A stretch of 64,000 bases of DNA from a virus, in the IMG/VR virus record IMGVR_UViG_3300003177_000005, positions 55,560 through 119,559 of that record, one strand, 5' to 3'. Position numbers and translations under genes: made by a program. The number at the start of each line of letters is the position of its first letter. Position 1 is the first letter of the stretch. The notes under the pieces are model-generated. The model did no database searches and had not been told where the DNA came from. It saw only the letters and a program-made list of their open reading frames with translations. Positions 1 through 64,000 of this stretch are shown in pieces.

Positions 1-2
1 TT

Positions 3-218
3 AAGAAACATAAGATTGATAAGGAATTAGTTTTCTGTTTGATTAATCATCATATTGAAAAAACTAATATCGATTGTAATTTATTAAAAGTTGAAAAAGA
101 TAATATTTGGAGAGATAGTGAGTATGTTTATAAATTACTAGAAGGGTTATATAATGGTAGTATTAATAAACCTAATAGTTATTTAAAACGCAATGGAGTT
201 AAACGATGGTACAAATAA
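3..218 (+). CDS. 3' part of a hypothetical protein (5' end outside window)
   Basis: An open frame enters the window at base 3 and runs 71 codons to a TAA at 216-218. The peptide is charged and soluble-looking, rich in Lys, Asn and Asp, and ends RWYK. It has no recognisable motif. Lack of any stop from the window edge and the same codon style as neighbouring genes support coding. Function cannot be assigned from the visible C-terminus. Confidence 0.55.
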   Translation, partial: KKHKIDKELVFCLINHHIEKTNIDCNLLKVEKDNIWRDSEYVYKLLEGLYNGSINKPNSYLKRNGVKRWYK

Positions 219-231
219 GAAAGGTAATGAA

Positions 232-570
232 ATGAGAAATAAAATTTTTAAACCTAGCTTGTAAAATAGCAAGAATAATTAGGTTAGAAATCAATCATTT
301 ATCTGATTCTGAACAAACTTGTTATATGGTATCCACAGGTTATAATTGCGAAGATAAAAAAGGGGATCGTCCCTGGTTCTTATTTATTATAGATATAAAA
401 AAAAAGATGGGAAACATTTTCTATTTAATTTAGAAAATGTTTCCTTACATAGAACAGTAAACCTAGAAGATAATTTATGTATTGTTGGTAATTACATGTA
501 TCAGTATAAAATTGATACTAATAAGATTCCTGGTTTTGATAAAAAAAAACTCTTAACACATACTACATAA
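232..570 (+). pseudogene. Frameshifted small hypothetical gene
   Basis: An ATG at 232 opens a frame that stops after ten codons. Two other frames then continue without stops: one through IRLEINHLSDSEQ to about 400, the next through DGKHFLFNLENVSLHR to a TAA at 568-570. The apparent switches lie in AAAATTTTTAAA (about 241-252) and in an A9 run (397-405). Read together they give about 110 residues of plausible soluble protein. Either the sequence has homopolymer indels or the gene is decaying. No family recognised. Confidence 0.4.
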
Positions 571-603
571 AAGTAGTATCTAGTAATAAAAATCGTAAAT
601 AAT

Positions 604-642
604 TTATTAAAATATTTTTTATTTGGTTATGATATCACTATA
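604..642 (+). promoter_or_regulatory. Promoter-like element, weakest copy of the early repeat
   Basis: Upstream of 687 lies AAAATATTTTTTATTTGG followed by TTATGATATCACTATAGG. It matches the right half (ATCACTA) of the palindrome found at other early units, but the left half is degenerate. Position about 45 bases before a ribosome-binding site fits a promoter or 5' leader. Confidence 0.4.
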
Positions 643-686
643 GGTACTCTTAGGAGTTAAAAAATTAATATTATAAAGGAGTTAAT

Positions 687-989
687 ATGGTATTAAAAAT
701 TGTAGAAGTAAAAACAAAATTAATGTTCGTTAAGGAGTTTAATGTTTTTATAGATGATAATAAAATAGCTAATGTTCGTTGGAGAACAAAAGCTAAATTA
801 TCATCTATGTTGGCAAGCTTTAGATATGCTGGGGACATTAACTTCAAAAATGCTAGACCAACAAATAAAGAAGAGGTGGTTGGCATAATTAAAAAATATG
901 TTTTAGAAACATATGTTAATTTAAAGACAACTAGTAATAAAGGTTACAAGATAACATCAACTGATGTTAATCTTTTACCTGAAGATTAA
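687..989 (+). CDS. Hypothetical protein, 100 aa
   Basis: The ATG at 687 follows a clear AAAGGAGTTAAT ribosome-binding site. The 100-residue product is basic (many Lys) with mixed alpha/beta character and no membrane segment. No family is recognised. It stands alone between two promoter-like elements, so it is probably a monocistronic early gene. The convergent frame covering the same bases on the minus strand is a shadow. Confidence 0.75.
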   Translation: MVLKIVEVKTKLMFVKEFNVFIDDNKIANVRWRTKAKLSSMLASFRYAGDINFKNARPTNKEEVVGIIKKYVLETYVNLKTTSNKGYKITSTDVNLLPED

Positions 990-1042
990 TTTCTTCAGAC
1001 CTTTTTTTCTTTTCCCCAGTAACACTTTTTTAAATTCATTAC

Positions 1043-1083
1043 TTTTTTATACAGATATAATTAAAATAGTGATGATGTCACTA
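1043..1083 (+). promoter_or_regulatory. Early promoter with palindrome (copy 2)
   Basis: TTTTTTATACAGATATAATT (about 1043-1062) is followed by TAGTGATGATGTCACTA (1067-1083), a perfect inverted repeat with a 5-base centre. The same T-run/ATACAnATATA/palindrome arrangement recurs upstream of several other gene units. It heads the operon starting at 1205. Confidence 0.65.
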
Positions 1084-1204
1084 ATTTAGTTTTATACAAA
1101 TAAGTAATGTTATATTATACTAGGATAACAACTAGAGGTTATCTCCATAAAGTAGTATAATATCAAGGCATGAAATGTTTGTATTAAAACACCAAGGAGT
1201 TAAA

Positions 1205-1915
1205 ATGACAACAATTAAAAATAAGAATATGGAACTAACACACGATGCTAATAAGGGTATCTTAACAATTAATGATACTTTTCATACCGTTAAATCTAAA
1301 GATGAGATTAAGATACTAACAGTATTATTATCAGATAATCCAATAACAAGAAGTAAAGTAAAAGTTGGAGTAGACAAGAAAATATTTAGAGTTAGTTTTT
1401 TTAAATTAAAGATGAGTTTAACAATGAATATCTTTCTAGTTTTGAAAGAGTTAGACTTACTTAAACTTGAAAATAAATCACCAACATCTTTCATCTTAAA
1501 TGTTGGGGATAAAAAATTTAATATGGTTTATGAGGATAACCTATTTAAATTAAAAAGTCATCATAGACATAAAAAAACTTTAAATACTGTTAAATTTAAA
1601 GAGATTAAAACAGATCGTGTTAAACTACCAGATATAATTGGGAGTATTCAAATTAATGGTTATGAACTTAAAAATGAAGAAATAGCTAAAATCCAAATTT
1701 ACTTAGTAAATGAGATAAAAAAAGCTATTGTAGAACAAGGTAGTTTTAGTATTTCGGGATTTGGTTCATTTACTTATAAACAAGCATATGTTAAAAAGAA
1801 TCAATATATGCCAGAGACAGGTTGCAAAAACGACATATTAATTAAAGCTAATGTTCGATTTAAAGCAAGTAAAGCATTAAGAGATAAATTATTAGAAAAG
1901 ACTGAAGGGGAATAG
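1205..1915 (+). CDS. HU/IHF-like DNA-binding protein with long N-terminal extension
   Basis: The 236-residue product (start chosen at 1205 because AAGGAGT precedes it) ends in an HU/IHF-type domain of about 85 residues. That part reads as an amphipathic helix, then EQGSFSISGFGSF, a basic beta arm (KKNQYMPETGCK) and the closing helix RFKASKALRDKLL. The GFGSF turn and the K/N..P.TG arm are family hallmarks. HU proteins bend and compact DNA. The first 150 residues match nothing I know and may give a phage-specific function. A typical HU is about 90 residues, so this is a fusion. It leads an operon and its stop abuts the next ATG. Confidence 0.7.
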   Translation: MTTIKNKNMELTHDANKGILTINDTFHTVKSKDEIKILTVLLSDNPITRSKVKVGVDKKIFRVSFFKLKMSLTMNIFLVLKELDLLKLENKSPTSFILNVGDKKFNMVYEDNLFKLKSHHRHKKTLNTVKFKEIKTDRVKLPDIIGSIQINGYELKNEEIAKIQIYLVNEIKKAIVEQGSFSISGFGSFTYKQAYVKKNQYMPETGCKNDILIKANVRFKASKALRDKLLEKTEGE

Positions 1916-2347
1916 ATGTTAACAAAATTATATAATGAATTAAAGATAATCATCAAGAATTATGATGATTACTATTCAAAAGATAAACAGTGTCTAAATT
2001 ATCAAGATACTGTTGAATTAGATAAGTACCTTATAGCACTTGTTGGAAATGTCTTTATAATAAAGCATCGAAATCCAATAACTAATTCTGTAACTATGGA
2101 TGTAGTTATTATTGATGAAATAAAGAAAGTAATCGATAATGAAGATACTTTTCAAAACTTTATTTTATCACTTGATGGTACACAAAAGGTAAACGAGTTT
2201 ACCAATATTAAAGTTGAGGAAAATCAAGTAGGAGCTGATGTTGATGATATCTGTAAAGAAAAAAGATTTAAAAGATTAGTAAACACTATTTTAGATTTTA
2301 TGTTAGGTATGGCAACAACTTACCTTATTTATCAAATGTTATATTAA
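1916..2347 (+). CDS. Hypothetical protein with C-terminal membrane anchor
   Basis: The start codon directly follows the TAG of the HU-like gene, indicating translational coupling. The 143-residue product is an acidic soluble domain followed by one hydrophobic segment at the extreme C-terminus (about residues 122-143, FMLGMATTYLIYQMLY), typical of a tail-anchored membrane protein. Residues before it are basic (KRFKRL), predicting that the N-terminal domain faces the cytoplasm. Function unknown. Confidence 0.7.
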   Translation: MLTKLYNELKIIIKNYDDYYSKDKQCLNYQDTVELDKYLIALVGNVFIIKHRNPITNSVTMDVVIIDEIKKVIDNEDTFQNFILSLDGTQKVNEFTNIKVEENQVGADVDDICKEKRFKRLVNTILDFMLGMATTYLIYQMLY

Positions 2348-2359
2348 AAAAGGAAAAAG

Positions 2360-2647
2360 ATGAAGAAAATTATTGTGTTATTAGTGTTAATAAGTAGTAT
2401 GGTATTAGGTAATGAGTTTAAAGTAACAAATGAGAATGGTCTAGTAATATACAATACTCGTTTTCAAAAAGTTATTGTTAATAAGGCAAATTTTAAAGAG
2501 TTCATAGCTCTTAAAAGATTTAGAGTTGCTTTATATAGAATTGAAGGTGTCTATACTAAGTATAATTGGATTTTATTGGTTTTAGATAAAAATGGTAAAT
2601 CAACTTATCAGACTCTAGTAAATGTTAAGGAGATTCCAAATGAGTAG
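2360..2647 (+). CDS. Small exported protein with signal peptide
   Basis: The 95-residue product begins MKKIIVLLVLISSMVLGNE, a textbook signal peptide with probable cleavage after VLG. The mature part of about 78 residues is basic with beta character. No lipobox Cys is present, so a soluble periplasmic protein is expected. A GGAAAAAG site precedes the ATG. It sits in an operon with a tail-anchored protein, so an envelope function is possible, but none can be named. Confidence 0.75.
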   Translation: MKKIIVLLVLISSMVLGNEFKVTNENGLVIYNTRFQKVIVNKANFKEFIALKRFRVALYRIEGVYTKYNWILLVLDKNGKSTYQTLVNVKEIPNE

Positions 2648-3011
2648 TTTAGTAATGGTCTATCCAGATACAAAAGCAAAATTAAAAGAACAGTTTACTA
2701 TATTTAAACGAAAAAAATTTGGGACCATTTATAATGGTAACTTAACTGAAATTAAAAAAACCATAGAAGACACTAATATGGTAGCTATGGAAATAATTCC
2801 ATTTGTTCAGGTATATGGTAGAGATACTACAACAAGCGAGATAGTAGCTAATGATGATTTAGAAGAGTATTCTGCTAAAATCGCTAAACGATATCTTTGT
2901 GTAGAACCTTATAGAAGAAATACATATATATTACCTGGGCCTATTAGTGAAGTTGTAGTTGATGATTTAAATAAAGCTGTTTTAGATTTAATAAAAGAAG
3001 ATTGGAGATAA
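2640..3011 (+). CDS. Hypothetical protein, 123 aa
   Basis: I place the start at 2640 because AAGGAGATTCCAA precedes that ATG. The ATG at 2622 is inside the upstream gene and lacks a ribosome-binding site. The gene overlaps the 3' end of its neighbour by eight bases. The protein is soluble with predicted alternating strands and helices and no known motif. Confidence 0.7.
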   Translation: MSSLVMVYPDTKAKLKEQFTIFKRKKFGTIYNGNLTEIKKTIEDTNMVAMEIIPFVQVYGRDTTTSEIVANDDLEEYSAKIAKRYLCVEPYRRNTYILPGPISEVVVDDLNKAVLDLIKEDWR

Positions 3012-3015
3012 AAAA

Positions 3016-4158
3016 ATGAAAAAAAAAGAAAATACAGGTAAATTTAATAATGATACAGTAGGTATCATTGATGATGGTTCATTAGTAACCTTTAAAGAGT
3101 ATAAAGAGACAAAGTCTAATACATTTGCTGGTTTACCAAGTATCACTATTGATTTAGAACATCGTAGTTATATCTTCTATCTTAAAGATGCTAACATTCA
3201 TTGCTTTAACGATGATAAATACGAAGACCGATTAAATCAATTATCTTTGTCACCAACATTCTTTTATACACTTAGAGCTAATCCTACAAAGAAGGATATA
3301 ATTTATTTCGATGGTTTAGGGTTTAAAAATATTTTGTTAGAACCAGTAGAAGAACCTATTATTAACAATCTAGACCTTGATGAAGTTTTAGAGGGTATCC
3401 TTCTTAGTGGGGATAAAATAAATGTTGACTTTATACTAGGACTAAACCTGCATCTTACGGATAATCCGAATGAGAGAATAAAGTTTATAAATTTTAAAGT
3501 AAAACCAGGTTTCGAGGTTGAAGCTGAGATAGTTATAAAAGATGTTTCTTATATGGAAAAAGGTACTTTAGTATATACTAAAGAACTTAGAATTACTTTT
3601 ACTAGAGATAAATATGACAATATAAATACTTGTTTGGGTGAACCCCTTAAAATGATGAAAAATGTTAATACTAATATGGACAATAGTATTGGGCGTCAAA
3701 TTGGTAGTCAAAGTATAAATAGCAACACTCAGATTTTGGTTGACAGAGAAGAGGTTGCAACTCAAAACTCTAAAGAAGAAGTATCAGACCTAATTACAGA
3801 TGAAAATATTACTGAAATTAAAGAAGATTTTAAAGAAAAAGATGAAATGTATCTACCTAGTTCTGATGCTGTTCCCAAAGAAGAATTAAACCCTATACTT
3901 ATACCAGATATACCAAAGGGAGAAGTTAAAATAAATAATGGTGGGTCTGACCCTTTATTAAGTCAAGAGTGGGGTAATGAAGGTGCAAGAGAACCGATAG
4001 TTGAACCTAATGAAATTAAGGATTTCGAACAAATGGATAATGTAAACCCTAACACTATGAAAAAAAATATGATGACCTTTAAGGGTCTTGAAGAAAAAGA
4101 TCTTATTAAAGAAGGTGGGAAAGAGATTTCTTACATAATTAAAAAGTTTTTAAAATGA
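3016..4158 (+). CDS. Acidic hypothetical protein, 380 aa
   Basis: The product has an N-terminal folded-looking region (about residues 1-215, beta-rich) and a C-terminal half that is acidic and low in complexity (about 225-360, many Glu, Asn and Pro). The last residues are basic. Such a tail suggests a flexible linker or interaction region. It continues the operon begun at 1205. No family recognised. Confidence 0.7.
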   Translation: MKKKENTGKFNNDTVGIIDDGSLVTFKEYKETKSNTFAGLPSITIDLEHRSYIFYLKDANIHCFNDDKYEDRLNQLSLSPTFFYTLRANPTKKDIIYFDGLGFKNILLEPVEEPIINNLDLDEVLEGILLSGDKINVDFILGLNLHLTDNPNERIKFINFKVKPGFEVEAEIVIKDVSYMEKGTLVYTKELRITFTRDKYDNINTCLGEPLKMMKNVNTNMDNSIGRQIGSQSINSNTQILVDREEVATQNSKEEVSDLITDENITEIKEDFKEKDEMYLPSSDAVPKEELNPILIPDIPKGEVKINNGGSDPLLSQEWGNEGAREPIVEPNEIKDFEQMDNVNPNTMKKNMMTFKGLEEKDLIKEGGKEISYIIKKFLK

Positions 4159-4325
4159 AAAATAAAAAAGGATAACAGATACTAGCACCAATAAAAAGAA
4201 AAGAATTCTTTAGAGGATTTCAAAAAACTATTGAGGATTTCTTTAAAGAGAATAATCTTCATTATATTCCTTTCGCACTAGATCGCGTTATTGGAAATGT
4301 ATACATTAAGTATCTAACTAAAGAA

Positions 4326-4643
4326 TTGGAGATATTTGTAAATCTATCTGAAATGTTTAAAGATGGTAAGGTTAATATCAAAATAGGTCGGACTCGCATG
4401 CCAGTAGAAGATGCCACAAAATTAATCGAAAACCTAGAAGTGATTATTAAAGATTATGTCGCAGAGAACACTAAGGTTATTGATTTAGATAATTGTGACG
4501 TAAAAGAGTTCGTAACCAAAGAGACAGGTTATCAACTCATTGATGATACAATAGTGAATGAACAAAATCTCTTAACATTTATGAAAAATATTGATGGTAA
4601 GGAAAAGAGATTTACCTTGGATTTAACAGAAAAATTAAGCTAG
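4326..4643 (+). CDS. Hypothetical protein, central piece of a probably longer broken gene
   Basis: The frame is open from 4176 but has no ATG there. The first in-frame ATG is at 4155, and a TAA at 4173-4175 separates it from the rest. A TTG at 4326 is the first accepted start, without a convincing ribosome-binding site. After GAAAAATTAAG near 4631-4641 the -1 frame continues without a stop into the 4691-4909 reading frame. I therefore think 4155-4909 was one gene of about 245 residues: a soluble acidic domain followed by a membrane segment. Nonsense or lost start, plus a frameshift, would explain its present state. Confidence 0.5.
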   Translation: MEIFVNLSEMFKDGKVNIKIGRTRMPVEDATKLIENLEVIIKDYVAENTKVIDLDNCDVKEFVTKETGYQLIDDTIVNEQNLLTFMKNIDGKEKRFTLDLTEKLS

Positions 4644-4690
4644 AAGATAATACTCTACTTAAAGTTGTTCCTACTTATAGATACATAATA

Positions 4691-4909
4691 ATGGGTAATA
4701 AAAAATATAATCAAAAAGCATTTGTTCCAATTAAGGGTAAGTGCAATTTTGATAAAAAGTTAGAAACAGAAGTGACTGTTTTAACTATTAAAAAAATTAT
4801 AGAATTTTTCTTCAGCTCAATATTGGTTATTAGTATCATAATAGCTATCAATGTTTTATTCTTTAAAGAAACTGATGAGGATGCTTATAAAAACAGAAGT
4901 AACTTTTAG
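4691..4909 (+). CDS. Single-pass membrane segment, 3' piece of a broken gene
   Basis: The 72 residues contain one transmembrane helix (about 33-58, IEFFFSSILVISIIIAINVL) and a short charged tail. No ribosome-binding site precedes the ATG, and the frame is open backwards to the end of the 4326-4643 piece. It probably is the C-terminal membrane anchor of that gene, separated by a one-base shift in an A5 run. Confidence 0.5.
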   Translation: MGNKKYNQKAFVPIKGKCNFDKKLETEVTVLTIKKIIEFFFSSILVISIIIAINVLFFKETDEDAYKNRSNF

Positions 4910-4917
4910 ATGTATTA

Positions 4918-4957
4918 CTAGGTGTAGGTTTAAAACCTACACCTAGCTTATTTTTTT
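4918..4957 (+). terminator. Intrinsic terminator
   Basis: CTAGGTGTAGGTTT is followed immediately by its complement, giving a stem of about 14 bp, then CTTATTTTTTTTT. It closes the operon begun at 1205 and lies just before the next promoter. Confidence 0.85.
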
Positions 4958-4969
4958 TTATTTCATTAT

Positions 4970-5011
4970 GTTTTTATACAGATATAGTTTAAATAGTGAT
5001 TAAGATCATTA
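4970..5011 (+). promoter_or_regulatory. Early promoter with palindrome (copy 3)
   Basis: GTTTTTATACAGATATAGTT is followed by TAGTGATTAAGATCATTA at 4994-5011, near identical to the copy at 1043-1083. It sits between a terminator and the gene starting at 5034. Confidence 0.65.
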
Positions 5012-5033
5012 TATTTTAATTAAGGAGAGAAAG

Positions 5034-5597
5034 TTGTTTAAATTAAAGAAACTAACAACAGGGAAATTCATAGAGGTGCTAAACAATGCTGTTATAAACT
5101 ATTGTCAAAGTACAATTGGTGACTTTAACGAAAGTCAATTGTTTTACGATAAGTTTAATAATAATGGCAAAAGTTTTATTCAGTGGGAATTTACTTCCCA
5201 ACATATTCTAACATTAAATTTAACACTACTTTTACAAAATGGAGTAGTAAATTTGACAGAGAAAAGAGCAGACCAAACTATCCTACCTTTAGAACTAATT
5301 CTAAAGTTAGAAGATATAGTTTCTAAGCATTTAGAAAAGGTAGATTTTGATTTAAAAAAATTAGAAGACTACTTAAAAGAGGAAGGTTTTACAATTGGTC
5401 ATATCAGTCTCTATGGGGATGTATTTAAACTCGCATTTACAAAATGGTTTGATATGGTACCAAGACATTATAGAATAAATATTACTAGACTTATAGTGGG
5501 TTTACCTGTATTATTAGAAAGTGAGGTAGAAAATACTGGTAGTAATGAAATTAAAAAAGTAATCAAAAAAATAAATCAAATGCGACAAGAGGACTAA
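5034..5597 (+). CDS. Hypothetical protein, paralogue of the 9043-9657 product
   Basis: A TTG start at 5034 follows AAGGAGAGAAAG. The 187-residue protein shares with the 9043-9657 product a central ILPLEL..KL motif and a C-terminal ITRLIVGLPVL (ITDLVVGFPTL in the other), at similar spacing, so they are paralogues. Both are followed by a membrane-protein gene. It is soluble, alpha-rich and of unknown function. Confidence 0.7.
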   Translation: MFKLKKLTTGKFIEVLNNAVINYCQSTIGDFNESQLFYDKFNNNGKSFIQWEFTSQHILTLNLTLLLQNGVVNLTEKRADQTILPLELILKLEDIVSKHLEKVDFDLKKLEDYLKEEGFTIGHISLYGDVFKLAFTKWFDMVPRHYRINITRLIVGLPVLLESEVENTGSNEIKKVIKKINQMRQED

Positions 5598-5601
5598 TGT
5601 T

Positions 5602-5861
5602 ATGAACAGTTTTATACAAAACTATTTACCAAGGATTTTGTCTTTGGTAATATTTTAAGTATTACTAAAAATAAGTCAAAACAAGAACAAGAGAGAATAC
5701 ATATTTTTATCGTTTCTCTAATTGCTAACTTTTTCTTTACAGCATTACTAAAAGATTATCTACCAGTTCCAGAAAATACAACCGAGTTTGTTTTATTGTC
5801 TGTTATGTGTATAATTGGTTTTGTTACTATTATGGTAACATATGAAAGTAAAATTAAATAA
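5602..5861 (+). pseudogene. Frameshifted membrane protein gene
   Basis: ATG 5602 gives only an 18-residue frame. Another frame, open from before 5600, encodes a charged N-terminus (ITKNKSKQEQERI) and two hydrophobic segments (IFIVSLIANFFFTALL and FVLLSVMCIIGFVTIMV) up to a TAA at 5859-5861. A shift within about 5610-5635 would join them into a protein of about 85 residues with two membrane spans. It follows the 5034 gene as the membrane gene 9650 follows 9043. Confidence 0.4.
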
Positions 5862-6048
5862 ATGGTTACGGAAGTAGGAGCATTTGAGAAGAAGATTGAT
5901 TATGTATAAATTAAAAGAAAATATTAATATTTGATACTAGGAGCCGTATGGTTTCCTAGTAACATCTTTTACTATTAAAGTAACCTTTATTTTTTTATTT
6001 TCGACCTTTATTATTGATAAGATAAAAAAAAAGGGGGGGGGGTTACTA
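5862..6048 (+). other. Degenerate membrane-segment frame ending in a G10 tract
   Basis: The frame of the 6049 gene is open backwards to 5941 and encodes a hydrophobic stretch (VTSFTIKVTFIFLFSTFIID) followed by a poly-Lys/Gly segment encoded by A9 (6024-6032) and G10 (6033-6042). Further upstream, ATG 5902 is in the same frame but separated by TGA and TAG stops. The block looks like the remnant, or switchable N-terminus, of a membrane-anchored version of the next gene. Confidence 0.4.
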
Positions 6049-6384
6049 ATGAATGAGTTTAATAACAAAGGTATATCGGAGTTAAAGGATTTAATTTATG
6101 TTAATACAAGAAAGTTTAAAGATGACAAGAAAATACTTTTTGATGTATTAGTCAAAATACAAATGGAGATACTATTAAAGTTAGCCCCATCAAAGGATAT
6201 CGTAATAGAAGATTTAAATAATATTTTAAAAGGTGATTTTGCTGTTTATGATGATCCATTTACAAATATAAATGAAATTATTCTAGAAAATATTTATGAT
6301 AATAATTTAGATTATAATAAAGAACTACAGCGTTTAGCTGTTTTTTCATTTTTAAAATGTCAAAACGAAGGTATACTTGATTAA
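6049..6384 (+). CDS. Hypothetical protein, 111 aa, preceded by a poly-G tract
   Basis: The 111-residue acidic, helical protein starts at an ATG six bases after a G10 run that may itself act as the ribosome-binding site. The frame is continuous through the tract into an upstream membrane segment, so a membrane-linked longer product is possible. It ends in a hairpin overlapping the stop codon. No family recognised. Confidence 0.65.
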   Translation: MNEFNNKGISELKDLIYVNTRKFKDDKKILFDVLVKIQMEILLKLAPSKDIVIEDLNNILKGDFAVYDDPFTNINEIILENIYDNNLDYNKELQRLAVFSFLKCQNEGILD

Positions 6385-6406
6385 CTCTCAGTTTAGAGAG
6401 TTAATC
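6379..6406 (+). terminator. Hairpin overlapping the stop codon
   Basis: GATTAACTCTC and GAGAGTTAATC form an 11-bp perfect stem with a 6-base loop. The stop TAA lies inside the left arm. The following AAAATATTTTCAT is only a weak T-tract, so it may be a terminator or an mRNA 3'-end stabiliser. Confidence 0.6.
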
Positions 6407-6459
6407 AAAATATTTTCATAAAGATATTTTTTAATTAATATTAGAAAGGACTTAGAAGT

Positions 6460-6792
6460 ATGGAAGAGATGTATATTAAATCGTTATATAAAGAACACGG
6501 TGATAAAGATGTTGAAAAGGTAAAGGTTAACCTATATAAGGATCCTACAGGTTATGAGTTAAATATACCAATTAACTTAGTTTTAGAGGCTTTTAATAAA
6601 GAAGGTCGATTACTTTATAAAGCATTATGTAAAGATCATAGTTGTAAAAAAGATCATCCCAATTATTCAGAAAATGAGAAATGGTTTGACATTAATTATT
6701 ACCAGAAACAACGAGAGGTTAGTAATTTTATTTTACATTTTGTTTATTATACATCACCTAGAAATGGTAATGTTGAATTTAAAACATATTAG
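6460..6792 (+). CDS. Hypothetical protein, 110 aa
   Basis: The ATG at 6460 follows AGAAAGGACTTAGAAGT. The 110 residues are charged and soluble and include a short KDHSCKKDHPNYSENEKWF stretch with two His and one Cys, too few for a zinc site by itself. It starts a set of four closely spaced genes running to 8307. Confidence 0.65.
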   Translation: MEEMYIKSLYKEHGDKDVEKVKVNLYKDPTGYELNIPINLVLEAFNKEGRLLYKALCKDHSCKKDHPNYSENEKWFDINYYQKQREVSNFILHFVYYTSPRNGNVEFKTY

Positions 6793-6806
6793 AAGGGAGA
6801 TTAGTT

Positions 6807-7370
6807 TTGATAACTTCGAATAAAACAAAAGTATCTGTTAAAGATACCGAGATAATCTTAAAGAGTTTAGTCGCTAATAATAAAGGTACTAAATTAATTA
6901 GTAACATAGAAAAGAAAGGTTTTGAAACTATTACAGCTGTTTCTAGAAATGATGAAAATGTTATTTTTATAGTTTTTACTAAAGGTTTAAAAAATGATGA
7001 TCGAGTCTCTATTAGATTCGATTTGATTAGGAATTTATGGAGAGTAACTTTTGTTGTTATTGGTAAAAGGAAACAACCTGGTGATTTTAAAAAACTATTA
7101 AGAGATAATTTAGTTATTATTAGGAAACAGAGTAAGGTTTATCTTTTCGATTTAAAGTCTAATAAAAAATTTAATATTCATTTAGATTTACAATTAGAAA
7201 TGATTAACAATATTAATTATGATAGAGAAAAAAGGGTTTTAGAAATAGTAGATGATTATGAAAATCTTTTAATTCTAAGATTTGAAGAGACTAAGATTAG
7301 TGGTTATACCCATAAAGGTTTTTATCTTAAAGAAATTATTTTAGGAGAAGAAGATGTTAAAAAAGTATAA
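6807..7370 (+). CDS. Hypothetical protein, 187 aa
   Basis: A TTG start at 6807 follows AAGGGAGATTAG. The product is basic in its first half and beta-rich, with no membrane segment. Its last codons overlap the start of the next gene by 17 bases, so the two are translationally coupled. No family recognised. Confidence 0.65.
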   Translation: MITSNKTKVSVKDTEIILKSLVANNKGTKLISNIEKKGFETITAVSRNDENVIFIVFTKGLKNDDRVSIRFDLIRNLWRVTFVVIGKRKQPGDFKKLLRDNLVIIRKQSKVYLFDLKSNKKFNIHLDLQLEMINNINYDREKRVLEIVDDYENLLILRFEETKISGYTHKGFYLKEIILGEEDVKKV

Positions 7371-7914
7371 TAAAAATGGTTTTGTTATGGAAGAATACAA
7401 CGATAGAATAAAGTTCTATTCTTATAATACTCCATTATATGTGAATGTTCTTTATATTAATTTTAAAGATATAGAAAAATATAGTTTTGAGATAGTTACT
7501 GTTCTTAAAACTCGCTGTATAATTAATCTTAAAATCAAAACAGATCAAGGTATCCTACTAAAAGATTTTCAGATAAGTTTAAGAAAAGAAGAAACTAGAT
7601 GGTATATCTATCAAATAGTAGATTTAAATAAACAAATGTTTGAGTCTTTTTTAGAGATTATCGCTCCTGATTTAGTCTTAGCATACACACCAAAAAAAGT
7701 GTTAAAATTATTTAGACGGAACTATATACATGTAGATACTCTTAAATTTGAACCAAATCTTTTCTTAATAGATTATGGTAACCCTATTTTTAACCAGATG
7801 ACAAGAAAAATAAAAGAATTAGTTCTGTTTAATAAAGATAATACAACTTTTATTTTAAAACAATATAAAGATGATAAAGCATTTTATCTAACTAAATTTT
7901 TAATAACAAATTAA
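7354..7914 (+). CDS. Hypothetical protein, 186 aa
   Basis: ATG 7354 follows TTAGGAGAAGAAG inside the upstream gene. The protein is alpha/beta, with a segment (FEIVTVLKTRCIINLKIK) resembling one in the next product (KELTIIKKTKCTFEAKI), hinting that the two are distant paralogues. Function unknown. Confidence 0.65.
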   Translation: MLKKYNKNGFVMEEYNDRIKFYSYNTPLYVNVLYINFKDIEKYSFEIVTVLKTRCIINLKIKTDQGILLKDFQISLRKEETRWYIYQIVDLNKQMFESFLEIIAPDLVLAYTPKKVLKLFRRNYIHVDTLKFEPNLFLIDYGNPIFNQMTRKIKELVLFNKDNTTFILKQYKDDKAFYLTKFLITN

Positions 7915-7929
7915 CAAAAAGGAACAGTA

Positions 7930-8307
7930 ATGATTTGGGAATTAAAACCAACAAAAGGAAGACCTAAAATAAAAGATTTTATCTATGATAGAATAGGTAG
8001 TGAAACGGTTATACCAAATGAGACTAATGTTTTTAGATACATAACTATATTGGCTAAATACGAACTTAAAAAAGATTATAAAGAACTAACTATAATCAAG
8101 AAGACTAAGTGTACCTTCGAAGCAAAGATAGATAAAGAGTTAGACCTTGTTATAACAGCCGTTAAAGCAACAGATGAACTTATGTTTAGAACATACTATA
8201 TTATCAGATATAATAAAAAATATTATATTTGTAGTAATTCAAAGTATGATAATTTACTAATGAAGTTCATACTAGATCATAGAGCTAGGGTTAACGAAAT
8301 CAGTTAG
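7930..8307 (+). CDS. Hypothetical protein, 125 aa
   Basis: ATG 7930 follows AAAAAGGAACAGTA. The 125-residue basic protein carries a TIIKKTKC segment similar to the preceding product, and a C-terminal Tyr/Lys-rich stretch. It ends just before promoter copy 4. Confidence 0.65.
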   Translation: MIWELKPTKGRPKIKDFIYDRIGSETVIPNETNVFRYITILAKYELKKDYKELTIIKKTKCTFEAKIDKELDLVITAVKATDELMFRTYYIIRYNKKYYICSNSKYDNLLMKFILDHRARVNEIS

Positions 8308-8310
8308 ATT

Positions 8311-8349
8311 TTATCAATATATTTTTTTAATTAGTGAGAAATATCACTA
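8311..8349 (+). promoter_or_regulatory. Early promoter with palindrome (copy 4)
   Basis: TTTTATCAATATATTTTTTT is followed by TAGTGAGAAATATCACTA (8332-8349), a perfect 6-bp inverted repeat with a 6-base centre. It lies upstream of the 8373 gene. Confidence 0.65.
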
Positions 8350-8372
8350 TATTTTAATTAAGGAGTTAAAAG

Positions 8373-9050
8373 ATGTTTATTAAAGACATAGAATGTCATA
8401 TCATTTGTTTCCAAAGTGCTGGTTACTATTACTATGGGGAATATGTTATTAAAAAAGAGTTTAAAGGTTTGGAGAGTTTCACTGAGTTTTTAAAGAGTAT
8501 TGATGTTTATTCTATAAGAACTGAATTATTAGAAATGGTAAAAAATAAGAAAATACCTGAAATGATAAAGGTTGATAGAAAAATAATTAGGGGTTTATTT
8601 ACTGATAATCTTCTTTCTTCATTAGAAAATAAAGAACTCATTAAACTTATTCTAAAAGATGAAGGTTGTCGTAAGTCTTTTTTATACCATTTTCTAAGAA
8701 ATCCACATTGTCCAAAGGAATACTTAAAAGAAGTCTCTAAAAGGAAACTAGTCCCAAAAGACTTAGAGGTATGTGCATTATTAAGTAATGAAAACCTACC
8801 AAAAAAAGTTATCAATAAGTTTACACCAGAGGTTATGAATATTTTCCATCCAGCTTATGATAAAAATCTCTTAGAAGGAGAAAACAGTTATAAGTATAAA
8901 TTTAGAAAAGCGTTAAAACAATTACCAGACAGATATACTAAAATTCTCTGTCCAGATTGTAAGGATGTTTTTAATGTTAGGGATTTGAATTTATTTAAGA
9001 GATGCCCAAATTGTAGAGATGTAATTAACAAGGAGTTAAAAGATGTATGA
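8373..9050 (+). CDS. Hypothetical protein with C-terminal zinc ribbon
   Basis: The 225-residue product has a helical body and ends in LCPDCKDVFNVRDLNLFKRC followed by PNC. The two C-x2-C pairs, 17 residues apart, are typical of a treble-clef or zinc ribbon. Such ribbons often bind nucleic acid or mediate protein contacts. Start chosen at 8373 after TAAGGAGTTAAAAG. It overlaps the next gene by eight bases. Confidence 0.7.
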   Translation: MFIKDIECHIICFQSAGYYYYGEYVIKKEFKGLESFTEFLKSIDVYSIRTELLEMVKNKKIPEMIKVDRKIIRGLFTDNLLSSLENKELIKLILKDEGCRKSFLYHFLRNPHCPKEYLKEVSKRKLVPKDLEVCALLSNENLPKKVINKFTPEVMNIFHPAYDKNLLEGENSYKYKFRKALKQLPDRYTKILCPDCKDVFNVRDLNLFKRCPNCRDVINKELKDV

Positions 9051-9657
9051 TGTTGAATTTGATTTACTCTATGAAAAAAATCTTAGTCCAGAGCTGTATA
9101 TAGCAAAAGAACTAGACTACGAAAGATTCTATAAAGGTTTAGACCGTATAGTAACTGAATATTTAAATAAAAAATATCCTGATCTAGAAGTTAGTATAAA
9201 AAATAACTACAATTTTGGACAAGTACTTCGAGTTTATAAACTTAGTGAAAACAAAAGGTTGGTGGTAGTAGAGTTATCAGCTATATTTAGATATGGTAAA
9301 ACTGTCGTAAAGGAAGCTATAGAAAACATAAGGATAATACCTTTAGAACTAGAAAATAAACTAGCTGTTTACATCAAAAAGAATATCGTGAAGTCTCGAA
9401 AAAGTGAAAAATGGCTTATTGAAATTTTAAGTCAATATGATAAGTTTGGTAAGAGTTTAATTACTAATGAAAAAAAATTATGTTTGATAATAAATAGTTT
9501 TCTTATTAATATTACCGATCTTGTAGTTGGGTTTCCTACATTAGCAACACCATTTAACACATATTTTGATATTACTTCATTTGACTTTGAAAATGATAAA
9601 CTTAAAGAAAATTTCTTATCTTTAAAAGAAAATCCAGAGGAGTTAAAGAATGGGTAA
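9043..9657 (+). CDS. Hypothetical protein, paralogue of the 5034-5597 product
   Basis: ATG 9043 lies inside the preceding gene after AAGGAGTTAAAAG. The 204 residues share the RIIPLELENKL and ITDLVVGFPTL blocks with the 187-residue product at 5034-5597. The pair looks like an old duplication of a two-gene cassette, since both copies are followed by a membrane protein. No function known. Confidence 0.7.
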   Translation: MYDVEFDLLYEKNLSPELYIAKELDYERFYKGLDRIVTEYLNKKYPDLEVSIKNNYNFGQVLRVYKLSENKRLVVVELSAIFRYGKTVVKEAIENIRIIPLELENKLAVYIKKNIVKSRKSEKWLIEILSQYDKFGKSLITNEKKLCLIINSFLINITDLVVGFPTLATPFNTYFDITSFDFENDKLKENFLSLKENPEELKNG

Positions 9658-10390
9658 TTTTACTAATGAGAGTTATAAAAAAGGTATCGAAAAAGTGAAC
9701 CTTGTATTTAGAGGTTTAATCGGTATATTTACTTTTGTATTTATTTTAACTTTATTAAAAAATGTTAATGTTGAATTTATTAGCTTAGAACTAATGTCTT
9801 GTTGGTTTCTTGGTATTACAATTTATCAGACATTTAAAACTGATGCTGATGATAGGGAATTTAATCTTTTCTTATTATCGGTTTATTTGGGTTTAGTTAT
9901 GGTCACTTTTTTAGGAGATAAACAAAATGAGGATATTTTAAGAATACTCGAATTCTTATTAGTTTTCTATATGATTGTAACTAATCTTTATTACAATCTC
10001 GTTGAATATTTTACATTGTTTAATTACAAAAAAGTTTTATCCAATGGTCGTAAAATAAGTACTGTTTTATTTAGTTACTTATTACTTAACATTTTACTGG
10101 TTATTTTAAATAAAAATATCTGGCATTATGAATTTTTAATATATGGTTTAACATTTATCAATTTATTAGTTTTAGTCGGTGTTTATGCGTCGATTTTATT
10201 TAACCTTTATAAAAGGGTTAACGGTTTAAAAAGCTTTGAAAATGAAGTAATTAACATTGTTCTATTTATTAATGTTTATGGTATGGTCATTTTCTTTGGT
10301 GATGTTACTAATTTAAACATACTGTTTAATACAACTTTAGGTTTACTATTTTCGCTAGTTTTTATTACGCTAAACATAAATGAAGATTAA
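9650..10390 (+). CDS. Multi-pass membrane protein
   Basis: The 246-residue product contains about eight hydrophobic helices spread over its length (for instance near residues 20-38, 44-60, 72-90, 98-118, 135-152, 160-186, 198-215 and 220-242), with short charged loops. No transporter signature is recognisable. It overlaps the 9043 gene by eight bases. With that gene it may form a membrane module, by analogy to 5034-5861. Confidence 0.7.
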   Translation: MGNFTNESYKKGIEKVNLVFRGLIGIFTFVFILTLLKNVNVEFISLELMSCWFLGITIYQTFKTDADDREFNLFLLSVYLGLVMVTFLGDKQNEDILRILEFLLVFYMIVTNLYYNLVEYFTLFNYKKVLSNGRKISTVLFSYLLLNILLVILNKNIWHYEFLIYGLTFINLLVLVGVYASILFNLYKRVNGLKSFENEVINIVLFINVYGMVIFFGDVTNLNILFNTTLGLLFSLVFITLNINED

Positions 10391-10402
10391 AAGATCGAAA
10401 GT

Positions 10403-10432
10403 CTTTACTACTTACCGATGTAAGTAGTAAAG
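10403..10432 (+). terminator. Long perfect hairpin after the membrane-protein gene
   Basis: CTTTACTACTTAC and GTAAGTAGTAAAG form a 13-bp stem with a CGAT loop. No T-tract follows, so it may act as a 3'-end stabiliser, a processing site or a weak terminator. Confidence 0.55.
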
Positions 10433-10453
10433 TAAACATAAAAGGATTCAAAA

Positions 10454-10882
10454 ATGAAAAAAAGGTTAAACAAAATAAAGATATCAGGTAAGCAATATGG
10501 CTTATCTGATAAAAAGGTTTTAAGTTGGTTAGAGTACAAAAAAGGTAAAATGAATGAACCATTTAGAGTTTTAGATACATATTATTTCTCAGATGGTGGA
10601 ATTTTAGTAACTGATATAATGTATGATTCAGTTCATACTATAAAAGAGTCGGATATGCTACAAGAGTATAAAACAAATGTAGTTGAACTAAACAAAAGAG
10701 ATGACGAACTCTTTATTGTTGAGGAAGATAAGAACTTTCCTAAACTTTTTAATATTAATAGTAAAGTTGTTAAAGAAAAAATTGAGAAGGAAATTACTAC
10801 CGGTATGTTAGAGTTAAAAAATGGTAGGTTTATAGAAAAAAAAACATCTTACTCCATTAATAACATTCTTAAAAACATATGA
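10454..10882 (+). CDS. Hypothetical protein, 5' piece of a frameshifted gene
   Basis: ATG 10454 follows AAAGGATTCAAAA. The 142 residues end at ATA TGA, while the +1 frame after CTTAAAAACATATGAG stays open (TYENLNNQTLTDFAKWLDK) straight into the 11007-11816 reading frame. The two are very probably one gene of about 450 residues, interrupted at an A5 run. Soluble, no family recognised. Confidence 0.55.
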   Translation: MKKRLNKIKISGKQYGLSDKKVLSWLEYKKGKMNEPFRVLDTYYFSDGGILVTDIMYDSVHTIKESDMLQEYKTNVVELNKRDDELFIVEEDKNFPKLFNINSKVVKEKIEKEITTGMLELKNGRFIEKKTSYSINNILKNI

Positions 10883-11006
10883 GAATCTTAATAACCAAAC
10901 ATTAACAGATTTCGCCAAATGGCTTGATAAGTTTTTTGATTTAGAGTACTTATATATCAATAGTAATAATATTGGTAGTATTTACATCATAACTGATTTT
11001 GAACAA

Positions 11007-11816
11007 GTGAAAAAACATGGTATTGAGTTACTTGAATTTGGTTTAGACAATTTACCAAAACGATTTTGCAAAGTTGGGTTTACAACTATAAGAAGTCATA
11101 AAGATAATAGTGAATGTCTTATAAACGGATATATGTTATATAGTGTTGATTTGGACGAGGTGTTAGTTTCTTATACCGAAAATAAATATATTATTTATCA
11201 AAGTGATGAACCAAATTATAGCCATACGGAATATATAAACCCTCATTTTAGGCACATGGATACTACTTCAGTTTTTAGTGATAGGAGTTTAGAGAAGATA
11301 ATAAATTTCTTTAATCTAAGTAACTTAGACATTATTTATGTGGACAATTATCCATATCTAATTGTTACTAGTAATATACTAAAACCAATAGGTACTGTTC
11401 TAAGTACTCTATATAGAGTCTTAAATAAAGGTGAATACGAACTTAGAAGTAAGGTGGAGGATAAGTTTAAAACATCCATTACCTTGAACTATAGTGTTGA
11501 GGATAAAGTCGCAGAAAAGATACTTAATGCGATACACGATATAAAAGTAAGAAAACTTCGTTCATATCTATTATCAAGAGATAATTCACAGTATAAACTA
11601 AATCATATTAATAACTGGGCAAAAAGACATAGTGATACAACATCTAATTTTAACTATGAAAAAGGTTTTGTAGATTTAATAATAAAAGATGATTTTGGAC
11701 TTATAGAAGAAGATACATATTTGCCAGAGGTTTACTTACATATTACTAAAGAGTCTACATATTATACCTTTAGTAAAGAAAAGTTTAAGAATAAAGATTT
11801 TGATATTAAATTATAA
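11007..11816 (+). CDS. Hypothetical protein, 3' piece of a frameshifted gene
   Basis: A GTG at 11007 opens this 269-codon frame, but there is no ribosome-binding site and the frame is open backwards to about 10873, where it meets the end of the 10454 gene. The protein is alpha/beta and soluble. It should be read as the C-terminal two-thirds of the upstream gene. Confidence 0.55.
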   Translation: MKKHGIELLEFGLDNLPKRFCKVGFTTIRSHKDNSECLINGYMLYSVDLDEVLVSYTENKYIIYQSDEPNYSHTEYINPHFRHMDTTSVFSDRSLEKIINFFNLSNLDIIYVDNYPYLIVTSNILKPIGTVLSTLYRVLNKGEYELRSKVEDKFKTSITLNYSVEDKVAEKILNAIHDIKVRKLRSYLLSRDNSQYKLNHINNWAKRHSDTTSNFNYEKGFVDLIIKDDFGLIEEDTYLPEVYLHITKESTYYTFSKEKFKNKDFDIKL

Positions 11817-11825
11817 GGAGAAAAA

Positions 11826-11992
11826 ATGAAAATTATTACAGGATTTGAGGTATTCGATAAAAATGGTGGTTTACAACTAGGTGATGTTGTTAATGTATTT
11901 AAAACAGTATATTCAGGTGGAAGTATCTTTCTTAATAACTTAGCCTTTAATATTGTTGTTAAAAATAATAATTATGTATGTTTTTTGTTATA
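11826..11992 (+). CDS. Short hypothetical protein, 5' piece of a frameshifted gene
   Basis: ATG 11826 follows AAGGAGAAAAA. It encodes about 55 residues (MKIITGFEVFDKNGG...) and stops at TTA TAA. Just before, a T6 run (TGTTTTTTG) would bring a +1 shift into the 11953-12450 frame. The joined product would be about 205 residues. The good ribosome-binding site here, and its absence at 11953, support the join. Confidence 0.5.
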
Positions 11993-12450
11993 ATGATAAG
12001 AATGATGATTTGGTCTATGTAGCAACTAAAGTTAAAGAGTTTTTTAGAAAAAGGTCTTGGAATCTAAATGTTTTACAAAAATATCTAGAAAAAGAAGACC
12101 TTATAAAGATAGCTAATTCAAATGTTGATATTTTTATAAGTGATACAATAGTTAGAAGAGATATATTCAATAATGAGATTAAGGAGCTGTTTAATAAAAA
12201 TAAAAAACTCTTTATACAAACTCATAATATACCTTTAACGTGTTTAGTAGATAGTGAAGCAAAAGAATTTTTAAATGTTATTTTAAAACAACAAGCTCAA
12301 TATGTAGATCGGTCTATTAGACTAATTCAAGATGAAAATGATAAAACAGTTATCACACTTAACAATATCGAAGTATCAGATGATGATGCTAAAGAAAAAC
12401 AATTTGATACTTTAAAATTAGCTAGGAATCGCAAAATAACTAATGTATAG
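11953..12450 (+). CDS. Hypothetical protein, 3' piece of a frameshifted gene
   Basis: The frame can start at TTG 11953 or ATG 11974, both inside the preceding frame and without a ribosome-binding site. Its first well-behaved residues (CYNDKNDDLVYVATKVKEFF) follow naturally from the upstream piece. The body is helical, charged and soluble. Function unknown. Confidence 0.5.
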   Translation: MLLKIIIMYVFCYNDKNDDLVYVATKVKEFFRKRSWNLNVLQKYLEKEDLIKIANSNVDIFISDTIVRRDIFNNEIKELFNKNKKLFIQTHNIPLTCLVDSEAKEFLNVILKQQAQYVDRSIRLIQDENDKTVITLNNIEVSDDDAKEKQFDTLKLARNRKITNV

Positions 12451-12461
12451 TAGATATAATT

Positions 12462-13073
12462 ATGGTTATGAAAAAAATACAACAAAACAAGTTTACCAGA
12501 TTGCTTGATAAAATAAAAAACCAAATTAAAAATTATTGGTTGAAGGTTAATGGAAATAGTGATAGAGGTTGTCAACAAGTGAAAACAGATGATTTTTTAA
12601 ATGATAATAATTTTCTTTTAACTTATTCCATTTTAAAAATAAAGGATAAAAGTTTAACTCATTTTATAGCTAATCATTGTTTACTCTTTCATAAGGGTGA
12701 AGGTTACTTTAAGGGTGGAAAATACTTTAAAAAGTCAACATTTAACTATATGTGTCCCAAAGAACCTGAATATACAGAAATGTATATAAAAGACCAAGAC
12801 TATGGGATTACTGATTATAAGTTTATAAACAGATTTGAGTTCTACAAAAGTATAGAGGACTATGAACTAAAAATTGAAATAACTGGTTACATATTAGATG
12901 GGTGTACTGATATTTATTTTGAAGTCATTGAGGTTGATGACAAAATACTTATCATTACTAATGAAGATAATTTAATAAATGATAGTTGTAAAAGTTTTTT
13001 TAACATCAAAAAGAATGTTAAGAAAAGTCTCTATTTTATAATTAAAGATTTTATTAAAGAAAACAATAATTAA
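12462..13073 (+). CDS. Hypothetical protein, 203 aa
   Basis: ATG 12462 (or 12468) starts a 203-residue frame. No strong ribosome-binding site is visible. The first 35 residues are very basic (KKIQQNKFTRLLDKIKNQIK), the rest acidic and aromatic, with four Cys scattered. It is soluble with no family recognised. Confidence 0.6.
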   Translation: MVMKKIQQNKFTRLLDKIKNQIKNYWLKVNGNSDRGCQQVKTDDFLNDNNFLLTYSILKIKDKSLTHFIANHCLLFHKGEGYFKGGKYFKKSTFNYMCPKEPEYTEMYIKDQDYGITDYKFINRFEFYKSIEDYELKIEITGYILDGCTDIYFEVIEVDDKILIITNEDNLINDSCKSFFNIKKNVKKSLYFIIKDFIKENNN

Positions 13074-13087
13074 AAAAAGGAAGTAAA

Positions 13088-13585
13088 ATGAAGTTTAAAT
13101 TTGAAGAAAAGAAAGTATTCACAGTAAAGGAAGACGAATTGACACTCCTTAATATTGAATACGGTGAATATGGTTTCGATATTGTTCCTGATAGAGTATT
13201 TCCCGATAAACATTTAATCCTAGAGGTATTATTAACAATAAAAGAAACACCTAAATATTTGGATGATGTTGAATTTAAGAAAAATATTGATATGTTAACT
13301 GACGGTCTGGAATCGTTAATAGAGGATGGGTTTGTTTTTGAAAATTTAGATCATAATGAAAATGATTTTAATTTTGTTTCAAATGAAGATTTAAAAGATA
13401 TTCTGCGTAATTTAGAAAATGGTGTTCCTTATGGTAATATAATAGCCGTACAAGATTTCATAAATATCACAAGAGACAAAACTGTTTTGGGTGAAGAGTA
13501 TACAAAAATTTTAGATGAGGTTAAAAATAAGACTGTTACTATTAATGATCTTAAAAATCGTAAAGAAAGTAGACAAACAGATTGA
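13088..13585 (+). CDS. Acidic hypothetical protein, 165 aa
   Basis: ATG 13088 follows AAAAGGAAGTAAA. The product is strongly acidic, helical and soluble, with a basic final ten residues. Its 3' end overlaps a small membrane-protein frame by about 40 bases. No recognised domain. Confidence 0.65.
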   Translation: MKFKFEEKKVFTVKEDELTLLNIEYGEYGFDIVPDRVFPDKHLILEVLLTIKETPKYLDDVEFKKNIDMLTDGLESLIEDGFVFENLDHNENDFNFVSNEDLKDILRNLENGVPYGNIIAVQDFINITRDKTVLGEEYTKILDEVKNKTVTINDLKNRKESRQTD

Positions 13586-13763
13586 GATAAAAAAACTGTA
13601 CAATTTTTTAAATAATTTTATTGTAACCGCGTTAATATCACCATTATTTTTGATGACAAGTTTAACTATTATTGATCTTGAAAAAGTATTAATTATTGAT
13701 TGGGTTTTTCTACTATCTTCTTTTACATTGTTCGTAATTGATGATATGTTCTTGAAACTTTAA
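13545..13763 (+). CDS. Small two-span membrane protein
   Basis: From ATG 13545 the product has 72 residues with two hydrophobic segments (about 22-44, FIVTALISPLFLMTSLTI, and 49-70, LIIDWVFLLSSFTLFVI). The start overlaps the upstream gene and has no clear ribosome-binding site, so the N-terminus is uncertain. A leading basic stretch predicts both ends inside the cytoplasm. Confidence 0.5.
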   Translation: MILKIVKKVDKQIEIKKLYNFLNNFIVTALISPLFLMTSLTIIDLEKVLIIDWVFLLSSFTLFVIDDMFLKL

Positions 13764-13775
13764 GAAAGGAAGAAA

Positions 13776-13922
13776 ATGTATGAAATAAAGTCAGATGATC
13801 CTAAGGAAGATATAATAAATATTATAACTACTAAGGAAGGTAAAGAGCAAGAGATAGCTCTTGGCCTAAAAGAAGAATATTACGGAGATAAGGAAAAAAT
13901 AAAAGAATGTTCCAATCTGTAG
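13776..13922 (+). CDS. Small acidic protein, 48 aa
   Basis: ATG 13776 follows AAGAAAGGAAGAAA, a good ribosome-binding site, and the frame runs 48 codons to a TAG at 13920-13922. The peptide is highly charged (many Glu and Lys) and probably helical. Small size makes the call depend mainly on the start signal and tight spacing. Confidence 0.5.
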   Translation: MYEIKSDDPKEDIINIITTKEGKEQEIALGLKEEYYGDKEKIKECSNL

Positions 13923-14016
13923 TAAAATGGTTATATCTAGTTACATCTATAATAGATAGTAACTATATTTTGCATTTAGCCAGTTTAAGAGATAATATAT
14001 TAAATGGGAGAGAAAA

Positions 14017-14496
14017 ATGTTTAAAGTAAAAAGAAAAGATTTAAAAGTTGAGTTCAAACTAATTAAAGAAAATAAGGAACAGTTAATTGTCGAAGTTAAA
14101 AATATTGATGTCTCTATAGTTAGATTAGTCCTATCTAGTAAATATGCTAATGTTTCTCTATATGAAAATTTAATTAGTGTTGAATTTGCTAGGGAGTTAA
14201 TGGAATTTATATTAACTCACGAAGATTTCAAAAAGTTTATTGGTACCGTATACGAAGATATTTTAAAAATGAATTTTATAGAACCTATTAAAGAAGAAAA
14301 TTTTAAAGAAGGTTTTAGTTCTCTGAAAGATGGTATATTAGATGAACTAGGTTATGATGACTTCTTAATGCCTGTAAAGTCATTGGTGTTAGCAGAAATG
14401 ATAGTGTCTGGTATAGATGAAGCTAGACTAAATGAAAAACAACTAAAAGCTCTTAATAATCTTAAAGATAAAATGATTATTGGTATAGATGGTTAA
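14017..14496 (+). CDS. Acidic hypothetical protein, 159 aa
   Basis: ATG 14017 follows GGGAGAGAAAA. The protein is soluble, with a mixed N-terminus and a helical, acidic C-terminal half. No motif recognised. The stop overlaps the start of a long terminator hairpin, so this gene ends the unit that began near 8373. Confidence 0.65.
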   Translation: MFKVKRKDLKVEFKLIKENKEQLIVEVKNIDVSIVRLVLSSKYANVSLYENLISVEFARELMEFILTHEDFKKFIGTVYEDILKMNFIEPIKEENFKEGFSSLKDGILDELGYDDFLMPVKSLVLAEMIVSGIDEARLNEKQLKALNNLKDKMIIGIDG

Positions 14497-14527
14497 TACA
14501 TAGTACTCTAATTAGAGTACTATGTAT
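14496..14527 (+). terminator. Long hairpin terminator
   Basis: ATACATAGTACTCTA and TAGAGTACTATGTAT form a 14-15 bp perfect stem directly after the stop codon. A T7 run comes about 20 bases later (14549-14555), so termination here is likely but not textbook. Confidence 0.65.
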
Positions 14528-14550
14528 AAGAATTATTATTTAAATCGATT

Positions 14551-14591
14551 TTTTTATCCATATATTATTAATATAGTGAATGACATCACTG
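14551..14591 (+). promoter_or_regulatory. Early promoter with palindrome (copy 5)
   Basis: TTTTTTATCCATATATTATT is followed by TAGTGAATGACATCACTG (14574-14591), with one mismatch in the right arm. It follows a terminator and precedes the 14691 gene by 100 bases, which leaves a long leader. Confidence 0.65.
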
Positions 14592-14690
14592 TAGTTGTCT
14601 CAACTATGTTGATATTAGATATATTGTGAGATATATCGATCTTCTTAACTTTACACATAGGGGTAAGAGTTATTTTTAAAAGGAGAAAAT

Positions 14691-14945
14691 ATGTGGTGGA
14701 AGAGGGTTAAATATCTTGATGAACATAAAAAGGATAATAAATTTAAAAACCTATCTTGGTATAAGGATGACATATATCTGTCGCCTTATGTACCATATAG
14801 GGAAGTAAAGGAAATCAAGTGGCTACTAATATTAAATCATAACGATCAAATATTAGATACCCTTAATAAAGGGTATGAGTTGTTTAAAAGAGAGAGAGAA
14901 GTGGTGGTGACCACTCTCTCTTTTCTAAAATTGAAGCATTTCTAG
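14691..14945 (+). CDS. Hypothetical protein, 84 aa, probable 5' piece
   Basis: ATG 14691 follows AAAAGGAGAAAAT. The basic, Trp-rich 84-residue product ends soon after a long hairpin (14886-14924). In the -1 frame, the coding continues without a stop from inside this hairpin into the 14981-15247 frame. The two may be one gene of about 185 residues. Confidence 0.55.
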   Translation: MWWKRVKYLDEHKKDNKFKNLSWYKDDIYLSPYVPYREVKEIKWLLILNHNDQILDTLNKGYELFKREREVVVTTLSFLKLKHF

Positions 14946-14980
14946 CTCTAGATGACCAGAGGTTAGAAGTTGCTGATTTT

Positions 14981-15247
14981 ATGGAAAAGGCTGGTTTCAA
15001 AGAACATGGGACCACCTTCCATAAGGGGTGGATAAGAGGTGTAAACTCTAAAACTGTCGGTGGTAACGACGGTTATAGAGGTTACTATAAACAAGAGGAG
15101 ATTTTATGGGTGTCTCCTCTTGACGCATTCAAAACTTTATACCTCTCAGGGTATAAAGAATACGAAGTGATGTTGGAAAAAGGTGAGGAGTGGTATGACT
15201 CCTTTGTATCCTCTGTAACAATAGTGGATGTTGTTTATGAGGCGTAA
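14981..15247 (+). CDS. Hypothetical protein, 88 aa, probable 3' piece
   Basis: The first ATG is at 14981 but no ribosome-binding site precedes it. The frame is open backwards through KIEALALDDQRLEVADF to the hairpin in the preceding gene. The 88 residues are rich in Gly, Tyr and Trp. It ends in a GAGGC/GCCTC hairpin around its own stop codon (15239-15252). Confidence 0.5.
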   Translation: MEKAGFKEHGTTFHKGWIRGVNSKTVGGNDGYRGYYKQEEILWVSPLDAFKTLYLSGYKEYEVMLEKGEEWYDSFVSSVTIVDVVYEA

Positions 15248-15288
15248 GCCTCTGAAAGGATTTTTCTTTTTTTATTTAATTCCTTTCT

Positions 15289-15315
15289 TTTTTATACATA
15301 TATTGTTTAATTAAC
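15289..15315 (+). promoter_or_regulatory. Early promoter, variant without palindrome (copy 6)
   Basis: CTTTTTTATACATATATTGT is followed by TTAATTAACC and no TAGTGA palindrome. It matches the ATACAnATAT core of copies 2 and 3 and lies 25 bases before the 15339 gene. Confidence 0.55.
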
Positions 15316-15338
15316 CAAAAAATAACAAAGGAGGAGTT

Positions 15339-16112
15339 ATGGCATTAACAGCTATGTATATGTTACATAGAGTTTTACACAAAGATATCGATACCAGGAT
15401 ACCTGGCGGTGCAACTAATATAAAGATCAAGTACCATGGTAAGTGGTACAAACAAAAAGAGTTAAAAAAACTGTGGTCTATCAAAGGTAACAAAATTACC
15501 CATAGACCTAATTACAAGGTTATTAAACACCCTAAGAACATAAGACGGTTACATGTTCTAAAAGGGCTAGCAAAGATATATAAATATGGTGACAGAATAG
15601 ATAATGTATATGAAATTACTAAATTTATATTTAAAAAGGTAGACACATATAGTAAGTCTCACCACTATTTTAATAGGGGTAGACATAAACTATATAAAGT
15701 TTACAAAGAATTGGAGTACTTAAGAAGTCACTCCAAAAGGTATTCCTCGTCTTATAATAACTGGACAACTCAAATAATCAGGATTGGTCAGAGTTTCCAA
15801 CAAAATTATAATATGAGTATAAAAGAGTACGAACATTCTCGTGCAAATAGTAGGGACCGTCACTACTATACACACCAAGATATACGAGCTGTATCAAAAA
15901 GAGTGGCTCGTATAAAGAGAATGTTCAGAATAAAAGGTGACTGGTATTATGCTAAAACATATAATAAATACCATCACCATAGTGAGTATATAGCTCGTAT
16001 AGATAGAGCTAAAAAATATACTCATAAACGACACCATAAAAAACTAAACAAGATGTTATTATACCATCAGCGTAAACAGATGGAATACGCTGTTGCGTTG
16101 CGTATGGTATAG
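15339..16112 (+). CDS. Very basic His/Tyr/Lys-rich protein, 257 aa
   Basis: ATG 15339 follows AAAGGAGGAGTT, the strongest ribosome-binding site in the region. The product is extremely basic, with very many Lys, Arg, His and Tyr spread along it and few acidic residues. Clusters such as KYHHHSEY and KRHHKKLNK recur. It has no membrane segment and is probably helical. Such composition suggests nucleic-acid binding, possibly as a host-takeover or DNA-coating protein, but I recognise no family. It is a single-gene unit with its own promoter and terminator, which implies strong independent expression. Confidence 0.75.
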   Translation: MALTAMYMLHRVLHKDIDTRIPGGATNIKIKYHGKWYKQKELKKLWSIKGNKITHRPNYKVIKHPKNIRRLHVLKGLAKIYKYGDRIDNVYEITKFIFKKVDTYSKSHHYFNRGRHKLYKVYKELEYLRSHSKRYSSSYNNWTTQIIRIGQSFQQNYNMSIKEYEHSRANSRDRHYYTHQDIRAVSKRVARIKRMFRIKGDWYYAKTYNKYHHHSEYIARIDRAKKYTHKRHHKKLNKMLLYHQRKQMEYAVALRMV

Positions 16113-16150
16113 AGGATTTGAAACTCCTCTATCTTGTTTTCTTTTTTTTT
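16109..16150 (+). terminator. Intrinsic terminator
   Basis: ATAGAGGA and TCCTCTAT pair around TTTGAAAC, followed by CTTGTTTTC and a T10 run. The stop codon of the basic protein gene lies in the left arm. Confidence 0.85.
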
Positions 16151-16167
16151 TGTTTAAATCTTGATAG

Positions 16168-16190
16168 TTTTATACATATATAATTTATCT
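16168..16190 (+). promoter_or_regulatory. Early promoter, variant without palindrome (copy 7)
   Basis: AGTTTTATACATATATAATT follows the terminator and precedes the 16218 gene by about 28 bases. It matches the ATACAnATATA core exactly. Confidence 0.6.
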
Positions 16191-16217
16191 GTAATTAAAA
16201 ATAAAAAAAGGATTAAT

Positions 16218-16727
16218 ATGATTCATTTAGATTTTTTCCAGGAAATGTTTACTCCTGGTAAAGTAACTGCAATTTTAGACAATGAGGATGGTTCTCAAAC
16301 AGCCTCATTAGTTCTAGATACAGGAGAGTTAGTAGAAGCTCCTGTGATTGATGGTCTTAGTATAGGTGTTACTTATCTAGTAAAAACTGAAGATATAGTA
16401 ACTGAAAGTGGTAAAGGTGTTGTCGAGAATCTTTACAAAGAAGATGCAAAAGAGATATATATTCTTAGCATCGACCTTAATCACAACACTAAGATAACAG
16501 ATTATCTTAAGGTAGAAAAAGTTGGTCTACCTGAAGATGAAAATACAGAGTATATAGAACTAAACGTAGATGTTTTTGATAGAGAGATTCATACCCCTAT
16601 AAATAAACTTCTACAAAAGCATCTTATTTATTCAGTATCTGTCCAAACAGATACAAAAGGAGATAATGATTACAATAAAGATTTGCTTGATAAAGCAGTA
16701 AAAGAGCAAATAAAGTTAGCAGCATAG
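16218..16727 (+). CDS. Hypothetical acidic protein, 169 aa
   Basis: Start chosen at 16218 after AAAAAAAGGATTAAT. Longer in-frame starts would lie in the promoter. The product is acidic, with a beta-rich N-terminal half (EMFTPGKVTAILDNEDG, then strands) suggesting a small barrel, and a second domain. No family recognised. It is a single-gene unit between two promoter copies. Confidence 0.7.
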   Translation: MIHLDFFQEMFTPGKVTAILDNEDGSQTASLVLDTGELVEAPVIDGLSIGVTYLVKTEDIVTESGKGVVENLYKEDAKEIYILSIDLNHNTKITDYLKVEKVGLPEDENTEYIELNVDVFDREIHTPINKLLQKHLIYSVSVQTDTKGDNDYNKDLLDKAVKEQIKLAA

Positions 16728-16755
16728 TTTTTACTATGTTGTTAACATATTAATC

Positions 16756-16800
16756 ATTTTATTTATATTATTTTTTTCTATTTAGTGATGGGCATCGTTT
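16756..16800 (+). promoter_or_regulatory. Early promoter with partial palindrome (copy 8), heading the RNA locus
   Basis: TTTATTTATATTATTTTTTT precedes TAGTGATGGGCATCGTTT (from 16783), which keeps the left arm and part of the right. No coding frame with a ribosome-binding site follows for 850 bases, so this promoter appears to serve a structured RNA. Confidence 0.5.
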
Positions 16801-17184
16801 CCAGTCAGAATGATCAAGTAGGTATAATTTAGTTATATGCGAACCACATTCCCATACAGGAAAACTGCCCTAGTTTGTCTCGTAAGTTCTAGTAGTATAT
16901 ACAATATCTTTGCCTTTATGGTGTAAGTGCGATAATATATATGGGGGATGTTGGTAACGCAACATCTTGGTTCTAGAGGCAACTTACCTCGATAGTGTCC
17001 TAAGCTGAGCATCCTATAGGTCTTCGGATCTATAGGGTGTGAGGTGGATGGGTCAGAGGAAAGTTGTAGACGAATGCACCAGTAACTGCTGGTGAAATCC
17101 AATCAGAAGTCGTGGGGGAAGTGGGGGTACGATCAAAGTGGCCCAAAGGGCATCCGCTTAGACAGCAAGATATCGCTAGATATC
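16800..17184 (+). ncRNA. Large structured non-coding RNA of unknown class
   Basis: Roughly 385 bases with clearly higher GC than the flanks and no protein-coding character. Visible stems: GATGTTG/CAACATC (16947-16966); a 12-base stem closed by a TTCG tetraloop (17011-17038); CACCAG/CTGGTG (17077-17094); GCCC-AAA-GGGC (17141-17151); TCGT/ACGA around a purine-rich loop (17110-17132); GATATC-GCTA-GATATC at the end (17169-17184); and a possible long-range pairing of GTAAGTT near 16882 with AACTTAC near 16981. It is preceded by promoter copy 8. I do not see the hallmark sequences of tmRNA, group I introns or RNase P RNA. Large ornate phage RNAs (GOLLD or ROOL type) are an alternative I cannot test. 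Ends are approximate. Confidence 0.65.
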
Positions 17185-17579
17185 AATCTATGTTATACTT
17201 ATATATAAGACATATATAATACTTAAACTAAAGAGATCTAATAATTTATATATAAACAAATAATAAACATATAAGATCTTAATAATATATAAAAGATAAA
17301 TATAATAAAGGTCTATCAGTAATAATCCTAAAGTTATGTCATAGACAGATATAGAGATCTTAATAATAAATAATAAATATAAAGATCTAAATAATTATAA
17401 CATATATACATAAATAATAAAATATATAATAAACTAATATATAGATAAGAAAATATCTTAATAATATAAAAGAGATCTATAATCATAGTTAATAAGACAT
17501 AAAGGTAGTAAATTTAGTTAATACTACTATAAGATATACTATGACATAGATAAGTAAAAGAAAGTTAAAATAGAGTATA
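17185..17579 (+). repeat. AT-rich non-coding block with iterated AGATCT sequences
   Basis: No credible gene lies here. AGATCT occurs at 17234, 17274, 17355, 17383 and 17473 (ATATCT at 17453), mostly followed by (T)AATAAT, in an otherwise almost pure A/T stretch. The repeats resemble iterons or protein-binding sites and could form an origin, the tail of the preceding RNA, or a leader of the next operon. Confidence 0.5.
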
Positions 17580-17620
17580 TTTTATCTATATATTATTTAG
17601 TTAGTAATGTCATATTACTA
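17580..17620 (+). promoter_or_regulatory. Early promoter with palindrome (copy 9)
   Basis: TTTTATCTATATATTATTTA is followed by TAGTAATGTCATATTACTA (17602-17620), a 7-bp perfect inverted repeat whose arms differ in one base from the usual TAGTGA. It heads the operon from 17650 to 22942. Confidence 0.65.
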
Positions 17621-17649
17621 AAGTTAAAATTTAAATAAGGAGTTAAGTT

Positions 17650-18021
17650 ATGAAGGTTGAGTTAGTTAAGTTATCAGAGAGTATCAGTTCTGTTACTCCA
17701 TTTGAGTTCTTTATGTTAAAAGAGAAAATAACAGATAGTTCTCTTTATATTTTTAAAGAAGAGAACCTTGTCGATATCAAAAGTAAGAGGGGTAAAGTAT
17801 TAAATACTTCTTTTGTAGATATTAATTTAGGTATCAATGTAAATATTAGTTATTACGTTATGAAACAAGATGATATCTTTATTGTATATGTGATTGATTT
17901 TTTGGTTGAAAAGGTTTTAAGTGATGAGGTTTTTGTTAATAAGTTAGAGCTCGTTGAAAAAACATTAGTCAAATTTAAAGATGTCTATAATAAAGAAGAG
18001 TTTAAATTATTAGGGGTTTAA
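17650..18021 (+). CDS. Hypothetical protein, 123 aa
   Basis: ATG 17650 follows AAGGAGTTAAGTT. The product is soluble with mixed alpha/beta character. After its TAA (18019-18021) the same frame stays open to 18369, so this could be the first part of a longer protein interrupted by one nonsense codon. No family recognised. Confidence 0.65.
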   Translation: MKVELVKLSESISSVTPFEFFMLKEKITDSSLYIFKEENLVDIKSKRGKVLNTSFVDINLGINVNISYYVMKQDDIFIVYVIDFLVEKVLSDEVFVNKLELVEKTLVKFKDVYNKEEFKLLGV

Positions 18022-18078
18022 GAAGATAATGTCTATAAAAAACATCTTCTAAAAAGATTAGAGTTAAATTTATTTAAA

Positions 18079-18369
18079 TTGTTGGTAAATCTTAACTATT
18101 CTGTTAATAGTAAATTAATCGAAATTAGAAGGTTTGAGATATTATTAGAATTATCTATGGTGAAAAGACCAATTTATAGAGAATTGATTTTTCCATTTAA
18201 GAACCCAGAACCAAAGCAGTCTTATGAGAAAGCGTCTATGTTTAAAAAAGGTCAAGAAGAAAAGAGACTTAAACTTGTAAATAACACTACTAAAGAAAGA
18301 TGGGAACGGTTAGAACAAGGAAATATAAAGCTGCGGGTAACACCAGAAATGAAAGACGAAACAAAGTAA
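18079..18369 (+). CDS. Hypothetical basic protein, in frame with the upstream gene
   Basis: A TTG at 18079 is the first accepted start, but no ribosome-binding site precedes it, and the frame is continuous with the 17650 gene across a single TAA. The 96 residues are basic and helical. Either it is the C-terminal half of the upstream protein (readthrough, nonsense mutation or sequencing error) or a poorly translated separate gene. Confidence 0.45.
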   Translation: MLVNLNYSVNSKLIEIRRFEILLELSMVKRPIYRELIFPFKNPEPKQSYEKASMFKKGQEEKRLKLVNNTTKERWERLEQGNIKLRVTPEMKDETK

Positions 18370-18409
18370 AAGTATCTTTGTATCAAAAATTAAAAAACAG
18401 GAGAAAAAA

Positions 18410-19663
18410 ATGAAAAAAATTGAAGAGGTATTTCTAGAGTATATTAAGTATGGAACTAACATTGAGTTATTATTTGCTGTGGGTGACTTAGAAAGAGTAC
18501 CATTAATTAAAGTGAAATTTATAGAGGTAGAACTATTAATGCAGAACCATTGCAAAAAGAAGTATATGGTTAAAAAAGAGAAAATTGATATCAGAGCTAT
18601 TAAATGGCAACCCAACTTTAAAATAGAAACTGAAGTATCTAAATTAATTAAAGAAAAAACAACTAAAATCAAAGATGTTTTAGGTGTTAAAATCGAAATT
18701 CAAGTAAACTCTTCTTTAAGAAATACATTCATAGCAATCTTAAATAAGGATGATGATGAAAGAAAAATGTGGTTAAATATTAAGGAAATGTTTATCGAAG
18801 ATGGTAAACTAGATAAAAACGAAAAGTTAAACTATTTAAGTATTATGGATCCATTGGATATTCATAGTGGTGCCAAAAACGAAAAGTTAAGAGATGTTAT
18901 CTTATATAAACCGTTTTCTAAGAAAGATAAGAAAAAGTCGAAAATAGATAAAGTTGCTGTTAAGATAGAAAAACCTCAAGCAACATCAGTTTATAAAAAC
19001 CTTATGAATCTAATAAAAGAACAAGCAGGTAAGAAAAGTGAAAAGGAAAAATCTAATAGACTTAAAGATATGATTACAGAAACCCTTGGTCATCTTTTTA
19101 ATGGAAACGAAATTCATATGATTGTTCCTAAAACAAATCAATATAAAGATGATTTTATTAATGACTTAGTTAAAAATACAGTAGCACTAAATGATATCAG
19201 TAATGATGTTCCAATTAGCGAGAATGATAGAGAGAATACTTTTATCGATATCGAAAAAGGTTTAAAAGAAAACGGTATTGACTCTTTAGATAACAATAGT
19301 ACCTACCAAGATCCATTTCGATCAAAAGAAAAGGATACTATTAAGGATGTGTGTAGTTTCTCGTTTTATGTAATCTTCCCTAACGGGCAAAATGAGTTTT
19401 TCGTTTTAAATAAGATAAACAAGGAGATGTTAATCGTAAAGGTTATTTCGTCAACTAAGTTAAGGGTAATGACCTTAGGTACTTTGGAGAGTCTATCTAA
19501 AATGACTCAAATAGATCTTAATAAAATATCTAAAATAACATTACCTATGGAGATTTTGGAATATACTCTAAAAAACTATATTTGGGAACATCAAAAAACC
19601 AACCTTCTTATTAATCCTCATGAACAAGAGTTATTTAATCATCTGGTTGAATTATATAGTTAG
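18410..19663 (+). CDS. Hypothetical protein, 417 aa
   Basis: ATG 18410 follows ACAGGAGAAAAAA. It is the longest early gene of unknown function here. The sequence has a basic, Lys-rich middle (about residues 165-225, with KPFSKKDKKKSKIDKV) between more ordered N- and C-terminal regions. The last 100 residues look like a compact alpha/beta domain. No membrane segment and no recognised motif. Confidence 0.7.
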   Translation: MKKIEEVFLEYIKYGTNIELLFAVGDLERVPLIKVKFIEVELLMQNHCKKKYMVKKEKIDIRAIKWQPNFKIETEVSKLIKEKTTKIKDVLGVKIEIQVNSSLRNTFIAILNKDDDERKMWLNIKEMFIEDGKLDKNEKLNYLSIMDPLDIHSGAKNEKLRDVILYKPFSKKDKKKSKIDKVAVKIEKPQATSVYKNLMNLIKEQAGKKSEKEKSNRLKDMITETLGHLFNGNEIHMIVPKTNQYKDDFINDLVKNTVALNDISNDVPISENDRENTFIDIEKGLKENGIDSLDNNSTYQDPFRSKEKDTIKDVCSFSFYVIFPNGQNEFFVLNKINKEMLIVKVISSTKLRVMTLGTLESLSKMTQIDLNKISKITLPMEILEYTLKNYIWEHQKTNLLINPHEQELFNHLVELYS

Positions 19664-19673
19664 TGGTTAAGTT

Positions 19674-20033
19674 ATGTTATTCGTTAATACAGGTAGTACA
19701 AGATTAGTATTCTTGACTAAAAAATATGCTATAAAAATACCAAGAATTTTCGTAAAACCTGATAATGGGTTTTACGGGAAAACCATCGGTTTCTTAAATG
19801 GATGGTTGGCTAACAGATATGAATACAAATGGTCTAAAAGTCAAATGTATGATTTTTTATGTCCTGTTAAGTATAGTTTTTTCTTTAGTATGATTATCGT
19901 GATGAAAAGAGCTGAAACATTATCTAGAGAAGAGTTTTTTAATTTAAATAAATTCAATTTTGTTTATGAACATAAGTTAGATAGTTATGGTAAATTAGAT
20001 GGCAAAGTAGTTGTTGTTGACTATGGAAATTAA
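19674..20033 (+). CDS. Mini protein-kinase-like protein lacking the catalytic loop
   Basis: The 119 residues resemble the start of a kinase fold: a short Gly-rich strand (NTGSTRLVF), an AIKIP motif with Lys21 at the position of the beta-3 lysine, Glu50 (NRYEYKWSK) where the helix-C glutamate is expected, a hydrophobic hinge (MIIVMKRAE), and a terminal VVVVDYGN in the position of the DFG motif. No HRD-type catalytic loop or C-lobe is present, so kinase activity is unlikely. I recall similar short proteins in other phages, of unknown function. The start (19674) has only a weak ribosome-binding site, about 10 bases after the upstream gene. Confidence 0.5.
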   Translation: MLFVNTGSTRLVFLTKKYAIKIPRIFVKPDNGFYGKTIGFLNGWLANRYEYKWSKSQMYDFLCPVKYSFFFSMIIVMKRAETLSREEFFNLNKFNFVYEHKLDSYGKLDGKVVVVDYGN

Positions 20034-20048
20034 AATTAGGAGAAAAAA

Positions 20049-20201
20049 ATGACAATTGAAGAGTTAGTAAAAGTTTATGACAATGGTGATATTGGTACTA
20101 AATTAAAAGTAAGAGCTATGTTAACAGCTCGACACTACTTAAATAGTGTTGTCGTTAAAAAACCGTTACTATTACTACCATACTTTACTAAGAAAAAGTA
20201 A
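20049..20201 (+). CDS. Small protein, 50 aa
   Basis: ATG 20049 follows TTAGGAGAAAAAA, a strong ribosome-binding site. The frame runs to TAA at 20199-20201. The acidic N-terminal half (MTIEELVKVYDNGDIGTKLK) is followed by a basic, Leu-rich tail ending KKK. Spacing to both neighbours is tight. No family recognised. Confidence 0.6.
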   Translation: MTIEELVKVYDNGDIGTKLKVRAMLTARHYLNSVVVKKPLLLLPYFTKKK

Positions 20202-20220
20202 GAAACTTAAAGGAAAAATA

Positions 20221-20829
20221 ATGAAAAATAAGATATGGTTAATTAAGAGGAAAGATGTTTTACACACAGGTTCTACAAAAGAGACAGTTTTCGGTATCTA
20301 TAAGTTTAAGGATACTAAAAAACTTTTTGAAGGTTTAAAAACCTATATGGAGAAGAATAATAGAGTTTATATAGAACTTTATTGTTTAAGAAAACAAATT
20401 CTTATACAGTCTAGATCATTTAGTAGTATCTTAAATTATGTAGGAAAGTTTAGAATTATGGTTTCTCAGTATCCAAAGTTAGATACTAGTTTTTTAGATA
20501 AGTATAATAAAAAGGTAGATAAACTCTTTAGAAAGATTACTGAAAATGGCATTGAAGTAAAAAACATTAACTTCGATAGAAACGCTCTAAAATGTAAGTT
20601 AACATTATTACTGTTTAACGAAGAAACTGGTTATTACACTAAAGAATTTTCTTATAATAGTATTATCTTAAGCGATAATAGTTTACTGTTTAAAGATAAG
20701 TTTCTCGAAAATAAAGATGTGTTAATTGGTTATAAAGAAGAAATAATTTGGAGCAAAGATAAAACTGATACTAACTATTACTTCTTTAAAGAAAATAAAT
20801 TAGACTTAGAAGTTGCCGAAAAAGGCTAA
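20221..20829 (+). CDS. Hypothetical protein, tandem paralogue of the 21443-22090 product
   Basis: Start chosen at 20221 after TTAAAGGAAAAATA. The longer frame from 20146 would overlap the preceding gene. The 202 residues are clearly homologous to the 21443 product: WLIK/WVIK near the start, IFGIYKF/IKGIFPF-like spacing, and FLDKYNKKVDKLFRKITENG against FLDKYNKKVDKFFKKLTANG. After GCC GAA AAA GGC TAA a +1 shift would add an acidic tail (ANDNEEVEEENDF...) up to a TAA ending at 20923, so the real C-terminus is probably longer. Function unknown. Confidence 0.65.
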   Translation: MKNKIWLIKRKDVLHTGSTKETVFGIYKFKDTKKLFEGLKTYMEKNNRVYIELYCLRKQILIQSRSFSSILNYVGKFRIMVSQYPKLDTSFLDKYNKKVDKLFRKITENGIEVKNINFDRNALKCKLTLLLFNEETGYYTKEFSYNSIILSDNSLLFKDKFLENKDVLIGYKEEIIWSKDKTDTNYYFFKENKLDLEVAEKG

Positions 20830-20924
20830 TGATAATGAGGAAGTAGAAGAAGAAAATGACTTTACACCTATTCCTCATGACGAAAGTGAAATTATGAAAT
20901 TAACTGGTAAGGTAGGGTATTAAA

Positions 20925-21428
20925 ATGGAAGAGAGAGTGAAAGAACTGATTTATTTAAGAGACAGTTTATTAAGAAGAATCCAAAAGTTCTACAAGATTA
21001 TTAACACCGTAGAAGATGATCAAGTATTAGCGGATAAACTAAATAAAGATTTAGAAATTGCAGAACAAGATTTGCCAACTGATAAGGAAACTAGTAAAGC
21101 AATCAACGATCTTAGTAATTGTGTTAATTTACCTCATTTGATTACATTCTTTAAAAGTTTGGTTATTGCCCCAAAAGGCAATAACCAAATAATTATGGAT
21201 ACTGATGATGGTAGTGTTTTTAAGATTAAAGTAACAACAGAAGCAATCGAAGTAAATATAATTTTTAGTGGTAAAACCTTAGAAGTTGAAAGTTTAGAAA
21301 CATCTCCTGCTATAAATATTTTTAAAAGTTTTAATTTCAAAAGAAATACAGTTAGTGATAAAACAAGTCTTTTAAAGTATAGTAAAAATTTAAAAGAGTA
21401 TATAGATTCACTTTGTAATAAAAAATAG
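20925..21428 (+). CDS. Hypothetical coiled-coil protein, 167 aa
   Basis: ATG 20925 begins right after the possible extended tail of the previous gene. The first 60 residues are helical and heptad-like (ELIYLRDSLLRRIQKFYKII), the rest alpha/beta. It lies between two paralogous genes, suggesting a duplicated cassette. No family recognised. Confidence 0.65.
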   Translation: MEERVKELIYLRDSLLRRIQKFYKIINTVEDDQVLADKLNKDLEIAEQDLPTDKETSKAINDLSNCVNLPHLITFFKSLVIAPKGNNQIIMDTDDGSVFKIKVTTEAIEVNIIFSGKTLEVESLETSPAINIFKSFNFKRNTVSDKTSLLKYSKNLKEYIDSLCNKK

Positions 21429-21442
21429 AAAAAGGAAGAATA

Positions 21443-22090
21443 ATGGAAAAGAGAGTATGGGTAATTAAAACTATGGATACCATAACTACAAGTGGGCCAA
21501 AAGAGGAAATAAAAGGAATATTTCCTTTTATAGGTGTTAAAGGTGTTTTTAAAAGTTTAAAAGAACATATGAAAAATAATACATTTGTATTTTTAGGCAC
21601 TTATAATATGAAGAAACAATGTTTCCTTGACTTTAGACGCCTTAATAGTAAAAAAGATTGGATAGGTGCTTTTAGAATGTTGGTTATCGGGTATCCAGAA
21701 CTTAATATAAGTTTTTTGGATAAATATAATAAAAAAGTTGATAAGTTTTTTAAGAAATTAACAGCTAATGGACTTACTGTAAGAAAATTCACAACAGCAC
21801 CTGTCGAATGTGTTAAGAGTACAGAATTTAAGTTTTTGTTTTACAATTTTAACACAGGTTACTACATTAAAAAAATAAAAGTCGAAGGTCAAATAAGCGA
21901 AGATGTTCCCTCTGAGATAAAAGATTTTCGTAGGATTAATAACGAAAATATTATTGGTTATAGAGAAAAAATCCTTCTATGGACTGGTGATGAGATTAAA
22001 AAATATTATTTTATAGACAAAAATCTGAATTTGGATTTAGAAGGTGATACTGTTGAGTTTACATCTAATAAAAGTAGTAAAAAATTGTAA
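21443..22090 (+). CDS. Hypothetical protein, tandem paralogue of the 20221-20829 product
   Basis: ATG 21443 follows AAAAAGGAAGAATA. The 215-residue protein shares its N-terminal strand, the central FLDKYNKKVDKFFKKLTANG block and the IIGYREKI.LW segment with the gene 600 bases upstream. The C-terminus ends in a Ser/Lys-rich tail rather than the acidic tail of its paralogue. Function unknown. Confidence 0.7.
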   Translation: MEKRVWVIKTMDTITTSGPKEEIKGIFPFIGVKGVFKSLKEHMKNNTFVFLGTYNMKKQCFLDFRRLNSKKDWIGAFRMLVIGYPELNISFLDKYNKKVDKFFKKLTANGLTVRKFTTAPVECVKSTEFKFLFYNFNTGYYIKKIKVEGQISEDVPSEIKDFRRINNENIIGYREKILLWTGDEIKKYYFIDKNLNLDLEGDTVEFTSNKSSKKL

Positions 22091-22102
22091 AAGGTAAAAG
22101 AA

Positions 22103-22942
22103 ATGAAAGTAATAGAATTTTTAACAGGGTATATTGGTGAGGACAATGTTGTCCTTTATGATGGAGTAATAGGTCAAGATATTATTGATAAACTATTTTC
22201 TAATGCTGGCAATAGTTATTTTAATAAATTAATAGAAGTGATGGAATTGAAAAATATTTTTGAACTTCATTTATTTACTGATAAATTTCGACATATGATT
22301 TTATATAGAAAACTTAAATATCAAGATGATGTCGTTGATGCAATAGTAACTATACAAGGTAAGGATACTAGGATTGATAAAAGATTAAAAGATTTGGATA
22401 AAGAATTTAAATTTCTATTTACTCCAATCTATATTTATAAACAACCAGTTAAAAAGGAAATGAAAATAACCGATAAACTGGAAGGTGAAGGTTTAGCTCT
22501 TTTATCTAATGATACTTTAGATAGTATTGTTAAAAAACTTAGTGTTAAATATGAAATAAGTCGAAATAGTGGTCAACATTTTTTCGATGAGGATGATAAT
22601 TATTTATTTACGTCTTATAATGGAAAGTTCTTCGATGTTAGAGAAGATGGTCTTTTAGATACTGAAACAGAAAGAGAACTTACAAAATTAGTCTATAAAA
22701 GATTAAGTTTTAAAAATGTTCTTATAGATATAGAATCAGATATTATGATTTTTGAAATTTTTAATGATGTTGTTATTTTACATTGTAAACAAGATTATTC
22801 TGAATTATTAACTGATGTTAAAATAGAAAAGATGTTAAATGTATCTTATGAAGATATTGACCCACTATTAACTATAAATCCTAAGATATTATTAAATATG
22901 TTAGGTATAAAAAATAAAAACTATACAGGTTCTCAAGATTGA
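22103..22942 (+). CDS. Hypothetical protein, 279 aa
   Basis: ATG 22103 follows TAAAAGGTAAAAGAA. The protein is acidic and alpha/beta, with no membrane segment or known motif. It is the last gene of the unit begun at 17650 and its stop codon is buried in a terminator-like hairpin. Confidence 0.7.
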   Translation: MKVIEFLTGYIGEDNVVLYDGVIGQDIIDKLFSNAGNSYFNKLIEVMELKNIFELHLFTDKFRHMILYRKLKYQDDVVDAIVTIQGKDTRIDKRLKDLDKEFKFLFTPIYIYKQPVKKEMKITDKLEGEGLALLSNDTLDSIVKKLSVKYEISRNSGQHFFDEDDNYLFTSYNGKFFDVREDGLLDTETERELTKLVYKRLSFKNVLIDIESDIMIFEIFNDVVILHCKQDYSELLTDVKIEKMLNVSYEDIDPLLTINPKILLNMLGIKNKNYTGSQD

Positions 22943-22953
22943 GAACCTGTATA
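22922..22953 (+). terminator. Long hairpin around the stop codon
   Basis: TATACAGGTTCTCA and TGAGAACCTGTATA form a 14-bp perfect stem with a short loop. The TGA stop is at the base of the right arm. Only A/T-mixed sequence follows, so it may be a 3'-end structure rather than a strong intrinsic terminator. Confidence 0.6.
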
Positions 22954-22966
22954 AATTAATAAAAAT

Positions 22967-23004
22967 TTATCTATATATTTTTTATTTAGTGTGAAACATC
23001 ACTA
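22967..23004 (+). promoter_or_regulatory. Early promoter with palindrome (copy 10)
   Basis: TTTATCTATATATTTTTTAT is followed by TAGTGTGAAACATCACTA (22987-23004). It lies between a terminator-like hairpin and the next gene set. Confidence 0.65.
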
Positions 23005-23052
23005 TAGGTGTCCTTAATGGATTAATTTATTCTATTTTTCTAGAAGTTAAAT

Positions 23053-23184
23053 ATGAACAAAAAAGTTACGAGAGATGGAAACATCTTGATGGGGTTTAAG
23101 GGTGAAATAAATCTTAAACAAAAAGCTGTACCTTCTAAGAAGGTTTATAAAAGAAGACCTAAACATGGTCTTAAATTTTATTAA
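23053..23184 (+). CDS. Small basic protein, 43 aa
   Basis: ATG 23053 opens 43 codons to TAA 23182-23184. The peptide is strongly basic with a KKVYKRRPKHGLKFY end and no acidic tail. The ribosome-binding site (AGAAG) is modest, but position directly after promoter copy 10 and tight spacing to the next gene support it. Confidence 0.5.
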   Translation: MNKKVTRDGNILMGFKGEINLKQKAVPSKKVYKRRPKHGLKFY

Positions 23185-23195
23185 GGGGTTATAAA

Positions 23196-23504
23196 ATGGA
23201 ATTAAATAAAGATGTATTTAAAATGTTTTTAAATAGTGGTTTAGTGATAGTGGACTTAAGTATTAACGAGTGTATGCATGGGTTATCTATAAGTACCCAA
23301 TTAAAGATGAGAAAGTCTAAGATTACTTTTTTAATAGCTGATTTGGAAGCAGAAAGATATAGGTTAATAGAAAGAACAATGGATATAAAGGAACTATCCA
23401 TACTAAGAAATAGTCAAGGTTTTAAAACATCTTATGGATATATACCGCAATACTGTCTAGAACTACTACTACTATATCAGACGCTGGAGTCTCAATTGCT
23501 CTAA
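23196..23504 (+). CDS. Hypothetical protein, 5' piece of a decayed gene
   Basis: ATG 23196 follows TTAAGGGGTTATAAA. The frame encodes 102 residues, but its last part is Leu/Tyr-rich and unlike coding sequence. Another frame from about 23425 onward is open (DAGVSIALIEAVFEEYRSV) into the 23543 frame. I infer one gene with a shift near GGTTTTAAAAC (about 23418-23428). Confidence 0.5.
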   Translation: MELNKDVFKMFLNSGLVIVDLSINECMHGLSISTQLKMRKSKITFLIADLEAERYRLIERTMDIKELSILRNSQGFKTSYGYIPQYCLELLLLYQTLESQLL

Positions 23505-23542
23505 TAGAAGCAGTATTTGAGGAATATAGAAGTGTTACTAAT

Positions 23543-23887
23543 GTGAATAACAAAATAATAGGGTTTTTTATCGAAACAGAAGTAAATAACAGTCTACATA
23601 AGGAAATTTTCAGGTTAAACGATAAGGTAAGTAATAAATATTGGCAATCGATAGCAAACAAATTGGATATGTTAGAAATCCTTTTATCTAGAGATGTTAC
23701 ATTTGAAATGCATGATTTGTATAAGGACTCTCAATTGGATCTACCTATATACCAAAATGATAAAGGGCAATTTATAAGAAATCCTACTAAAGATGAACTC
23801 GATATGTACAAAGAAAAAAATAGTGATATATTAACCTCTTTTCTTTATGAACCATTAAAAAGTGAGATAGATGCTGAAAGAGAATAG
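23543..23887 (+). CDS. Hypothetical protein, middle piece of a decayed gene
   Basis: A GTG at 23543 is the first accepted start, but the frame is open backwards to about 23425 and there is no ribosome-binding site. The acidic helical product ends at TAG 23885-23887, after which the same frame continues (LKIPKSVDFYKSLVIHEV). Probably part of a longer gene spanning 23196-24206. Confidence 0.5.
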   Translation: MNNKIIGFFIETEVNNSLHKEIFRLNDKVSNKYWQSIANKLDMLEILLSRDVTFEMHDLYKDSQLDLPIYQNDKGQFIRNPTKDELDMYKEKNSDILTSFLYEPLKSEIDAERE

Positions 23888-23933
23888 TTAAAGATTCCCA
23901 AGAGTGTAGATTTCTATAAATCACTAGTTATTC

Positions 23934-24206
23934 ATGAAGTTTCAAAGAACAACTACACTATTGTTGATACTGAAACTAGTAATATATATATATAATCTTA
24001 TAGTAACTTCGAATTTTATTAAAATCTCTAGCATTGCGAGTGGTAACAATTTGCGAATATTAGCTTTAAATCAGTCGATTGGTATTATAAACTATATTAT
24101 TGTGACAATAGACTTATGCGAGAATAGTTTTTGGTCAGATGAGTTATTACAATTTGGGTCAACTATAAAAGAGTATATAGAAATACTCGTAAACAAAAGA
24201 ATATAA
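23934..24206 (+). CDS. Hypothetical protein, 3' piece of a decayed gene
   Basis: The listed frame starts at ATG 23934, but its first 20 residues (MKFQRTTTLLLILKLVIYIY) come from a stretch better read in the other frame. A shift within ATATATATATA (about 23983-23993) would join that frame to the C-terminal part here (NLIVTSNFIKISSIASGNNL...). The C-terminal 65 residues look genuine. No function. Confidence 0.4.
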   Translation: MKFQRTTTLLLILKLVIYIYNLIVTSNFIKISSIASGNNLRILALNQSIGIINYIIVTIDLCENSFWSDELLQFGSTIKEYIEILVNKRI

Positions 24207-24215
24207 GGATGTTCA

Positions 24216-24357
24216 ATGTACTTTAATTTACATGCAATTTTGAAACTTTAAAAAATTAAAGGTCTATTTATTAGATGATGGACCTAAAGATTTATTAGCT
24301 AATAAAGCTATTAGAAGAGATGGTGTTTATACTGAGTATAGATTAATTTTTGATTAA
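24216..24357 (+). pseudogene. Small frameshifted gene
   Basis: ATG 24216 follows ATAAGGATGTTCA but stops after 11 codons. Another frame from about 24245 encodes KLKVYLLDDGPKDLLANKAI and RRDGVYTEYRLIFD to TAA 24355-24357. A shift in ACTTTAAAAAATT would give a protein of about 45 residues. Confidence 0.35.
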
Positions 24358-24369
24358 AGGGAGAACAAT

Positions 24370-25134
24370 ATGTTAACGATAAAGAAAACAGGACAGACGG
24401 TTACAAACAAAGAAATAAATCATTGCGATTTAGATAGTGTATCTGAGAGACGATATACTGTTTTCAGAGTAGATACAGAAGATAAAAAATTCATAGAGTT
24501 CGTTTTTACGTATAGAAATTTTGTTTTAATTAATACTAACATTGAAGAGATTAAGGGGCAAAGTTTATCAGTAATTCTGGATAATGATAAAGACAGTTAC
24601 TCGTTCATTCTATTTACTGATAAAGGTTATATACGAATTAATAATGAGAAGGTTTCATGTATAAATAGTAAAGAAGCTAGAAACTATAGTACACCTATAA
24701 GAACTTTACATGATCAAAATGAAGATCCGTGTTTTTACGATACTTTAAATAATAAGTTTCTAAATCTAGGTCTAGAGGAAATTGTGGATGAAGTTACAAG
24801 GTCCTTTATAGAGATGGATTTTAAAGAGGACAGTATTAATATCGACTATTTTGTTAAGACAGACAGTAAAGTATGCGGTGTATATGGAGCTTTACTTAGA
24901 AACGAAATCGAAGATATTTCTTTAACACACAAAGATGGGTATAAATCTCTTAGTTGCTATTTTAGTAACGATCATTTAATGTTTGATATCAGTGATTTTG
25001 ATCAAGGTAGTTTTATGACTTTTAAAGATATAGAGGAATTAAAAACCATGTTTACAAGCGTTGAGAAGTCGAAAGAGTTAGTTGTAAATCAATTGGTTAA
25101 AGTAGATGATCAATTTTACACTATTCATGTTTAA
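24370..25134 (+). CDS. Hypothetical protein, 254 aa
   Basis: ATG 24370 follows AAAGGGAGAACAAT. The acidic product is predicted to be alpha/beta throughout, with strands such as RYTVFRVD and YSFILFTDKGYIRI. No membrane segment and no known family. It is one of the few unbroken genes in this stretch. Confidence 0.7.
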   Translation: MLTIKKTGQTVTNKEINHCDLDSVSERRYTVFRVDTEDKKFIEFVFTYRNFVLINTNIEEIKGQSLSVILDNDKDSYSFILFTDKGYIRINNEKVSCINSKEARNYSTPIRTLHDQNEDPCFYDTLNNKFLNLGLEEIVDEVTRSFIEMDFKEDSINIDYFVKTDSKVCGVYGALLRNEIEDISLTHKDGYKSLSCYFSNDHLMFDISDFDQGSFMTFKDIEELKTMFTSVEKSKELVVNQLVKVDDQFYTIHV

Positions 25135-25149
25135 AAAAAGGAGAAAAAG

Positions 25150-25335
25150 ATGAAAACATTAAAAGAGATTCTAAAACTAAATGGTCTAAAGTTAGTACTG
25201 AAGGATGGTACAATTGAATTTGTTGATAAAATATTTAAAATGGAATTATCAAAGAATTTAGTTTTTACTGGATTATATATAGTAATTGATACTTTTAATA
25301 AAGATAAAAGATTTATTTACTTTAACAATCTTTGA
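25150..25335 (+). CDS. Hypothetical protein, 5' piece of a frameshifted gene
   Basis: ATG 25150 follows AAAAAGGAGAAAAAG. The 61 residues end in AAT CTT TGA. A +1 step at CTT TGA, or an indel in TACTTTAAC, leads into the next frame, which carries on with TIFDVVEFIETLA. CTT TGA is also the slip site of the bacterial RF2 gene. Probably the N-terminus of a protein of about 325 residues. Confidence 0.55.
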   Translation: MKTLKEILKLNGLKLVLKDGTIEFVDKIFKMELSKNLVFTGLYIVIDTFNKDKRFIYFNNL

Positions 25336-26128
25336 TGTTGTAGAGTTCATAGAGACATTAGCTTGTTCAAGTAGTGAGAAAATGACAATAGAGATAAATG
25401 ATATTGTAAATAAGCGTGTTTGGACTAAGGAGAATTTTTATCAACTTATAGATTTACCAGACACAGAGTTATTAAATTACATAGAGTTCTTTATTCTTAC
25501 CAAATATCCAAAAAGTAAAAAGATTAGTGACAAGCTATACATCACTAAAAAAGGTGTTATTAAAATTGAAGACAAAGGGGTTGTCGAAAAGAAAATTAAA
25601 GGCTTAAATAAAAAAGAGAAAGTTCTAATTTTAAGAGAGATAAACTTTATACTTATTAATAATGTGACAGACTTTGAGTTTTTTAAATGGTTAAAAAGAA
25701 ATAAAAAAGAACTATCGTTATCTCTAGATATTAAAATTGATAAGACAAAGGTGACAGTAACAAATCAAGTCGTTATAAAAGAATACACTTTTATCGATAA
25801 TGTTATAGCTGATGTTAACATTAGTGTGAATGTACCAGAGTTAGATGTATTCAATGGGCTTTGGGAAACTAGAAACTTTAAAAAGCTTAAAGCTTATATA
25901 TTAGATGTTAAACCTAAAAATTACACTAGTATTATACAAGAGTCTCGCGGTTATTGTAATGATAAGATTAATTTAGTTATTACTAAAACCAAAGAGACCG
26001 AGTTAGAAGTTGTGGAAAATGCTTATGAATATGAGGTAGATGGTCTTTCGAACTTTGATTTGAATTTAGCTAATAAGGCTGTTAAAGTGGAAGATGGTTA
26101 TATCGAATATCATATCAACTTTGATTAA
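25286..26128 (+). CDS. Hypothetical protein, 3' piece of a frameshifted gene
   Basis: The frame is open from 25286, but the segment before about 25335 lies within the upstream gene and has no start signal. From TIFDVVEF onwards it encodes about 265 credible residues, basic in the middle (KIKGLNKKEKVLILREI) and acidic at the end. It should be read as the continuation of the 25150 gene. No family recognised. Confidence 0.55.
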   Translation: MILLIKIKDLFTLTIFDVVEFIETLACSSSEKMTIEINDIVNKRVWTKENFYQLIDLPDTELLNYIEFFILTKYPKSKKISDKLYITKKGVIKIEDKGVVEKKIKGLNKKEKVLILREINFILINNVTDFEFFKWLKRNKKELSLSLDIKIDKTKVTVTNQVVIKEYTFIDNVIADVNISVNVPELDVFNGLWETRNFKKLKAYILDVKPKNYTSIIQESRGYCNDKINLVITKTKETELEVVENAYEYEVDGLSNFDLNLANKAVKVEDGYIEYHINFD

Positions 26129-26140
26129 GGATTAAAAAAA

Positions 26141-26638
26141 ATGGATAAATATATAACAACAATCGTAAGGGCTATAAATAAAATCGAATCTGAAGAGGAA
26201 TGTTTAGACGAAAAAAAAATTAAAGGTAACTATTTCATTAAGTCTATTTCTAAAGTTAATGAACTTTTATTTGATGAAGAAATAGATGATGAAGATGAAA
26301 AGACTATAACTGAGAAAATACTAATACTTTCTCAACTCTTTAAATGTGTAATCTTTAGTTTAATTAAAAGGTATGGAGTTAAAGAACTTCAATCGGTATT
26401 ACCAAAGAAAAAGGATACATACTTAATTGGTAAAATCGATTTTAAATCAGATTATACAATTAACTATCCAGTAATGGGGTTTTTAAATGCAATGTATAAC
26501 ATAGAGGATACGTATAGTCAAAGAGGAACCATTTTAGAACCAATAGAGTGGTTTATTTCTCTAACAGATAAAATTCTTGGAGAATTAGGACATAAAGCTG
26601 TATTAGATAAAATTCTTATATCAGATCTAAATAAATAA
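26141..26638 (+). CDS. Acidic helical protein, 165 aa
   Basis: ATG 26141 follows TTAAGGATTAAAAAAA. The product is acidic in its first half (DEEIDDEDEKTITEK) and helical overall, without membrane segments. No family recognised. An AATGT...ACATT hairpin (about 26638-26655) separates it from the dUTPase gene. Confidence 0.7.
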   Translation: MDKYITTIVRAINKIESEEECLDEKKIKGNYFIKSISKVNELLFDEEIDDEDEKTITEKILILSQLFKCVIFSLIKRYGVKELQSVLPKKKDTYLIGKIDFKSDYTINYPVMGFLNAMYNIEDTYSQRGTILEPIEWFISLTDKILGELGHKAVLDKILISDLNK

Positions 26639-26683
26639 TGTAATTTTTAACATTATTTTAATTTTTAAAAAGGAGAAGAAAAA

Positions 26684-27397
26684 ATGAAAGATGTTACGAA
26701 AAGACTCATTGAGTTTACAGAAATTCAAAACGAGTTAAATATCCACACATGTGGGGAAGATTGGAGAGACGGTATATGTAGTAAATCAGGTAAAGAAATA
26801 GACTGGTTTAAATGTACTTTAGTAGAACTAGGTGAGATGTTAGAATCAGCAGCTTATAAACATTGGAAACACCAAGAAGAGGATAAAGATAATATTAAAA
26901 TGGAATTGGTCGATGTCCTACATTTTATATTATCAAACTTCATAAGAGTTTACGATGTAAATGGGGTTAAAAGTGTTTTAAGTATAGGGCACTTTGATAC
27001 AAAAGAGATATTTGAAGATATCCAATTAAGAGTTGATAAGTCTAGTGACGATCAGGTAATTTTTTCATTACTTCAAAATGTATATAAACTAGGTCGAAAA
27101 TATAATGACTATACATTAATAGCAACTCTCGAAGATTTCTTTGCGTTAGCTACAATGTTACTGGGACAAGGTGGTATTAATCAAGTCCTTGATACTTATA
27201 AAGCTAAAGCTACTCTAAACGTGTTTAGACAAAATAACGGATATCAAGATGATACATATCAGAAGATATGGGATGGTAAAGAAGATAACTATTATGTTGA
27301 ACATATGCTTAAAACGAATAGTTTCCTAACTACAACAGAGTTATATAACGAATTAGAGAAATTCTATAAATCATTATTTGGAGAAAAAAATGAGTAA
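26684..27397 (+). CDS. Dimeric dUTP diphosphatase
   Basis: The 237-residue protein matches the all-alpha dimeric dUTPase family. It hydrolyses dUTP (and dUDP) to dUMP, keeping uracil out of DNA and feeding thymidylate synthesis. Metal-binding signatures are visible: ELGEM near residues 48-52 with E48 and E51, YKHWK near 58-62, and MELVDVLHF near 73-81 with E74 and D77. The late FRQNNGYQDDTYQKIWDGKE (about 185-204) is the family's conserved substrate-cap segment. This type is used by Campylobacter-group bacteria and several phages, unlike the trimeric enzyme. Start follows AAAAGGAGAAGAAAAA. It precedes nrdA by about 2 kb. Confidence 0.85.
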   Translation: MKDVTKRLIEFTEIQNELNIHTCGEDWRDGICSKSGKEIDWFKCTLVELGEMLESAAYKHWKHQEEDKDNIKMELVDVLHFILSNFIRVYDVNGVKSVLSIGHFDTKEIFEDIQLRVDKSSDDQVIFSLLQNVYKLGRKYNDYTLIATLEDFFALATMLLGQGGINQVLDTYKAKATLNVFRQNNGYQDDTYQKIWDGKEDNYYVEHMLKTNSFLTTTELYNELEKFYKSLFGEKNE

Positions 27398-27479
27398 AGT
27401 TTATGAAATTAAAGCTAATAAAGATGCAGTTGGTAATGAGAAATTAAAAACATTAATACCAGAGTTTAAAAATTTATAA
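27390..27479 (+). CDS. Micro-protein, 29 aa
   Basis: ATG 27390 overlaps the end of the dUTPase gene by eight bases and follows TTTGGAGAAAAAA, a good ribosome-binding site. It encodes MSKVYEIKANKDAVGNEKLK plus nine residues to TAA 27477-27479. Translational coupling to dUTPase is likely if it is real. Very short, so the call rests on the start signal. Confidence 0.4.
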   Translation: MSKVYEIKANKDAVGNEKLKTLIPEFKNL

Positions 27480-27542
27480 AATTTTATTTATACTTAGGTT
27501 TAAATATTATGAAAGAAACAATAAAAAAATCAGGAGAAAAAA

Positions 27543-28058
27543 ATGAGTAATGAAATTAAAGCAGTAGAGTTAGAAGTATGTAATGTAGAAGAGGTTATCC
27601 CATTTAGTGTGTTTACAAGACATTTTAAAAATGCATTAAAGGCAGAACTAGTTGAACTATATGAATTATTAAAATTGGTTGAAGAGGGTTTTGATAAGCA
27701 AAAGACAGTAAATATCTTAGTACATGGTACTGGTGGTAAACGTGTAGTTGATGGTTTAAAAGGTCTTAAAGATGAGGAGATTACTAAAGAACATCTAATT
27801 AACATTATTAAAGGTGTTATAAGTGATATTGAAGTTGTTGATGTAAGAGATAAGAAAAACCTAGAATTGCATGGAATCGCAATTATAATAAGAGCTTCTA
27901 TAACATCTGTTGCTAAACTAGGTAGTAAATTGGAATCATTAGGAATTAATTTAGAGACAGTAAATGCTGGAACATTATCTATAAAAGATGAGAAGATAAA
28001 AGTATTAGTACCTGAAGTTGTTGAACCACAAACAGAAGAAACTAAACAAGATAATTAA
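27543..28058 (+). CDS. Hypothetical protein, 171 aa
   Basis: ATG 27543 follows TCAGGAGAAAAAA. The protein begins with a helical acidic region, has a GTGGKRVVDGLKGLK loop near residue 60 and a C-terminal Pro/Glu/Thr/Gln tail. No membrane segment. The loop is not a Walker A motif (no GKS/T). Function unknown. Confidence 0.7.
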   Translation: MSNEIKAVELEVCNVEEVIPFSVFTRHFKNALKAELVELYELLKLVEEGFDKQKTVNILVHGTGGKRVVDGLKGLKDEEITKEHLINIIKGVISDIEVVDVRDKKNLELHGIAIIIRASITSVAKLGSKLESLGINLETVNAGTLSIKDEKIKVLVPEVVEPQTEETKQDN

Positions 28059-28152
28059 AAGAGTATTAAATGAAGAGGTTAGTTCCTCTTCCATAAAAAG
28101 CATAAGTTAAGTGATTTATGAGACATAAGTTTTTGTTTTTATTTATCCTTTA

Positions 28153-28182
28153 CACCAGAGTAGTCTGTTGACTACTCTGGTG
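28153..28182 (+). terminator. Perfect hairpin between unknown gene and HNH gene
   Basis: CACCAGAGTAGTC and GACTACTCTGGTG form a 13-bp stem with a TGTT loop. A smaller GAAGAGG/CCTCTTC stem lies near 28072-28091. Neither has a strong T-tract. The region 28059-28232 holds no gene. Confidence 0.6.
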
Positions 28183-28232
28183 TTATACTTGATAAACACA
28201 TTTTTATGAGATTATTTTTTTAAGGTTAAAAG

Positions 28233-29033
28233 ATGGAAAAAGTTATACCAGGATATGAGAATTATGTTATAGACGAGAATGCTAATGTTTATTCTATAAA
28301 ATTTACTCATTATTCTCATGGGATTAAAACAGTTAGAGATCGACGAAAAAAATTAATACACACTTGTATAAAAGGTGAGTATTGTTATGTATCATTAATG
28401 AAAGATAGTAAGAAGAAAAACTTTAAATTACATCATTTGATGGCAAAAGTATTTATAACAAAACCTAAAGGTGATAATTGGATTATAGCACATTTAGATA
28501 ATAATAAACATAATAATAAATTGAATAACTTAAAATATATTAAACAATCAGAAAATATACAATCAGCTTATGACGATGGATTAATAAAAGGTAAAGGTAA
28601 TGGTAAGATTAAGGTTTTAGTAATAAAAGGAAATGATAAAGAATTTCCTAATTTTAAGAAGGAACAAAATGATTTTTACTCAAAGTTAGAATCAATTGTT
28701 AAAAAAACTGGTTTTAATCTTGACTTTATGAATCCTAATAAAGAAATAAAAAATATTAATATGTTAAAAGATTATCCGATTATTATAACATTTTCAAAAG
28801 GGTGCGAAAAACAAAAGACGATAAGAGAATTATCAAGTGAAATTTACATTATAGGTATAGGATGTCATAAAGATGAGAAAATTAAAAATGTTTTTTATTT
28901 AATAAATAGTTGTGATAAAACAGTTAATCAAATTTTAACAGATGAAAGTTTGAACTGTCATTATACAGTAACTAAAACAATGGAAAAAGATTTAACTGAT
29001 CAACTACTCAAATTGAAAGATAAATTAAATTAG
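28233..29033 (+). CDS. Free-standing HNH homing endonuclease with novel C-terminal domain
   Basis: Residues 1-20 (KVIPGYENYVIDENANVYSI) are a NUMOD4-like motif. Residues about 68-110 form an HNH nuclease: KLHHLMAKVFI, then IIAHLDNNKHNNKLNNLKYI, followed by the usual SENIQSAYDDG. Such enzymes cut a target allele and copy themselves by recombination. Residues about 125-266 are not a known NUMOD repeat: the stretch looks alpha/beta (IKVLVIKG, YPIIITFSKGC, IYIIGIGCHKD, NVFYLINSC) with three Cys after short strands. It lies directly upstream of the intein-bearing nrdA. Start 28233 follows TTTAAGGTTAAAAG. Confidence 0.8.
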   Translation: MEKVIPGYENYVIDENANVYSIKFTHYSHGIKTVRDRRKKLIHTCIKGEYCYVSLMKDSKKKNFKLHHLMAKVFITKPKGDNWIIAHLDNNKHNNKLNNLKYIKQSENIQSAYDDGLIKGKGNGKIKVLVIKGNDKEFPNFKKEQNDFYSKLESIVKKTGFNLDFMNPNKEIKNINMLKDYPIIITFSKGCEKQKTIRELSSEIYIIGIGCHKDEKIKNVFYLINSCDKTVNQILTDESLNCHYTVTKTMEKDLTDQLLKLKDKLN

Positions 29034-29140
29034 TTATGTCTCTTCTACACTCTAATGTTATTGTCACTAGTGTAGAGTTTTATAATTATAAAAAAACTAA
29101 ATAACTCTATTAATTGAGGATGGTATTAACCCCACCATCC

Positions 29141-29200
29141 TTACTCCGTAACTAAAGACAATTTCTTCTCCGATACTGTTAAAAAAGTTACACCGAACAT
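29141..29200 (-). CDS. Possible 19-aa micro-gene on the opposite strand
   Basis: On the minus strand, AAAAGGAGTTAAAATG gives an ideal ribosome-binding site and start at 29200, followed by 18 more codons (MFGVTFLTVSEKKLSLVTE) and a TAA. An AGGATGG/CCATCCT hairpin (29117-29141) lies immediately downstream. The start signal is far better than chance in this genome, but length makes it tentative. Confidence 0.35.
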   Translation of the reverse strand: MFGVTFLTVSEKKLSLVTE

Positions 29201-29242
29201 TTTAACTCCTTTTCAAAATGTTTATCCGATATCTATTTTTTT

Positions 29243-29290
29243 CTCTGTAAACTGGTCAAATACCAGTTTACAGAGTTTATCTTTTTTTTA
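29243..29290 (+). terminator. Strong intrinsic terminator before nrdA
   Basis: CTCTGTAAACTGGT and ACCAGTTTACAGAG form a 14-bp stem with a 5-base loop, followed by TTTATC and a T8 run. A-rich sequence on the other side would let it serve both strands. The 306-base stretch 29034-29339 otherwise holds only the minus-strand micro-gene and two weaker hairpins. Confidence 0.85.
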
Positions 29291-29339
29291 CATCTGACCA
29301 CTCTATTTAAATGACAGAAAATAATAAAAAGGGAAAAGA

Positions 29340-32306
29340 ATGATTATCAATGTTACAAAAATAGATGGACGAAAAGAACCACTAAATATAGAGAAGATAA
29401 GAAAATATACTAAAGGGTATGTACCAGGTAATGATGAAAATATGGTAGCTGAATTAGAATCTGATGTTCAATTACATTTTAAAGATGGGATGAGCACAGC
29501 TGATATACATGATGCCCTTATACGAGAGTGTACACTTAAAACTGATGTTGGTAAATTAGAGTGGGATAAATTTGCTAAAAACTTATTTGTTTCCAATTTT
29601 AAATATAGACTAAAAAAAGATAAAAATATATTTGATCTTAAATCTTATATAAGAGAAAATAAAGATAGACTTAATGATCGTATACTTTCATATACTGAAG
29701 ACGAACTAAATCTTTTAAAAGAAGAGATTAATGAGGATAATGACTTTAAAGAATTTACTTATAATGGTATCGTTACATTACTTAATTCTTGGGCAAATAA
29801 AAAAGGCGATAGTATTATAGAAACTCCTCAATATCTTTATATGGGTTTAGCTATGTTTTTGGCTAGTAATGAAGAAAGAGATAGTTGGGTTTATTGGTCT
29901 AAGAAGTTCTATTATGTTTTAACTAATCATTATGCATTAATGGGTACACCAACAATGAGTAAATCTAGATCAAAAAGACCACAGTTATCTTCTTGTTATG
30001 TTGGTGCAACTCCAGATAGTATCGAAGGTATAATGGATGCTAATAAGACTATCTCTATACTATCAAAGTTTGGTGGTGGTATCGGTTGGGATTTTTCTCC
30101 AATACGAAGTGTCGCATCTGAGATAGATGGTTATAAAGGTGTAGCTGGTGGTTCAATTCCATTCCTAAAAATAACTAATGATGTAACATTAGCTGTAGAC
30201 CAATTAGGTTGTGTGGTTAAGGATAGTTATGTAAAAGTTATAGATGATATTAATGAAATTAATGAAAGAATTATTCCTATTTATAAACTAAAAAAGGGTG
30301 ATTTGATTAAATCTTACAATCATACTTTAAATAAAGTTGAATATCAAACAGTATTAGAAACATATGACTTAACAGTAGAGATTAAGGACCAGGTTTTAAT
30401 AGTATTCGAAAATGGCGTAAAATATTTAACATCTGCTTGGCACCCTGTTCCAAAATTGATAGATGGTGAATATAAATATGTTCGAGCTGATAGTATAAAA
30501 GAAAATGATATAACTGTTGGTGATAATGGTGAAGAGTTAAAAATTGTTAGTGTTAAACACGGTGAAGAAACCGGTAGTAAAACAAATGTATTTTTCGATA
30601 TTACAGTTAAGGATAATAATAACTATTTCTGCGCATCGTTTAATTCGGATAATAATATTTTCGGACTTATTCACAATACTAGACCAGGGGCCTTAGCACC
30701 ATATCAAAATACTTGTTCATTAGAAATTATTGATTTCCTAGATTTAAGAAAAAATTCTGGTGAAGAGCGTAGAAGAGCACACGATTTATTTTTAGCAGTT
30801 ATTTTAGAAGATAGATTTATGGAAGCTGTGGAAAATGATGAAGAGTGGTTGTTAGTAGACCAATATGAAGTTCCTGAATTAATACACGCACAATCTGGTG
30901 AAGTGTTTAAAAGTAAATATGAAGAAACTTTACAAAGATTTAGAAACAATGAGTTAAAATTAGGTAAATTAGTTAGTGCTAAAGATTTATGGAAAAAGAT
31001 AATAAGAAGTTATTATGAAACTGGTTATCCATTCTTATTCTTTAAGACAACAGCTAATGAAAAACATATGGGAACTGGAACTATCCGTAGTAGTAACCTT
31101 TGCACAGAGATTTTTCAAGCTACAGCTCCTGCCGAATATGATATGGTTGTTTATATGGAGACAGGAAATAAGATAGAATCTATCTATATACCTAGAACAT
31201 CATTAATCAAAATAGGTGTAAGAAATAAAGATGGTAAGATTAAATATAGATCAGGAACAATTAAGGAGATAACAGCTGCAACAGACTCAGTATATGTTAC
31301 ACTTAAAAATCCAAATGATAAAGAAGATGAATGGACAGGTCAAGAGTTTATTTTAGAGAATATTCTAAATGCAGAGTTAGTTAAAGATAAAGTTTCCGAA
31401 GAGTTAGCAGTTTGTAACTTATCATCTATTAACTTAGCTAAGATAAATACAAAAGAAGCTTTTGAAGAAATTATACCTATTGTTGTTCGTATGTTAGATA
31501 ATGTTATTGATCTGAACTTCTATCCAGTATTAGCAGCGGCTCTAACTAATAAACGAACTAGAGCTATTGGCTTGGGTGTAGCTGGTGAAAATGAACTAAT
31601 AGCAGGTAAGGGTATACATTATGGTTCAGAAGAGCATAAAGAGTTCGCTAATGAGCTTTATGAGATGTTTGCATATTACACAATAAAAGCTAGTGTTGAC
31701 TTAGCTAAAGAAAAAGGTAAGGCACCTGCTTTTGATGATTCTAAATGGGCTAACTTTGATCATAAAGAGTATAGTACATTAGCATCAAAGATTCCTGAAG
31801 ATGAATTAGATATACCTAAACCAAAATACTTTATGGACTGGGTAGGTTTAGAAAAAGATATTAGAGAGAATGGTATGAGAAATATTTATCTTATGGCTAT
31901 TGCTCCTACTAGTACTATTGCTAGTGTACTTGGAACAACAAGCAGTATCTCACCAATAATTAATAAGTTAACATTTGAATCTAATTCTAAAGATCATCTA
32001 TTGGCTAAGTACCCATCTAACTTATCAGCTGAAACTTGGAATTTCTATACAAATGGATTTAAGATAGATCAAATCGAAGCTATAAAGGTTAACGCTATTC
32101 GTCAGCGATGGATTGACCAAGGTATATCTTATAATGTTAGAGTATTACAAGGAGATGTAACTGGAACAGACTTACATAATATCTATATGACAGCTTGGAA
32201 ATATGGTATGAAATCAACATACTATTTAAATAGTATACCAAAAGAAAAAGAAGAGGAGAAACAAAAATATAAAGAAGATCAAATAACTTGTGTAAACTGT
32301 GAATAA
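29340..32306 (+). CDS. nrdA: Class I ribonucleoside-diphosphate reductase, large subunit (with intein)
   Basis: The 988-residue precursor reduces ribonucleoside diphosphates for phage DNA synthesis, with a partner radical subunit not in this window. An ATP cone occupies about 1-90. The active-site set is present: SSCYVG (Cys219), SNLCTEIF with the N-L-C-T-E pattern, AVCNLSSINL, and a C-terminal radical-relay and redox tail (MKSTYYLNS, ending CVNCE). Residues 291-446 are an intein, so the mature enzyme is about 832 residues, joined as DQLG-TRPGALAPY. About 75 extra residues lie between NLCTEIF and AVCNLSS. From memory, Helicobacter/Campylobacter NrdA have a comparable insert and similar flanking motifs. 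Start follows AAAAAGGGAAAAGA. Confidence 0.93.
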   Translation: MIINVTKIDGRKEPLNIEKIRKYTKGYVPGNDENMVAELESDVQLHFKDGMSTADIHDALIRECTLKTDVGKLEWDKFAKNLFVSNFKYRLKKDKNIFDLKSYIRENKDRLNDRILSYTEDELNLLKEEINEDNDFKEFTYNGIVTLLNSWANKKGDSIIETPQYLYMGLAMFLASNEERDSWVYWSKKFYYVLTNHYALMGTPTMSKSRSKRPQLSSCYVGATPDSIEGIMDANKTISILSKFGGGIGWDFSPIRSVASEIDGYKGVAGGSIPFLKITNDVTLAVDQLGCVVKDSYVKVIDDINEINERIIPIYKLKKGDLIKSYNHTLNKVEYQTVLETYDLTVEIKDQVLIVFENGVKYLTSAWHPVPKLIDGEYKYVRADSIKENDITVGDNGEELKIVSVKHGEETGSKTNVFFDITVKDNNNYFCASFNSDNNIFGLIHNTRPGALAPYQNTCSLEIIDFLDLRKNSGEERRRAHDLFLAVILEDRFMEAVENDEEWLLVDQYEVPELIHAQSGEVFKSKYEETLQRFRNNELKLGKLVSAKDLWKKIIRSYYETGYPFLFFKTTANEKHMGTGTIRSSNLCTEIFQATAPAEYDMVVYMETGNKIESIYIPRTSLIKIGVRNKDGKIKYRSGTIKEITAATDSVYVTLKNPNDKEDEWTGQEFILENILNAELVKDKVSEELAVCNLSSINLAKINTKEAFEEIIPIVVRMLDNVIDLNFYPVLAAALTNKRTRAIGLGVAGENELIAGKGIHYGSEEHKEFANELYEMFAYYTIKASVDLAKEKGKAPAFDDSKWANFDHKEYSTLASKIPEDELDIPKPKYFMDWVGLEKDIRENGMRNIYLMAIAPTSTIASVLGTTSSISPIINKLTFESNSKDHLLAKYPSNLSAETWNFYTNGFKIDQIEAIKVNAIRQRWIDQGISYNVRVLQGDVTGTDLHNIYMTAWKYGMKSTYYLNSIPKEKEEEKQKYKEDQITCVNCE
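30210..30677 (+). other. Mini-intein within NrdA (156 aa, no endonuclease domain)
   Basis: The insert starts at Cys291 (CVVKDSYVKV, block A) and ends IHN followed by Thr447, the canonical penultimate His, terminal Asn and +1 Thr nucleophile. TSAWHPV near 364-370 is block B with the TxxH pattern, and FFDITVKDNNNYF near 418-430 is block F. At 156 residues there is no room for a LAGLIDADG or HNH domain. The splice junction lies in a highly conserved active-site segment of NrdA, as is usual for inteins. Confidence 0.88.
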
Positions 32307-32346
32307 TACTAGGCAGGAAAACCTAGTATTATTCTAGGTGTTTTTT
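32305..32346 (+). terminator. Terminator after nrdA
   Basis: AATACTAGG and CCTAGTATT pair around CAGGAAAA, just past the stop codon, followed shortly by GTTTTTTAAA. Confidence 0.7.
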
Positions 32347-32381
32347 AAATATATTTCTTTGAGATAAAAGAAAGGGTTAAC

Positions 32382-33422
32382 ATGTATACTTTTTTAGATA
32401 ATTATATGCGTTTTGGTAAAAAGGGTTTTAATAATATTGCTTTTCCTAGACGCATTCATAAAGCTAACATAGTACGCCTTAAGGATTATTATAATAGATA
32501 TCCTAATAAGGTAAATAACAGTAATATATTTGCTAGGATGTTAGATTTTGCACCTATAAATATAGACGATTCAATTTATGATATATTAGATCAAATACCA
32601 AGAGCTACATCTTTAATTAAACACACATTCCCAGTAATAACTAACTTTAAAAAAGATATTGTCTGGCAAAGAAAATTTATAGGTGGTTTTGCACAGGTTT
32701 TAACAAAAGACTATAAAAACAATTTCACATATAAAATAACAGAAGAATTAATCACTAATGATTTTAGAAAAATTGAACCATTAAAAGTAATTTATCATAA
32801 TGGTTACAATAACTCATATAGACACCCTTCTAATTTTAGAAATACAGAGACAATATTATATTTAGATATTGAGCTTATGTTAGTTCAGTATAAATTATGG
32901 AGAGATAATCAACTTTTAAAGAATGGTGTGTATACATCAGACTATTATGTTTATAATGTTTTATTAGCTGATATCATACCAGAGTTTATAGATTTAACAG
33001 TTTTAAATTGCATCTTAAATAATAATGATAAACTTAAGTTTACAAAACAACCAGCTTATATAGAAGATATTTCGAGTCATATTTTAAAATATGTTAAAGA
33101 GTATAAAAAGAAGAAATATTATTTATCGAATTATGAAGGTGGCGCAGTGGCTCAAATGCCAGTAATACATAATGAGGTTATGTCAGATATTTTTAAACTT
33201 GATACTGATATAAGTTTTCATAATTATATACTTTACATTTATGCAATATTTCCAGTTATAGAATTTGTTTTGAGAGAAGATAAGAATTTTATAAATAAAG
33301 GTTTATTTAGTTCAGAATTTCTTTATAATGATATGTTTACAAATACAAGCGAATTAAAAGATATCGGAACTAAAGAATTTTTAGACAAATATAATAAAGT
33401 ATTAGAAAAAGTAGGAGAATAA
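32382..33422 (+). CDS. Hypothetical virion-region protein, 346 aa
   Basis: ATG 32382 follows AAAGAAAGGGTTAAC. The product is aromatic-rich (many Tyr, Phe, Asn) and soluble. No signature is visible. Being first in the plus-strand virion module and two bases from the next gene, it is probably a structural or head-tail joining protein. This is inferred from context only. Confidence 0.65.
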   Translation: MYTFLDNYMRFGKKGFNNIAFPRRIHKANIVRLKDYYNRYPNKVNNSNIFARMLDFAPINIDDSIYDILDQIPRATSLIKHTFPVITNFKKDIVWQRKFIGGFAQVLTKDYKNNFTYKITEELITNDFRKIEPLKVIYHNGYNNSYRHPSNFRNTETILYLDIELMLVQYKLWRDNQLLKNGVYTSDYYVYNVLLADIIPEFIDLTVLNCILNNNDKLKFTKQPAYIEDISSHILKYVKEYKKKKYYLSNYEGGAVAQMPVIHNEVMSDIFKLDTDISFHNYILYIYAIFPVIEFVLREDKNFINKGLFSSEFLYNDMFTNTSELKDIGTKEFLDKYNKVLEKVGE

Positions 33423-33423
33423 T

Positions 33424-34182
33424 ATGAGTTTTTTAAATTATGCAGTTAGACGAGTAAAGGGCATGGGTATACCCCCAAGGCTTTTGTCATTGATTTTACA
33501 AAATACAGATGTAGCTAAGAGACAGTCTTTAGATTATTTAATAAGGACAAAGCTTTTAGAACCACATATTATGAAAGATTTACTAAGTTCCTCTTCTCAA
33601 AATTTAGAATTAGATTTAAGTCAAGTTAATTTACGATATGCTGAAAATGGTGTCTATATAGAAGTTCCAGATAGTGTTTTAAAAAATAGAGACATATTAA
33701 GTTTTGTCTCATTAACAGTTTCTAAAACAGGTAATATAATGTCCAGTTCTGGATCTTTAACAGAGATTGTAACTGAAAGACTTTCTGTTTTGAGTGGAAG
33801 TGGTGTACCATTAGAATATGTTTTCTTAGAACGATTAACCGATAATATATTTTTTTTAAGTAATTTAAATATTGTTGGTAATGGAACTTTAAGATTCGAA
33901 GTAACTAATGATAAACAACTAAAGGATTTAAATCCTACATATCACCATAAGTTTGCTAAGTTAATAAATTCAGGTGTTAAAGCCTTACTGTATAATAGTT
34001 TTATTATGGACCTAAATGAAGGTATAATTTTTAATGGTAGAGATGCTGATTATATAGAGAATATAGTTAGTAAATGGGAAGGTGAAGATGAAACATATTT
34101 CGAAGAGCTCGGAAAAGCCAGAAAGATATTCTTAATGAATAATCAACAGTTTATGGACGACTTAATTAATACATCTATCTGA
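33424..34182 (+). CDS. Hypothetical virion-region protein, 252 aa
   Basis: ATG 33424 follows GTAGGAGAATA. The product begins with a basic amphipathic helix (FLNYAVRRVKGMGIPPRLL) and continues as an acidic alpha/beta domain. It is translationally linked to the preceding gene and ends in a terminator, so the two form one unit. A connector or neck role is possible, but I do not recognise the family. Confidence 0.65.
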   Translation: MSFLNYAVRRVKGMGIPPRLLSLILQNTDVAKRQSLDYLIRTKLLEPHIMKDLLSSSSQNLELDLSQVNLRYAENGVYIEVPDSVLKNRDILSFVSLTVSKTGNIMSSSGSLTEIVTERLSVLSGSGVPLEYVFLERLTDNIFFLSNLNIVGNGTLRFEVTNDKQLKDLNPTYHHKFAKLINSGVKALLYNSFIMDLNEGIIFNGRDADYIENIVSKWEGEDETYFEELGKARKIFLMNNQQFMDDLINTSI

Positions 34183-34224
34183 TTTATTCAGATGGGTGTA
34201 TTTTAATTTTACCCTTTTTTTCTA
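34169..34224 (+). terminator. Intrinsic terminator
   Basis: ATACATCTATCTGA and TCAGATGGGTGTAT pair (with G-T pairs) around TTTAT, overlapping the stop codon, followed by TTTTAATTTTACCC and a T7 run. Confidence 0.8.
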
Positions 34225-34292
34225 TTATATGAAGAAATAACTTCAGGATGACAATTTTTGATTGTCATCATTGCGGTGGTGTAAATCATACT

Positions 34293-34343
34293 TTTTTTAC
34301 ACCTATATAATTTAATTGGATTATAACTATAATCCGAGCTCGG
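34293..34343 (+). promoter_or_regulatory. Promoter-like element and palindromes before the major virion gene
   Basis: TTTTTTTACACCTATATAAT resembles the early promoter core but has ACACC in place of ATACA. It is followed by GGATTATA-AC-TATAATCC (about 34318-34335) and the GC-rich palindrome CCGAGCTCGG (34334-34343). A GATGACAA/TTGTCATC hairpin lies just upstream (about 34247-34270). The isolated setting suggests a strong, separately controlled transcript. Confidence 0.5.
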
Positions 34344-34369
34344 AGTAAAATAAAAAAAGGATTAAAAAA

Positions 34370-36154
34370 ATGCCAGATATCAAGTTTACAGGTCTAGATG
34401 ACCAAGAAACAACAAGTGGTGCTACAGCTAGCACAGGTACAGGAAGCAGTACAGGTAGTACAGCAAGTAATAGTGGTAATAGTGGAGCAACTTATACTGC
34501 ACCTATTACAGACAGATTAACACTAGATCAAGATGATTTATTTGGAAGAGATAGCAATGTTGGTCCATTTATAGAACAAATTGAAAATTACTTAAAAGAA
34601 AAAAAATTAAGTGATAGATTTAAATTCGCAGCTATAACAACAACTTGGAATAAGAAAAGTTATCCAGGTATCGCTATGACTTTTACTAAACCAACAGGTA
34701 TGGTGTATGGAACTGCTGTAATGTTACCGTTCTTAGATAGATTAGTTTCTCTACAAGAAGCAGAACATCAAATGCAGAGAACAAAGTCATTTAAAACAAC
34801 TGGTAGTTACTTAGATGAAGACTTCTTAGTAAAAGCTAAAGAAGTTATTGAAACAGAACTAAAACAGGTGGTAAGCAAGTTTATGAAACCAGTAGCCATA
34901 AACTATGAGACTATGTTCTTAGATTCTATTAAAGAGCACCTATGGCTATTGCATAGCTTTGCTACAAAAGTAGATGAAGGGATGGAATTCAACATTGCAA
35001 AACCATTCAGAGACCCAGCAATAAAAGCTGCTGCTAAAGTAGAATTATATGCATCTCGAGATACAAAACCAGAGGTTCGTGCTGATTGGACGCTAACAAC
35101 TAGTGTAGAACCTGAGACTCAAGGTGGTGATGGAGTAACACAATTCCCGATCGCCAATACAAGCGGTTATGTTGATTATATCTTTACAGGTAACGACCCA
35201 GCGAAAAAACAAATACCAGGAGCTAAACCGTTTCTATTGATACCAGTGGTTTATATCACTGATGTTGATACATCTGTTAAAACACCTAACGGTTTTGCCT
35301 TAGGACTTGTATCAAGTTTCTTTGGTGTAGTTAGTTGGACTAAGTTAGCTATGATGGCGGGACAAGGTAATGGTACTCAAGCTATTAATGACCCAGGGAA
35401 TATTAACCCTTTCTTACACGTTGATGCAAATAATAAACCAGCAAAAGCAGTTAAGATTGTATCGGACAAAAAGAAACCTGCTGGTCAAGTAGAAGCAGAA
35501 TTAATGTCTTTAACAGCTGATGGGGTTGGTGGGCATGCTAAACCATTAGTAGGGTGTCAAATCAGACTACAAGATAAATACTCTGTGCTTGCACAAGATT
35601 TATTGAAACTAGTTGTTAATACAGATTACAGTGCTGGACAGAACTTAGTTAAATCTTTAAATATTCTAACAGATGGACATTTTCCATTGAATTTCCCAGT
35701 TGATAGAATTGTTTATAAGAAGACAATTACAGTAACAGGATTTAATGTTATTAATGAAACAAGAGTACCATTTGATATTCTTGATACAGCTTGGAGTGCA
35801 ACAGTTAATGAGAAAACTTTCAATGCACATGTACAAGTTGCAGAATCTAGCCCTAATGCTAATGCAGTTAGACTTGATGAAGTAAAAACATTTAATAAAC
35901 ATTTAGACTCTGCTATCCTAACTGATACGGAAGTGAAGTTCATCTTCCAGGAGACATTTGTACACGCAATCAAAAATGCATTAGTAAAAGCCGGATTTAG
36001 ACCTACTAATGATAGATTAACCACACAGACTACTTATGGAGTAACTACTAATGTTACAGATTTTGTAACAGCAATGGTAACAGATAATATTGGATATGCG
36101 GCAACAAATACAACTACAGATGTTTATACACAGCCAATATACAGTATTAATTAA
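34370..36154 (+). CDS. Probable major virion (capsid) protein
   Basis: The 594-residue protein has a low-complexity Ser/Thr/Gly N-terminus (about 15-45), then a long alpha/beta body of ordinary composition with no membrane segment. The gene has its own promoter-like element, a leader with palindromes, a strong ribosome-binding site (AAAAAAAGGATTAAAAAA) and its own terminator, the layout expected of the most abundant virion protein. GC and codon use look slightly richer than neighbours, also consistent with high expression. I do not recognise a specific capsid family, so a different abundant structural protein remains possible. Confidence 0.5.
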   Translation: MPDIKFTGLDDQETTSGATASTGTGSSTGSTASNSGNSGATYTAPITDRLTLDQDDLFGRDSNVGPFIEQIENYLKEKKLSDRFKFAAITTTWNKKSYPGIAMTFTKPTGMVYGTAVMLPFLDRLVSLQEAEHQMQRTKSFKTTGSYLDEDFLVKAKEVIETELKQVVSKFMKPVAINYETMFLDSIKEHLWLLHSFATKVDEGMEFNIAKPFRDPAIKAAAKVELYASRDTKPEVRADWTLTTSVEPETQGGDGVTQFPIANTSGYVDYIFTGNDPAKKQIPGAKPFLLIPVVYITDVDTSVKTPNGFALGLVSSFFGVVSWTKLAMMAGQGNGTQAINDPGNINPFLHVDANNKPAKAVKIVSDKKKPAGQVEAELMSLTADGVGGHAKPLVGCQIRLQDKYSVLAQDLLKLVVNTDYSAGQNLVKSLNILTDGHFPLNFPVDRIVYKKTITVTGFNVINETRVPFDILDTAWSATVNEKTFNAHVQVAESSPNANAVRLDEVKTFNKHLDSAILTDTEVKFIFQETFVHAIKNALVKAGFRPTNDRLTTQTTYGVTTNVTDFVTAMVTDNIGYAATNTTTDVYTQPIYSIN

Positions 36155-36172
36155 ACCTTAATTAAAAAACTA

Positions 36173-36218
36173 CAGTTAGTCAATTATATTGACTAACTGG
36201 TTACACTAATTTTTTTTA
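36173..36218 (+). terminator. Intrinsic terminator
   Basis: CAGTTAGTCAAT and ATTGACTAACTG form a 12-bp stem with a TAT loop, followed by GTTACACTAA and a T8 run. It ends the single-gene transcript of the major virion protein. Confidence 0.85.
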
Positions 36219-36232
36219 ATCAAAGGGGTAAA

Positions 36233-37705
36233 ATGTTACACGGGAGCTATTTAGACCAAACTGCTATGTTTATGCATAGTAAAAATGTTTTTATTGTAAA
36301 TGATGCTCCAGAAGGAGTTAAATCTATAGCTGAATTAAATAATTATTTAGCAGCCGTATATAGTGGTGATACATTTAGTACGGTACCAAAGTGTAGTTGT
36401 GTCGGTGATAAAGCTTGGGTAAATAAAGGATGGGCTAACCTTGGTAAGTTTTGTAAGGATTGTCAAGATATAGTTAGAGACCCTTTAGAATTTCAAGGTG
36501 TTAAAATCTGGTGTCGTCGTTTAGAGGGTGCTGGGCGATTTATTAATTTAACTTTTTATCAACAACTAGGTGATATAATAAATAGGAAAAACTTTAATAC
36601 TCTACGATGGTTAACTGACCAACAATATAATCCCCCATCCTTAAAGGATAATGTTGCTTTAACAATGACTTATAAATCTATCAATGGATTTACAAGAAAT
36701 TATACTTGGTTTACAAAGAATGTAGAGAAGATTTTAGTTGCTACAATACATAGTAGTTTCTTTTCTAAGAAAGATAAGCAAGATAAAGTAGAAAGTTTAA
36801 AATTACTACTACAATTTTTTAAAGAGAATAAGAGTAAAATGTTCTTTGATTATCTACCTTTAATAGGTAGTGACTTATTTGTACAAGAAATAAGGAAAAA
36901 GGGTAAGGCTGTTGATACTAATCTAGTTTCAGGTGATATTTTGGATATAGCTATCAAGTATCTAGAAGAGTCTAAGAAAACTTTAACACCTGAAAAAGCT
37001 GATATGATAACAGCAAGAGTTTTAGAAAAGATAACAGAAGTATATAGAGAGATAGATAAGAAATTTTTATCTGGTAAAACTAAGATGTTGCGTAGACAAA
37101 TCTACGGATTCTCTGCTACATATACTGGTAGATGTGTAGCAACACCTCTTAGTGATAATTACAGATACGATCAAGTTGTTTTACCTTGGTCTATAGCTTT
37201 AACTATGTTTCGACCAGCTATAATAAACAAGTTAGTTAAAAAGAAGACTTATAGTTATAGAAAGATTGCCCAGATGATGGATTTAGCAACTACACATTTT
37301 AATAAAGAGATATACGATATAATGTTAGAACTAATAGATGAGTCATTTGACCCTAGAGGTATACCATCATTAATTAATAGAAACCCAACATTATTACCAG
37401 GTTCTATATTAATGTTATATATAGCTGGTGTAAATAAGAATCCTAATGTTAAGGTTATAGCTATTTCGGCATTAATAGCTGCTTGGCCTAACTTGGACTT
37501 TGATGGAGATAACTTAAATATTAAACTTATAACCGATAGATTATTATATTCTTTGTTTAAACGCTTTGAAGTTGAAAATAACATGTATAATATAAAAGAC
37601 CTTTATAAGTTATCAGGTGGAGAGACTCCTACAAAGACTACAATATCTCTTTTAGCAACTAGGTTATTGAGAAGTAGAGAGAGAAATAAAGAACTATTGT
37701 TATAA
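36233..37705 (+). CDS. Phage RNA polymerase beta' subunit, N-terminal part
   Basis: The 490-residue protein carries the N-terminal half of a multisubunit RNA polymerase beta' chain. A zinc-binding C-x-C...C-x2-C set (Cys54, Cys56, Cys74, Cys77) is followed by GVKIWCRRLEGAGRFINLTF, where host beta' has its R-GHIEL segment. RRQIYGFSATYTGRCVATPL (288-307) and YDQVVLPWSIALTMFRPAI align with the lid/rudder and active-site approaches. LDFDGD (421-426) is the catalytic Mg-binding NADFDGD motif. The chain stops soon after. Splitting of beta' and its place among virion genes is the phiKZ arrangement, where the virion polymerase is injected and transcribes early genes. Start follows AAAGGGGTAAA. Confidence 0.82.
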   Translation: MLHGSYLDQTAMFMHSKNVFIVNDAPEGVKSIAELNNYLAAVYSGDTFSTVPKCSCVGDKAWVNKGWANLGKFCKDCQDIVRDPLEFQGVKIWCRRLEGAGRFINLTFYQQLGDIINRKNFNTLRWLTDQQYNPPSLKDNVALTMTYKSINGFTRNYTWFTKNVEKILVATIHSSFFSKKDKQDKVESLKLLLQFFKENKSKMFFDYLPLIGSDLFVQEIRKKGKAVDTNLVSGDILDIAIKYLEESKKTLTPEKADMITARVLEKITEVYREIDKKFLSGKTKMLRRQIYGFSATYTGRCVATPLSDNYRYDQVVLPWSIALTMFRPAIINKLVKKKTYSYRKIAQMMDLATTHFNKEIYDIMLELIDESFDPRGIPSLINRNPTLLPGSILMLYIAGVNKNPNVKVIAISALIAAWPNLDFDGDNLNIKLITDRLLYSLFKRFEVENNMYNIKDLYKLSGGETPTKTTISLLATRLLRSRERNKELLL

Positions 37706-37715
37706 AGGAGTTAAA

Positions 37716-38312
37716 ATGGCTGTAATAACAACAGGAAATAATATAGACCCTTTTTCAACTATCTTGGCATCAGCTGATCAACATCAAGCATATGCTAATG
37801 TTATTGCTGAACGATATAAAGGGTTACAAAATAGTATTGGTACAATTAGTACAAGTGTTATGAATACTATTAGAGATAGTTTAGAATATGTTAATAGTTC
37901 AGAATTTATAAATACTGTTAAACGAGTAACTAGACTAGTAGGTACTCAAGTTGATGATAATATTATACATGTTGTTAATAATGTTAACTTGAACAATTTA
38001 ACAACTAGAACTAGAAATACTATGATGGAAGAACCAACATTAATGAGATTATATCAAAATGGTATTTATGATGAAGAGTTAATGAAAGGATATGTTGATC
38101 CATGCCCAAGTATTAATAAACTCGAGGATAGACCAAGCTATCAAGCTATAGTTAATGGTTTTAGTTATAGTACAGGTGAAGAAACAACACCAAGAACTAT
38201 ATATAATTCTACAGAAGAATTTGAAGAGTATGGAATAATTGATAAGTTAACAATAAGTTTAAATTGGGACAATGTCTCCAAACTTATCTCTGATGGTGTA
38301 GATGTTATTTAA
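37716..38312 (+). CDS. Hypothetical virion-region protein, 198 aa
   Basis: ATG 37716 follows AAAGGAGTTAAA, ten bases after the beta' gene. The product is helical in its first half and rich in Asn, Thr and Ser. No membrane segment. Placement suggests a structural or assembly protein. No family recognised. Confidence 0.65.
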   Translation: MAVITTGNNIDPFSTILASADQHQAYANVIAERYKGLQNSIGTISTSVMNTIRDSLEYVNSSEFINTVKRVTRLVGTQVDDNIIHVVNNVNLNNLTTRTRNTMMEEPTLMRLYQNGIYDEELMKGYVDPCPSINKLEDRPSYQAIVNGFSYSTGEETTPRTIYNSTEEFEEYGIIDKLTISLNWDNVSKLISDGVDVI

Positions 38313-38381
38313 CATCTCACTATCTTTTTATTTTTTATTTTTAACAAGTTATAATGAAGAAACATATAAAAGGATTATAGA

Positions 38382-38597
38382 ATGAGTATTAACAGGAAGA
38401 TTAAACGAAACCAAGAGAATAATAAAAAGCAAGATGAATTTGCTAAGTCTCTAGAGGCTAGTACAATAATTGGTAGACTAAAAGGTTTATTAGGTGTAAT
38501 TAAAGATGTATCAGATACAATTAAAAAATTAACTTCTTTAACTAAAGTTGATGCTGATATTGAATTATTAGAAGGTTATACTGAGTCTTTAACTTGA
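38382..38597 (+). CDS. Helical hypothetical protein, 5' part interrupted by a 13-bp duplication
   Basis: ATG 38382 follows AAAAGGATTATAGA. The 71 residues are basic then acidic and strongly helical. The frame ends at TGA 38595-38597, created where a 13-bp sequence is duplicated in tandem. Removing one copy restores a single frame of about 161 residues to 38880. See the 38680-38880 entry. Confidence 0.6.
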   Translation: MSINRKIKRNQENNKKQDEFAKSLEASTIIGRLKGLLGVIKDVSDTIKKLTSLTKVDADIELLEGYTESLT

Positions 38598-38608
38598 GTC
38601 TTTAACTT
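38583..38608 (+). repeat. 13-bp tandem duplication with premature stop
   Basis: GAGTCTTTAACTT is present twice, at 38583-38595 and 38596-38608, with no spacer. The second copy shifts the frame by one base and creates TGA directly after an ACT codon. The matching ACT in the second copy (38605-38607) is in frame with the downstream coding. Confidence 0.9.
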
Positions 38609-38679
38609 CATTAATTAAAGATGTTGAAACCGTTTTAGAGAGATTTAAAACAGTAGGTATTTATGAAGTAGCAAAGATT

Positions 38680-38880
38680 TTGAAAGATGATATTGAAAAA
38701 ACACAAGAGTTGGTGCAGATTAGTCTAGAAGTTGATTGTATTGAAATTATAGTTAAAAGAATTCAAATGAACATTTTTGAAAAATTTGCTCCTAATATAA
38801 CTGTTAAAGAGAAAGAAACACTTCAAATGTTAGATACAGTAATGGATACTGCTGAAACTTTATTAGAACAAGGAGTTTAA
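38680..38880 (+). CDS. Helical hypothetical protein, 3' part after the 13-bp duplication
   Basis: TTG 38680 is the first accepted start, but no ribosome-binding site precedes it. The frame is open backwards through SLIKDVETVLERFKTVGIYE to the duplication. The product is helical and acidic, continuing the pattern of the 5' part. Together they look like one small virion or chaperone protein. Confidence 0.6.
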   Translation: MKDDIEKTQELVQISLEVDCIEIIVKRIQMNIFEKFAPNITVKEKETLQMLDTVMDTAETLLEQGV

Positions 38881-38883
38881 ATT

Positions 38884-40368
38884 ATGACCGAAGAACAAAC
38901 TAATGATACCCAAGAGGTTAAGGAAGAACAAGAAGAAAAAGTAATATCTGTTAAAAATGGTTCAGTAGATGCTTTTTTGAAATTTAAAGAATTGAAAGAA
39001 ATAGATCCTGTTTTGTTTGAAACTTTAATACCAAACTTAGAAGAAGAGAGAGCCAATCAAATAGTTGAAGACCTTTATAATAAAGGTCTTATAGACGAAG
39101 ATTTAAAAAATCTAGATAAATTATCTGAAAAAGAAAAAGTGGCGTTTACAACATTGTTCTATTTAGATAATGTTGGTTATGATTTAAAAGGTAAATTAAA
39201 ATTATTTAATCAACTATCGTTTAATGGTGAAAATGTCGGTTTACAATATGAATCAGTGAAAGGTAAAGGTGTTGTAAGTGGAGAAAAGGCTTTATTGCTT
39301 CTACAAAGTGAAACGGGTAATGGTAAACCTATAAGTAACTTTTTACCGACATCAGGATTAAAATTAAAATTAAAACCTTTATCTAGTAACGATGCATTAA
39401 CATTTGAACAAATAGTAGCTGATGCAGAAGTAGAGAAATTAGCCGATTATACATCCGCTCTTTTATCATCAACTTCATTTTATATCGTAAAAGCATTGGA
39501 TGTTTTATTAAAACGTCTCAAAATAGATACTAACTTGAAACAGGGTAAAGTTAATCTATCAGAGCTCATTTATGTAGATGATATCGGTTTTGTTTTTGCT
39601 GCTCTATTTGCTGGTAAATATCCTAATGGATATGAAGGGCCAGTTTATTGTAAGAATGCCTTTGAACAAGAAGAGATAGTAAATGAAGATGGTTCTAAAA
39701 CTAAAAAAGATAAATGTGATGTTAAAGGTCTATTGACAGTTAATCCATTATCAATGTGTTATACAGATTATGAAAGATTTAATGCTTCTAATATTGAACA
39801 TATGGCTCTAAATAAAGTTGATGTAGCTGATTTAACAAAGTATCAATTAAACCTTGATATTGAGTTTGAACGAGAAGTGAATATCCCTGTTGAAAATGGT
39901 AATGATTTAACTATCGTACTTTATAAACCGACTATTAAAGAATATTTGAAATTTACAACATTCTTTAAAGAGTTCTTTATAAACCGACTAGAAAAAATTT
40001 ATGAAATTTATGATGCGGAATATGATAAAGTTGCATTAAAAGAAAAAGTGATGGAAACTAATGTTTTATTTTCTATGTTAGGTTATATTTATTATGTTAA
40101 AAGTATAAGTATAAAAACAGATGAGGGAAAAGCCATAGTTGAAGATCCTAAAACAATTTGTACATTTATAATTAATAGTGTGCAGACAGAAGATATTCTA
40201 TCTAAGATTAAGAACTCTATAGATGATTTTAAAAGAGAAAACACTATAGCATTCTTTGGTACACCTTCTTTTGTTTGTCCTAAATGTAAAGAGTTAAATC
40301 AGGGTGGTTTAGAAAATATAAACCCACTTAACCCAATGGGTTTTTTCGTGAAAGCCCTCACTATGTAA
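38884..40368 (+). CDS. Structural/assembly protein with zinc motif and candidate -1 frameshift
   Basis: ATG 38884 follows AAGGAGTTTAAATT. The 494-residue acidic protein has a Cys pair near the middle (YCKNAF..KCDVKG) and a C-terminal FVCPKCKEL knuckle, suggesting metal binding. Near its end the mRNA reads ATG GGT TTT TTC: the heptamer G_GGT_TTT (40338-40344) is a canonical -1 slip site. In the -1 frame the coding continues without a stop (RESPHYVTPKEGDHILTLQT) into 40434-40820, giving a protein of about 640 residues. The layout resembles the frameshifted tail-assembly chaperones of many phages, though a simple T6 indel would look the same. Confidence 0.65.
   Translation: MTEEQTNDTQEVKEEQEEKVISVKNGSVDAFLKFKELKEIDPVLFETLIPNLEEERANQIVEDLYNKGLIDEDLKNLDKLSEKEKVAFTTLFYLDNVGYDLKGKLKLFNQLSFNGENVGLQYESVKGKGVVSGEKALLLLQSETGNGKPISNFLPTSGLKLKLKPLSSNDALTFEQIVADAEVEKLADYTSALLSSTSFYIVKALDVLLKRLKIDTNLKQGKVNLSELIYVDDIGFVFAALFAGKYPNGYEGPVYCKNAFEQEEIVNEDGSKTKKDKCDVKGLLTVNPLSMCYTDYERFNASNIEHMALNKVDVADLTKYQLNLDIEFEREVNIPVENGNDLTIVLYKPTIKEYLKFTTFFKEFFINRLEKIYEIYDAEYDKVALKEKVMETNVLFSMLGYIYYVKSISIKTDEGKAIVEDPKTICTFIINSVQTEDILSKIKNSIDDFKRENTIAFFGTPSFVCPKCKELNQGGLENINPLNPMGFFVKALTM
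40338..40344 (+). promoter_or_regulatory. Putative -1 ribosomal frameshift site G_GGT_TTT
   Basis: In the zero frame the codons are ATG-GGT-TTT-TTC. Slipping back one base places GGG and TTT under the same tRNAs, and the -1 frame is open for about 157 codons, ending four bases into the next gene's start region. No obvious strong downstream stem was found by eye; CCACTTAACCCAATGGG (40324-40340) lies just upstream. Confidence 0.45.
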
Positions 40369-40433
40369 CACCAAAAGAAGGTGACCATATTTTAACATTA
40401 CAAACCAAACATTCAGAAGCGTTTGATAAATTA

Positions 40434-40820
40434 GTGAATGAGGATATTTTTAATCTTATAGGTAAGTATAGTGTTCATAAACTTAATCTTATTTATAGGA
40501 AATCTATTACTCGTTTACTAGGTTTAAAAAGTGAAAGTGAAATCAATGGTTATAAAATAGAAGATATCGGTATTATAGAATATCACGATAATTTTTCTAT
40601 TACAAGTAGTAGTGAGAGGCGTGACTTGATAAAGAGTTATGTTGAGTTAAAGATAAATGATTTATTTAAGTTATCCTTAAAAGAATATCTAGACTTAAGT
40701 ATAGAAGAACTTTTAGATTTAATAGAGGTAGCTAATGAGATAAATAAAATAAATCATGATACAGCATCTGAGGTTCAAGCAAAAGTAGAAGCAGAACTAA
40801 AAGGATTAGCAAATGTCTGA
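40434..40820 (+). CDS. Downstream (-1 frame) part of the candidate frameshift gene
   Basis: A GTG at 40434 is the first accepted start, but there is no ribosome-binding site and the frame is open back to the slip site at 40341. The 128 residues are helical and acidic (LKEYLDLSIEELLDLIEVAN). Its 3' end overlaps the next gene's ATG by eight bases. Best read as the C-terminal extension of the preceding protein. Confidence 0.55.
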   Translation: MNEDIFNLIGKYSVHKLNLIYRKSITRLLGLKSESEINGYKIEDIGIIEYHDNFSITSSSERRDLIKSYVELKINDLFKLSLKEYLDLSIEELLDLIEVANEINKINHDTASEVQAKVEAELKGLANV

Positions 40821-41493
40821 TATAGCAATTTACACTGATGTTGATACACTTTTAGATACTAGATTAATAACTAGGGATTTTATAGATAAAGATTTAGCAG
40901 CAGATGAAATATTAAATGGTAATTATCATAATAGGTTAACAGAAGGTTTTGCTGGTTATGGACATAATGAGTTTAATTATCTTTATAAAAATAGAGATAT
41001 AAGAACTTTAGAAGCTAAACCATTTAGAACTAATGTTTTTAAGTTTTTAACAGAGTATGTCATATCAGCTTTAAAATCTATCATTCTTACTAAAGCAACA
41101 AGTGAGTTAATCATTTATATTGACTATAGTAGATATGGTGATTTAGATACTGTTATGGATGTTCTAGAGCCACATCTAGAATATTTTGGACTTAGAGATA
41201 AAACAACAATTAAATATTTAGAGGATGAACCAACACCAAGCTGGTTTTTGGATAATGTTACAGACATTATACTTTATGATGGTTTAGAAAGACTAAGAGA
41301 ATGGAGTATGGCTAATACATTAATTATGGGGTTAAAAGAAATAGACTTTTATACATCCCCTATTATTAATCCTAATGATTTCTTAATAGATAGTAAGAAA
41401 ACTAATATGAAGGAATTATTAGATCTTATTAAAGATAGTTTTGAAACTATTGTATCTATTGAATATCTGGAAACAAAAACCTTTTGCATATAA
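40813..41493 (+). CDS. Hypothetical virion-region protein, 226 aa
   Basis: ATG 40813 follows AAAAGGATTAGCAA inside the preceding frame. It begins MSDIAIYTDVDTLLDTRLIT. I recall a similar opening in proteins from other large phages, but have no function to attach. The product is acidic alpha/beta without membrane segments. Probably structural or an assembly factor. Confidence 0.65.
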   Translation: MSDIAIYTDVDTLLDTRLITRDFIDKDLAADEILNGNYHNRLTEGFAGYGHNEFNYLYKNRDIRTLEAKPFRTNVFKFLTEYVISALKSIILTKATSELIIYIDYSRYGDLDTVMDVLEPHLEYFGLRDKTTIKYLEDEPTPSWFLDNVTDIILYDGLERLREWSMANTLIMGLKEIDFYTSPIINPNDFLIDSKKTNMKELLDLIKDSFETIVSIEYLETKTFCI

Positions 41494-41547
41494 TATACGG
41501 TCTATATGGCTGTATATTATATGATAACATTAATAAGGAAAATTAAT

Positions 41548-50088: not shown

Positions 50089-52888
50089 CTATCATTTCAT
50101 AATCATATGTTATTATACTATTTTTTATTTTTTTAGGTATATACATTCGATTTCGGTCTAGATATTTAAATGTAACAAAATTATCACCTATGTTAGAAAT
50201 CTTTATACTTTTTACAGTATTATTAAATAACCCCATAATTTCATCAATCATTTCTAGCACATCTACATAACTTCTCGTTAATTTAAAATCGATTATCTTA
50301 CCAATAGAGTGGTAAATCTCTTCTGTGTTAATACTATTAACATCTACAGTAAATATTTCTACAGTAGGTTTTATCTTATTATTAACAACCTTCTCATTTT
50401 GTCCAATCTTTATTTTACAAGTTTTATAGTTCAGTAATGGTTTATAAAACATAACTGTATTATCTAACATATTCTGATTATACTCTACCAACTTATACTT
50501 TAACCAATAGTCTAGTGTTACTAATATATTTTTAGTGTTTTCATTAATTAGTAAGTCCTTACTTATCTTAAATTTATAATCAATCATAAGTATATCTAAG
50601 TATCTTATAACACCACCTATTTGGTCTATTACAGGTTTACCATCTTCTAGGATTAAATCACCAGCTTTATGTTGGTAAATCGTATCTCCATTATCATCTT
50701 TAACTAAGTCACCTCTACTATGTAATTTTATAGGTATAGCGTGTTCATCAGTTACTTCAACATCTGTTATACTAGTAAAATCATAAATATCTTTTTGATA
50801 AACTAAAGGTGCATCGTTAGTATAACGCTTATACTTATTATCTCCATAAGATATAGATAACTTATTCCATAAATATTCAAGTTTAGAACCAAACTTATAA
50901 TTAATTTCATGGTCTGTTAAGAATATATAATTACCATAAGGAGAATTATATATATCACCACTATTTAAATCGTCACCTATCGTTAATCTAGTAGTAAATA
51001 ATTTTAAAGATAACTTATCTTCTAAATTAACAAAAGTAGTTGTTAACTTCTTATCACCGTTTAAAATCTGTAGTGTATCAGTGTCATTAATAAAATGATT
51101 TGTTTTAATTTCTATTTCAAATTTACCATCTTCATTTATTTCTGCATAATAATAAATTCTTTCTGGAGTACCTTTTATTTTAATACTTACTTCTAACTTT
51201 AAATCATTTTTCATATTTTCAAATTCATCATTACCAGAAACAGTAAAACTAAATTTAAAACCATTAATTGTTTTGAGTACTTCATATTTTTCTATGTTAC
51301 CATTAACTTTTTTAATATTATAGTTTTTTCTTAAGATATTTAAATCACTTACTGTTGGTCTATCTAAATCGTATACTCTACTGTTAAATACATCATTATC
51401 GATACTTATGATGTAATAGTAAGGTGTAAAAAGAAGTCGTTGCTTATTTGTCACAGACTCTAAAATATCTTGATTATAATGCAAAAGACTGGTTCTAAGA
51501 CTTTCACTTATAGGCTCAACTAGCCCATTATCTGATTTAAATATTGTATTACTTTTAATAATTATAAACTTTTCATCATCTGAAATAAATATGTTTTTGT
51601 TATCTATACTTGGTAAATACAATTTTGTTGTATTAGACATAACTCTATTTAAAACATTGATGTCTGTACTTAAACTTATATCAGGCTCTTTAAATACAAC
51701 AAATGTTCTTTTAGTTAAACTATCTAGAATCTTCTCTAGTGCAAATCCATCGTTATATACCATTTTTTTAAGTTGTTTTTCTGTAATAGGTAAATCATTA
51801 TGGTTAGTTATTCTATGTTTAATTATCTTTTTAAAATCTTCAACACCTTTACTTATATAACCACCATCTACAACCGTTTGTGAATTTATAAAAACATTTA
51901 GATTATTACTATCCCCATAAATGTTATCATCACTAGATGCTATATTAAATTCAAAAGCTTCAGCTGTGTATGTATTCAATGGTTGGAAAATTTTACCCTT
52001 AGTTGTAAATAACTCAATCTTAAGCGTACCAGACATATTATCCATAACAGTATTTAATATTGGTGTTTTAAATCTAACCCGATTATTTAAATATTGCACG
52101 ATAATTTTATCTTTTTCAAGAGAAAACTCATCTGATAAATTCTTTTCAAGTTTTCGAAAATCATTATTAATACTATCTGAAATATAAACACTAGATGATA
52201 AATAATATTCATTTTTAAGTTCTATAACTTTATCGAACTTTTCAGATAAAATAATATCATCAATGTATTCAACTAGTTTTAATTGTTTAACTGGTAATGT
52301 AAATTTTACCCATTCAATATTATTATTATCTGTTATTACTACACTGTTAACATTTCCAATATGTTTAAAAGATATAAGTTCTTCATTATTAACCACTTCT
52401 ATAAATGGTACCCAACCATTATTGTTAACTCTTAACATTATATTCAAGTTATTAAGTATCGTATAATCCAGGTTATCTACAGTTATTTTACTCTTTTTAG
52501 GTATTGTAACTATATAAGATTCTAACTCTTCTATATACCCTCCATTGTTCTTAATACTGTTTAATTCTATATAAAAATCAAAATAACCAGTTGCAGGATA
52601 ACTAAATAAACCAACATCTTCAATACCATTCAAAAATCTAAATAGATCCTCCTCATTATTACTTAAACCAAGAACTTGATTACAAACTGTTTCAAAAGTA
52701 GAAGTCGCTGAAACTAAATTGATAATAGATTGTTCAGCTATAAGGGAATAAGGGTTACTTACATCACCTAATGTTAAATCACCTTTTAATCTTGAATCTA
52801 GTTCCTGGAAAAACCTATCTTGTGCTAGACTTGGATTATAACTCAAAACTCCAATCTCTTTAATATAGTTTTTAGTACTATCACTCAT
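50069..52888 (-). CDS. Putative large baseplate/tail structural protein
   Basis: The 939-residue protein (start at the second of two ATGs, better spaced from GAAGGATGA) begins like baseplate-J-type proteins of large phages: DSRLKGDLTLGDVSNPYSLI, a helical AEQSIINLVSATSTFE stretch, then FDFYIELNS and an IVTIPKKSKITVDNLDYTIL segment resembling the IPAGT/strand pattern. The rest is a long beta-rich, acidic sequence rich in Asn, Asp and Ile, typical of virion spikes or wedges. No enzymatic motif. It overlaps the stop of the upstream minus-strand gene, forming a two-gene unit. Confidence 0.5.
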   Translation of the reverse strand: MSDSTKNYIKEIGVLSYNPSLAQDRFFQELDSRLKGDLTLGDVSNPYSLIAEQSIINLVSATSTFETVCNQVLGLSNNEEDLFRFLNGIEDVGLFSYPATGYFDFYIELNSIKNNGGYIEELESYIVTIPKKSKITVDNLDYTILNNLNIMLRVNNNGWVPFIEVVNNEELISFKHIGNVNSVVITDNNNIEWVKFTLPVKQLKLVEYIDDIILSEKFDKVIELKNEYYLSSSVYISDSINNDFRKLEKNLSDEFSLEKDKIIVQYLNNRVRFKTPILNTVMDNMSGTLKIELFTTKGKIFQPLNTYTAEAFEFNIASSDDNIYGDSNNLNVFINSQTVVDGGYISKGVEDFKKIIKHRITNHNDLPITEKQLKKMVYNDGFALEKILDSLTKRTFVVFKEPDISLSTDINVLNRVMSNTTKLYLPSIDNKNIFISDDEKFIIIKSNTIFKSDNGLVEPISESLRTSLLHYNQDILESVTNKQRLLFTPYYYIISIDNDVFNSRVYDLDRPTVSDLNILRKNYNIKKVNGNIEKYEVLKTINGFKFSFTVSGNDEFENMKNDLKLEVSIKIKGTPERIYYYAEINEDGKFEIEIKTNHFINDTDTLQILNGDKKLTTTFVNLEDKLSLKLFTTRLTIGDDLNSGDIYNSPYGNYIFLTDHEINYKFGSKLEYLWNKLSISYGDNKYKRYTNDAPLVYQKDIYDFTSITDVEVTDEHAIPIKLHSRGDLVKDDNGDTIYQHKAGDLILEDGKPVIDQIGGVIRYLDILMIDYKFKISKDLLINENTKNILVTLDYWLKYKLVEYNQNMLDNTVMFYKPLLNYKTCKIKIGQNEKVVNNKIKPTVEIFTVDVNSINTEEIYHSIGKIIDFKLTRSYVDVLEMIDEIMGLFNNTVKSIKISNIGDNFVTFKYLDRNRMYIPKKIKNSIITYDYEMIVTDISQ

Positions 52889-54006
52889 CATTCATCCTTC
52901 ATTAATTTTTTATCTTTTACTCGCTTAGTTAAAAGGTCATAAACATCTTTATCAACCCACCATTCAAAAGCTCCATTAAAAGTATTTATCCTTGGGTAAG
53001 CTCTATTTTTAAATAATGTATACTCTGTTTTATTTAAGAGTATCATATTATCATTTTTGCCATCAGTATCAAGCTTTTTCATTTCTGGATGAAAATATCC
53101 AACTTGTTTATTAAAGTTATCCATACTTTTTGGAAAATTATAATCAACTCCTATACAAGACATTGTTATACTAACTTGATCTATTTGATTTGAATTATCC
53201 CTTTCTCTATCATAGTCAAATCTTTCCCCGATAGGTACATTAATAGGAAATGCAACTCCAACAGCAGCAATCTCTGAAACATATGTTTGCGTACTGTCAA
53301 GCACAATATGATAAATCTTAGTATCAAAATCTCTTTCGTGCTCTATTTGAAAATCAGGATATCTACCGACTATTCTATTAAATAATTGTGCTTGATAAAG
53401 TTTCCATAATTCGAATAAACTTATAACAGGACTACCAGGTATGTTTCTAAAAACCATATTCAATTTAAACTCTTTATAATAATGGTATGTACCATCTACA
53501 AATGAGTATGTTTCATGCATTAAACCAGGTGTCATATTTTTAGTACTTAAAGCCCTATCTGGCCACCCAGTTACTTTATCAACTGTATTAGTTATTAATG
53601 GTATAAATGCATTCTTTGGGTCTACTAAAGGGCTTAGTAGTTTTGTTTTTCTTTTATAGTCTGGACCAATATCACCAAGAGTACTTAATCTTGGATCTAA
53701 CATTAATCTAGAATAAGCAGGTACACTCACTAAGTCGGTACTTAACCAGTTACTAAATGTTGGATCGTTCAATAAGTTAAATTCTGTAAGATGTAACTGT
53801 GGTCTGGTCATAAATATAAGACCTAGTCCTTTTACATCTCTTCCCAAGAACGGTCTACTGTTTGTTTGGTCAAGACCTTTAAGGGTATTTGATATAGCTG
53901 AGTCCCTAGTGTTTAAAGGGTCAAATAGATTTAAGAACTCTTCCATATCTATAAGAGTTTTTTTCTTCTCTTCCTTTACCTTTTTGTCAATTTCTGTATC
54001 ACTCAT
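52888..54006 (-). CDS. Virion structural protein, 372 aa
   Basis: After a Lys/Glu-rich N-terminus the protein reads GRDVKGLGLIFMTRPQLHLT, a pattern (R..RGL..F.TRP.L.L) I associate with tail or baseplate proteins of other jumbo phages. The body has long strands and conserved-looking Trp/Pro/Gly turns. No membrane segment or enzyme motif. ATG 54006 follows AAAAGGTTTTAAAT, and its stop overlaps the start of the next minus-strand gene. Divergent to the plus-strand virion genes from 54097. Confidence 0.55.
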   Translation of the reverse strand: MSDTEIDKKVKEEKKKTLIDMEEFLNLFDPLNTRDSAISNTLKGLDQTNSRPFLGRDVKGLGLIFMTRPQLHLTEFNLLNDPTFSNWLSTDLVSVPAYSRLMLDPRLSTLGDIGPDYKRKTKLLSPLVDPKNAFIPLITNTVDKVTGWPDRALSTKNMTPGLMHETYSFVDGTYHYYKEFKLNMVFRNIPGSPVISLFELWKLYQAQLFNRIVGRYPDFQIEHERDFDTKIYHIVLDSTQTYVSEIAAVGVAFPINVPIGERFDYDRERDNSNQIDQVSITMSCIGVDYNFPKSMDNFNKQVGYFHPEMKKLDTDGKNDNMILLNKTEYTLFKNRAYPRINTFNGAFEWWVDKDVYDLLTKRVKDKKLMKDE

Positions 54007-54096
54007 ATTTAAAACCTTTTCTTTTGGTTATTCATAGAAAATGGTTAACTTGAATACATTATGCAATTTGTTGAAAATAAAGTTAAAGGACAAGTA

Positions 54097-55227
54097 ATGA
54101 ATTTTTTCAGTGATACCATAGCACTTTTCTCTTCGTTTAACGAGATAATGGACGGAGCAATAAAAACTGATGAACAAAAAATTGGAGCTGTAGATTTATG
54201 GGCGAGTAGAGGAGATTTATTCGAACTAACAAGAAAGTTTGTGTTAGAACCTGTTATTGTAGTTAGTGATACATTAAAAGGTACCGAACAAATTGAAGAT
54301 ATGATAAGAATGAACATTAACTATTATGTATCTCTATACACAACAGCGTTTACCAATATAGTTAATATATATGGTTATACTCCAGCTTTAGCATTTGATG
54401 TTTTATCAACATCTAATACAACTATGAGAGACTTAGCTGGTAGAGCATTTAAAGGTGGTCTTATATCTTTAGAATCAGCTGATGTACCAACATTAGATTT
54501 AGAAGATGAGAGCACTCTGTTTGATTTGGAGACTAAGTTTACAGATCATAAACCAAAAGATGCAATGAAGACGGATATATTTTTTAAACAGTTTGTTATC
54601 TCTGTTACAACAAAAGCCGAGGGTAAAAAGAAACACGATAAAAATGCAAAAGAGCGGACATTTGAAGTGCCGATGGTTGTTAAGGCATCTGTAGTTTATG
54701 CTCCAATGGCTGATATCACTAATTTATTTAGTAAAGATAGTGTTGATAATCAAATATTTGCTAGATGGCATGCCGCTAATGCTGGTGTTATAAGTTGGAA
54801 ACAATTTTTTATCCCTAATGATTTAGTTAAAGAATATAAAAAAGCACTATTAAGAGATAGAAGTGATTTGTATAAGTTATTAAATAATAGATTAGAAGCA
54901 TCAGCAGGAAAAGTTATTACATCAGGATTTGAAGGCTTTGGTAAATATGCCGCTTCATACATTATTCACAAAGATGAAGTTTTACCTTTAGAAAGACTTA
55001 TTAATAGTAAATTGAAAACTGCTGAATCTGGAGCTACTTTATTAGAAGCTGGTAAAGGATTATTCTTCTATGTTGTTGATGATGCACATGAGCTTGTAGA
55101 TATTTATACAACTTTACCATCTAAAACAACTGTTGATATGAAATCTTTAAAGAAGTCAGATAAAAAAGATGAATTAGTAGATGTTATAAAGACTATGTTA
55201 ACTAATAAGTCAACAACAATAATTTAA
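54097..55227 (+). CDS. Hypothetical virion protein, 376 aa
   Basis: I choose the ATG at 54097, preceded by TTAAAGGACAAGTA, over 54061, which lacks a signal. The product is soluble, alpha/beta, with a basic central loop (AEGKKKHDKNAKERT) and a C-terminal Lys-rich end. It leads the plus-strand head-protein operon. No family recognised. Confidence 0.65.
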   Translation: MNFFSDTIALFSSFNEIMDGAIKTDEQKIGAVDLWASRGDLFELTRKFVLEPVIVVSDTLKGTEQIEDMIRMNINYYVSLYTTAFTNIVNIYGYTPALAFDVLSTSNTTMRDLAGRAFKGGLISLESADVPTLDLEDESTLFDLETKFTDHKPKDAMKTDIFFKQFVISVTTKAEGKKKHDKNAKERTFEVPMVVKASVVYAPMADITNLFSKDSVDNQIFARWHAANAGVISWKQFFIPNDLVKEYKKALLRDRSDLYKLLNNRLEASAGKVITSGFEGFGKYAASYIIHKDEVLPLERLINSKLKTAESGATLLEAGKGLFFYVVDDAHELVDIYTTLPSKTTVDMKSLKKSDKKDELVDVIKTMLTNKSTTII

Positions 55228-55239
55228 AAGGAGAGTGTA

Positions 55240-56085
55240 ATGAGTATAAGTGAGTTTTTAAAGTCAACCTTTACTGGTAAGACTATTATTAAAAAAGAAG
55301 AAGTCAAAAAACAATTTGCAAATATTTGTTTAGACTTTAAAACATTAGTAGAAAAAGATTATAGTAATGTTGAAGTTAAGTCTAATACATTGTTAAATAA
55401 TTTCTTTAAAGCTTTGGATGTTAAAGATAAAACATTCTTTAGTGGTGTTAAGGAATTAGTAGAGAGTGACATACTTAAATATGAAGATGAATTTAATAAA
55501 GGTATTGATAAATACTTATCAAATTCTTTTATAGAAGATCAAGCAACCTTAATAGATGGTATGATAATTTCATATATAACTAACCTTTCAGCTTTCTATA
55601 ATTATTTAGAAGATTTAGTTTTATATACTATCTATTATTCAAGAGGTGAGGATTATCTATCTAAAGCTACAACAAAAAGAATAAGTCAAAACTATAATTT
55701 CTTTTATAGCACAGCTAAAGATTTAAAAGATGGTGGTTTTCTAGATTTTATTCATAACTTGGATAAAATAGAACCAGAAACTATTCAGGATACGGATAAT
55801 GGTATACTTGATTTTAAGATATCACATATTTTTAAATCTAATCCTATTAGTATAACTAATGACTTTGTTGGTAATCTTTACTATCATCTTGGACGGTTTT
55901 TTGTAGAACAAGATTTAGCTAAAGCCGACGATTATGAAAACAAGAAACGATTATTAGAACTAAAACTTTTAGAGTTAAAGAATAAAGATGTTAAAGATCG
56001 TAACATTGAGAAATCGATAGAATATTATACTAAAAAGATAAAAGAGTATGAAAGAGATATTGAAGAATTGAGGAGTGTTAATTAG
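55240..56085 (+). CDS. Hypothetical helical virion protein, 281 aa
   Basis: ATG 55240 follows AAAAGGAGAGTGTA. The protein is mainly helical, acidic, and ends in a long charged coiled-coil-like helix (ENKKRLLELKLLELKNKDVK...). No membrane segment. It is probably an inner-head or scaffold-like component given its neighbours. Confidence 0.65.
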   Translation: MSISEFLKSTFTGKTIIKKEEVKKQFANICLDFKTLVEKDYSNVEVKSNTLLNNFFKALDVKDKTFFSGVKELVESDILKYEDEFNKGIDKYLSNSFIEDQATLIDGMIISYITNLSAFYNYLEDLVLYTIYYSRGEDYLSKATTKRISQNYNFFYSTAKDLKDGGFLDFIHNLDKIEPETIQDTDNGILDFKISHIFKSNPISITNDFVGNLYYHLGRFFVEQDLAKADDYENKKRLLELKLLELKNKDVKDRNIEKSIEYYTKKIKEYERDIEELRSVN

Positions 56086-56147
56086 TAATTAACCTACCTT
56101 ATTTTTTATTTAATGATGCTAATGGTATTTAGTTTTAGATACTTGAC

Positions 56148-56157
56148 GCACGCGTGC
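56148..56157 (+). promoter_or_regulatory. GC-rich palindrome in the leader of the 56193 gene
   Basis: GCACGCGTGC is a perfect 10-bp palindrome in otherwise A/T sequence, 35 bases before the ATG. TTGACG overlaps its left edge and TATTTT follows about 17 bases on, so a sigma70-like promoter is possible. A comparable palindrome (CCGAGCTCGG) precedes the major virion gene. Confidence 0.4.
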
Positions 56158-56192
56158 AAATAAAATATTTTAAAAGAAAAAAAGGAAACAAA

Positions 56193-57515
56193 ATGAGTTA
56201 CTTAAATAAGATTGTTGCTGGTAAAACACCAACAGCTGGATACCAAGATTTAGAAGCACAAGTTAATGAAGCTGATGTTTTTAGTGGACAAATTAAAACA
56301 TTAACAACTAACTTAGAGGCAGTAGGTAAAGATTTAGATAAAGTTATGTTAGCTATGGATGTTGAATCAGCAGCTTTAGATAAGAGTGAAGAGTATGCTA
56401 GAGGATTACTAGCTGGTATGAACGTAGCATTCTACGATGCAGAAGCACTACAATATGATGTAGAAGGTATTAGCGATACTAAAAGTATCATTGGAGCTGA
56501 TATTGAATCAAAAGGTGGTCTTATTGCTAATATTATTGCTTGGGTTAAATCATTCTTTGATAAGATTCTTAACACTTTTAAGAAGTGGGGTAAGAAAATT
56601 GGTTCACTATTTGCTAGACTTGAGAGTAAAGCAGAAGCATTTAAGAAAAAAGTAGATGATTTCAAATTTGATAAAGAGAAAAAAGACGAGAAAATTACTG
56701 GTGAAGAAATGCAAAAACTTCTTGGTAAATATCCAATCGCATCTGTAACAGCTGCAAGCTTTTCAACTATTGACCTTTTAGCACAACTTAAAAGTTTTGT
56801 AAGTGTTAAAAGAAAAGAAATGGGTACAGTAGTTATTGAAAAATCACTTAAAGAGTTTAAAGGTAATGTAGAGAAGTCTATTAAAGATGGAAACATTGAT
56901 TATCCTAAATTTACTGGTGTTGGTTACGCAGATACAGTTATTACTATGAACGCACTTTTAAAGTATGTTGATGATAAAGCTTCTAGCGTTGATACAGTAG
57001 TTGCAGATGAAACTTATCAAATTGTTGGCATCAATGGTTCAACCGCTAAAGTTTTAATTTCTAAAGAAGTTAGCAAAGATGGTAAAAAAGAAACTAAAAT
57101 CAAAACAGGTACTGTAGCTGTTGATGATGTGTTCCTTAAGTCAGTTAAGAAAGAAGATAAAATTACTGAAGCTATGTTTACAAGTGTTAAAGATCTTGCA
57201 TCAGCTATTGATAGTGTTAAGAAAGATGACAAAGATGTTTATGATGAGCAGTATAAGCAACTATCTGAGATTAGTACAGGTGTAAAAGATGTTCTAGAAG
57301 CAATTGAGAAATTTGCTGAAAGTGATGATGCTAAAGATAAGATTGCTGGAGTTGTTAAAAACAAAAACAAAATTATGACTTTTGCTAAATCAGTAGCTGT
57401 TGTTGCACCAGTAGTTGCGCACGGTTTAGTTGAAGATTCTTATAAAGTTCCTTTAGCAGCTATTAGTTGTGGTGAGTTTGTACTTGATAAACTTCCAGAA
57501 TCTAAAAAAGATTAA
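56193..57515 (+). CDS. Putative inner-head/ejected protein 1, 440 aa
   Basis: Start chosen at 56193 after AAAAAGGAAACAAA. The protein has an acidic helical N-terminal region (about 1-105), then a basic amphipathic aromatic helix (IIAWVKSFFDKILNTFKKWG, about 112-131) and a Lys/Glu-rich helical remainder. The same architecture recurs in the next three large genes, so they appear to be a divergent paralogous set like the internal proteins of phiKZ-type heads. AxE-type prohead protease sites may occur (NEA, VES), but I cannot confirm cleavage. Own leader and terminator, and GC-richer codons, suggest high expression. Confidence 0.5.
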   Translation: MSYLNKIVAGKTPTAGYQDLEAQVNEADVFSGQIKTLTTNLEAVGKDLDKVMLAMDVESAALDKSEEYARGLLAGMNVAFYDAEALQYDVEGISDTKSIIGADIESKGGLIANIIAWVKSFFDKILNTFKKWGKKIGSLFARLESKAEAFKKKVDDFKFDKEKKDEKITGEEMQKLLGKYPIASVTAASFSTIDLLAQLKSFVSVKRKEMGTVVIEKSLKEFKGNVEKSIKDGNIDYPKFTGVGYADTVITMNALLKYVDDKASSVDTVVADETYQIVGINGSTAKVLISKEVSKDGKKETKIKTGTVAVDDVFLKSVKKEDKITEAMFTSVKDLASAIDSVKKDDKDVYDEQYKQLSEISTGVKDVLEAIEKFAESDDAKDKIAGVVKNKNKIMTFAKSVAVVAPVVAHGLVEDSYKVPLAAISCGEFVLDKLPESKKD

Positions 57516-57532
57516 TTTCTAAGCACCTAGAT

Positions 57533-57575
57533 CTAAGTAGAGTCTTTAGGACTCTACTTAGTCGTTATTTTTTAA
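57533..57575 (+). terminator. Intrinsic terminator
   Basis: CTAAGTAGAGTC and GACTCTACTTAG form a 12-bp stem with a 5-base loop, followed by TCGTTATTTTTTAAAA. Confidence 0.8.
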
Positions 57576-57586
57576 AAGGTTTTTTT

Positions 57587-58021
57587 ATGTATGAAACAAT
57601 TACATTAGACGATATGCGAAAAGGTATATACGATGGTAATTTAGATACTAGATTAGAAATTGTCAGTAGTGTCTTTATTAATATCGTTTATGAGTCGGAA
57701 TTAAATAATATCTTAGAATATTTACAAAGTCAGTCTTTTGTTAGAAAGTATACAGATTTTGTTAGTAAGAACTATGATGAGTTTTTTAAACATTTTATAA
57801 ACGATGAAGATGAAGAAGCTTTAAAGTATCTAAATGATATATTATTATATGTTAAAAGTACTAACACTATTAATGGTGATACTATACAACCAGAGTTTAG
57901 AATACCAGAGGTATATGAATATTTTACGTTAAATGGAAGTAACAGAAAATTAATTACAATTTTAATGAATAAAAATAGAGATATACAATATAGATTTTTA
58001 GAATTTTTATCTCTAATTTAA
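57587..58021 (+). CDS. Hypothetical protein, 144 aa
   Basis: ATG 57587 follows AAAAGGTTTTTTT. The acidic helical product sits between two inner-head-like genes but lacks their basic helix. It may be an accessory or chaperone. No family recognised. Confidence 0.6.
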   Translation: MYETITLDDMRKGIYDGNLDTRLEIVSSVFINIVYESELNNILEYLQSQSFVRKYTDFVSKNYDEFFKHFINDEDEEALKYLNDILLYVKSTNTINGDTIQPEFRIPEVYEYFTLNGSNRKLITILMNKNRDIQYRFLEFLSLI

Positions 58022-58034
58022 AAAAAGGAACACA

Positions 58035-59294
58035 ATGTTAAATAAAATATTACACGATATGGAACAACAAGTAGGTGGTTCTGTAAATGATATGATAAGT
58101 CAGGACCCAGAACTAGCAGCTATTGATGTTGAAATGTATCAAGCATCTAGTAAATTAGAGAACTTGTTTATGGTAGCAAGTATAGTAGAAGATACAGTTA
58201 AAAGTAAAGCTGAAGATGTTGATTTAGAAGCTATGAATGATAGTAGTTTAAATGCTTTAGCTAGTAGTGCAATTACTACATTAAAAACTGTATCTAAGAT
58301 TGCAGAAGTAAAGATAGAGTCTTATGAACTAGAGTCAGAGTTTGTAAGTGGTAAAGAAAAATATAGAGTAGCTATCAATGACCTTGAAGGTGTGCTAGAT
58401 AAAGTTAAAAAGAAAATTAAAGAATGGTGGACTAAACTTAAAGCATTCGTTAAGAAATGGTGGAATAAACTTTGGGGTAAGGATGAGAAAAAGAAATCTA
58501 AAGAAAATTTAGAAAAAATTATCACAAATATGAAAGACATTTTAAGTAAAGATGAGATTAAGTATGAAGACCTAGAAAAAGCAATAGGTTCAGCTACAGT
58601 TATTAAATTCTTATTAAATCAAGATAATCCTTCAGATGTTTATAATGGTATGTTACAACTTAATGGTGCTACTATTGTTAATTCTAAAGAAGGTTTAGAG
58701 AAATTAAATAAAATTGCAGATGCTTTTAAAGAAGATAACGCTCAAGAGACATATAAAGCTTTCGCTGATGAGTATAGTAAACTTAATGGAGAATTAAGAA
58801 AAAATCCTGGCTCATCTGTAATTGGTAAAATTTCAAAAGGTGCTATTAAAGCTAATATAAACCCAGAAAATGTTTGGAGTATTGGTATTTCAACTGTTAG
58901 TAGTCCTGGTGACCAAAAAAAATATAAAGTTGATACTGGTATTTTTAAAGGTGTTCCAACATTTGTTACTAGTAAGGATGGTATAAAACCAAAAGGATTC
59001 TTAGGAGAAACATCTATTGAAGGTACAGTTTTAACAGAAAAATCTGATGAAAAAGCCAAAGAAGAATTTGTTAAAAAAGCTAAGGCATTCAAGTTAGATG
59101 AATTTGCAAAAGAAGTTGAAGCAGCATTTAAGATTCTTGATGAAGTTAAAGATCTTGTTGGGAAGTCTACTGATGCTACTGAAGGTAACGGTGAAGTTCC
59201 AACTATTGAACAAATTAAGATGGCATACTTTAACGATTATGTTAAACTAAGTAAAACTACATCAGCGGCTATTAAAACACTGATTAAATTTTAA
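58035..59294 (+). CDS. Putative inner-head/ejected protein 2, 419 aa
   Basis: ATG 58035 follows AAAAAAGGAACACA. An acidic helical N-terminal region (about 1-115) is followed by KVKKKIKEWWTKLKAFVKKW and WNKLWGKDEKKK (about 120-155), a Trp-rich basic amphipathic helix, and then a Lys-rich alpha/beta C-terminal domain. Architecture matches proteins 1, 3 and 4 of this set. The tryptophan-rich helix could insert into membranes during DNA ejection or bind DNA inside the head. Confidence 0.5.
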   Translation: MLNKILHDMEQQVGGSVNDMISQDPELAAIDVEMYQASSKLENLFMVASIVEDTVKSKAEDVDLEAMNDSSLNALASSAITTLKTVSKIAEVKIESYELESEFVSGKEKYRVAINDLEGVLDKVKKKIKEWWTKLKAFVKKWWNKLWGKDEKKKSKENLEKIITNMKDILSKDEIKYEDLEKAIGSATVIKFLLNQDNPSDVYNGMLQLNGATIVNSKEGLEKLNKIADAFKEDNAQETYKAFADEYSKLNGELRKNPGSSVIGKISKGAIKANINPENVWSIGISTVSSPGDQKKYKVDTGIFKGVPTFVTSKDGIKPKGFLGETSIEGTVLTEKSDEKAKEEFVKKAKAFKLDEFAKEVEAAFKILDEVKDLVGKSTDATEGNGEVPTIEQIKMAYFNDYVKLSKTTSAAIKTLIKF

Positions 59295-59311
59295 AAAGAT
59301 AAAAAACTATA

Positions 59312-59341
59312 CATAGTTATACCTTGGTTGGTATAACTATG
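59312..59341 (+). terminator. Hairpin after inner-head-like protein 2
   Basis: CATAGTTATACC and GGTATAACTATG form a 12-bp stem with a 6-base loop. The following bases are not T-rich, so it may be a 3'-end stabiliser. Confidence 0.55.
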
Positions 59342-59392
59342 CTAACTTTATATCTTTGTCCGAATTATATGAAAATATTTAAAAGGTAATCT

Positions 59393-60556
59393 ATGAAAAC
59401 GGAAGAAAATGAACTAGAGTTATTATCGACTCTATATAAAGACTTAGAGACCCAAATTAGCCTTTATGTAACAACTATTGAAAGAGTTGAATTATTAAAG
59501 TTACAAGGGTTGGATATAGAAGAGGAAACTAAAAAAGGTAATGTGTTTTTAAGAGGTATAAAGAATACTTTTAAAAAGATAGGAGATGTTATAGTAAAAG
59601 CGTGGAAGATCATAAGAGGTAAAACTAATGAACAGTTAATTAAAAAGCTAGCCAACAATGAGAAAGAGTTTAATAATGCTCTTTTAACGATAGGGACATT
59701 TTTAAATACTGATAGCCAAATAGTATCTGAATATTTTACTAAAAATAAACTGGGTATCTTTTGGTTAGCTGTTCTTATGGATACAGATATTTACACACTA
59801 CTAAAATCTGCTTTATCTATAACTAACGATGCTACTAATATATTAAAGAAAAATTTAGATAAAATAAAAGCTGATGAAAATGTATTTGAGAATTGTAGAA
59901 CAATAAGAAAAGAATTTGCCCAAATCAAATCACCTTTTAAACCTTCATTAATTAAAGATCTTATAAATCTAGATAAGACAACTACAGAGAAGATAGTATC
60001 AATAGTAACTAATAGTCACTACAGTTTTATAGCTGTAACTCTTATGGATGTTAATACAATTAAGTTTATTATAACATCAGAAGCTAGAGATTTTAATTTA
60101 AGGTCTAAAAAAAATAAAGATACAAGTTTATCTAAGGTTGAATGTTATCCATTTGAACTTATGACTTTAAAGGTTAAGAAAAAGAAGTTAAATATAAATA
60201 CTATAAAACAAACTATAGATATTCCTAAATTAGCTAAGATTATTTCTGAAGTTAAAAATGTTGAAGTCCTTTATAAAGAACAAGATAGTGTGTTAAAGGG
60301 TCTAAAAGTAGAGATAGACAAAATCTCTAATGAAATAGATGGCCATTTAAAAGATATAACACCTGAAAATAAAGACCAACTTATGACAGCTAAGAACTTT
60401 GTACTTGTATCATCAAAAGCTCTTACTGAATTTGGGTTATCTAGTAATAAAACACTAGATGCTATAGGCGATGTTGTTAATGATGTTATCAAAGTCGGAG
60501 CAGAGTTAAGTAAGAAAGTTGATAAGAAAGAAGTTAAAAGGACGAGAAATGTATAA
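59393..60556 (+). CDS. Putative inner-head/ejected protein 3, 387 aa
   Basis: ATG 59393 follows AAAAGGTAATCT. After about 50 acidic helical residues comes NVFLRGIKNTFKKIGDVIVK and AWKIIRGK, the basic amphipathic helix of this set, then a long helical region and a basic tail (KKVDKKEVKRTRN). The stop overlaps the next ATG, so translation of proteins 3 and 4 is coupled. Confidence 0.5.
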   Translation: MKTEENELELLSTLYKDLETQISLYVTTIERVELLKLQGLDIEEETKKGNVFLRGIKNTFKKIGDVIVKAWKIIRGKTNEQLIKKLANNEKEFNNALLTIGTFLNTDSQIVSEYFTKNKLGIFWLAVLMDTDIYTLLKSALSITNDATNILKKNLDKIKADENVFENCRTIRKEFAQIKSPFKPSLIKDLINLDKTTTEKIVSIVTNSHYSFIAVTLMDVNTIKFIITSEARDFNLRSKKNKDTSLSKVECYPFELMTLKVKKKKLNINTIKQTIDIPKLAKIISEVKNVEVLYKEQDSVLKGLKVEIDKISNEIDGHLKDITPENKDQLMTAKNFVLVSSKALTEFGLSSNKTLDAIGDVVNDVIKVGAELSKKVDKKEVKRTRNV

Positions 60557-62258
60557 TAAAGAAAATCCAAAAGAGATAGCTGATTTAGAATCGGCTATGG
60601 AAAGTTATCAGAATTTTAGAAAAATGTTAACAGAGGTCGAAGAGTATAGAGAAAAAAATATTAGTACATTAGACATATCTGAGGTTGATTTAGAAGAAGT
60701 TATCAGTAAACGAAAAGGTATCTTTGATATAGTTAAGAAATATGAAATGGTTAATGTTTTAGATTTAGAAGAACAAGATTTATATACTGACCTAGAATCC
60801 AATTTCTTCTCTAAGGTGATTAATGGTATTCGTAAACTATTTAAAGCGATATTTAAGGCATTTAGCAACCTCTTTCGATGGGTTTTCAGTTCATCAAGTC
60901 CTAGAGATAGTAAAGGGAACCCAATAACAGTTGAAACTATTGAAAAAAGAGGTAAGGAAATAATAGATGGTGCATTATTAACACATAGAAAGAAACTTGT
61001 TAATTATTTAGTATTAGAGAAGCGATTTTACGAGTATATAGATATTAGTGAGATATATAGAAGGTTTTCAGGAATATTTATAGAGAATAAAAATGGTTAT
61101 CACGAAATAAATGGTACAATCATTGGCGATGACCTATATGATAACTATATAAATCTTATAGGGTTAGTAGAGGATCTATATACAACATATCCAAAGTTAG
61201 TTAAAGATAAATTAACAAATGTTAAGTCTTACGATGATGAACTTAGACAAATATTGTTAGTTAATTTTAAAATAGGTGCTACAGGTATGTATAATATGGC
61301 ATCTCTAGATGAGATTATTAAAGAAAATCCAAATATAGCTAATACTGTTTATTTCGATAGAAGAGTTGTTATTAATAAACACTACTTACAAGCTATAGCT
61401 GCCCTACACGATATTGTTATTAGAAACTTCACAATTAAAATAAAAGAAGAAGGTGTTCACGGGACATTATTGTATCTAAGATTATTAGGTTTGTATAAGG
61501 AATTTAGAGAGAGTGTAAATTCAGTAACAAAATGTGGTAAAGGTTTTACTGGTAGCTTACTAACGATAGGTGCACCTCTTTTTGGTAATCCATATGGGTC
61601 AATAGGTAAATTTATAGTAGGGTATAAAGATTCTGAAATTATTGTTGGTGGTATATTTCCAGATGAACCAAAAAACCAAACTGGTAGTGTTAGATATGGA
61701 CAGGAACAACCTAAAGCTGTTGGGGCATGGAAATATACAACTTGTAAAGATAACATTAAGTATAATATATTACCACCAACTAGAGTAAGAGAAAACGATA
61801 TGTTAAGTCTAAAGATTAATTCTACAGTACTAGACGACCTTATTTTTGACTTTAAAAATAGTGTACACATGAGAGACAGTAAACTAGAAGAACTATTAAA
61901 AACAATACAAGATAGAGAAGAGAACTATCAAGAATTTTTATTAGAAATGACAGAAGGTATAAAAAAGAGAAATCATTATCTATACACTAGATTAAAAGAG
62001 TTAGCCCCTAATTTACCTGATGAAGGACTTAGATATGTAACGGGAAAAGAAACATTAGATATATTAGAACATAATGTTGATAATGTAATGTTCCCATTAC
62101 TAATTCTTTTAAAAGATGCTGTAGTTACTATTAAACGACATAGAGAAAATGTTTTATGGTTTGTTAATGAACTTTTAGATGGAATTGAAAGAGCTAAAGC
62201 TGATGGATTCTTTGATAGAATGGATCCAGATAAGAATAATGAACATTGGGAGCGTTAG
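60549..62258 (+). CDS. Putative inner-head/ejected protein 4, 569 aa
   Basis: Start chosen at 60549 after AAAAGGACGAGAA, overlapping the previous stop. An acidic N-terminal region (about 1-80) is followed by NFFSKVINGIRKLFKAIFKA and FSNLFRWVF (about 86-114), the amphipathic helix of this set, then a large domain of about 440 residues with alpha/beta character and a Gly/Pro-rich stretch (GAPLFGNPYGSIGK). Largest member of the group. The extra domain is not recognised. Confidence 0.5.
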   Translation: MYNKENPKEIADLESAMESYQNFRKMLTEVEEYREKNISTLDISEVDLEEVISKRKGIFDIVKKYEMVNVLDLEEQDLYTDLESNFFSKVINGIRKLFKAIFKAFSNLFRWVFSSSSPRDSKGNPITVETIEKRGKEIIDGALLTHRKKLVNYLVLEKRFYEYIDISEIYRRFSGIFIENKNGYHEINGTIIGDDLYDNYINLIGLVEDLYTTYPKLVKDKLTNVKSYDDELRQILLVNFKIGATGMYNMASLDEIIKENPNIANTVYFDRRVVINKHYLQAIAALHDIVIRNFTIKIKEEGVHGTLLYLRLLGLYKEFRESVNSVTKCGKGFTGSLLTIGAPLFGNPYGSIGKFIVGYKDSEIIVGGIFPDEPKNQTGSVRYGQEQPKAVGAWKYTTCKDNIKYNILPPTRVRENDMLSLKINSTVLDDLIFDFKNSVHMRDSKLEELLKTIQDREENYQEFLLEMTEGIKKRNHYLYTRLKELAPNLPDEGLRYVTGKETLDILEHNVDNVMFPLLILLKDAVVTIKRHRENVLWFVNELLDGIERAKADGFFDRMDPDKNNEHWER

Positions 62259-63584
62259 ATGGCAAATTTAAGATATAAGGTAGAGGGACTAGATGAAACT
62301 CTAGTCTACCCTCTCGTCTATGCTATAACTGAAGATTTAAAAGAGATAATGCAAATGTCCCCAGATGCTAATATCAATACTACAGACTTTTTAGAAAACA
62401 GTACTTGGACAGTTGGAGATACATCGGATTTAAAGATTAAAGGTGAGAAAAGATTTCATATTAATGTTTCATTTACAGATGAATCTATGAATAATATAAC
62501 ACCCTTATCTGGTACTAATAATAACAACAGACCTATAGTTTATGATAAAGAAGAAGGTCTTTATTTTAAACCGTTAACTATAACTAATAAATTAACATTA
62601 AACTTTAAGGTATATGATAAAGATGGTACTGATGTTAGTAATATAGTTAATATGTTTGATTTATTAAAAGGTGCAGGTAGGGATAAGTTTTTACATCAGA
62701 TTAAGACTGATTATAGCATTCCTAATTTTTTACTTTATCTCTTAGAAAATATTTATACCCTAAAGGCAGAATATATTAAACCAGAGATAAACTCTTTTAA
62801 AGAGTACCTTGAAACCATATCAGATAAAGAAACTTATATAGCTGAAAGAGTAACCGATAATGCTAGTTTAAATATTTTAGCTCGTATGGAGCAAAGAGAT
62901 ATAGTTGGTTATTTTGGTGATAACATAACTGAAAAAGAAAAAGAACAAGATGAAAAGACTAAAAATATTGATTGGTCATATGTTGTTTATTACAGTAAAC
63001 CTATCTTTATAGATGTCAGTTATCCTATTATGGTTTGTAATAACTTTGTCGAAACAGAGTTTATAGAAAATATAGGTGTGTCTTATAAAGAAGTTTTAGA
63101 ATATTATAAGAAGGTACTATATAATCAAAATTATCTTTTATCAAAACGAGCTTATAAATTAGACGATCTTCCAATTCCAACATCCAACTTAGGTTATCTA
63201 ACAATACCTAGTGTTGATGATAAGAAATTGCTAATTAGTTCTGTTAATGTTAATCCTATACTTAGAGTATTAGTTGCTATTAATAAGGAAGATAAACGCT
63301 CTCTCTTTAATTTAACAGAATTGATGGAAGTAGAATTAGAACCAGATATTATTGAGTATTTAAGAAGGAATTATACTAATCTAACAAGTTATTCTAAATC
63401 ATTATTTTATTTAACAATTTATGAAAATAATCGAAGACTTCCTGATGATACAATAATGGTTGATAGCGAGTTAAATGTTATAGCTACTCGGGATTTGGAT
63501 ATGTGTAAAACCTATAGGGTATTCTTTAATATTATAAGTAATATTGAGGTATTGGATTATGATGTTCAAGCAGATTTATTATAG
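62259..63584 (+). CDS. Virion structural protein, 441 aa (3' end probably frameshifted)
   Basis: The ATG directly follows the TAG of the previous gene. The protein is beta-rich and acidic with no membrane segment, typical of head-tail or tail structural components. It ends YDVQADLL, but another frame continues (RFIIESLITIFNPLESANVD, then LKIETVNLKIFPGVVKFQE) to a TAA at 63712-63714, needing two one-base shifts, one near 63570 and one at TTAAAATAG. The real protein is probably about 485 residues. Confidence 0.6.
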   Translation: MANLRYKVEGLDETLVYPLVYAITEDLKEIMQMSPDANINTTDFLENSTWTVGDTSDLKIKGEKRFHINVSFTDESMNNITPLSGTNNNNRPIVYDKEEGLYFKPLTITNKLTLNFKVYDKDGTDVSNIVNMFDLLKGAGRDKFLHQIKTDYSIPNFLLYLLENIYTLKAEYIKPEINSFKEYLETISDKETYIAERVTDNASLNILARMEQRDIVGYFGDNITEKEKEQDEKTKNIDWSYVVYYSKPIFIDVSYPIMVCNNFVETEFIENIGVSYKEVLEYYKKVLYNQNYLLSKRAYKLDDLPIPTSNLGYLTIPSVDDKKLLISSVNVNPILRVLVAINKEDKRSLFNLTELMEVELEPDIIEYLRRNYTNLTSYSKSLFYLTIYENNRRLPDDTIMVDSELNVIATRDLDMCKTYRVFFNIISNIEVLDYDVQADLL

Positions 63585-63714
63585 AAAGTCTTATAACAAT
63601 ATTTAATCCGTTAGAATCAGCAAATGTTGATTTTACAAAGATAGAAAATAAACAATTAAAATAGAAACTGTTAATTTAAAGATCTTCCCAGGTGTAGTAA
63701 AATTTCAGGAGTAA
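63585..63714 (+). other. Probable 3' extension of the preceding gene in shifted frames
   Basis: No independent start or ribosome-binding site is seen. Two adjacent frames encode credible residues that would complete the 62259 gene, and the resulting stop sits just after the CAGGAG ribosome-binding site of the next gene, the usual spacing here. Confidence 0.45.
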
Positions 63715-63717
63715 ATT

Positions 63718-64000
63718 ATGGCTATAGCGAGTTTTAGAAAAAAGAAAAAACCTAAGATAGTGGAGAAAGTAAGAGAAGACTCATATGATGTTGCCATTAA
63801 AGATACCAGACGAGATATACCAGTAATTAATGTTATCTCTGGTAAGAAATGGCCTGTTAATTATTATAACCAATATCGTAGTAGAGATGTTATAGGTTCT
63901 CAAACACTTAATGGACCTTCTTTTATAACACAGTTCTCTAAAATAAAAGATTTAGTTATCTATACTGATGATGGTATAAGTGGAACTAATCCTGATGAAT
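63718..64000 (+). CDS. 5' part of a virion-region protein (runs off window)
   Basis: ATG 63718 follows TCAGGAGTAAATT. The visible 94 residues begin with a basic segment (FRKKKKPKIVEKVREDSYD), followed by KKWPVNYYNQYRSRDVIG and a strand/turn pattern. The operon position indicates another structural protein. The gene continues beyond the window. Confidence 0.65.
   Translation, partial: MAIASFRKKKKPKIVEKVREDSYDVAIKDTRRDIPVINVISGKKWPVNYYNQYRSRDVIGSQTLNGPSFITQFSKIKDLVIYTDDGISGTNPDE

What the first reader, a model, noticed from the sequence alone, without database searches (positions are those of the whole stretch)
16783..17184. Large structured RNA of unidentified class under an early promoter
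A stretch of about 385 bases is much richer in G and C than its surroundings, encodes no credible protein and contains at least six well-formed stems, including a 12-base stem with a TTCG tetraloop and GCCC-AAA-GGGC. It has a promoter copy just upstream. The signature sequences of tmRNA, RNase P RNA and group I introns were not found. Large ornate phage RNAs of unknown function are known (GOLLD, ROOL); this may be a member or a new class.
Basis: partly seen in the sequence, partly recalled or inferred. Interest (0 to 1): 0.8.

Follow-up and report, generated by a model that had tools for sequence, protein, structure and literature searches.

The report
New structured RNA of jumbo phages
A giant bacterial virus carries a gene for a folded RNA that makes no protein, belongs to no catalogued RNA family, and has recognisable relatives in other giant viruses, often beside unusually AT-rich repeated DNA, which hints that it may help start copying of the viral DNA.

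Summary
Window 16783-17184 contains the most GC-rich 200 bases of the 119.6-kb record, has no credible ORF, and folds better than shuffles on the plus strand (z -2.76). No Rfam family matches at gathering score. The record is a divergent PhuZ-encoding, phiKZ-like jumbo phage. I found relatives of the RNA in five other such phages (six copies, one weak). They share a core: 5' hairpin, P2, GACC, a junction helix P3 with compensatory changes, long P4, small P5, GAA, then two G-tracts (GGGGGAAGUGGGGG here). The window copy scores like the training members on the 3' anchor (30.0 bits; 0 of 3000 island shuffles reach it), although a small covariance model gives only E = 4.7. The RNA holds the strongest G-quadruplex site in four of five genomes examined. 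In three phages, this one included, the DNA directly downstream is extremely AT-rich and rich in direct repeats. Verdict: a new family of stand-alone phage noncoding RNA, not GOLLD or ROOL as far as Rfam can tell. Best mechanism, not shown: a transcription-activated replication origin in which the G-tract RNA holds an R-loop beside an AT-rich unwinding element. Main rival: a trans-acting RNA scaffold.

The parts
16764..16772 (+). TATATTATT, imperfect copy of the phage's repeated promoter element
   Evidence: pattern TATATTATT-N3..12-AGTGA 3 times in the window, 0.08 expected; full copies elsewhere in the record
16784..17184 (+). the structured RNA; 5' end inferred from AGTGAT after the promoter, 3' end uncertain
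   Evidence: GC peak, fold z-score, no ORF, homologues
16784..16799 (+). P1, 5' hairpin AGUGAU-GGGC-AUCGUU
   Evidence: read from sequence; parallels AGUGA..UCACU at the start of other transcripts of the phage and AGUG-CGAU-CACU in member B
16822..16838 (+). P2 hairpin GUAUAA/UUAUAU
   Evidence: in the MFE fold; hairpin at the same place in relatives
16842..16847 (+). AACCAC: conserved GA(A)CC and 5' strand of P3 (CCAC 16844-16847)
   Evidence: GACC/GUCC in relatives, CCAC identical in member H
16872..17076 (+). enlarged P4 domain, including the long UUCG hairpin 17010-17039
   Evidence: fold; relatives have a single 16-26 bp hairpin here
17077..17094 (+). P5 hairpin CACCAG-UAACUG-CUGGUG
   Evidence: all six members form it
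17106..17127 (+). GAA...GU-GGGGG-AAGU-GGGGG: 3' strand of P3 (GUGG 17112-17115) and the double G-tract
   Evidence: anchor score 30.0 bits, 0 of 3000 shuffles; strongest G4Hunter site of the record
17185..17640 (.). AT-rich DNA with direct repeats, GATCTWAATAAT at 17275, 17356, 17384 (exact) and 17454 (1 mismatch)
   Evidence: lowest 200-bp GC at percentile 0.006; 11 direct 11-mer pairs against 1.35 expected, 0 of 200 shuffles

Best explanation
Identity (about 0.85): 16784-17184 encodes a stand-alone structured noncoding RNA, a divergent and enlarged member of a new RNA family in PhuZ-encoding, phiKZ-like jumbo phages. Mechanism (about 0.4, inferred): the RNA and the AT-rich repeat DNA after it form one unit that starts DNA replication. 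A phage RNA polymerase starts at about 16784. The transcript folds and leaves its two G-tracts near the end of the structured part. The G-tracts hold the RNA on its C-rich template, or together with the displaced G-rich strand, as an R-loop. This favours opening of the adjacent AT-rich repeats, where an initiator or polymerase loads or where the processed RNA primes synthesis. Shown here: the RNA family, its covarying core, its G-tracts, and in the window copy, D and E its junction to AT-rich direct-repeat DNA. Inferred: transcription, the R-loop and initiation.
For: Relatives A, B (G002), C (G044), D (G057), H (L248) and weakly E (G058) share the plan. P3: two pairs with four pair types each, 24 of 24 cells paired in register against at most 17 when slid. 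The window copy scores 30.0 bits on an anchor trained without it; next best in the record 17.5; 0 of 3000 shuffles. The RNA holds the top G4Hunter site of G000, G002, G057 and G058. Downstream DNA is at GC percentile 0.006 (window), 0.04 (C), 0.17 (D), 0.045 (E) and has excess direct repeats in the window, D and E, with none in three control gaps. B and C adjoin a DNA polymerase gene, D adjoins PhuZ, so the RNA and its AT-rich partner keep together while flanking genes change. RNA-dependent origins with these traits are known: ColE1, mitochondrial CSBII, T4.
Against: No transcript or replication data. The covariance model with P5 gives the window copy only E 4.7, and the anchor was defined after looking. 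Forcing the family core on the window RNA costs about 15 kcal/mol. A and B lack the AT-rich repeats and C has no repeat excess. GC skew shows no switch at the RNA. Quadruplex-aware folding gains nothing for the window copy. Five related records show no clear member, though several are fragments.
Confidence: 0.4

Rival explanations
1. A trans-acting RNA: an early, stable RNA whose three-way-junction core presents G-tracts (within one molecule or between molecules) that bind a host or phage protein or join RNAs into multimers, as GOLLD, ROOL and OLE do. The AT-rich DNA after it is incidental.
For: Conserved core with variable periphery; stand-alone gene in different contexts, two copies in one phage without the AT-rich repeats; quadruplex-aware folding gains up to 15 kcal/mol in B and E.
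Against: AT-rich repeat DNA follows the RNA in three phages, which a trans RNA would not need. No partner or expression data. GGA is not enriched, which speaks against a CsrA sponge.
Confidence: 0.37
2. A DNA-level site: the AT-rich repeats are a partition, packaging or initiator-binding site and the GC-rich part acts as a DNA or transcription-terminating structure rather than as an RNA.
For: Direct repeats in AT-rich DNA; AT-rich stretches beside hairpins occur elsewhere in these phages.
Against: Compensatory changes in P3 over a long distance and strand-specific G-tracts point to RNA; plus-strand folding is better than minus.
Confidence: 0.1
3. A cis-regulatory leader of the downstream gene (17650-18021).
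For: Same orientation in the window and upstream of PhuZ in D.
Against: A and B are followed by opposite-strand genes and the downstream genes are unrelated; about 470 nt separate the RNA from the next start codon.
Confidence: 0.05
4. The window copy is structured but unrelated to the relatives; the double G-tract is convergent.
For: The covariance model of P5 plus anchor is not significant for it (E 4.7); blastn finds only chance matches; the anchor was chosen after seeing the sequences.
Against: Anchor score 30.0 with 0 of 3000 composition-matched shuffles reaching it; P3 CCAC/GUGG shared with H; same kind of downstream DNA as D and E.
Confidence: 0.1

Closest known systems
GOLLD and ROOL RNAs (large ornate phage RNAs)
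   Same: Large structured phage noncoding RNAs of unknown function
   Different: Those lie often near tRNA islands and form cages (PMC12286853); no Rfam match at gathering score here, no tRNA on the record, about 400 nt against more than 800 for many GOLLD
ColE1 RNA II primer RNA
   Same: What it may work like: a folded noncoding RNA made upstream of the place where strands open, holding a persistent hybrid (PMC5043065)
   Different: No RNA I-like antisense was looked for, no origin is mapped; ColE1 uses no initiator repeats
Mitochondrial CSBII R-loop
   Same: G-rich tract in a transcript; there it forms an RNA-DNA quadruplex that stabilises the R-loop used for priming (PMC6317783)
   Different: Different organism and polymerase; hybrid not tested here; no long folded core described for CSBII in that paper
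phiKZ noncoding RNAs found by Grad-seq
   Same: Noncoding RNAs of a phiKZ-type phage
   Different: Those are about 100- and 180-nt pieces of mRNA untranslated regions with two stem-loops (PMC8545117); blastn of the window RNA, B and H finds no homologue in 50,697 phage records

Membership tests
GOLLD / ROOL / any Rfam 15 family | covariance-model score at or above gathering cut-off | tested here: not met
   0 matches for the window, the rest of the record and the relatives' stretches
GOLLD / ROOL | usual location near tRNA genes | tested here: not met
   ARAGORN finds no tRNA on the 119.6-kb record, which may be a fragment
GOLLD / ROOL | homo-oligomeric RNA cage | not testable with these tools
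   needs biochemistry or cryo-EM
tmRNA, RNase P RNA, group I intron | family model match | tested here: not met
   ARAGORN none; Rfam none at E <= 10 except one chance match to another family
G-tract RNA family described here | GAA plus double G-tract anchor | tested here: met
   30.0 bits, 0 of 3000 shuffles
G-tract RNA family described here | P5 and anchor in the family spacing (covariance model R1) | tested here: inconclusive
   best hit in the window but E 4.7; 14 extra bases
G-tract RNA family described here | P3 junction helix with covariation | tested here: met
   CCAC/GUGG fits; pairs 3 and 4 show four types each across six sequences; not in the window's free MFE
R-loop / RNA-primed replication origin | promoter, folded RNA and adjacent AT-rich unwinding DNA in order | tested here: inconclusive
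   met for the window, D and E, partly C, not A and B
R-loop / RNA-primed replication origin | replication starts there, dependent on the transcript | not testable with these tools
   needs marker frequency, DRIP-seq and mutants; GC skew gave no switch
CsrA/RsmA sponge RNA | excess GGA motifs | tested here: not met
   6 GGA against 7.8 expected in the window copy
Cis-regulatory leader / riboswitch | same-strand gene directly downstream in members | tested here: not met
   A and B are followed by opposite-strand genes

The most novel reading that the evidence does not exclude
A replication-origin module of PhuZ-encoding jumbo phages: a folded early RNA whose double G-tract holds an RNA-DNA quadruplex R-loop at an AT-rich repeat array and so starts genome replication.
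Probability: 0.28. Interest if true: 0.88.

Novelty: new variant of a known kind. Interest (0 to 1): 0.66.

Why it matters
In the papers read here, the only described noncoding RNAs of phiKZ besides tRNAs are fragments of mRNAs. A conserved stand-alone RNA in PhuZ-encoding phages, marked by a double G-tract and in several of them joined to extreme AT-rich repeat DNA, gives a concrete handle on how these phages may start replication, or on how an early RNA helps take over the cell. The motif lets relatives be sought in phages that can be grown.

Tried and rejected
Rfam at gathering score and at E <= 10: nothing at gathering score, only weak matches far below it. blastn of the island against 50,697 phages and 69 related IMG/VR records: short chance matches only. 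Exact 20-mer of the island in IMG/VR: none. Search by the neighbouring protein and by the window's RNA polymerase protein: none. Circularly permuted RNase P (GAGGAAAG at 17057): considered from likeness to CR-I, dropped because relatives do not keep it and Rfam does not match. CsrA sponge: GGA not enriched. Bacterial and archaeal genomes: 82 pattern hits, about what I estimated for chance; none resembled the family on inspection. Group-I-intron-like islands in G044, G051 and G052 are a different thing. A last IMG/VR pattern scan returned only D and H again. The loci G051, G052, G055, G056 and G063 show no clear member.

Full report
What is in the sequence. The island at 16783-17184 is real. 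It contains the most GC-rich 200 bases of the 119,559-bp IMG/VR record in which the window lies at 55560-119559. Rfam has no match at gathering score and ARAGORN finds no tRNA or tmRNA.

Which phage. The window encodes split multi-subunit RNA polymerase proteins and a DNA polymerase related to phiKZ-like jumbo phages at about 21-31% identity. The record also encodes a PhuZ-type tubulin. The nearest relatives are uncultured IMG/VR phages, reached with DNA polymerase and terminase profiles. The host is unknown.

Relatives of the RNA. Reading the noncoding GC-rich islands of these relatives gave RNAs with one shared plan: A and B in G002 (5840-6055 and 45441-45645), C in G044 (124495-124700) and D in G057 (17450-17665). 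A gapped pattern built from A-D was then run over all of IMG/VR. It returned those four, six GC-rich contigs whose matches do not show the plan, and one new member, H, in locus L248. E in G058 (70118-69885, minus strand) is a weaker member. None matches Rfam at gathering score where scanned, and blastn with B and H finds nothing in 50,697 phage records.

Shared anatomy. A 5' hairpin; CUAG; hairpin P2; GACC or GUCC; the first P3 strand; long hairpin P4; small hairpin P5; GAA; the other P3 strand running into a G-tract; a linker of 4-6 nt; a second G-tract; and in relatives a G-rich tail. P3 is CCUCG/CGGGG (A), CCGUG/CACGG (B), CCAG/CUGG (C), CCCAU/GUGGG (D), CCACU/AGUGG (H) and CCAC/GUGG in the window. 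Two of its pairs each show four pair types, and 24 of 24 cells pair in register against at most 17 when slid.

Is the window copy a member? A scoring matrix for the 3' anchor, trained on A, B, C, D and H only, gives the window copy 30.0 bits at 17112, the same as members B and D. The next place in the record scores 17.5, and none of 3000 dinucleotide shuffles of the island reaches 30.0. Against this, a small covariance model that includes P5 ranks the window copy first in the window but only at E 4.7, since 14 extra bases lie between P5 and the anchor. Forcing the family core on the window RNA costs about 15 kcal/mol relative to its free fold. The anchor was also chosen after the sequences were seen. 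I take the window copy as a divergent, enlarged member (about 0.85).

Transcription. The record carries clear promoter copies, CCATATATTATTWAWATAGTGAMTGACATCACT, at 15620, 16393, 44768, 47367 and 70120 (record coordinates). The RNA has TATATTATT and AGTGAT with longer spacing (window 16764-16789). The AGUGAU-GGGC-AUCGUU hairpin at the inferred start parallels the AGUGA..UCACU starts of the other transcripts. A start near 16784 is inferred, not shown. A and B are followed by opposite-strand genes, so the RNA is not a leader in general.

G-tracts. The highest G4Hunter value of the whole record lies in the RNA, on the RNA strand, in G000, G002 (ranks 1 and 2), G057 and G058; in G044 it ties for the largest value. 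Quadruplex-aware folding gains up to about 15 kcal/mol in B and E but nothing in the window copy, so here the G-tracts would have to act between molecules or with DNA.

The DNA that follows. The lowest 200-bp GC just downstream is at percentile 0.006 (window), 0.04 (C, inside a gene), 0.17 (D) and 0.045 (E) of each record; A and B, two copies in one phage, are at 3.4 and 5.1. Direct 11-mer repeats exceed shuffles in the window (11 against 1.35), D (10 against 1.07) and E (5 against 0.48), while three control gaps of this record have none. In the window they include GATCTWAATAAT three times exactly and once with a mismatch. In G000 and G057 this is the most repeat-rich noncoding stretch of the record, and in G058 it ties.

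Interpretation. A promoter, a folded G-tract RNA and AT-rich repeats, kept together in three phages while flanking genes change (unknown genes, PhuZ, terminase), resembles RNA-dependent origins: ColE1 RNA II (PMC5043065), the mitochondrial CSBII R-loop held by a quadruplex (PMC6317783) and R-loop initiation in T4 (PMC5333043). I therefore favour a transcription-activated origin (0.4), with a trans-acting scaffold or decoy RNA close behind (0.37). Against the origin model: A and B lack the AT-rich repeats, C only partly fits, GC skew shows no switch, and AT-rich stretches beside hairpins occur elsewhere in these genomes.

Comparison with the known. It differs from the phiKZ ncRNAs found by Grad-seq, which are pieces of mRNA untranslated regions (PMC8545117). 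It shares with GOLLD and ROOL only that it is a large structured phage RNA; those lie often near tRNA islands and form cages (PMC12286853). No membership can be claimed. It is best filed as a new family within the broad kind of structured phage noncoding RNAs.

Noticed in passing
record G000 44768, 47367, 70120 (window 14561 onward): Repeated promoter plus structured 5' leader (AGTGAMTGACATCACTATAG...; two copies also share GTCTTATGGTGGATTCCATRCACCTAAGAC before the start codon), upstream of different genes.
   Followed up: partly
G056 3116-3235, 62620-62745, 142670-142790 (IMGVR_UViG_3300026488_000012): Three copies of a different, about 110-nt GC-rich hairpin element with conserved GTCAGAAAGTCTCCTCGACGAAGGAGA-type core; not examined against Rfam.
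   Followed up: no
G057 51981-52090 and G058 32877-32980: Two phages share a GC-rich noncoding element with CCCCAATGAAAwGGTCATTGGTCC, also beside very AT-rich DNA.
   Followed up: no
G063 143540-143640: Strongest G4Hunter site of that record lies in a noncoding gap next to its most AT-rich 200 bp (GC 0.11); possible analogue without the rest of the family plan.
   Followed up: partly
G044 860-1070, 178600-179500; G051 37740-37860, 45150-45350; G052 10840-11200, 138760-138960; record G000 51098-51361: Islands with GGATAGTCGTT / GACTATATC that look like group I introns, although Rfam reports no match at gathering score in the stretches of G000 and G044 that were scanned.
   Followed up: no
window 29340-32306: The ribonucleotide reductase large subunit is interrupted by about 150 residues that read like an intein (CVVKDSYVKV...GLIHN).
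   Followed up: no
record G000 31383-33442: The terminase large subunit is split over two overlapping frames in this record (frameshift, assembly error or intervening sequence).
   Followed up: no
G057 1500-1720: Second GC-rich noncoding island in the phage that carries member D, ending in GGTGGGTGGCGGG; possibly a degenerate second copy of the RNA.
   Followed up: partly
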